A stretch of DNA of 30,101 nt from Candidatus Desantisbacteria bacterium CG1_02_38_46 (GTDB lineage Bacteria > Desantisbacteria > UBA1551 > UBA1559), in the NCBI GenBank assembly GCA_001871015.1, contig MNUO01000041.1, positions 1 to 30,101 of the forward strand, read 5' to 3'. Positions within the stretch are counted from its first letter, which is position 1; every line of letters begins with the position of its first letter. The translations under genes were made by a program, and so were the position numbers. Shown here piece after piece: positions 1 through 30,101 of the stretch. The notes beneath the pieces are model-generated. The model made no database searches, was not told where the DNA came from, and saw only the letters and a list, made by a program, of their open reading frames with translations.

Positions 1-173
1 TTAATTAAGTGGAGATCAACAATTTCAGCAATTTTTGGTGCTTTTAAGTGTTTAACACTGGAAAGCCAGATTATCCTGGCGCGCTTATATAGTCGAGTAT
101 TTATAGAACGAAGTAATTCCTTTATTATTCTTTTTTCATGTCTGGATAATTTCCGAATAAATACAGGTCGCAT
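1..173 (-). CDS. Probable IS630-like transposase, N-terminal part (runs off window start)
   Basis: The minus strand is open from an ATG at 173 to the window edge, giving 57 residues starting MRPVFIRKLSRHEKRIIKEL and containing RARIIWLSS followed by LKAPKIAEIVDLH. This basic helix followed by a helix-turn-helix resembles the DNA-binding N-terminus of IS630-type transposases and related HTH proteins, which bind the element ends before cut-and-paste transposition. The start is supported by a very strong Shine-Dalgarno sequence (AGGAGGTGG on the minus strand, 179-187) five bases upstream. No catalytic DDE domain is visible because the gene continues outside the window, so it could also be a stand-alone HTH protein. 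It is divergent from the toxin-antitoxin genes that follow and marks the region as accessory DNA. Confidence 0.5.
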   Translation of the reverse strand, partial: MRPVFIRKLSRHEKRIIKELLRSINTRLYKRARIIWLSSVKHLKAPKIAEIVDLHLI

Positions 174-198
174 GGTTACCACCTCCTATGGTAACCAT
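172..198 (-). promoter_or_regulatory. Palindrome enclosing the SD and start codon of the minus-strand gene
   Basis: ATGGTTACC (172-180) and GGTAACCAT (190-198) are perfect 9-base reverse complements separated by 9 bases. In the minus-strand mRNA the loop holds the Shine-Dalgarno sequence AGGAGGT, and the 3' arm includes the first two bases of the start codon. The site could be a translation-limiting hairpin or a dyad operator at the DNA level; the sequence alone does not decide. Confidence 0.6.
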
Positions 199-306
199 TA
201 TATCATGTTTTTTAAAAAATGCAAGTAATATTTAGTTAACAAAGCAGTATACCACCGAAAACCCATGAGGCAACGATAGTTTTGGCAGTATTTTCAACAA
301 CCGGCT

Positions 307-446
307 CGCACATTTGCATTCTAACGCGTTTTCTCGGGCAGGTCAAGGATTTAACACCCCCCTGTTTTGGCCCCCCACAAGGGGAAATTAAATTTTATCG
401 CCGACAGAAATTTCTAATTCTGGCTTGACAAACTATATATTGTGTA
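307..446 (+). repeat. Dispersed cassette-linked repeat, copy A
   Basis: First of four related elements lying between the small genes of the accessory region. It has a core ATTCTAACGC...TTTTCTCGGGCAGGTCAAGG, then a TTTAACACCCCCC block, then a GGGG-started tail. The last 66 bases (381-446) are identical to 1256-1321 in copy B, and they contain the -35 box and spacer of a promoter. The related copies are at 1181-1321, 1872-1960 and 2991-3070. Confidence 0.85.
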
Positions 447-453
447 TTACAAT
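425..453 (+). promoter_or_regulatory. Sigma-70-like promoter carried by repeat copy A
   Basis: TTGACA (425-430), a 17-base spacer and TACAAT (448-453), with a TATAAT overlapping just downstream (453-458). It reads toward the BrnT-like gene at 592. The -35 box and most of the spacer are inside the 66-bp segment repeated at 1256-1321. Confidence 0.6.
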
Positions 454-539
454 ATAATCAAACTTTCCGAAATTGTCAGGCGAGCATTAGACAAATTTCT
501 AGGGGAGTGATCCAAAAGAACCCAAAATGCATTTTTCAC

Positions 540-567
540 TTGACAGAATATCTTTTTTGTATATACT
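540..567 (+). promoter_or_regulatory. Second promoter upstream of the BrnT-like gene
   Basis: TTGACA (540-545), a 16-base spacer and TATACT (562-567). It lies about 25 bases upstream of the TTG start at 592, so the toxin-antitoxin pair appears to have two tandem promoters, one in the repeat and one local. The leader is short, which suits an autoregulated toxin-antitoxin operon, but no operator dyad was recognised. Confidence 0.6.
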
Positions 568-591
568 ATAATGTAAATACAGGAATATCCA

Positions 592-867
592 TTGAAAATA
601 GAATCTTTTGTTTGGGATGATAAAAACATAGAGCATATTAGTCATCACGGTGTTAACCCAGATGAAGCAGAAGAAATTTTTATATCAAAATATTTTCTTT
701 TAAAAACAAGGCAGGATAGATATATGGCTTTCGGTAAAACATTTGCAGGTCGATATTTAATTGTTGTCTTTGAATTTTTAGAAAGTGCAAGGGGTATCCA
801 AGTAATAACTGCAAGGGACATGGATGAGAAAGAAAAAAAACTATATAGGAGGAAATTAAAATTATGA
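592..867 (+). CDS. BrnT family type II toxin (DUF497)
   Basis: A 91-residue protein with the family pattern: FVWDDKNIEHISHHGV at residues 6-21, DEAEEIF after it, a RYMAFGKTFAGRYLIVVFEF strand region in the middle, and a C-terminal ITARDMDEKEKKLYRRK. BrnT toxins are RelE-fold ribonucleases that halt translation until bound by their partner. The most likely start is TTG at 592, preceded by a weak AGGA, 25 bases downstream of the 540-567 promoter. The gene comes first in the pair and overlaps the antitoxin by 4 bases (ATGA), implying translational coupling. The length is normal for the family and the frame looks intact. The substrate cannot be read from sequence. Confidence 0.88.
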   Translation: MKIESFVWDDKNIEHISHHGVNPDEAEEIFISKYFLLKTRQDRYMAFGKTFAGRYLIVVFEFLESARGIQVITARDMDEKEKKLYRRKLKL

Positions 868-1163
868 AAAGAAAAATTCCGCATTTCAAAAATTTGGAAG
901 ATGAATCAAGGTTTTGGGACACACACAGTATAACTGATTACTTAGATGAACTTAAGGAAGTAAACAACTTATTTCTTTTATCACCAGGCTTGATTCATAA
1001 AATCAAAGAAAGAGCAACCAAAAAATTAGTATCTATTCGCCTGGCAAATTGGGAAATAGAAAAAACAAAAGAAATCGCTAAAATTAAAAAGACCCCCTAC
1101 CAAAAACTTATGCGTGAATGGATAGACCGGGGGATAAGACAAGAAGCTAAGCCTAGTACTTGA
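864..1163 (+). CDS. CopG/BrnA-type antitoxin
   Basis: A 99-residue protein with ESRFWDTHSITDYLDEL near residues 14-30, a pattern typical of CopG_antitoxin family proteins. This is followed by VSIRLANWEIEKTKEIAKIKKTPYQKLMREWI (about residues 52-83), a ribbon-helix-helix DNA-binding segment. Such antitoxins neutralise the BrnT-like ribonuclease and repress their own promoter. The ATG overlaps the toxin stop codon (ATGA), so the two genes are translated together. Repeat copy B begins about 20 bases after the stop, separating this pair from the next small-gene pair. Confidence 0.88.
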   Translation: MKRKIPHFKNLEDESRFWDTHSITDYLDELKEVNNLFLLSPGLIHKIKERATKKLVSIRLANWEIEKTKEIAKIKKTPYQKLMREWIDRGIRQEAKPST

Positions 1164-1180
1164 AAAATATTACAACTGAC

Positions 1181-1321
1181 TCGCACAGACGCGTTTTAAC
1201 GCATTTTCTCGGGCAGGTCAAGGGTCTAACACCCCCCTATTTTTAGTTTCCACGAGGGGAAATTAAATTTTATCGCCGACAGAAATTTCTAATTCTGGCT
1301 TGACAAACTATATATTGTGTA
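1181..1321 (+). repeat. Dispersed cassette-linked repeat, copy B
   Basis: It shares with copy A the AACGC...TTTTCTCGGGCAGGTCAAGG core and the TAACACCCCCC block. Its final 66 bases (1256-1321) are identical to 381-446. The middle part (about 1236-1255) has diverged from copy A, so the pair is a mosaic of conserved and drifted blocks. It fills most of the gap between the first toxin-antitoxin pair and the gene at 1376. Confidence 0.88.
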
Positions 1322-1328
1322 GTATAAT
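1300..1328 (+). promoter_or_regulatory. Consensus sigma-70 promoter at the end of repeat copy B
   Basis: TTGACA (1300-1305), exactly 17 bases, TATAAT (1323-1328): both boxes match the consensus perfectly. The -35 box and nearly all of the spacer come from the duplicated 66-bp segment; the -10 box lies just past it. It should drive the DUF4258/DUF2283 pair that starts at 1376. Confidence 0.78.
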
Positions 1329-1375
1329 AATCAGCAAGGCGCTGTCAAAATCCACCAGCAAGCGAGGTTTGAGAA

Positions 1376-1639
1376 GTGAAACAGATTGTTTTTTCTAACC
1401 ATGCTTTAGAACAATTATCAGATAGAGGTGCAACGCAAGAAGAAGTAAGAATTACAATCCAACAAGGGGAACAAGTCCCTGCCCGGAAAGATCGGGTTGC
1501 ATTCCGGAAAAACTTCTCTTTTAATTCAACGTGGAAAGAAAAACATTACGAAACCAAACAAGTTACGCCCATTGTAAAGGAAGAACCTGATAAATATACT
1601 GTTATAACCGTATATGTTTTTTATTTTGGAGGTGAGTAA
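1376..1639 (+). CDS. DUF4258 family protein, toxin-like
   Basis: An 87-residue protein with IVFSNHALEQLSDRGATQEEVRITIQQGE at residues 4-32 and a C-terminal YTVITVYVFYFGGE. This is the usual shape of DUF4258 proteins, which are often encoded next to small antitoxin-like genes and probably share the RelE/BrnT fold. The start is GTG at 1376, with GAGG about eight bases upstream, 47 bases after a consensus promoter. The Shine-Dalgarno site of the following DUF2283 gene overlaps the end of this frame and only one base separates the two genes, so they form a two-gene operon. A toxin role is inferred from gene arrangement and fold resemblance, not shown. Confidence 0.75.
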   Translation: MKQIVFSNHALEQLSDRGATQEEVRITIQQGEQVPARKDRVAFRKNFSFNSTWKEKHYETKQVTPIVKEEPDKYTVITVYVFYFGGE

Positions 1640-1640
1640 A

Positions 1641-1856
1641 GTGAAAATCAAGTATGACCCAGAAGTAGACGCTGCTTACATTTCGTTTAAGAAAGGCCCA
1701 ACCCAAGTAACGACAATTCGCATTACTGAAGATGTTGCTATTGACCTGGGGCTTTATGAAGAAATAGTGGGAATTGAAATCCTGGATGCTTCGGTCCACT
1801 TAGGATTTAAGAAAGAGGCACCAAAAATAGAATTAGAAAATCTCGTCCTTGCATAA
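1641..1856 (+). CDS. DUF2283 family protein, possible antitoxin partner
   Basis: A 71-residue protein starting VKIKYDPEVDAAYISF, then VTTIRITEDVAIDLGLYEEIVGIEILDAS, which is the characteristic DUF2283 pattern. The GTG at 1641 is chosen over upstream in-frame starts because GGAGGTGA (1628-1635) lies five bases before it. The family is small, single-domain and of unproven biochemical role, but its members are repeatedly found beside DUF4258 or other toxin-like genes. The tight coupling to the preceding gene suggests the two products act together. Repeat copy C follows directly. Confidence 0.82.
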   Translation: MKIKYDPEVDAAYISFKKGPTQVTTIRITEDVAIDLGLYEEIVGIEILDASVHLGFKKEAPKIELENLVLA

Positions 1857-1871
1857 AAGCCCAGGGAAGGC

Positions 1872-1960
1872 CGACCCTCACATTTGCGTTCTGGCGCATT
1901 TTCTTGCGGGGGTCCAATACTTTACACCCCCCATTTTAGTATTTTCTCGTCGCCAAATTT
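1872..1960 (+). repeat. Dispersed cassette-linked repeat, copy C
   Basis: It starts CGACCCTCACATTTGCGTTC and continues through GCGCATTTTCTTGCGGG, a TTTACACCCCCC block and a TTTTCTCGTCGCCAAATTTC tail. It is more diverged than copies A and B and has no TTGACA-type promoter. It occupies the gap between the DUF2283 gene and the next small gene. Confidence 0.75.
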
Positions 1961-1981
1961 CTTTTGAAAGGAGATAAAACC

Positions 1982-2179
1982 ATGGCAGAAACACCAAAAC
2001 AGGTAGCTAAGTTTGAACTCACCGTTCTTGAACAAGGCAATATCCGGGTTGCTCCAACTGGTAAGAAAGCAGCCTTAGAAATTTGCCGGTTTGAAGAAAT
2101 CCAACGCATTCTCCGAAAACAACTGCGAGAATGTTTTAATATGGTAATAGACATAAATATTAGAAAGAGAAAGGCGTAG
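1982..2179 (+). CDS. Hypothetical protein, 65 residues
   Basis: The ATG at 1982 has AAAGGAG (1967-1973) eight bases upstream, a much better start than the earlier in-frame codon at 1964. The product begins MAETPKQVAKFELTVLEQGN and ends in a basic stretch NIRKRKA. The N-terminal half looks like beta strands and the rest like an amphipathic helix rich in Arg and Lys. I do not recognise a family. Its size, ribosome site and position just after a repeat copy match the other cassette-like genes here, so a small accessory function is plausible. It may be truncated, since the C-terminal part departs in style from the ordered N-terminal half. Confidence 0.55.
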   Translation: MAETPKQVAKFELTVLEQGNIRVAPTGKKAALEICRFEEIQRILRKQLRECFNMVIDINIRKRKA

Positions 2180-2230
2180 CAAAGATTAACCAGGAAGTAG
2201 AATTTAACTACGGGGAGCACATAAGGTAAA

Positions 2231-2878
2231 ATGAACGATAGTAATGATAAATTTTTTGCAATCTTAGAATTAGTGTTGCCCTGTTCTGTACACTTTCTAG
2301 AATTATACACAGCCGATTACAAAAAGCCAGAGGAGTATGGCGAAGCAACCTTGTTTGAAATCTGCGTATATTTACTATTTAGATTAGATCTATCTCTTGT
2401 TAAACTTAAACAAAAACCTGACGTAAGAAAAAAATTGATTTTTTTTATCGCTGACAATTTAGTAGATAAATTTTCAAAGTTACTCAAAAACGACAATTTG
2501 TATAAAATCATTAATCAGAGAATGGATATCTATGGCAAAGTAGTGCGCACAGCATCAGAAAAGATTTTTGAAAATCTGCACTTCCACTTATTTAATAACA
2601 TAGAGTTTTCACGAAACACCGATGAATTAAAGTTTTGGGATTCAGGCATAGAACCCGTAATGCTCGTAGGTCTTTCTAAAGAGATGTCACGGTCAATAAA
2701 CATGGTTTTTATAGAGAACCTTTTAGTTTCATCCTTCGGCTGTTGCTTAAAACACTTATTTCAAGATAATGATGATTTTACCCAGTTGTCTTTAAGCGAA
2801 ATTGAAAAAAGAATTAAAAAGGGAATGGCGGAAGCAAAAAAGATAGATAATAAAATATTTAATGAGAAAAAAAATTAA
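2231..2878 (+). CDS. Hypothetical protein, 215 residues
   Basis: An intact frame starting MNDSNDKFFAILELVLPCSV, with AAGG shortly before the ATG. The product is predicted to be mostly helical, with hydrophobic segments such as LFEICVYLLFRLDLSL and VFIENLLVSSFGCCLKHLF, but nothing long enough for clear membrane spans and no signal peptide. The C-terminus is a charged helix ending in KKIDNKIFNEKKN. No family was recognised. It lies 51 bases after the 65-residue gene and before the orphan repeat tail at 2880, so it is the largest gene in the accessory block and may be the payload of that stretch. Confidence 0.6.
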   Translation: MNDSNDKFFAILELVLPCSVHFLELYTADYKKPEEYGEATLFEICVYLLFRLDLSLVKLKQKPDVRKKLIFFIADNLVDKFSKLLKNDNLYKIINQRMDIYGKVVRTASEKIFENLHFHLFNNIEFSRNTDELKFWDSGIEPVMLVGLSKEMSRSINMVFIENLLVSSFGCCLKHLFQDNDDFTQLSLSEIEKRIKKGMAEAKKIDNKIFNEKKN

Positions 2879-2879
2879 T

Positions 2880-3070
2880 GCCCCATTCTTGTATTTTCCC
2901 GACGCATAGATTTCCAAGCCATAATTTTTTTGACACTTTTTGCTTGTTTAAATTCAAATTCTAAAATTCTTGGAAATTTTAATTGAAACCCGACCCTCAC
3001 ATTCGCATTCTAACGCATTTTCTTGAGCAGGCCAAGGGTCTAACACCCCCTGAAAAAAGAATTTCCCGAC
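2880..3070 (+). repeat. Orphan repeat tail plus dispersed repeat copy D
   Basis: 2880-2915 resembles the tail of copy C (CCCCATT, TATTTTC, CGACG, ATTTCC). 2991-3050 is a full core: CGACCCTCACATTCGCATTC, TAACGCATTTTCTTGAGCAG, CAAGGGTCTAACACCCCC, followed by a short TTTCCCGAC tail. Between them ATTTCCAAG (2910-2918) and CTTGGAAAT (2969-2977) form a 9-base inverted repeat. No gene is supported in this stretch. Confidence 0.7.
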
Positions 3071-3072
3071 AA

Positions 3073-3270
3073 CCCCGATGTTACATCGGGGAGGAGGTGG
3101 TCGCTATCGATTAAAAAACTTTTGGTCTAACTCCAATGTTACATTGGAGTGGCCTCGCCATAGGCGAGTATGGGTAGCAAGAACGGCTCTACTTATTACT
3201 CATACTTTTTGGTCAGGAAGAACCAAATTAAAAGAGGTATTGTCCCGAGTTTTTACAGGAAAAACGGGAC
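3073..3270. repeat. Cluster of four strong hairpins in a gene-free stretch
   Basis: Four inverted repeats occur within 200 bases. 3073-3091 has arms CCCCGATGT/ACATCGGGG with a one-base centre. 3131-3149 has arms CTCCAATGT/ACATTGGAG with a one-base centre. 3154-3168 is CTCGCC, ATA, GGCGAG. 3242-3270 is GTCCCG...CGGGAC extended by GTTTTT/AAAAAC with a two-base bulge. None is followed by a T-run, so they do not look like intrinsic terminators. The first two differ only by matched changes in both arms. They may be mobile palindromic units or parts of a structured RNA. Confidence 0.7.
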
Positions 3271-3330
3271 ATCATCTTTAGGTGCCATTATCGGTTTGGG
3301 TAAAAAAAAGTAAATATCAAGGAGGTTGGT

Positions 3331-3519
3331 ATGTTGGAAGTAGAGAAGCAAAAAAAAGAACTAAGGAGAATTTTAGGAAGATTAGCGAAAGATATAATGA
3401 CACGGAAAGGGTTAAATGAGGTTACGCCCGAAATTCTTGACGAAGCAAAAGACATTTTAAAACTCAATCTTGATAAAATCTATAAAGAATTAATAAGCGA
3501 ACTCAAAAAGAAAAATTAA
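3331..3519 (+). CDS. Small helical hypothetical protein, 62 residues
   Basis: The start is well supported by AAGGAGG (3319-3325) five bases before the ATG. The product starts MLEVEKQKKELRRILGRLAK and continues with RKGLNEVTPEILDEAKDILK and a lysine-rich end. It is highly charged and almost entirely helical. The stretch GLNEVTPEILDEA loosely resembles small helical domains of the PCP_red type, but this is too weak for a family call. It lies 16 bases upstream of the secreted CsgG-like protein gene and may share its transcript. The role is unknown. Confidence 0.6.
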   Translation: MLEVEKQKKELRRILGRLAKDIMTRKGLNEVTPEILDEAKDILKLNLDKIYKELISELKKKN

Positions 3520-3535
3520 AACGAAAGGAACCCAA

Positions 3536-4501
3536 ATGATTAAAAAATTATTTTTGGTGTTGGTTATATGTTTAATTTCAGTTGTATTTTTCTCACCTTT
3601 AGTTTCCGCCCAAGAGCCCAAAACCACTGCCGCAGTTATAGATTTACAGGCAGAAGAAGGTGTCTCCCAAAGTGTTGCCCGAATGCTTTCAGACTATCTG
3701 CGCGCTCAATTATTCAACACACAAAAGTTTATCATGGTCACCAGAGAAAACATGGAGCAAATTTTAAAAGAACAGCAGTTTCAATTGGCGGGCTGCACAA
3801 GCGAAGAATGTATTGTCCAGGCAGGACAGTTGCTGGGTGTGCGAAAAATGTTTACTGGTTTTGTAGGTAAAGTTGGTACTACTTATCTTATAACCTTAAA
3901 AATTATTGATGTTGAATCAGGTAAAATTGATAGGGTGGAAACCGAAGAATGCGATAAATGTGAAGAAAGTGCGCTTTTAATTTCTATAAAAAACATTACT
4001 AATAAAATCATCGGAGCGCCTGCAATAATCACAAAGAAAACAGAAATTCCCAAAGGTTATGCCTATGAAACAAAGTGGGGGATTCATACCTGTGGAGCAG
4101 TGGGCCAAATTGCTTACGAAGCGGCAATTTGGCCAGCAATATTAACAAGTTATTATTGTTGGGTCCCCTATTGGCGCATTAATGGAGGGTGGTCACCAAT
4201 TTATTATGGTTATCTGCAACGGTTTAATTCTTATCAATTTACAATTGAGAGCTTGTTTAATATCCCTATCGATTGGTGGTCTTTTCAGTTTGGAATTGCA
4301 TATACTTTTGGGAACTTCCCGTCTCTTAGTCTCCCCGTTGGATTTGAATTTTTTTATGAGCAGCGAAAAAGTTTTTCATGTCATCTCAGGCCTGTTTTTT
4401 GGATGTGGCCCTTAAGCTCGGTCCCAGTGGTAGAATATTTCGGTTATTTCCCACCATATTGGTATGCAATGGTAGATTTCTCGTTTAATTTTTACTTTTG
4501 A
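3536..4501 (+). CDS. Secreted CsgG-like protein with beta-rich C-terminal half
   Basis: A 321-residue protein with a clear signal peptide (MIKKLFLVLVICLISVVFFS, cleavage probably after VSA at residue 25). Residues about 30-155 (TTAAVIDLQAEEGVSQSVAR, LLGVRKMFTGFVGKVGTTYL, ITLKIIDVESGKI) resemble the alpha/beta domain of CsgG-like and related envelope proteins. The second half is rich in Trp, Tyr and Phe with alternating hydrophobic strands and ends FSFNFYF, an aromatic C-terminus typical of outer-membrane beta structure. A role in the outer membrane or periplasm is inferred; the substrate is unknown. Four cysteines in the N-terminal domain (GCTSEEC and CDKC) could form disulfides. The Shine-Dalgarno site is AAAGGA before the ATG. 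Confidence 0.65.
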   Translation: MIKKLFLVLVICLISVVFFSPLVSAQEPKTTAAVIDLQAEEGVSQSVARMLSDYLRAQLFNTQKFIMVTRENMEQILKEQQFQLAGCTSEECIVQAGQLLGVRKMFTGFVGKVGTTYLITLKIIDVESGKIDRVETEECDKCEESALLISIKNITNKIIGAPAIITKKTEIPKGYAYETKWGIHTCGAVGQIAYEAAIWPAILTSYYCWVPYWRINGGWSPIYYGYLQRFNSYQFTIESLFNIPIDWWSFQFGIAYTFGNFPSLSLPVGFEFFYEQRKSFSCHLRPVFWMWPLSSVPVVEYFGYFPPYWYAMVDFSFNFYF

Positions 4502-4530
4502 GAAATTTTCCCCGAAAGGAGCCCAAAGAA

Positions 4531-4641
4531 ATGAAAAATTTAATTTTAGCAGCACTTCTGGTATCAGTGGTAAGTTCAGGAATTGCAACAGACAAATGGT
4601 CTTCTGTAGTAGTCAGCGGCATAGTGGTGGTGGCGAAGTGA
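4531..4641 (+). CDS. Signal-peptide-like micro-ORF, 36 residues
   Basis: The ATG at 4531 has AAAGGAG eight bases upstream, as good as the sites of its neighbours. The product starts MKNLILAALLVSVVSSGIAT and ends VVVSGIVVVAK: a signal-peptide-like hydrophobic segment plus a second short hydrophobic stretch. It sits 29 bases after the CsgG-like gene and 13 before the GH57 gene, and the Shine-Dalgarno site of the latter lies across its stop. It could be a real small membrane peptide, a leader ORF coupling translation, or the 5' remnant of a lost secreted protein. Confidence 0.45.
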   Translation: MKNLILAALLVSVVSSGIATDKWSSVVVSGIVVVAK

Positions 4642-4654
4642 AAGGAGTTAAGAA

Positions 4655-6859
4655 ATGGCGGAAAAACCATTGTATATTGCATTTTTGTGGCATATGCATC
4701 AGCCATTCTACAAAAATGGGATGAAGGGGAAATATCTTCTTCCCTGGGTGAGGATGCACGGGATAAAGGATTATTATGATATGGCTGCGCTCCTTGAAAA
4801 ATATCCCAATATTCATCAGACTTTTAACCTCACTCCGGTTCTAATCATGCAGATTGAGGATTATGTCAACAATAAGGCAACAGATATTTTTCTTGAATTG
4901 ACCCTCAAGAAGGTTGATGAGCTAACTGAGGAAGATAAATCCTTTATTCTCTATAATTTCTTTATGGCAAACTGGGAGAATATGGTTAATAAATATCCCA
5001 GATATAAAGAATTGCTTTCAAAGAGGGGATTGCATATCACTCAAGCCGAGATTGAAAAAGTTAAGTCAAGATTCAACAAACAGGATTATTTAGATTTACA
5101 GGCTTTGTTTAACCTTGCGTGGTTTGACCCGATGTTCCTTACGGATGAACCACTTTGTTCTTTAGTCAAAAAAGGAAAAGGATTCAGTGAAGAAGACAAG
5201 AAGGTGATAATTGATAAACAAATTGAGGTTCTCTCAATGATTATCCCGGAGTATAAGAAACTGCAGAAGGCAGGGCAGATTGAAGTTACCGCAAGTCCAT
5301 TTTATCATCCAATTCTTCCGCTCATTTATAATACAAATATCGCGAGGTTTCCATCTCCTAATATTCCACTTCCAAAGAAGAGTTTCTCTGCTTCAATTGA
5401 TGTGAAGGCGCAGATTGAGCAAGCAATTGAATTCTATAAAGAACGTTTTGGTCGCCCACCTTTGGGAATGTGGCCCCCTGAAGGAAGTGTTTGCGAGGAA
5501 ATTATACCCATAATTGAAGAAGCAGGGATAGAGTGGATTGCTACTGATGAGGATATTCTGGCAAGTTCAATTGAAAAACCTATTTCCAGAGATACAAGAG
5601 GGAATGTGTTAAACCCCAGCATTCTTTATAAGCCGTACAGGCTCCAGTGGAGTCGCCATTATTTTGACCTTTTATTCCGTGACCACACTCTCTCGGATTT
5701 AATCGGGTTCACTTATTCAAAGTGGAGCACAAAAGATGCTGTTCAGGACTTTATAAAAAGATTAGAGACAATAAGGGAGGGGGTTAGCAATCTTCCAGGT
5801 GAGTACATCGTGTCCATAATCTTAGATGGCGAAAATGCATGGGAATATTATCCAGACGATGGAAAAGATTTTCTTCAAGGGGTATATGAACGGCTGAATG
5901 AACATCCACATTTGAAGTGTGTGACTATCTCAGAATTCTTAAAAGGCAGAACAATTCTGGACACACTTCCCCGTTTATTTCCTGGCTCATGGATAAACAG
6001 GAATTTTGATATCTGGATTGGTGACGAGGAGGAGAACCTCGCATGGGATTATCTGCGCAGCGCAAGGGAGTCGCTTTTAAGTTATGAAGCAGAACTTATC
6101 CGTCCCCCATTGCCTGAACAGGCACAGAGTCTTGCTAAGGCATGGCAGGAGATTTATGCGGCTGAAGGAAGTGATTGGAACTGGTGGTATGGTGACCAGC
6201 ACACCAGCGGTTATGATGAGGCATTTGATTATTTGTACAGACAGCATCTTTCAAGTGTCTATTCACTGATTGGCAAAGAGCCTCCTAAATACCTGGAGAT
6301 TCCGATTACAATGCCGTTTAAAGTTAATCCTCCAGTTACAATGCCCGTAGATTTAATTCACCCAATTCTGGATGGAGAAGTGACAGATTACTATGAATGG
6401 TTATCCAGTGGTTTTTATGATATTCGCAAAATAGGCGGGACAATGCATCAGGCACAGAGCATAGTCAGGGCAATTTACTACGGGTTCGATATGCAGAATC
6501 TTTATTTCAGATTTGATTTTAATCTAAACCTTTCAGAATCTACTAAGGTTGAAGAGATTTCATTGAACTTTGATATTATTTCTCCTTACTCTGCCAGAAT
6601 TAGAATTTCTTCAGAGGATAAACAACTCCTTTTTTCACAAGGTGAAAGCCAGGAGAAAAAGATAGGTGTCCTTGCAGTGAAAAAAATAATGGAGATGAGT
6701 ATACCAATTGCGGATTTAAATTTGAAACCTAAAGACGAAATTAAATTTATTGTTACTGTTCTCAGAGATGGCGTGGAAATGGAACACTGGCCAACCCGCG
6801 CCCCTTTTACAATTGTTGTTCCTTCTGTGGACTACCAATTGGAAAATTGGTATGTGTAG
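4655..6859 (+). CDS. Glycoside hydrolase family 57 (alpha-amylase / glucanotransferase type)
   Basis: A 734-residue protein with the GH57 sequence regions in order: HMHQPF (13-18), a PFYHPILPL block (215-223), GMWPPEGSV (271-279) with the probable nucleophile E276, and ILDGENAWEYYPDDG (389-403) with the probable acid/base D391. GH57 enzymes act on alpha-1,4- or alpha-1,6-glucans such as starch or glycogen by a retaining mechanism. The long region after about residue 550 is likely an extra beta-sandwich domain. No signal peptide is present, so a cytoplasmic role in glycogen or maltodextrin turnover is likely. The start is ATG at 4655 with AAAGGAG (4641-4647) seven bases upstream. The exact activity (amylase, branching enzyme or transferase) cannot be decided. 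Confidence 0.92.
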   Translation: MAEKPLYIAFLWHMHQPFYKNGMKGKYLLPWVRMHGIKDYYDMAALLEKYPNIHQTFNLTPVLIMQIEDYVNNKATDIFLELTLKKVDELTEEDKSFILYNFFMANWENMVNKYPRYKELLSKRGLHITQAEIEKVKSRFNKQDYLDLQALFNLAWFDPMFLTDEPLCSLVKKGKGFSEEDKKVIIDKQIEVLSMIIPEYKKLQKAGQIEVTASPFYHPILPLIYNTNIARFPSPNIPLPKKSFSASIDVKAQIEQAIEFYKERFGRPPLGMWPPEGSVCEEIIPIIEEAGIEWIATDEDILASSIEKPISRDTRGNVLNPSILYKPYRLQWSRHYFDLLFRDHTLSDLIGFTYSKWSTKDAVQDFIKRLETIREGVSNLPGEYIVSIILDGENAWEYYPDDGKDFLQGVYERLNEHPHLKCVTISEFLKGRTILDTLPRLFPGSWINRNFDIWIGDEEENLAWDYLRSARESLLSYEAELIRPPLPEQAQSLAKAWQEIYAAEGSDWNWWYGDQHTSGYDEAFDYLYRQHLSSVYSLIGKEPPKYLEIPITMPFKVNPPVTMPVDLIHPILDGEVTDYYEWLSSGFYDIRKIGGTMHQAQSIVRAIYYGFDMQNLYFRFDFNLNLSESTKVEEISLNFDIISPYSARIRISSEDKQLLFSQGESQEKKIGVLAVKKIMEMSIPIADLNLKPKDEIKFIVTVLRDGVEMEHWPTRAPFTIVVPSVDYQLENWYV

Positions 6860-6940
6860 GTGTCACACTGAAAGTGGTGTCAGGCACTTCGTGGGTAAAT
6901 TCGCAAGACAGTCAGAGCCAGACACCATTTTCCTGACACC
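6859..6940. repeat. Nested palindromic element, GGTGTCA family
   Basis: The outer arms are GGTGTCA (6859-6865) and TGACACC (6934-6940). The inner arms are TGGTGTCAGGCACTT (6875-6889) and AGAGCCAGACACCA (6914-6927). The inner pair is the same sequence family as the in-frame hairpin at 7083-7122. The element starts at the last base of the GH57 stop codon and fills the gap to the next gene. Confidence 0.8.
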
Positions 6941-6959
6941 TTGAGATTGAGAGGACTAA

Positions 6960-7583
6960 ATGACTGTTAAGACAGTTGTTGTCGGAGAATTGGAGACAAA
7001 TTGCTATATAATCGGCGATAAGGAAAACTATGCAATTATTGACCCCGGTGCTGATGCTAAGAAAATTATGATGAAAATGGTGAAAATGGTGTCAGGCACT
7101 TCTCAGAGCCAGACACCATTTTCAAAGCCGGTTCCTATTATTCTGACACATGCCCACCCCGACCATTTAGGTGCAGCGGGAGAGATAACAGGTGAATTAA
7201 AAGGTCAAATTTATCTACACAGTCTGGATTCCGAATGGCTGAAGCACATATTTGGAAGTTTATTCCCGGGATTGCGCAATGTTGAAGATAACGAAATAAT
7301 TAAAGTCGGCTCAATAGAATTAAGAGTCATTTACACTCCCGGGCATACGCAGGGCAGCATCTGTCTATATTTAGAAAGAGAAGGGACACTTTTTAGTGGC
7401 GATACCTTGTTTGCAGCCGGAGTGGGACGTACTGATTTGCCTGGCGGTGACGAGGAATCCTTGAGGTCTTCGCTGAAAAGACTTTGGACTTTACCGGATT
7501 CAGTGAAAGTCTATCCCGGGCATGGACCGCAGACGACTATAAAAAATGAAAAAGGAGCTACTGGAGAAATTGATGGTAACTGA
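6960..7583 (+). CDS. Metallo-beta-lactamase-fold hydrolase (glyoxalase II-like)
   Basis: A 207-residue protein with the full metal-binding set: THAHPDH (H64, H66, D68, H69), H129 in TPGHTQGS, D148 in FSGDTLF and H188 in YPGHGPQT. It also has the N-terminal ETNCYIIGD...AIIDPGAD strands. This matches the hydroxyacylglutathione hydrolase-like group, which hydrolyses thioesters or related substrates in the cytoplasm with a dinuclear metal centre; the true substrate is unknown. Residues 42-55 (VKMVSGTSQSQTPF) are encoded by a palindromic repeat and sit between the DPG strand and the HxHxDH strand, where relatives have a short loop. GAGG before the ATG supports the start. The gene overlaps xerD by 11 bases. 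Confidence 0.9.
   Translation: MTVKTVVVGELETNCYIIGDKENYAIIDPGADAKKIMMKMVKMVSGTSQSQTPFSKPVPIILTHAHPDHLGAAGEITGELKGQIYLHSLDSEWLKHIFGSLFPGLRNVEDNEIIKVGSIELRVIYTPGHTQGSICLYLEREGTLFSGDTLFAAGVGRTDLPGGDEESLRSSLKRLWTLPDSVKVYPGHGPQTTIKNEKGATGEIDGN
7083..7122 (+). repeat. In-frame palindromic insert inside the MBL hydrolase gene
   Basis: The arms AAAATGGTGTC (7083-7093) and GACACCATTTT (7112-7122) are perfect reverse complements, extended by GGC/GCC inside one mismatch. The element is the same family as the intergenic copy at 6859-6940 and is read through in frame as residues 42-55 of the hydrolase. Confidence 0.88.
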
Positions 7584-8460
7584 AAAAAGAGAAACGTCCC
7601 CTTTTTTGGATTTTATAAGGGTTGAAAGGGGCTTGAGCCAAAACACTCAGGAAGCGTACACGCGGGACATAAAAGGGTATCTTTCGTTTTTAGAGAAAAA
7701 AGCCATCAGCTTAGAAAATGCAAAATCAGAAGATATCATTGATTTTCTGCTTGAATTAAGCAGGCGGGGGCTGAGAACTACTACATTGGCGAGAAAATTG
7801 ACTGTCGTGAAAGTCTTTCATAGATTCCTGGCAAACGAAGGGTACTTGTTAAAGGATCCAACAATCTTTTTAGAATCACCACGAAGAGAAATGTGGCTAC
7901 CCTCAGTTTTAAGCAGGGCAGAGGTAGAAGTGTTATTAAATATGCCAGCTCTTTCCAGTTCTGGTGGCTTGAGGGATAAAGCATTGTTAGAACTTTTGTA
8001 TGCTACGGGAATGCGTATCTCAGAGGTTGCGAATTTGCGCCTCGAAAATTTACATTTAAAAGAAGGATATCTTAAATGTTTTGGCAAGGGAGGAAAGGAA
8101 AGAATTATTCCTGTCGGCGAGAAAGCAAGAGAGGCAGTAGAAAAATACCTTGAAAAAAAATTAGAAAAGATTAGTCAACAAGTAGAATATGTATTTGTAA
8201 ACTGGCGAGGGAAGAAACTGACCAGGCAGGGGTTGTGGGAGATAATCAAAGGATATGTGAGAAAATCAGGGATAAGTAAAAAAATTACTCCCCACACATT
8301 CAGGCATTCATTCGCTACGCATTTACTTCAGGGCGGGGCAGATTTGCGCTCGGTGCAGGAGATGTTAGGGCATTCAGATATCTCCACGACCCAGATATAT
8401 CTGCACCTGGATAGAAGGCAGGTTCAGGAAGCGTACAGAAAGTATCATCCCAGAGCCTAA
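7573..8460 (+). CDS. xerD: Tyrosine recombinase XerC/XerD
   Basis: A 295-residue site-specific recombinase, normal length for XerC/D, which resolves chromosome dimers at dif with its partner. The catalytic residues are all present: R148 (ATGMRISE), K172 (GKGGKERIIPVG), H241 and R244 (HTFRHSFATH), H267 (MLGHSDISTTQ) and the nucleophile Y276. The N-terminal SAM-like domain (about 8-95) carries FIRVERGLSQNT. The ATG at 7573 is chosen over 7546 because GGAG lies six bases before it and the resulting length fits the family. Its N-terminal codons (TEKRETSPFL) are made by a REP sequence. XerC and XerD cannot be separated with certainty. Confidence 0.88.
   Translation: MVTEKRETSPFLDFIRVERGLSQNTQEAYTRDIKGYLSFLEKKAISLENAKSEDIIDFLLELSRRGLRTTTLARKLTVVKVFHRFLANEGYLLKDPTIFLESPRREMWLPSVLSRAEVEVLLNMPALSSSGGLRDKALLELLYATGMRISEVANLRLENLHLKEGYLKCFGKGGKERIIPVGEKAREAVEKYLEKKLEKISQQVEYVFVNWRGKKLTRQGLWEIIKGYVRKSGISKKITPHTFRHSFATHLLQGGADLRSVQEMLGHSDISTTQIYLHLDRRQVQEAYRKYHPRA
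7582..7609 (-). repeat. REP element, copy 1, in the 5' coding part of xerD
   Basis: Read on the minus strand it is AAAAAAGGGGACGTTTCTC followed by TTTTTTC, the same family as 8461-8487, 9162-9186 and 18174-18200. It codes in frame for about TEKRETSPFLD of the recombinase. Confidence 0.85.
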
Positions 8461-8487
8461 GAAAAAGGGGACGCTTCTCTTTTTTGG
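8461..8487 (+). repeat. REP element, copy 2, left of the RAYT gene
   Basis: GAAAAAGGGGACGCTTCTC then TTTTTTGG, beginning at the first base after the xerD stop codon. It is inverted relative to the copy at the other end of the transposase gene (9162-9186), as expected for sequences recognised by the REP-associated transposase between them. Confidence 0.88.
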
Positions 8488-8501
8488 AAAGAGAGGGCTA
8501 T

Positions 8502-9170
8502 ATGCCGAGGATATTTAGGATACTTCCGGAAACCGGGATATTCCACATTCTTACGAGAGGTAATAATCGTCAAGAAGTATTCCTTGATAATAGAGACTAC
8601 CAATAATACTTAAACTTGCTAAGTCAATATAAAAAGGAACACCAATTCTTGCTTTATCATTACTCTCTTATGCCAAACCATGTGCACTTAGTATTAGAAA
8701 CAATCCCTGAAACTATTCTTGCGAAATTTATGAAACAAATTAATCTTAGTTATATGTATCACTATAAACGGAAATATTCTTACGTGGGACATCTCTGGCA
8801 AGGGAGATTTAAAAGTCTATTAATAAACAGGGACGAATATCTTATTGTTTGTGGAAAATATGTGGAGATTAATCCTGTAAGGGCTAATATAGTAAAAGAC
8901 CCTAAGGATTATAAATGGTCAAGTTATAATCATTATGCATATGGAGAAAAGAATCCTCTTGTCGATAACGATCCTCTTTATGAAAGCCTGGGAAAGAACG
9001 AACTGGAAAGGCAGGCAAGTTATAGAGAGGGGTTCGAGTACCTTATTAAAGAAATAAATTTAAGGGCAAGATTTTTAGGAAACAGATATTTTATAGAAAA
9101 AATGGAAAAAGAATTTGGCGTAAATAATCTAAAGTCGGCAAGGGGAAGGCCGAGAACTGAAGAAAAATAG
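8502..9170 (+). pseudogene. REP-associated tyrosine transposase (RAYT, Y1_Tnp) with premature stop
   Basis: The frame opens at ATG 8502 (MPRIFRILPETGIFHILTRG, then NNRQEVFLDNRDYQ). It meets TAA at codon 35 (8604-8606) and then continues in the same frame as YLNLLSQYKKEHQFLLYHYS. The rest has the HUH motif in LMPNHVHLV, then HLWQGRFKS and YVEINPVRA containing the probable catalytic tyrosine. RAYTs are single-strand transposases linked to REP sequences, and this one is bracketed by inverted REP copies. The break is a single stop codon, which one base change could create. A re-initiated product from TTG 8616 would keep the catalytic motifs but lack the first strand, so it is probably inactive or impaired. 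The stop codon TAG lies inside the right REP. Confidence 0.88.
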
Positions 9171-9186
9171 AAACGTCCCCTTTTTT
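9162..9186 (-). repeat. REP element, copy 3, right of the RAYT gene
   Basis: Reverse complement orientation of the family (GAAAAATAGAAACGTCCCC then TTTTTT on the + strand). It contains the stop codon of the RAYT frame and ends one base before the ATG of the next gene, in the place where a Shine-Dalgarno site would be expected. Confidence 0.85.
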
Positions 9187-11832
9187 ATGGAACTGATAAC
9201 TACTCATATTGGGGCGGATTTTGATAGTCTTGCATCAATGGTTGCGGCAAGCAAGTTATATCCTGAGGCATTGTTTTCATTTCCAGGGAGCATTGAGCAA
9301 AATGTCAGGGATTTTTTGACATTGCACAAACATTTTATTGAGATAAAAAAACCAAAAGAAATTCCTATTCAGGAAATCAAAAGACTGATAATTGTTGATA
9401 CAAGGATTGCCAGCCGCATAGGTGATTTTGAACGAGTTTTATCAAATAATGGACTTTCAATTCATATATATGACCACCATCCACGAACAAATGAAGATAT
9501 TAAGGGCGAGGTTAATATAAACGAGATGGTGGGCGCCACTTCTACAATCTTGACAAATATAATAAGGAAGAAGAAAATTTCATTAAGACCACTTGAGGCA
9601 ACAATTCTTGCACTGGGGATATATGAGGATACTGGCTCACTTACATATGGTTCAACAACTTCCCTGGATCTGGAGGCGTGTGCTTATTTAGTGGGAAGCG
9701 GCGCCAACTTGAATCTTATCTCTGATTTCATCAATCCAGGCCTGAATCCTGAGCAGTTGAAATTACTCAACCTTTTGCTCTCGGATTTACGAATAGTTAA
9801 GATAAATGGAGTTAAGATTGCTATTACCAGTGCTGAGGTGCCAAGTTCATCCGGAAGTCTTTCACTGGTTGTACATAAATTAAGAGATATGGAGAACCTG
9901 AATGTCATCTTCGCCACAGTCAAGGTCTCTAACCGGATACAGGTTATTGCTCGTTCTCGATTGGAGGGGGTGGATGTTGGTAAAATTTTAGAATTCCTTG
10001 GAGGCGGAGGACACACAAGGGCTGCTTCAGCAACAATTCACCAGCAGGATTTGAATGATGTCCAACAAAGATTGTTGAATATTCTTAAGAAAAAGGTCCA
10101 GCCGTTAATTTTTGCAAGGGAGATAATGGTAGCTCCGGTAAGGACAATTCAGGAGGGAGTTTTAATAGAGGAAGCAAGAAAGATAATGCTGAGATTTGAT
10201 TTTTCTGCTTTACCCATATTAAGGGGGGGCAAATTAGTTGGTATTATATCACGCAGTGACCTTGATAAGGCAAGTCAGCATGGTTTGAAGAAGGCGCCGG
10301 TTAAAGGTTATATGTCCGCGCCGCCAATAACTATTAAGCAGGATACCAGCATTGAGGAAATTCAGAGACTGATGATTGAACACAACATTGGACATCTACC
10401 TGTGGTTGATGGAAAAAGTCGCTTGTTAGGGATGGTTTCAAGAGGGGATATGTTGAGGATACTGCATAACAACAGCGTTGGAGAGCAAGGGTTTTCGCTT
10501 TATTCCTCGCCGCTTGTTAAGAAAAATGTTTGCGCTCTTATTGAAAAACGCCTTCCACTTTTTTTGCAGAAATTGCTTAAGAGAATTGGTGGTGTTGGCA
10601 GGTCTTTAGGATATCCGACATTTGTTGTAGGCGGTTTTGTGCGGGACCTGATGTTGGATATTGAAAACTTTGACATTGATATTGTTGTGGAGGGAAACGG
10701 GATTCAGTTTGGGCAGGCACTTGCCAGCAATCTTGGTGCAGAGGTGAAGACACATCAAAAGTTTGGCACCAGTATGGTGATAGTGGAAAAATTTCCATCT
10801 TCCTGGGGAATCCATATTGATGCTCCTCCCAGAATTGATGTTGCTACCGCTCGCATGGAATTTTATGAGTATCCTGCAGCACTGCCAACAGTTGAATTGA
10901 GTTCAATCAGGCAGGATTTGTACAGGAGGGATTTTACTATAAATGCAATGGCAATTCGATTAGATGGAAAATATTTTGGAGAATTGTATGATTTCTTTGG
11001 AGGGGAAAAGGATTTGCAGCGCAAGAAAATACGGGTTTTACATAATTTGAGTTTTGTTGATGACCCCACCAGGATTTTTCGTGCTATACGGCTGAGCACC
11101 CGATACAATTTTAAAATAGAAAATCAGACGCTTTCCTTTGTCCAGAATGCTTTGAATCTTACACTGTTTGACAGGGTGACCAATGAGAGAATCAGGGGTG
11201 AACTTATAATTATACTTGACGAGCAGGAACCAATTAAGGAAATCAGACAAATGGTCAGGCTTAGCATACTTTTTTATATCCACCCCAAGATAAAACTTAC
11301 CAGGGAATTGAACCGTCAATTTTATCATATCGGTGATATATTCAGCTGGGCAATTTTATATGCGGGTGGGAAAATTAAGAGATGGTTGGTATATTTTTTA
11401 GCATTAACAGGAAGATTAAATAAAAAGGAACTGACAGAGGTTGTGGATAAATTTAAGTTTCCAGTGGATGTGCGCGAGGTTATACTCCTGACCCACAAGA
11501 GTCCTGTAATTTTGAGGGCACTTAACAAAAAAGGGCTAAAGCCAGGCAGTATTTATAAGGTCCTCCATTCCCTTCCTTTAGAGTTTTTGTTGTTTATGAT
11601 GGTAAAATACAGGAAAACCTATCTTGAAAAATATATTGGTCTTTTTATAACAAAACTCTCCAATGTGAAATTAAGAATTAACGGAGATAAATTGATGGAA
11701 CTTGGTTTTAAGCCAGGACCTGTATTCAGGGATATACTTAATTCGATATTGAATGCGAAATTGAATGGTGAGGTCAAAGATACACTTGATGATGAAATTA
11801 AATATGTTAGTAGATGCTGGAAAACAAATTAA
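9187..11832 (+). CDS. DHH-CBS-tRNA nucleotidyltransferase fusion protein (CCA/A-adding)
   Basis: An 881-residue three-part protein. Residues 1-305 are a DHH/DHHA1 phosphoesterase (GADFDSLAS 9-17, YDHHPRTNED around 95-104, GGGGH 272-276). Residues 308-430 are two CBS domains (each with an SRSDL or SRGDM end). Residues from about 455 are a class II tRNA nucleotidyltransferase/poly(A) polymerase: VGGFVRD 481-487, the catalytic DID 496-498 and RRDFTINAM 580-588. The combination is known in several bacteria as an A-adding or CCA-adding enzyme with RNA-processing and nucleotide-sensing modules. It probably repairs or completes tRNA 3' ends in the cytoplasm. No ribosome-binding site precedes the ATG; a REP lies there instead. 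Confidence 0.93.
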   Translation: MELITTHIGADFDSLASMVAASKLYPEALFSFPGSIEQNVRDFLTLHKHFIEIKKPKEIPIQEIKRLIIVDTRIASRIGDFERVLSNNGLSIHIYDHHPRTNEDIKGEVNINEMVGATSTILTNIIRKKKISLRPLEATILALGIYEDTGSLTYGSTTSLDLEACAYLVGSGANLNLISDFINPGLNPEQLKLLNLLLSDLRIVKINGVKIAITSAEVPSSSGSLSLVVHKLRDMENLNVIFATVKVSNRIQVIARSRLEGVDVGKILEFLGGGGHTRAASATIHQQDLNDVQQRLLNILKKKVQPLIFAREIMVAPVRTIQEGVLIEEARKIMLRFDFSALPILRGGKLVGIISRSDLDKASQHGLKKAPVKGYMSAPPITIKQDTSIEEIQRLMIEHNIGHLPVVDGKSRLLGMVSRGDMLRILHNNSVGEQGFSLYSSPLVKKNVCALIEKRLPLFLQKLLKRIGGVGRSLGYPTFVVGGFVRDLMLDIENFDIDIVVEGNGIQFGQALASNLGAEVKTHQKFGTSMVIVEKFPSSWGIHIDAPPRIDVATARMEFYEYPAALPTVELSSIRQDLYRRDFTINAMAIRLDGKYFGELYDFFGGEKDLQRKKIRVLHNLSFVDDPTRIFRAIRLSTRYNFKIENQTLSFVQNALNLTLFDRVTNERIRGELIIILDEQEPIKEIRQMVRLSILFYIHPKIKLTRELNRQFYHIGDIFSWAILYAGGKIKRWLVYFLALTGRLNKKELTEVVDKFKFPVDVREVILLTHKSPVILRALNKKGLKPGSIYKVLHSLPLEFLLFMMVKYRKTYLEKYIGLFITKLSNVKLRINGDKLMELGFKPGPVFRDILNSILNAKLNGEVKDTLDDEIKYVSRCWKTN

Positions 11833-11842
11833 GAAAAATCAG

Positions 11843-11958
11843 ACCTGAAGGTTTGAGTTACAACATACAGATGTAACTCAGGACTTTAGTCCTGAACTAA
11901 TCAAACCTGAAGGTTTGAGTTACAACATACAGATGTAACTCAGGACTTTAGTCCTGAA
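11843..11958 (+). repeat. Two identical 54-bp palindromic units upstream of nusA
   Basis: 11843-11896 and 11905-11958 are identical, with a period of 62 bases. Each unit contains GAGTTACA/TGTAACTC (8-base arms) and CAGGACT-TT-AGTCCTG. The second unit stops two bases before the nusA ribosome-binding site. A partial relative sits at the end of rbfA (15488-15511). The second hairpin of each unit has a CTTTAG apex. Confidence 0.92.
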
Positions 11959-11970
11959 GAAGGAGAGCAA

Positions 11971-13203
11971 GTGAATAAAGAGTTTACAGAAATTTTAGGT
12001 CAAGTTGAAAAGGAGAAAGGCATACCACGCGAAAAGTTACTGGCAAATCTCCAGGAAGCATTGATGTCTGCCCATAAGAAAAAATTTGGCTTTTCCCACA
12101 ATGTTCGGGTTACCATAGACCCGGATAGCGGAGAGACCAAAGTTATCTCTTTACGGGAAATCGTTGAGAATGCTCCAAGGCCGGGTTTAGAAATATCACT
12201 TGAGGAAGCAAAAAAGATAAACCCGAAATACAAAATAGGTGAGAAAGTAGATATAGAAATTCCACTTAAGGAGTTTGGACATATAGCGACACAAGTAGCT
12301 AAACAGGTTATCACACAAAGAATCCGGGAGGAGGAAAGAGAATTTATCTATCAGGATTTAAAACCCAGGGAGAGAACCGTTGTGACAGGCGAAGTTCGCC
12401 ATAAAGATTACCAAAACAATTTCCTGATTGACTTTGGGAAAATTGAAGCTACTCTTCCAGTAAAAGAGCAGGTGAAGAATGAAAAGTATCGCCAGAGTGA
12501 CCGTGTAAAGCTCTATGTAGTAGAGGTAAAGAAAACATCTAAGGGCCCTTTTGTTATTGTTTCACGGACACATCCTGAACTTATAAGAAAACTTTTTGAA
12601 TTGGAGGTGCCAGAGATTTTAGAGGGGATTGTCGAGATAAAAGGAATTGTCAGGGAGCCAGGTGTTCGGGCTAAGGTTGCAATTTATTCTAACAATGAAA
12701 AAGTTGACCCTTTAGGTGCATGTGTTGGTATGAAGGGGGTGCGCATCCAGGCTATTGCCAGGGAATTGGGTTTGGAAAAAATTGACCTTGTTCGCTGGAG
12801 CGATGACATTGGTACTTATATCTTGAATGCTTTAAGCCCAGCAAAATCCAAAGAAATATTATTGGATAAAGAGCATAAGCGGGCTACTATTTTACTTGAA
12901 GATGAACAGTTAAAACTCGCTATCGGTAAGCAGGGACAGAATGTACGGTTGGCGAGTCGTCTGACTGGATGGCAGATTGATTTGAGAAAACGAGAGGAAA
13001 TTGTTCAAAATCTTACCTCAATTTCTGGCGTTGGTGAAACAATGGCAAGGAATTTGATGGAATCCGGCTTCAGGAGGATTGAAGATATTATCCGAGCTTC
13101 AGATGAAGATTTGTTAAAAGTTAAAGGAATTGGAGAATCCAAGGCAGTGAAACTTCGTTTGGCTGCCCGGGAAGCACTTAAAACTGCTAAAACGAAAAAG
13201 TGA
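11971..13203 (+). CDS. nusA: Transcription termination/antitermination factor NusA
   Basis: A 410-residue NusA with the usual order: N-terminal RNA-polymerase-binding domain (1-130), S1 domain (about 135-200, TVVTGEVRHKDYQNNFLIDF), two KH domains (about 230-345, DPLGACVGMKGVRIQAIARE and LAIGKQGQNVRLASRLTGW), and a helix-hairpin-helix tail (ISGVGETMARNLMESG and KGIGESKAVKLR). It binds RNA polymerase and nascent RNA to modulate pausing and termination. The start is GTG at 11971 after AAGGAGAG. It heads the nusA-infB-rbfA order found in many bacteria; rimP, often first, is missing, and the DHH-CBS-CCA gene and a palindrome pair are upstream instead. Confidence 0.96.
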   Translation: MNKEFTEILGQVEKEKGIPREKLLANLQEALMSAHKKKFGFSHNVRVTIDPDSGETKVISLREIVENAPRPGLEISLEEAKKINPKYKIGEKVDIEIPLKEFGHIATQVAKQVITQRIREEEREFIYQDLKPRERTVVTGEVRHKDYQNNFLIDFGKIEATLPVKEQVKNEKYRQSDRVKLYVVEVKKTSKGPFVIVSRTHPELIRKLFELEVPEILEGIVEIKGIVREPGVRAKVAIYSNNEKVDPLGACVGMKGVRIQAIARELGLEKIDLVRWSDDIGTYILNALSPAKSKEILLDKEHKRATILLEDEQLKLAIGKQGQNVRLASRLTGWQIDLRKREEIVQNLTSISGVGETMARNLMESGFRRIEDIIRASDEDLLKVKGIGESKAVKLRLAAREALKTAKTKK

Positions 13204-13231
13204 TAAAACAAGGATAGAAAGAGGTGATTAA

Positions 13232-15136
13232 ATGGCTAAGAAGAAGATTTCACAAATTGCAAAGGAAATGGGAATTTCCAGTAAAAAGTTAATTGAGGCA
13301 TTTCATAAACTCAAAATAAGTGCGAAGAAAGTAAGTGACTATGTTACAAATAAAGAAGCTGATAAGGCACTTGATTTTCTTACAAGTGCACCAAAAAAGA
13401 AGGTAGTGAAACCAGCTAGACCAAAACCAGTTAAAACTGCTGGTCCCAAAGTTAAAAAGAAGGCAAAACCCAGGGCACCAGCAAAACCCAAAATACCGCG
13501 AGAAGTTAAGGTGGCGCCAGCACCAAAACCAGTTTCAAAGTTAGAAGAGGTTGTTGCGCCTCCCACCCCTGCCGTTGGCATAAGTGCCCGAAACCTTAAG
13601 CCAAGGCCCCCAATAGTTACAGTGATGGGGCATGTAGACCATGGAAAAACTACGCTCCTGGATGCAATCAGGCAGACAAATGTAGCAGGAGGAGAGGCAG
13701 GGCAGATTACACAGCATATCGGTGCGTATGAAGTTGATGTGAAAGCTGGTAATACCAGTGGTAAAATTGTTTTCCTTGATACTCCGGGGCATGAAGCATT
13801 TACAGCGATGAGAGCAAGAGGAACCCGGGTGACTGATATAGTAGTTCTTGTTGTGGGCGCAGATGATGGAGTAATGCCTCAGACAATAGAAGCTATTAAC
13901 CATGCCCGTGCAGCGCAGGTACCAATAGTTGTGGCAATAAATAAAATTGATAGGGAAACAGCAAATCCTGAACAGGTAAAACAACAATTGTCTAACTATA
14001 ATTTAATCCCGGAAGACTGGGGAGGGGAAACCATCTTTTCACCTATTTCAGCACTAAAGAAGGAAGGGATAGACCATCTATTAGAAATGATACTCCTTCA
14101 GGCAGAAATGTTAGAGTTAAAAGCTGACCCTACGGTTCCAGCCAGAGGAACTGTGATAGAAGCAAGGCTTGATAAGCATATGGGTCCGGTAGCAACCGTG
14201 GTAATTAAAGAAGGAACTTTAAGAGTAGGCGATACATTTATCATAGGAACTCAGGATGGCGAATCTATAGTGCCCACGGGCTCAGGTGGAATTGGAAAGG
14301 TAAGGGCACTGCTCAATGATAGGAGTTTGAGAGTTAAAGAGGCTGGACCTTCCACACCAATTGAGGTTTTAGGTTTAGAAAATGTCCCGCAGGCAGGTGA
14401 AATACTTTATGTGATAACTGATAAAAAAATCCTGAAAGAAATTGAAGAGAAGAAAAAATTGACTCATCTCATTGCCCCTCCTAAAAGGCTAACCCTTGAA
14501 GATTTGTACAAACAGGTTAAGGAAGGAGAGGTGAAGGAATTAAAAATTGTTATTAAAGGAGATGTGCAGGGTTCAGTGGAAGCAATTACAAAGGGATTGG
14601 AAAAAACAACCTCCGAAGAAGTTAAGTTACAGATCATTCATAAAGGTGTAGGAGAAATTAACGAAGCAGATATTATGTTAGCCTCAGCTTCGAATACGAT
14701 TGTAATAGGGTTTAATGTAATCATAAATCCAAATGCCAGGAAGTTAGCACAATATGAAGAAGTGGATGTGAGATTATATAAAGTTATATATGACCTTCTT
14801 TCAGATGTGAAAAAAGCTTTGGAAGGAATGCTTCCACCTAAATTTGAAGAAGTAATTATGGGACGGGTTGAAGTAACTACTATATTTCAAGTTTCAAAAG
14901 TTGGAACTATTGCCGGTTGCAGGGTGACAGATGGTAAAGTAACAAGGGATGCTCGTGTTAAACTTTTGAGGAAAGAAGTCGTTATTTACGAAGGGAAGAT
15001 TTCAAGTCTGAAGCGATTTAAGGAAGACGCTAAAGAGGTGGAGAAAGGTTTTGAGTGCGGGTTAATGCTGGATAATTTCAATGACATCAAAGAAGGAGAT
15101 GTCATTGAAATTTATGGTATGCAACAAGTGAAATAA
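13232..15136 (+). CDS. infB: Translation initiation factor IF-2
   Basis: A 634-residue IF-2. The N-terminus has an IF2_N helix module ([20 protein letters not shown]), followed by a Lys/Pro/Ala-rich linker (about 54-118). The GTPase domain carries GHVDHGKT (133-140), DTPGHE (182-187) and NKID (236-239). Domains II, III and the fMet-tRNA-binding C-terminal domain follow, with GCRVTDGKV near the end. It places initiator tRNA on the 30S subunit and joins the 50S subunit using GTP. The linker is short, so the protein is at the small end for the family. The start is ATG at 13232 with GAGGTGA upstream, 28 bases after nusA. Confidence 0.97.
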
Positions 15137-15154
15137 CACCAGAAGGATTATTTT

Positions 15155-15505
15155 ATGTCTGAACGAAGAATGCAACGGATAAACGAGTTCATCAGAGAGG
15201 AAGTAGCTCTTTTGATTCAAAGGGAAATAAAAGACCCGCGGATTGGCTTTGTCACGGTTCTTGGCTGCAAAGTGACAAATGATTTGAAGGAAGCGAAAGT
15301 ATATATAAGTATACTTGGAGACAAGAAACAAAAAGAAGAGAGCCTCGCAGGATTACAGAGTGCAGCAGGTTTTATCCAGAGCAAAGTAGGAAATTTTGGT
15401 GGGTGGAGGAGTACTCCTAAAATTACTTTTCATCTCGATGAATCTGCTGAGGAGGCAGCGCGAATTGAAGAATTGCTAAAGAAAATTTGTAACTCAAGGC
15501 TTTAG
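15155..15505 (+). CDS. rbfA: 30S ribosome-binding factor RbfA
   Basis: A 116-residue RbfA with the family start ERRMQRINEFIREEVALLIQ, then IKDPRIGFVTVLGCKVTNDLKEAKVYISILG and the end STPKITFHLDESAEEAARIEELL. It is a KH-fold factor needed for late 16S rRNA maturation. It follows infB by 18 bases in the conserved nusA-infB-rbfA order. The last codons and the stop (ICNSRL, then TAG) are encoded by a partial palindromic repeat at 15488-15511, so the natural C-terminus appears to have been replaced or trimmed at the edge of the repeat. Confidence 0.95.
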   Translation: MSERRMQRINEFIREEVALLIQREIKDPRIGFVTVLGCKVTNDLKEAKVYISILGDKKQKEESLAGLQSAAGFIQSKVGNFGGWRSTPKITFHLDESAEEAARIEELLKKICNSRL

Positions 15506-15511
15506 CCCTGA
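15488..15511 (+). repeat. Partial palindromic unit forming the rbfA 3' end
   Basis: TGTAACTCAAGGCTTTAGCC followed by CTGA matches the right half of the 54-bp units before nusA (TGTAACTCAGGACTTTAGTC, CTGA), with paired changes (GGA/TCC to AGG/CCT) that keep the CTTTAG-apex hairpin. The rbfA stop TAG is the TAG of the apex. Confidence 0.75.
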
Positions 15512-15546
15512 TATTGTACTATGGTTGCACGTAGAAAGGATTTACC

Positions 15547-16779
15547 ATGGAAGTGTTTAGATATGTAGGTGGGAAGTTGTATTGCGAGGGTGTTAGTATA
15601 GAAAAAATTGCAAAAGAGCTGGGGACGCCATTCTATATGTACAGCCACAGCAAAATAGAAGAAAATTACAGAGAACTTGATGCAGCGCTTGGCAGAATCC
15701 CGCATTTAATTTGCTATGCGGTAAAAGCAAATTCCAATCTTTCCATCCTTGGGATCTTAAAAAATTTAGGAAGCGGATTCGATGTTCTTTCCGGGGGAGA
15801 ACTTTATAAAGTTTTAAAAATAAAAGCAGACCCCAGAAAAATTGTTTTTGATGGCGTTGGAAAAACTAAAGAAGAAATTGAATATGGTATTCTCAATAAC
15901 ATTTTAATGTTTAATGTGGAGTCATTTTCAGAACTTTTAATTTTAGACAATATTGCTAAAAAACTGAAAAAAGAGGTCCCTGTAGGTATACGGATAAATT
16001 TTGGGATTGACCCTCACTCTGCCCATCGTTATATTGATACAAGCAAAGGAAGTAAGTTTGGACTGGAAGCAAATGAAGCAAAAAAAATTTATCTTCAGGC
16101 AAAAAAATTTAAGAATATAAAATTAGTTGGTTTGCATTCGCATATTGGTTCGCAAATTCTGGAGGTAAAACCTTTTGAGATGACTTTCAAATTGATTTTC
16201 TCTTTTGTTGAGGAATTAAAAAAACAGGGAATAAATCTGAAATATATCGATGTTGGTGGCGGATTGGGAATACCCTACAAGGAAAACGAAAATAAATTTC
16301 CTTTAAAAGAATATGCAAGAGCTCTTTCTTTATTTAAAAATTGCAAAGTTATCCTTGAAACCGGAAGGTTTATTGTGGGAAACAGCGCAATTCTGGTCAC
16401 AAAAGTTTTATATATTAAAAACTCCTTCGGGAAAACTTTTGTCATTGTTGACAGTGGAATGAACGACCTTATTCGTCCTTCTTTGTATGGCGCTTATCAT
16501 CGTATTATTCCAATTATCAAATTATCAAATTATCCAATTGTCAGGTCGAATGTAGTTGGCCCTGTCTGTGAAACAGGAGATTTCTTTGCTTTAAATAGAA
16601 AAATGCCCCTGCCAAAAGAAGGGGACCTTCTTGCAGTTAGAGATACCGGAGCATACGGTTTTGAGATGTCTTCAAATTATAATTCCCACTGTCGCATACC
16701 ACAAATTCTTGTTAAAGGAAAGCAGTTTTCCATTATCAGACAACGGGAGAAATATGCGGATTTAATAAAAGGCGAATAA
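15547..16779 (+). CDS. lysA: Diaminopimelate decarboxylase
   Basis: A 410-residue fold-type III PLP enzyme that converts meso-diaminopimelate to lysine. K60 in CYAVKANSN is the PLP lysine. LVGLHSHIGSQI, YIDVGGGLGIPY, ETGRFIVGNS and the C-terminal CETGDFF are family motifs, and the last supplies the substrate-contacting cysteine. The start ATG at 15547 has AAAGGA upstream. It is followed by dapF, so both late steps of the DAP/lysine route are together; DAP also feeds peptidoglycan. A linker after LIRPSLYGAYHRI is encoded by an 8-bp tandem repeat (16511-16542), but all motifs remain. Confidence 0.95.
   Translation: MEVFRYVGGKLYCEGVSIEKIAKELGTPFYMYSHSKIEENYRELDAALGRIPHLICYAVKANSNLSILGILKNLGSGFDVLSGGELYKVLKIKADPRKIVFDGVGKTKEEIEYGILNNILMFNVESFSELLILDNIAKKLKKEVPVGIRINFGIDPHSAHRYIDTSKGSKFGLEANEAKKIYLQAKKFKNIKLVGLHSHIGSQILEVKPFEMTFKLIFSFVEELKKQGINLKYIDVGGGLGIPYKENENKFPLKEYARALSLFKNCKVILETGRFIVGNSAILVTKVLYIKNSFGKTFVIVDSGMNDLIRPSLYGAYHRIIPIIKLSNYPIVRSNVVGPVCETGDFFALNRKMPLPKEGDLLAVRDTGAYGFEMSSNYNSHCRIPQILVKGKQFSIIRQREKYADLIKGE
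16511..16542 (+). repeat. 8-bp tandem repeat inside lysA
   Basis: Four units: CAATTATC, AAATTATC, AAATTATC, CAATTGTC. They code for about IIKLSNYPIVR, a variable loop of the decarboxylase just before the VVGPVCETGDF motif. The unit length is not a multiple of three, so gain or loss of one unit would shift the frame. Confidence 0.85.
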
Positions 16780-16780
16780 A

Positions 16781-16831
16781 ACCACAGAGACACTGAGTCA
16801 TGGAGAATTGTAATCTCGGTGCCTCCGCGGT
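16781..16831. repeat. Imperfect palindrome, ACCACAGAGACAC family
   Basis: The arms are ACCACAGAGACACTGAG (16781-16797) and CTCGGTGCCTCCGCGGT (16815-16831), complementary at most positions. The ACCACAGAGACAC phrase is, from general knowledge, a common dispersed repeat in several bacterial groups. It occupies nearly the whole lysA-dapF gap. Confidence 0.75.
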
Positions 16832-16849
16832 AAGAATTTAGAGGTTTTT

Positions 16850-17698
16850 ATGACAAAGTTTACAAAAATGGTTGCAACAGGCAATGACTTCATAGTAATT
16901 GACAACCGTAAGAATGTTGTCAATCTTCGTGCTGAATTCGCCAGAAAATACTGTCCCAGACATTTTTCCATCGGTGCAGACGGTGTCATTTTTATAGAAT
17001 CGACGCACGACGTTGATTTTCGTATGCGTATTTTCAATCCCGACGGCAGCGAAGCAGAGATGTGTGGAAATGGTGCAAGATGTACAGCAGTATTTGCATA
17101 TCTTAAGCATATTGTAAAAACTCCAGAAATGCAATTTCAGACTCTTGCTGGAACAATATCTGCCAGAGTAATCAAGAATGGAGCCAGAATAGATATGCGA
17201 GAACCTGTAAATTTTGAGTTGCATAAGAAAATTGCAATGAAAGGAAAATATTTGACAGTTCATCACATTGATACCGGCGTCCCCCATACAGTTCTGATTC
17301 ACAAGGATATCGGGAAAATTGACATCATGAGAATTGCACCATCCATCAGGTATCACAGGATATTTCCAAGGGGTACAAATGTTGATTTTATTCAGGTTAC
17401 TAATCGCCATAAAATAAAGATGCGCACCTATGAGCGTGGCGTTGAAGGTGAGACATTTGCGTGTGGGACAGGGGCAGTTGCCGCGGCGACAGTTTCTTCT
17501 CTGCTCGGTCTCACAAAACCACCGGTTGGAGTCACAACGAAAGGCGGGATGTTAAAGGTATATTTTAGTGTAGCGCCCCGATGTGACATCGGGGCTTGCA
17601 GTGGCAGAGCTCGCTCTGATTCTTTTGAAATTAAGGATGTATTTCTTGAAGGAGAGGCAAGGGTAGTTTATGAAGGAGAAATTATAAATGAGAGATGA
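16850..17698 (+). CDS. dapF: Diaminopimelate epimerase
   Basis: A 282-residue PLP-independent epimerase converting LL- to meso-diaminopimelate, using two catalytic cysteines. C72 is in AEMCGNGARC and C205 is in ETFACGTGAVAAATV; GNDFIVIDNR and the RTYERGVEGET motif are also present. Near the C-terminus a stretch SVAPRCDIGACSGRARSDSF (240-259) interrupts the normal GGMLKVYF...FLEGEARVVYEGE strands and is encoded by two adjacent palindromes. The core motifs lie outside it, so activity is plausible. GAGG before ATG 16850 supports the start. The gene overlaps the lptA-like gene by 11 bases. Confidence 0.94.
   Translation: MTKFTKMVATGNDFIVIDNRKNVVNLRAEFARKYCPRHFSIGADGVIFIESTHDVDFRMRIFNPDGSEAEMCGNGARCTAVFAYLKHIVKTPEMQFQTLAGTISARVIKNGARIDMREPVNFELHKKIAMKGKYLTVHHIDTGVPHTVLIHKDIGKIDIMRIAPSIRYHRIFPRGTNVDFIQVTNRHKIKMRTYERGVEGETFACGTGAVAAATVSSLLGLTKPPVGVTTKGGMLKVYFSVAPRCDIGACSGRARSDSFEIKDVFLEGEARVVYEGEIINER
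17575..17618 (+). repeat. Two adjacent in-frame palindromes inside dapF
   Basis: 17575-17595 has arms GCCCCGATGT/ACATCGGGGC around one base, the same hairpin as 3073-3091. 17605-17618 is CAGAGC-TC-GCTCTG, related to the hairpin GGCAGAG-TTTA-CTCTGCC at 19027-19044. Both are read through in frame (about residues 242-257 of dapF). Confidence 0.85.
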
Positions 17699-18164
17699 TA
17701 AAATAAAATGGATTTTGTCATTTTTTTTACTTTACACTTTGCACCTTACACTTTACACAGTGGTGCGGGCGCAGGAGACTAAAACCGAGGAACCAATTCT
17801 GATTACTTCTGATAAAGTAGAATACCTTGATAAAAAAAAAGAAGGTGAGTTTGTAGGTAATGTTAAAGCCAGGCAGGGAAGGCTCTTGCTCACTGCTTCT
17901 AAATTGAGAGTTATTCTCGATGCAAATGGAAAGAAAATCCAGCAGATTATTGCCACAGGTTTGGTAAAATTGGTGCAAGGAGACCTCACAGCTATGAGCG
18001 AAGAGGCAAATTTTTATAATGAGGAACAAAAGGTGATTTTGACAGGTAAACCACAGGCATTTTCAAGAAGCAATAAATTCAGCGGGGAGAAAATAACCGT
18101 ATACCTTAAAGAAGATCGTATTGTCATTGAAACAAAAGTTAAAGGTGTCATTATTCAAGATTGA
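17688..18164 (+). CDS. lptA: LptA/OstA-like periplasmic LPS transport protein
   Basis: A 158-residue protein with a signal peptide (hydrophobic LSFFLLYTLHLTLYTVV, cleavage probably after RAQ near residue 29), then an OstA-type beta-jellyroll. The motifs are ILITSDKVEYLDKKKEGEFVG near 38-58, NVKARQGRLLLTASKLRVIL near 58-78, and GEKITVYLKEDRIVIE near the end. LptA proteins bridge the periplasm and carry LPS from the inner to the outer membrane. The next gene is lptB, the cytoplasmic ATPase of the same transporter, which supports the call; LptC-like function is the alternative. The ATG lies inside the dapF 3' end. Part of the signal peptide is encoded by a 7-bp tandem repeat. Confidence 0.8.
   Translation: MRDDKIKWILSFFLLYTLHLTLYTVVRAQETKTEEPILITSDKVEYLDKKKEGEFVGNVKARQGRLLLTASKLRVILDANGKKIQQIIATGLVKLVQGDLTAMSEEANFYNEEQKVILTGKPQAFSRSNKFSGEKITVYLKEDRIVIETKVKGVIIQD
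17730..17757 (+). repeat. 7-bp tandem repeat in the lptA signal peptide region
   Basis: Four units: CTTTACA, CTTTGCA, CCTTACA, CTTTACA, preceded by a run of eight T (17721-17728). They code for the hydrophobic LLYTLHLTLYT core of the signal peptide. A one-unit change would shift the reading frame. Confidence 0.85.
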
Positions 18165-18173
18165 GAAAAAGGG

Positions 18174-18200
18174 AAAAGGGGACGCTTCTACTTTTTTGGG
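18174..18200 (+). repeat. REP element, copy 4, between lptA and lptB
   Basis: AAAAGGGGACGCTTCTAC then TTTTTTGGG, the same family and orientation as 8461-8487. It lies between the lptA stop and the lptB ribosome-binding site GGGGAG (18199-18204 region), which partly overlaps its right edge. Confidence 0.85.
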
Positions 18201-18207
18201 GAGTGAA

Positions 18208-18930
18208 ATGGTTACTTTAGAAATTAAGAACCTGGTTAAGGTCTATGATAAAAAGAGCGTGGTTAATGAGGTGAATCTTTCCATCCAGCAGGGAGAAGTT
18301 ATTGGTTTGCTGGGACCAAATGGTGCGGGCAAGACCACAACTTTTAATATGATTGTTGGTTTACTTTCACCTGATGGAGGCAATATTTACCTTGACGGGA
18401 AAGAGATAACATATTTTCCGATGTACAGGCGCGCCAGGAGTGGCATTGGATATCTACCCCAGGAGCCATCTGTGTTCCGCGGGCTAACCGTGAAAGAAAA
18501 CTTACTCGCAATCTTGGAGACTCTAAAATTGAGTGACAAAGAACGAAAGGAAAGACTTTCCTTTTTGCTTGATGAATTACATATATCTCATCTTGCCAAA
18601 CAAATAGCATACACTCTCTCAGGTGGGGAGAGGCGCAGGGTTGAAATTGCAAGGGCGCTGGTTACATCCCCAATATTTATGCTTCTTGATGAACCCTTTG
18701 CTGGTATAGATCCGATTTCTGTTGCAGATGTTCAGGATATTATACAGGATTTGAAGAAAAAGGGAATCGGAGTTCTTGTCACTGACCACAATGTGAGAGA
18801 GACATTGCGTATAACTGACCGTTCATATATCATTTATGAAGGGAAAGTCCTGTTTTCCGGCGTCGCCTCTGAACTTGCTGACAACGAGCAGGTGCGCAAA
18901 GTTTTTCTTGGCGACAAATTTACTTTGTAA
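18208..18930 (+). CDS. lptB: LPS export ABC transporter ATP-binding protein LptB
   Basis: A 240-residue ATPase with Walker A GPNGAGKT (36-43), a Q-loop in GYLPQEPSVFRGLTV, the signature LSGGERRRVEIARAL, Walker B with the LptB-typical LLDEPFAGIDPISV, and the switch TDHNVRETL. It powers LPS extraction from the inner membrane with LptF/G/C, which are not in this window. The ATG at 18208 is chosen over upstream in-frame codons because GGGGAG precedes it, the upstream frame is a read-through of a REP, and 240 residues is the family length. Its position after the lptA-like gene is the usual one. Confidence 0.95.
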   Translation: MVTLEIKNLVKVYDKKSVVNEVNLSIQQGEVIGLLGPNGAGKTTTFNMIVGLLSPDGGNIYLDGKEITYFPMYRRARSGIGYLPQEPSVFRGLTVKENLLAILETLKLSDKERKERLSFLLDELHISHLAKQIAYTLSGGERRRVEIARALVTSPIFMLLDEPFAGIDPISVADVQDIIQDLKKKGIGVLVTDHNVRETLRITDRSYIIYEGKVLFSGVASELADNEQVRKVFLGDKFTL

Positions 18931-19316
18931 AATTATATTAGATTTTTATAATTATTCTTCAATCCCCATCAGGCATTTGAGCGCCAGAGCAAATTGCTCA
19001 AAGACGTTCTGACACAGTAGTGTAGTGGCAGAGTTTACTCTGCCTGTCATTGCGACCTCGCCGTAGCGTCAGCGAAGGGGGGAAAGCAATCTCATCACAA
19101 CCCGCCTTACTTTTAAAATGAATTCGTAATTCAACATTGCGAATTTTTACAAAAACAGATTTTTCACAATATGATATGACGAAAGGCCTTTTCAAAAATC
19201 TTATTTGGACAAAATAAGCCGACACCGCAAACTTTAGTTGTGGTGAGAAAAGGGAATCTGTGGCATCTCCTTGTGGTAGGGAATGTTTATCCGGCATAAT
19301 GGCTTAGGGATGTTAC
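18931..19316. other. Gene-free stretch between lptB and the cas operon, full of palindromes
   Basis: I see no gene in these 386 bases. Contents in order: an AT-only inverted repeat AATTATA/TATAATT (18931-18953) just after the lptB stop; TTTGAGC/GCTCAAA (18976-19002); GGCAGAG-TTTA-CTCTGCC (19027-19044); a TGTCATTGCGA...GCAATCTC element (19045-19093) of a type widely dispersed in bacterial genomes; a candidate promoter at 19146; and CACCGCAA/TTGTGGTG around a CTTTAG apex (about 19223-19245). The stretch separates housekeeping genes from the CRISPR locus. Confidence 0.7.
19146..19175 (+). promoter_or_regulatory. Candidate promoter for the cas operon
   Basis: TTTACA (19146-19151), an 18-base spacer and TATGAT (19170-19175), about 140 bases before the cas6 start. 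The boxes are moderate matches; no better pair was found in the gap. Confidence 0.35.
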
Positions 19317-20048
19317 ATGAACGCTAATAGCTTTGTTATAAAAATCGAAAAGACAGAAATATGGATGACATGCAGGGAGCCGTTGGCACCGTCAACTGAC
19401 GCGGATACTGTTTGTGATGGTCGGGCGGTAAGGGGATTTTTTGGAAATTTGTATAGAAACAGACCAGAATTTCATGGGCATTTAGGGGATAAGTTAATTT
19501 ATAGACATCCGCTTATTCAATATAAGGTATTTGGAGGGTCTATTCTTGTTGTTGGTTTAAAAGAAGGAGCATATCTTCTTAAGGCTGTGCCAGGACTTGA
19601 ATACATTGAAATATATTACAAGAAACATTCTATCGTAAAACAGAGCACTAGTAATATTTTTGTTCCTTTCGGTTTAACAGGAGAGATGATTAATTACACT
19701 TTTATAACTCCTTGGATTGGGTTAAACGAGAGAAACTATCAACTTTATTTAAACTTAAAAGAAAAAGGGAAAGATGCTCGTGATATGCTCAATAAAATCC
19801 TCATAGGCAATATTTTATCAATGAGCAAATCTGTCAATTATACTGTAAATGGGTTATTGCAAGTAAAATCAAAACTTAAAGAAGACATTGGAGTTGAAGT
19901 AAAAGAAGGTGTTAAATTGATTGTTTTTAAAGGTGAGTTTGAAACAAACTTTGTAATCCCAGAATTCTGGGGAATTGGTGGTAAAGTTTCACTGGGATAT
20001 GGAACGGTTAAGTGTTCAAAGGAGATAAAATACAATGAAACCCACTGA
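19317..20048 (+). CDS. cas6: CRISPR pre-crRNA endoribonuclease Cas6 (Cas6b-like)
   Basis: A 243-residue RAMP protein. The N-terminal half has RGFFGNLYRNRPEFHGHLGD (39-58) and YRHPLIQYKVFGGSILVVGLKEGA (62-85), a pattern I associate with Cas6b-type enzymes. The C-terminus has the glycine-rich loop WGIGGKVSLGYGTV (218-231). Cas6 cuts the repeat RNA within the CRISPR transcript and stays bound to the crRNA. H53, H55 and H64 are candidate catalytic residues, but I cannot assign them. It is first in the operon and overlaps cas8 by 14 bases. The ATG at 19317 has no strong Shine-Dalgarno site; a slightly different start is possible. Confidence 0.85.
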   Translation: MNANSFVIKIEKTEIWMTCREPLAPSTDADTVCDGRAVRGFFGNLYRNRPEFHGHLGDKLIYRHPLIQYKVFGGSILVVGLKEGAYLLKAVPGLEYIEIYYKKHSIVKQSTSNIFVPFGLTGEMINYTFITPWIGLNERNYQLYLNLKEKGKDARDMLNKILIGNILSMSKSVNYTVNGLLQVKSKLKEDIGVEVKEGVKLIVFKGEFETNFVIPEFWGIGGKVSLGYGTVKCSKEIKYNETH

Positions 20049-21810
20049 AATAACATTTCAAAAATTAAACCATTTCTGGCTGGATTCAGGACTATTGGGG
20101 CTTGCTGTAATGCTCAAGGAAGTTGATAGCAGTATTAAAAAAAATCTTAACGACAAAGGGCTGACTCTAATAGGAATTGAAAGCGAGATACAGAAAGCGA
20201 TTGAAAAAGCTTATGATTTATTGATAGGCAGATACTATAATACCTCAAAAAAAAAACAAATAGATGATACTTCTTCATATAATTTTTATTATGACAGCAA
20301 AGAAGATAAATTTGTTGCTTTTCCTAAAAAGAAATCGGTTGGCATCGCTGAACTTATATACAATAAAGCTCCTCGTCCCATAGGTTCTTCTGTAAAATGG
20401 CAGAGGGGAGAAAAACGTGAAATACAAATCAATGGTAAATTTATAAAGAGGAATCGTGGTATTTTACCACCATCACATGCCCATCTTCAAAAGATGATGG
20501 ATGAATTTTTGGATAGAAATGGATTAGATGTAACGACATCTGGGTTGCTTGTAGATGGTGCTAATGAAATTAGACCAAATGTAAATATAGTTGCAAAAGT
20601 TTCTGACAACGTGAAAGGGAATTGCTATTTGTGTGGAGAAAACAGTTCTCATTTTGAAGAGATAAGCCAGACAACATTTCCTTTTATCACTGGCTCAAGT
20701 GGACTTTTAAATTTCAACACTATGTGCGGCAAGCCTGAAAGAGTCTGCTGGAAATGTGCTTTCATCGGGAAATTTGTGCCAGTCAATGGGTTTTATATTA
20801 TGCAAGGAGACAACATCTTTGCCTTCTTTCCTTACTCAGTTTCTTTTGAAAAAATGCTGGATGTTTATAATACGCTTCAGGATGGTAAATATGAAGACCC
20901 CAACCTTTTCAAAAATTTTCAGCACCCATTGGGATTTGAAAAGTATGCAGATGGGTATTTTCAAAAAACATTTGAGGTAACATTTGCATTTCTCCACACA
21001 CTTTATAGGAGAGTTTTGCTGCATCAAAAGGCAGATGAAGATGTAGGAGTATTAAACTGGGAAGAAATGTGTAACCTTGCAATCTCAAAAGCTCCGCTGG
21101 AATTTGTAGTCCTTCATGCTGAATCGAAGGGTAAAACATCTATGGGTAAGATGGTTTGGCCATTTAGGGATTCTGTTTATTTCTTCAGATTAATGGAGAG
21201 CATGGAAAAGTCCAAAATAAACATTAAAGAAGTAATGAGACTACTTATAGATTTTTCACAGAAAAATCAGGAAAACAAAACGATACTGAGAAATAGATTT
21301 TGTGAACGAATATTAAAAAAGAAGACAGTATTGGATATTGTGGAAGAAAGAGCATGGGATATAGTATTTCCACAAGACCAGAAAAATTCAAAACCACAGA
21401 ATCCATCATCTTTAATAGATTTTTTTCTGAAATATGAATCCATTATAAAGGAGGGCAAAATGACAGATGAAGAAAGAAGTGTTGCAGTTACTCTTGGTAA
21501 GACCATTGGTTTATGTGTTTCCAAGAGAGACAATGAGACACGGTCAAAAAACGAAATTGAAAGGGACCTTAAGAGGTTAAAGGGAGATTTGATCAAATTG
21601 AAAAAAGTAAGAAAGCTAACAGATTTTTTATCAGAAATTGAAAGGTTAGAAGTTAGATATGATTTCTCCCTAGGGATTCCTGATGGACTATTAGATGGAA
21701 AACTGCGGGATGATAATTTTAGAGAATTCAAAGGGTATTGTACCATTAGTGCAATGCAAGCATATTCAAACGTCAGATATTATGCTTTAAAGGAAAAGGA
21801 GGGAAACTAA
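20035..21810 (+). CDS. cas8b1: Type I-B Cascade large subunit Cas8b1/Cst1
   Basis: A 591-residue large subunit with the two CXXC motifs that define the Cst1 (CXXC_CXXC) group: CYLC (197-200) and CWKC (238-241), with an extra C231, probably forming a zinc-binding site. The N-terminus HFWLDSGLLGLAVML is also typical. The large subunit recognises the PAM and holds the R-loop in the Cascade complex. The sequence downstream of about 420 is charged and helical, as in small-subunit-like domains fused to Cas8. AAAGGAG (20018-20024) lies ten bases before the ATG, inside the end of cas6. Cas7 follows after one base. Confidence 0.88.
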   Translation: MKPTEITFQKLNHFWLDSGLLGLAVMLKEVDSSIKKNLNDKGLTLIGIESEIQKAIEKAYDLLIGRYYNTSKKKQIDDTSSYNFYYDSKEDKFVAFPKKKSVGIAELIYNKAPRPIGSSVKWQRGEKREIQINGKFIKRNRGILPPSHAHLQKMMDEFLDRNGLDVTTSGLLVDGANEIRPNVNIVAKVSDNVKGNCYLCGENSSHFEEISQTTFPFITGSSGLLNFNTMCGKPERVCWKCAFIGKFVPVNGFYIMQGDNIFAFFPYSVSFEKMLDVYNTLQDGKYEDPNLFKNFQHPLGFEKYADGYFQKTFEVTFAFLHTLYRRVLLHQKADEDVGVLNWEEMCNLAISKAPLEFVVLHAESKGKTSMGKMVWPFRDSVYFFRLMESMEKSKINIKEVMRLLIDFSQKNQENKTILRNRFCERILKKKTVLDIVEERAWDIVFPQDQKNSKPQNPSSLIDFFLKYESIIKEGKMTDEERSVAVTLGKTIGLCVSKRDNETRSKNEIERDLKRLKGDLIKLKKVRKLTDFLSEIERLEVRYDFSLGIPDGLLDGKLRDDNFREFKGYCTISAMQAYSNVRYYALKEKEGN

Positions 21811-21811
21811 T

Positions 21812-22696
21812 ATGAAAAACGCAAAAGCATTAACAATAACCTATTTAACACCTGTTTCATTTGCAAGCCTGAATGGTTCTGATAAAGAAGCAGACAACAT
21901 CTCAAACATTAAAAAGATTACACGAGGGACAGAGCAATTCCCTTATGTATCTGCGCAAGCAATAAGAAGGGCATTGAGAGACCAGTTAGCCGTTATGGGA
22001 AAAAAACTTTCTGAAGGAGTAGCGGCAACGATTAAAAAAAGTGCCGCTACCACGGAACAGGATCCAAAAACATATATAGATGATGACTTATTTGGTTATA
22101 TGGGAACAGAGGAAGGCAAAGAAGGCAAAAAAGGTAAATCTACAAAACGCACATCACCTATTAGAGTTTCTCCTCTCGTGTCTTTACATAAATATGAGGG
22201 GGATTTGGACTTTGCAACAAACTTTATGGGGGTTGCAGCAGGTGGAGACCCAAATATATTTGAGACGGAAATACATTCAGGGCTGTACAGGGGAACTATC
22301 CTTATTGAGTTAGACAGGGTAGGATGTGGAGAGGGATTTGAGAAAGATTTGTCAAATACTGAAAAGGCAGCAAGAGTAAAAGACTTTTTAACATCTTTCA
22401 AAAATCTATGGACATCTGGAAGACAGACGAGATTCCTTGCAGACATCTCCCCAAAATTTATTGCAGCTGCAATGCTCCTTACAAAGAATCCTATATTTCT
22501 CGAATCAGTTGTTCCTGCAAATGGTGGAGTCAATGTTGAACTGCTTAATGAGACTACAAAAGACTATAAAGATGAAATTAAGGATTCAGTGTTTGGTGCA
22601 AGGAAAGGTTTGTTTTCAAGTCTTCCTGATGGAACGGTTTCCATTGGTGAAGTCTTTGAGACAATGTCTAAATGGATTGATGAATGCTACAAATAA
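21812..22696 (+). CDS. cas7: Type I-B Cascade backbone Cas7 (Cst2/DevR family)
   Basis: A 294-residue backbone protein that coats the crRNA spacer in Cascade. The family start ALTITYLTPVSFASLNGSDKE and the PYVSAQAIRRALRDQL motif (about 50-65) identify Cas7/Cst2/DevR. The central NFMGVAAGGDP and HSGLYRGTILIELDRVG segments also fit the family. A lysine-rich insertion (EEGKEGKKGKSTKR, about 102-115) lies where relatives have a variable loop. The Shine-Dalgarno site AAGGAGG precedes the ATG, which follows the cas8 stop by one base. Confidence 0.9.
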   Translation: MKNAKALTITYLTPVSFASLNGSDKEADNISNIKKITRGTEQFPYVSAQAIRRALRDQLAVMGKKLSEGVAATIKKSAATTEQDPKTYIDDDLFGYMGTEEGKEGKKGKSTKRTSPIRVSPLVSLHKYEGDLDFATNFMGVAAGGDPNIFETEIHSGLYRGTILIELDRVGCGEGFEKDLSNTEKAARVKDFLTSFKNLWTSGRQTRFLADISPKFIAAAMLLTKNPIFLESVVPANGGVNVELLNETTKDYKDEIKDSVFGARKGLFSSLPDGTVSIGEVFETMSKWIDECYK

Positions 22697-22709
22697 AAAG
22701 GAGTGTATC

Positions 22710-23417
22710 GTGTTAGCTTTTATTATTAAAGGCTTTTCAGTGACCGCTTCTTTTAGAATTCCTGAAAACCATACATTTCAACAAACTCTACCTTTGCCTC
22801 CTGCTACAACCCTGGCAGGTTTGATGGGGGCAGCGATGGGATTGAGTTTTGAAAAAGCAATGGAATTCAGGGAACAAAAAAATATTCTTTTCGGTGTTAT
22901 TGGCTCTAACAAAGGAGAAATGAAGGACCTCTGGAAATACAACAAAGTAAAATCAGGAGAGTTTTTAAAAGATGTATTAATACGGGAGTATTTGACTGAT
23001 TTTTCATTGACTATTGCAATAGCCTCAGAAGACCAGGCGGTTTTATCTGAAATAAGAAATAGTTTCCATAATCCCAGATATGCCTTAACACTCGGTAACA
23101 GTGACGATTTGTTTAAAATCAAATATATAGGCCCTGTTGTTGAATCTGAGGATGAGCAATGCTCAATTTTTGAGAATACATTATTGGTGGGGGAACAAAC
23201 ATTAAACTACGAGCCAGACATTGACTTAAAGAATACGCCGATAACTTACAGGGTTAGGGCTCCACAGGTTTTTCTCCTGCCAGCAGCTTTTAGTTTTAAT
23301 GGAGAAGAAAGAAGAGTGAAGGAAAGAAAGCAATTTACATTTATTGGTTCTCCTATAAAACTGAAAAATCCAATTTCTGTGTATAAAGTAGAAGATAAGA
23401 GGTTCCATCTATTATGA
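22710..23417 (+). CDS. cas5: Cascade subunit Cas5 (Cas5t-like)
   Basis: A 235-residue RAMP protein that caps the 5' handle of the crRNA. The family start is VLAFIIKGFSVTASFRIPEN, followed by QTLPLPPATTLAGLMGAAMG. The frame is open further upstream inside cas7, but GTG 22710 is chosen because AAAAGGAG (22696-22703) lies six bases before it, it follows the cas7 stop, and the protein then begins exactly at the conserved first strand. The stop overlaps the cas3 start in ATGA. Confidence 0.9.
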   Translation: MLAFIIKGFSVTASFRIPENHTFQQTLPLPPATTLAGLMGAAMGLSFEKAMEFREQKNILFGVIGSNKGEMKDLWKYNKVKSGEFLKDVLIREYLTDFSLTIAIASEDQAVLSEIRNSFHNPRYALTLGNSDDLFKIKYIGPVVESEDEQCSIFENTLLVGEQTLNYEPDIDLKNTPITYRVRAPQVFLLPAAFSFNGEERRVKERKQFTFIGSPIKLKNPISVYKVEDKRFHLL

Positions 23418-25654
23418 TTTTTTATGCAAAACCAAACCAAATTTATGAAGAACATCTTGAAGCAGTCTATACTGCATGGAAGGAGACCATAAACGCTAAA
23501 AAGTTTTTGATAAAAAGGGCTGCCGATAAATATAATTTTTCGGTAGAACGATTTCTGAAAGGCTCTCTCCTAACAATTGCATTTCATGACATTGGAAAGA
23601 TGATTGTTCCCTTTCAAGAAATGATGAGTGCCATAATTCAAAACAGCTCTTTTGATAAGAATAAAAACTACCGTCACGAACTGGTTTCATTTGTATATAC
23701 TGCGAAATACTGGCAGTTAATAAACAAAGAGGATTATTTATCAGCCATTCCATTAGAAGCAATTGCTGTTGCGGGGCATCATAAAACACTTGAGTCCGAT
23801 TTAAACTCATTTGTTAGAGAAAGCAGTTTATCTCCACCACAAATAATTTCCGAAGGAATCAAGGAGGCTGTTTGTATTGCTGAAAAACTATTCAGGCGAG
23901 AGAGTTGTTTTCTGCCTTCAATACAACAAAGCAATAAATGTGAAGACCCCTTCAAATCATTAGCAGGCCTATTTTTAAATTTTTTAAATAAAGGGATTGA
24001 AAGGGATGGCTCCGAAAAATGCAGAGATATCTATTTTCTTCTAAAAGGAATTCTTCATTATGCTGATTGGTATGGTTCTGGCAAAGAACATGTGGTCTAT
24101 AGTATCAATAAAGATATTCCTGTGGTTGTTAATGATGTTAAGGAGCGATGCAACAAGAAAGGTATAGAATTCGACGGATTGAGACCTTTTCAAGAAACCT
24201 GCAGTAAGCATTCTGGACACTTAATTGCAATAGCGCCAACAGGCAGTGGTAAAACCGAGGCATCCATCTTCTGGGCATTAAAAAATGCTAAAGAAATGAA
24301 TGGCGCTAAAATTATCTATTTTCTGCCTACTATGGTAACGGCAAACGATATCTGGGACAGGTTAACCGATTTCTTTGGTAAAGAAAATGTTGGTTTAACC
24401 CACTCAACGGCAAACTTATTCTTACAAAGCGATTCTTCGTTTGAAAATGAAGAAGACAGGTGGGAAAACAGGTGGAGTGTTCTTTTTAATCAATCATTTA
24501 TAAAACCGGTAACCGTAGGCACGGTAGACCAATTACTTACAGTTGGTTTTAATACTGGAAGGTGGACTTTAAAAGAGATAAATGCATCCAATGCTGTCAT
24601 CATCATAGATGAAATACACGCCTACGATGGTTGGACATTGGGACTTATCATTTCGGCAATCAGGCACTTTTCATCACTGGGTACACGATTTATGTTGATG
24701 AGCGCTACGTTACCTCAGTCTCTACAGCAGCTATTATCCAAAGAGATTAAATGTGATGTAATCGTTAAAGAGGAAACTCTTTTAAGTGCCAAGAGAAGCA
24801 GATATTTTGTTGTGGATGATCTGATAGATAATTCACTCGAAGATATTAAAAAAGCGATTTTAAATGGAAAGAGGGTATTGGTTGTAGTAAACACTGTTAG
24901 GCTCTGTCAATACCTAACTCAAAAACTGTCTGTATATAATCCCGTATGCTACCATTCGCAATTCATATTAAAAGACCGCAAAGCAATAGAAGAGAAAATC
25001 AATGAAGCCAGATTTGTAATAGCTACTCAGGTGGTGGAGGTATCTTTTGACATTGACTATGACTGGCTCTTTACTGAATGCGCCCCACCCGACGCCATTG
25101 CACAACGGGCCGGAAGAGTTAACAGATATAGAGACCCAAAACGAGATAGCAGGGTCTATATTTTTAAAGCGTCGGAAAGAGGAGAAAAAATTTACAATCC
25201 TATAAATGACCAAACATTGATTGCCCGTTCCTTTGAGGCATTTAAAAACGCACCTCATGAGATGATCGAAAATGATATTATCAAAATTGTAGAAATGGTT
25301 TATAAAGATTGTAAAATAGAGGATTCTGAATCGTTCAAGGATGCTATTCTACAATATAGTCTATCTCAGATAAATAGAAATATGATATTTGACAGCCGAA
25401 TAAAAGAAGATAAACAGGAAATTACCCGTCAAACCAAATATGAAACAGTTTCGGTTATACCCAAATGTTTTAAAGATGAGGTTTTAAACCTAAAACCATC
25501 AGAAAGACAGTGGTATGAAGTAAAAATTCCTCTGTGGTATGCGCGTAAACATAAAGAAGAAATTAAGGGTATTACATTCTGCGATGTTGAATATAATTCT
25601 AATATTGGAATAATACTCACAAAAGACGAGCAGTTATCCAGCGTAATTTTTTAA
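23414..25654 (+). CDS. cas3: CRISPR nuclease-helicase Cas3 (HD fused to DExH helicase)
   Basis: A 746-residue effector nuclease. The N-terminal HD domain has H14, HD at 58-59 (AFHDIGK), H88, HH at 122-123 (AGHHK) and D218 (YADWYG), a full metal set. The superfamily 2 helicase has Walker A APTGSGKT (274-281), DEIH (399-402), SAT (430-432), VVEVSFDIDYD (540-550) and QRAGRVNR (564-571). Cas3 is recruited by target-bound Cascade and unwinds and shreds DNA. The ATG overlaps the cas5 stop by 4 bases. All catalytic motifs are intact, so the interference module looks functional. Confidence 0.96.
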   Translation: MIFYAKPNQIYEEHLEAVYTAWKETINAKKFLIKRAADKYNFSVERFLKGSLLTIAFHDIGKMIVPFQEMMSAIIQNSSFDKNKNYRHELVSFVYTAKYWQLINKEDYLSAIPLEAIAVAGHHKTLESDLNSFVRESSLSPPQIISEGIKEAVCIAEKLFRRESCFLPSIQQSNKCEDPFKSLAGLFLNFLNKGIERDGSEKCRDIYFLLKGILHYADWYGSGKEHVVYSINKDIPVVVNDVKERCNKKGIEFDGLRPFQETCSKHSGHLIAIAPTGSGKTEASIFWALKNAKEMNGAKIIYFLPTMVTANDIWDRLTDFFGKENVGLTHSTANLFLQSDSSFENEEDRWENRWSVLFNQSFIKPVTVGTVDQLLTVGFNTGRWTLKEINASNAVIIIDEIHAYDGWTLGLIISAIRHFSSLGTRFMLMSATLPQSLQQLLSKEIKCDVIVKEETLLSAKRSRYFVVDDLIDNSLEDIKKAILNGKRVLVVVNTVRLCQYLTQKLSVYNPVCYHSQFILKDRKAIEEKINEARFVIATQVVEVSFDIDYDWLFTECAPPDAIAQRAGRVNRYRDPKRDSRVYIFKASERGEKIYNPINDQTLIARSFEAFKNAPHEMIENDIIKIVEMVYKDCKIEDSESFKDAILQYSLSQINRNMIFDSRIKEDKQEITRQTKYETVSVIPKCFKDEVLNLKPSERQWYEVKIPLWYARKHKEEIKGITFCDVEYNSNIGIILTKDEQLSSVIF

Positions 25655-25664
25655 AGGCACTTCC

Positions 25665-25778
25665 ATGCTTGGTTTACTCAGCATCTTCTCGGTGAATTTC
25701 GAGATTCCTGACTACCTCGGTATTGGCAAGTCGGTATCGCGAGGATTTGGAACGGTGAAGAAGATTAAAAATAATTGA
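25665..25778 (+). pseudogene. Relic C-terminus of a second cas6
   Basis: A 37-codon open stretch beginning MLGLLSIFSVNFEIPDYLGI and ending GKSVSRGFGTVKKIKNN. This is the last strand and glycine-rich loop of a Cas6 protein; the intact cas6 at 19317 ends in a parallel sequence (NFVIPEFWGIGGKVSLGYGT, then V). The frame is closed 21 bases upstream by TAA (25644-25646), so only the tail survives. It starts 11 bases after cas3, and its TGA overlaps the ATG of the next gene by one base. Its loop (GIGKSVSRGFG) is closer to the canonical Cas6 form than that of the intact gene. Confidence 0.8.
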
Positions 25779-27178
25779 TGCAGAAAAAGATGGAGATGAA
25801 TGACGAGGAATTGCTGGAGTTAATCAGTGCTGGAGAATCAGAGACGGTTGAATTCAAGCCATCTTTATCTCAGACAAATGAGATAGTTGAGACAGTTTCG
25901 GCTTTTTCCAATACGAGAGGTGGAAAAATAATTGTTGGAGTTTCAGATTCTGGAAGAGTATTGGGAGTTGATGGAAGCAAAGATGTTACCGAAAGATTGA
26001 CGGGCAAGATTCTTAATAATACCGACCCTCGCATTCATCCCGGGATTTTGTTAAAAAGAATTGATGAAAAAGTAATTATTCAAATCGATATAAAAGAATC
26101 TCTTGACCATTTGGTCATGGCGTTTGGTAGGCCGTTTAGGAGAATAGGAAAATCTACAGTGAAAATTTCAAAGGAAGAATATGAAAAAACCATTCTGGAA
26201 AAACACAGAGAGAAATTACGATTTGACATTGGAGTTTGTGAGGATGCAGATTTAGAAAGTATAGATAGAAGGAAAGTTAATTGGTATTTGAACAAAAGAA
26301 AAGAAATCAGAAAAGTCAAAAAACCACAAGTTCTATCTATCGAACAAGTTTTATTAAATATTGGAGCGGCAAAGGAAACAAATGACATAATAAAACCGAC
26401 AAATGCCGGCATCCTTTTCTTTGGTAAAAATCCACAGAGGTTTTTTGCTCGGTCACAATTGAGGGTCGTGAGATTTAAGGGGACAAGGGTTATACACCCA
26501 ACGATAGACCGATTTGACTGTGTTGGCACCCTGTGGGAGATGGTTGAGCAGGCAGAAGAATTTATCAGAAGGAACATTCGATTATTTGGTATAAGGACAA
26601 ATAAAAGTTTCATGCGAGAAGACAAGTTTGAATATCCGATTGAGGCATTAAGAGAGGCAATAATAAATGCTCTGATTCATCGCAATTACTATGAACCAGC
26701 AGACGTGAGAGTTTTTATTTTTGATGACAGAGTTGAGGTTATAAACCCTGGCAATTTTCCTGAAGGTGTTACTCCACAAAAACCCATTCATCGGCCGGTT
26801 AACGATATTCTTTGCAATTTTATGTATGACATCGGTTTTATTGAAAAATATGGTTCCGGGATATATATGATGCAGGAACTGTGCAAGGAGCAGGGTAACA
26901 AGAAACCTTACTATAAATTTCATCCATTGGAAACAAAAATTATTTTTGAATCGCCAGAAAAAGAAGTTATCTTCAGAGAGGATGAGAAACTGGAGGGATT
27001 TGAGGGGAGGCGAAATAAGATATTGCAATTTTTACAAAAATATGGAAGATTTACCAGAAGAGAATATGTTTCTATTAATAAAATTTCAGAAAAACAGGCG
27101 AACGATGACATTGAGAAAATGCTGAAAGAAAGAGAAATTGAAAGGCGGGGTAGGGGCAGGAGTGTTTTTTATGTCTAA
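25778..27178 (+). CDS. AlbA_2 (Schlafen-type) DNA-binding protein with GHKL ATPase-like domain (COG2865)
   Basis: A 466-residue protein. Residues about 16-140 form an AlbA_2 domain (GESETVEFKPSLSQTNEIVE, AFSNTRGGKIIVGVSDSGRV). Residues about 270-390 match the HATPase_c_4 region (YPIEALREAIINALIHRNYY, VEVINPGNFPEGV, EKYGSGIYMM). Residues about 405-466 look like a winged helix-turn-helix (RRNKILQFLQKYGRFTRREY, ISEKQANDDIEKMLKEREI). Members are annotated as transcription regulators or RecG-like helicase relatives; no helicase motifs are present here. It lies between cas3 and cas1 on the same strand. ATG 25778 overlaps the preceding TGA; TTG 25775 and ATG 25796 are other options, since no good Shine-Dalgarno site is seen. 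Confidence 0.88.
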   Translation: MQKKMEMNDEELLELISAGESETVEFKPSLSQTNEIVETVSAFSNTRGGKIIVGVSDSGRVLGVDGSKDVTERLTGKILNNTDPRIHPGILLKRIDEKVIIQIDIKESLDHLVMAFGRPFRRIGKSTVKISKEEYEKTILEKHREKLRFDIGVCEDADLESIDRRKVNWYLNKRKEIRKVKKPQVLSIEQVLLNIGAAKETNDIIKPTNAGILFFGKNPQRFFARSQLRVVRFKGTRVIHPTIDRFDCVGTLWEMVEQAEEFIRRNIRLFGIRTNKSFMREDKFEYPIEALREAIINALIHRNYYEPADVRVFIFDDRVEVINPGNFPEGVTPQKPIHRPVNDILCNFMYDIGFIEKYGSGIYMMQELCKEQGNKKPYYKFHPLETKIIFESPEKEVIFREDEKLEGFEGRRNKILQFLQKYGRFTRREYVSINKISEKQANDDIEKMLKEREIERRGRGRSVFYV

Positions 27179-27226
27179 ACTACACGATTAATTACACGAT
27201 TAACTACACGATTAACTACACGATTG
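27179..27226 (+). repeat. 12-bp tandem repeat upstream of cas1
   Basis: Four units of ACTACACGATTA (second unit ATTACACGATTA, last ACTACACGATTG), starting just before the stop region of the AlbA_2 gene ends and filling most of the gap before cas1. Related phrases lie after cas1 (28209-28245). Confidence 0.92.
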
Positions 27227-27241
27227 GATAGTGAGGTATAA

Positions 27242-28208
27242 ATGCAATTGGTAATTAATACTTATGGTTCGTATTTGCGTAAGAAAGACGAATGTTTCCT
27301 CGTGAAGAATGACGATAAAGAATTTGAGGTGTCGGCGAAAAAAGTGGAGAGCATCGTTATTACGACTGGTGCTTATCTTTCTACTGACGCTATCAAATTT
27401 GCAATGGAGAATAATATTGATGTTGTTTTTCTGGATGAATTTGGAAATCCCTACGGGAGAGTATGGCATTCAAAATTGGGTTCTACCACGCTTATCAGGC
27501 GTCGGCAACTTGAAATTGCAGAAACTGAAGCAGGGCTGGAACTTGCGAAATCTTGGATTGTTCAGAAATTTGATAATCAGATTGAACTTTTGAAACGGCT
27601 TGCCAATAGTCGTCCGGAGAAAGAATCCAAAATTCTTGAATATGCGTCAAGTCTGGACTCCATAAAAACTAAACTCGGTCAACTCGGCGGGACATTGGAA
27701 GAAAAAAGAGGAACAATTATGGGGCTGGAGGGTTCCGGTGGAAGAGTCTATTTCGAAGCGTTGAGTTTCATTACCCCGGAAAGATTTGAATTTGAAGGTA
27801 GGAGTCGCAATCCTGCAAAAGATGAGTTTAATTGCTTTTTGAATTATGCCTATGGAGTATTGTATTCAATGGTTGAAAAAGCATGCATTCTGGCAGGGCT
27901 CGACCCTTATGTTGGGTTTATTCACACTGATAACTACAATAAAAAGTCATTGGTTTTTGACATTATTGATATGTTCAGGACTTATGCAGACCAGACAGTT
28001 GTATATTTATTAAGCCAGAGGAAAGTTAAAAAAGAACATCGCGATGAGATTAAAGGCGGGTTTACTTTGAATAAAGAAGGTAAGGTAGTGTTGATATCGG
28101 CATTAAACGAGACATTCGATAAAACGCAGAGGTATAAAGGTAGGAATATCAAAAATCGGGATACGATTCAGTTTGAATGCCACAGGATTGCAAACGAGTT
28201 AATAAAGT

Positions 28209-28210
<2 letters not shown>
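27242..28210 (+). CDS. cas1: CRISPR integrase Cas1
   Basis: A 322-residue Cas1, the metal-dependent integrase that inserts new spacers at the leader end. The N-terminal beta domain has the TTGAYLSTDAIKFAMENNID motif. The catalytic helical domain has E163 (GLEGSGGRVYFEAL), H228 (VGFIHTDN) and D240/D243 (LVFDIIDMFR), plus the RSRNPAKDEFNCFLNYAYGVLYS signature. All active-site positions are filled. It is the first gene after the 12-bp tandem repeat and is followed by cas2 and cas4, so the adaptation module is complete. The ATG is preceded by GTGAGG. Confidence 0.97.
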
Positions 28211-28550
<340 letters not shown>

Positions 28551-28552
28551 AT

Positions 28553-29143
28553 ATGTTTGAAAATGCCATTTCAATTACGCCATCTGAAGTTATTGAATAT
28601 TTGTTTTGCCCGAGGTTTACCTATTTTATGAATTGCCTGGATATACCGCAACACGAAGAAAAGAGATATAAAGTCCTGAAAGGTCGCGAATTACATGAGA
28701 GACGGGCGGTTATAAATAAGGGTTACTTACGAAAGAAAATTGATTGCACGAACAAAGAATCTCTTGTATATTTAAATTCTGACAATCATCACATCAGAGG
28801 GATAATAGATGAAGTACTTTATCTGGTTGATGGGACAATGGCACCCCTGGATTACAAATTTGCAGAATATAAGGAATATTTGTACCGCACGCACAGAATT
28901 CAGTCAGTGCTTTATGGAATTTTGATAAGAGAAAATTATCAAAGGGAAGTTAAAAAAGGATATCTATGTTACATTAGGAGTAATTATCTGGTGAAGGAAG
29001 TGCAATTTGAGCAAAAGAATTTTGATGAGGCATATCAGACTATAAATGAAATTTTAAAAATAATTGGCGATGGGTATTATCCTAAAAAGACTGGATACAG
29101 AGTCAGATGTATTGATTGTTGCTACAAAAATATTTGTGTTTGA
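28553..29143 (+). CDS. cas4: CRISPR adaptation exonuclease Cas4
   Basis: A 196-residue RecB-like nuclease with a 4Fe-4S cluster. C19 in EYLFCPR pairs with C186, C189 and C195 in the C-terminal RCIDCCYKNIC. The nuclease core has GIIDEVLYL, then LDYKFAEYK, the PD-(D/E)XK residues, and a QSVLYG motif. Cas4 trims and orients prespacers so that they carry the right PAM. It is the last gene before the leader. Placement after cas2 is less usual than the cas4-cas1-cas2 order I would expect in type I-B. Confidence 0.94.
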   Translation: MFENAISITPSEVIEYLFCPRFTYFMNCLDIPQHEEKRYKVLKGRELHERRAVINKGYLRKKIDCTNKESLVYLNSDNHHIRGIIDEVLYLVDGTMAPLDYKFAEYKEYLYRTHRIQSVLYGILIRENYQREVKKGYLCYIRSNYLVKEVQFEQKNFDEAYQTINEILKIIGDGYYPKKTGYRVRCIDCCYKNICV

Positions 29144-29305
29144 GGTGCTAAATTCAATTTTCCGTCGGTAAAATAGATGAAAAAGTATGTAAAAAATGTA
29201 AAAATTGGTAGAAAATATATGGAAAATAGTGTCAGGTTAAGGAAAATTGGCTTTCCTCAAAAAATGATAAGTGATGTTATTTCAAATGGTTTTAAAGAAA
29301 GTGCA
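29144..29305 (+). promoter_or_regulatory. CRISPR leader
   Basis: 162 AT-rich bases between the cas4 stop and the first repeat, with A-runs and a repeated ATGTAAAAA phrase near the start. The position next to the adaptation genes, and a repeat whose ATTGAAAC end points away from it, mark it as the leader where transcription starts and new spacers enter. No clear -35/-10 pair was identified. Confidence 0.75.
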
Positions 29306-30101
29306 GTCTGAAACCCGAGTCCATTAAAACAAGGATTGAAACAAAAATACAAAATGTAGTAAATAATAAAGAAGTAAATGTCTGAAACCCGAGTCCATTA
29401 AAACAAGGATTGAAACTTGCACTTCGGGCAAACAGGGAATTTACCATTTATCGTCTGAAACCCGAGTCCATTAAAACAAGGATTGAAACAATACACTCAT
29501 TCTATCCTTATATCTCTTTTTTTTGTCTGAAACCCGAGTCCATTAAAACAAGGATTGAAACATATCAAATTTCCGTTCGGTAAGAAAACTTTTGATATGT
29601 CTGAAACCCGAGTCCATTAAAACAAGGATTGAAACTTGACTATGGAAGCGGAGCAGTATCTCATTATGTAGGTCTGAAACCCGAGTCCATTAAAACAAGG
29701 ATTGAAACAAAAATACAAAATGTAGTAAATAATAAAGAAGTAAATGTCTGAAACCCGAGTCCATTAAAACAAGGATTGAAACTTGCACTTCGGGCAAACA
29801 GGGAATTTACCATTTATCGTCTGAAACCCGAGTCCATTAAAACAAGGATTGAAACAATACACTCATTCTATCCTTATATCTCTTTTTTTTGTCTGAAACC
29901 CGAGTCCATTAAAACAAGGATTGAAACATATCAAATTTCCGTTCGGTAAGAAAACTTTTGATATGTCTGAAACCCGAGTCCATTAAAACAAGGATTGAAA
30001 CTTGACTATGGAAGCGGAGCAGTATCTCATTATGTAGGTCTGAAACCCGAGTCCATTAAAACAAGGATTGAAACACCAATAAAAATTCTTATCTTCTTCT
30101 G
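29306..30101 (+). CRISPR. CRISPR array, 11 identical 37-bp repeats, continues past window end
   Basis: The repeat begins GTCTGAAACCCGAGTCC and ends CAAGGATTGAAAC; all 11 copies are identical (starts at 29306, 29380, 29453, 29525, 29599, 29672, 29746, 29819, 29891, 29965, 30038). Spacers are 35-37 bases. Spacers 1-5 are exactly repeated as spacers 6-10, so 29306-29671 and 29672-30037 are a perfect 366-bp tandem duplication. Spacer 11 (from 30075) is different and cut by the window end. The ATTGAAAC 3' end is typical of repeats used by type I-B systems and gives the 8-base crRNA handle. Transcription is expected on the + strand from the leader. Confidence 0.99.

Follow-up and report, generated by a model that had tools for sequence, protein, structure and literature searches.

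The CRISPR array of a type I-B system in the draft genome of Candidatus Desantisbacteria bacterium CG1_02_38_46 carries two exact tandem copies of a block of five repeat-spacer units at its leader end, and we consider it rather probable that this is a real block duplication that arose by mispairing of identical repeats. As far as the assembled sequence can be relied upon, the second copy is probably both real and recent. The window analyzed is one whole contig (C60, 30101 bp) of a draft genome of 133 contigs and 1.73 Mb that is 87.8% complete.

The array occupies positions 29306-30101 and comprises 11 repeats of 37 nt, all identical (GTCTGAAACCCGAGTCCATTAAAACAAGGATTGAAAC) and starting at 29306, 29380, 29453, 29525, 29599, 29672, 29746, 29819, 29891, 29965, and 30038 on the forward strand. 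All 11 score as Rfam CRISPR-DR7 (RF01320). Spacers 1-5, with lengths of 37, 36, 35, 37, and 36 nt, match spacers 6-10 in order without a single mismatch. The first copy of the block, i.e., repeats 1-5 with spacers 1-5, spans 29306-29671 and the second, identical copy, repeats 6-10 with spacers 6-10, spans 29672-30037; the second copy is followed on the same strand by repeat 11 (30038-30074) and by the first 27 nt of spacer 11 (30075-30101), which is cut by the contig end. The tandem period is 366 bp, and comparison of position 29306 with position 29672 revealed exact identity over 404 bp rightwards and 0 bp leftwards, the 38 bases of identity past the 366-bp unit being repeat 11 and one base shared by chance. 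Within each copy the spacers are all unique and the spacing is regular, and the copies are identical, in the same order and with the repeat register kept, as is characteristic of a duplication. The coordinates and the exact five-unit tandem reported in a preliminary description of this DNA were hence confirmed with respect to period, mismatches, and the identity of the repeats. A chance match between spacers 1-5 and 6-10 was rejected, as five distinct 35-37-nt spacers agree in order. Spacer 4 (29562-29598 and 29928-29964) possesses 8-bp perfect inverted ends (ATATCAAA...TTTGATAT) that would permit folding into a hairpin; in comparison with shuffled sequences, its folding was not significantly better.

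The array adjoins a cas operon that is apparently complete and in which the cas genes appear intact. Profile matches identified the effector genes on the forward strand as cas6, coding for the crRNA-processing endonuclease (19317-20048; PADLOC Cas6, E = 8.6e-58), cas8b, coding for the type I-B large subunit (20035-21810; PADLOC Cas8b, E = 8.3e-26), cas7b of the Cst2/DevR type (21812-22696; TIGR02585 above cut-off and PADLOC Cas7b, 2e-69), cas5b (22680-23417; PADLOC Cas5b, 3.7e-19; start codon inferred from the overlap with cas7), and cas3, coding for HD nuclease and helicase (23414-25654; PADLOC Cas3b, 1.4e-226; TIGR01587 and TIGR01596 above cut-off). The adaptation module cas1-cas2-cas4 (27242-29143), likewise on the forward strand, lies next to the array (29306) and consists of the cas1 integrase gene (27242-28210; TIGR00287 above cut-off), cas2 (28230-28550; TIGR01573 above cut-off), the true start of which is probably near 28260 since the profile match begins at residue 11, and cas4 (28553-29143; TIGR00372 above cut-off). 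In Cas1, E163, H228, and D240 are invariant across ten aligned relatives and presumably form its catalytic triad. The effector set, the adjoining adaptation module, and the near-identical repeats with regular unique spacers are all in accordance with type I-B. The repeats end in a ATTGAAAC handle, which gives the orientation of the array, and the 162 bp between the cas4 stop codon and repeat 1 (29144-29305, forward strand) are non-coding and presumed to be the leader; on these two grounds the block was placed at the leader, i.e., young, end. The cas operon also contains, at 25775-27178 between cas3 and cas1, a gene with Schlafen/AlbA_2 and RecG-C-terminal-like domains (PF04326, PF13749), and the window additionally encodes a BrnT-type toxin and CopG-type antitoxin pair at 592-1163.

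We propose that repeat 1 and repeat 6, two non-equivalent repeats of identical sequence, mispaired between sister DNA copies and that replication slippage or an unequal RecA-type exchange then inserted a second S1-S5 block, which would yield the order leader-S1-S5-S1-S5-S11. Since all repeats are identical, the crossover may have occurred anywhere in a 37-38-bp stretch with perfect repeat-spacer register being kept. The exact 366-bp period in register and the fact that identity ends just past a repeat boundary support such a repeat-repeat exchange. The genome encodes a RecA gene, which was counted in favor of the duplication but does not decide between a RecA-dependent and a RecA-independent route. 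As regards timing, there is no spacer on the leader side of the block that is not part of it, which, assuming acquisition at the leader end, suggests that the duplication is younger than the last retained acquisition (spacer 1). The event had been called very recent in the preliminary description, and this holds in the relative sense only. A doubled block would be expected to be unstable and to collapse back easily, which fits a recent event, and the same five crRNAs would be expected from the ten units.

Block duplication by repeat-repeat misalignment is a well-documented and ordinary phenomenon. SpacerPlacer reconstructions on CRISPRCasdb yielded 695 duplications in 24,090 spacers (approximately 3%), with block-deletion lengths that follow a geometric distribution with a mean of 2.7 and with deletions as well as duplications being related to replication misalignment (PMC11472070). 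If duplications obey the same length law as deletions, our own arithmetic on this mean gives a probability of approximately 0.16 for blocks of at least five units, and thus the size of the block found here is not extraordinary. The review "Pruning and Tending Immune Memories" interprets repeated blocks as duplications for which misalignment of repeats is proposed, discusses RecA-dependent and RecA-independent routes while noting that direct evidence for either is still absent, and deems identical spacer series generated by repeated acquisition unlikely (PMC8047081). Spacer-repeat regions are also sometimes duplicated in Sulfolobus (PMC4390879), and in CRISPR1 of group B Streptococcus spacer duplication was found in 35.6% of isolates, mostly internally, whereas deletions never hit the leader-adjacent spacer (PMC5641575). 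The internal location of most of these changes and the sparing of the leader-adjacent spacer by deletions were counted against a real duplication at the leader end of the present array. The published block duplications resemble the one in C60 in that exact units are duplicated in register by repeat misalignment or recombination (PMC5641575; PMC11472070; PMC4390879; PMC8047081). By contrast, the C60 duplication involves five units at once, is located next to the leader, and was seen in one strain, where the draft contig terminates close behind it.

Related arrays were surveyed starting from Cas1 relatives in the genome collection, which led to 79 loci; of 55 rows listed by the array finder, 54 arrays with approximately 1,375 spacers were kept, and L066, which has a 25-nt unit, was removed as not being CRISPR. 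Among arrays not cut by a contig end, 7 of 35 contained a duplicated spacer when up to three mismatches were allowed, and 3 of 35 (L087, L092, and L102) contained exact tandem duplications of one or two units. Tandem duplication is thus a normal event in related arrays, and the rarity implied by the preliminary description was overstated in view of these three arrays and of the share of duplicated spacers in CRISPRCasdb. The three cases have zero-mismatch adjacent copies as in C60 but differ in extent: Methanosarcina sp. DH2 (L087) shows a two-unit and a one-unit duplication (spacers 15-18 and 33-34 of 39), while only one unit is duplicated in Methanoperedenaceae GB37 (L092; spacers 72-73 of 83, on a 1.92-Mb contig) and in Acididesulfobacter (L102; spacers 60-61 of 74). 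All of them are interior in long arrays and none is located at the leader, in contrast to the C60 block. No five-unit block was seen among the 54 arrays, which was counted against a real duplication and places the five-unit leader-end block at the large end of the size range, above any in the survey. Arrays cut at contig ends showed no duplicated spacer (0 of 19), a weak test given that these arrays are short (3-16 repeats). Set against the 3 of 35 uncut arrays, this count indicates that spurious tandem blocks are not a common feature of arrays truncated at contig ends.

The preliminary description correctly named repeat recombination, replication slippage, and assembly artefact as the causes to consider, and its caution about the assembly was justified, as the draft is fragmented and the array runs up to the end of its contig: exact identity stops 26 bases before that end, a proximity that was counted against a real duplication. 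Exact repeats were listed in 49 sampled contigs (0.59 Mb) of the same genome, and almost all of those of at least 100 bp have a copy at or within approximately 110 bp of a contig end, which likewise spoke against it. Contig ends overlap unmerged over 344 bp in the pair C2/C68 and over 300 bp in C13/C17, the end of C27 shares a 243-bp exact repeat with the start of C60 and contains positions 1-251 of C60 nearly exactly, C77 opens at base 1 with an exact 2 × 109-bp tandem, and the ends of C4 and C78 also carry tandems. Like the C60 block, the terminal repeats of C77, C4, C78, C13/C17, and C2/C68 are exact and located at contig ends; however, the terminal tandems have periods of 58-109 bp, whereas the C60 tandem has a period of 366 bp and CRISPR register. 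Two tandems away from contig ends were exceptions: one in the interior of C64, where the exact runs measure 473, 389, and 216 bp, and a short one in C68. Ranked by length of exact run, the C60 block came second in the sample. Assembly thus mostly halted at repeats of such size, so that the copy number in C60 is not to be taken at face value. The C64 tandem (L173; 2830-4938) has a period of 1029 bp, which is divisible by 3; its copies differ by single bases only, and it is possibly a repetitive gene. Short dispersed repeats with CGACCACTACA-like units, often in tandem, occur in many places of the genome (e.g., L016:1-500 and C91 at approximately 12400-12500). IS copies were considered as a measure of how well the assembly resolves repeats, but the transposase of C91 is single-copy and therefore uninformative.

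It is conceivable, though somewhat doubtful, that a single S1-S5 block exists in the true array and that the second was created in assembly, either by walking the tangle twice or by joining redundant fragments through the 37-bp repeat. This would be in line with the contig end falling inside the array, with the second array of the same genome being likewise cut at a contig end, with the unresolved overlaps and tandems at several contig ends, and with the k-mer calculation, in which one-copy and two-copy arrays shared identical k-mers at k ≤ 39. From k = 41 upward, however, additional k-mers distinguish the two-copy array, every one of them derived from the S5-repeat-S1 junction (29636-29745, forward strand), which exists only with at least two copies. 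An assembler based on k-mers and run at a usual final k must therefore have met junction reads, and an artefact has to invoke a walk at small k, a merge across the 37-bp repeat, or reads that are chimeric, none of which a real duplication needs. The lack of tandem blocks in the other 19 arrays that stop at a contig end argues in the same direction, as does the C64 interior tandem, which shows that some repeats of this size (exact runs of 473 and 389 bp) passed through assembly, although single-base differences distinguish its copies.

The k-mer calculation was less favorable as to the number of copies: the array graph keeps a branch or loop through k = 405 and copy number is not fixed below k = 406, meaning that two copies were the choice of the assembler, and this loop was counted against the real duplication as well. 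Accordingly, the junction might be present in reads without the genome being as drawn, i.e., as a minority variant, as a PCR chimera of the library, or as a collapse of more copies into two. The fragmentation of the draft into 133 contigs would agree with these variants, and identical 37-nt repeats permit template switching, a point in favor of a chimera; nevertheless, we regard this group of explanations as unlikely. That the five spacers were acquired twice independently is excluded in practice, as five identical captures of 35-37 nt in identical order would be needed, which agrees with the view of such series taken in the review (PMC8047081); the two copies go back to a single copying event. 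Misalignment of repeats followed by a real block duplication remains the explanation that we favor, with two copies being the number indicated by the assembly.

The search for relatives and targets of the array covered its own genome, other genomes, and viral sequences. The C60 repeat was not found elsewhere in its own genome with up to three mismatches, gave 0 matches in 97 other genomes, and had no match in an exact scan of viral contigs; the relatives drawn include one genome from the same order and none closer, the lineage being poorly sampled. No match was obtained for spacers 1-5 and the spacer-11 stub in an exact scan of viral contigs, phages and plasmids yielded chance-level matches only when searched with the block by BLAST, and the same was true, with weak matches, for self-targeting in the own genome, the second array aside. 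This second CRISPR array, with the repeat variant GTTTGAACGACGAGTCC..., is located where contig C91 ends and is likewise truncated there; it was considered as the missing continuation of the C60 array, but its repeat differs at 4 of the first 10 positions, which makes a separate array more likely. The end of the second array (L040; 12509-13541, minus strand) carries the repeat variant GTTTGAACGACGAGTCCATTAAAACAAGGATTGAAAC, and a complete DUF5714 gene (12608-13354) separates the final two repeats of this array, which looks as though 830 bp took the place of a single spacer or a gene were flanked by two arrays.

A higher dose of the five crRNAs, the doubling of which was put forward in the preliminary description on the condition that the block is real, would be plausible. 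It is very improbable, by contrast to a neutral slip, that selection retained a duplicate of the five newest immunities because doubled leader-end units raised the matching crRNAs under ongoing viral attack. If the second copy is an artefact, the spacer counts of draft contigs that truncate arrays need to be checked for tandem blocks. If it is real, it would represent a clean case of misaligned repeats next to the leader, where published losses are rare, and would be a reminder that spacer order at the leader end is not always a strict record of acquisition.
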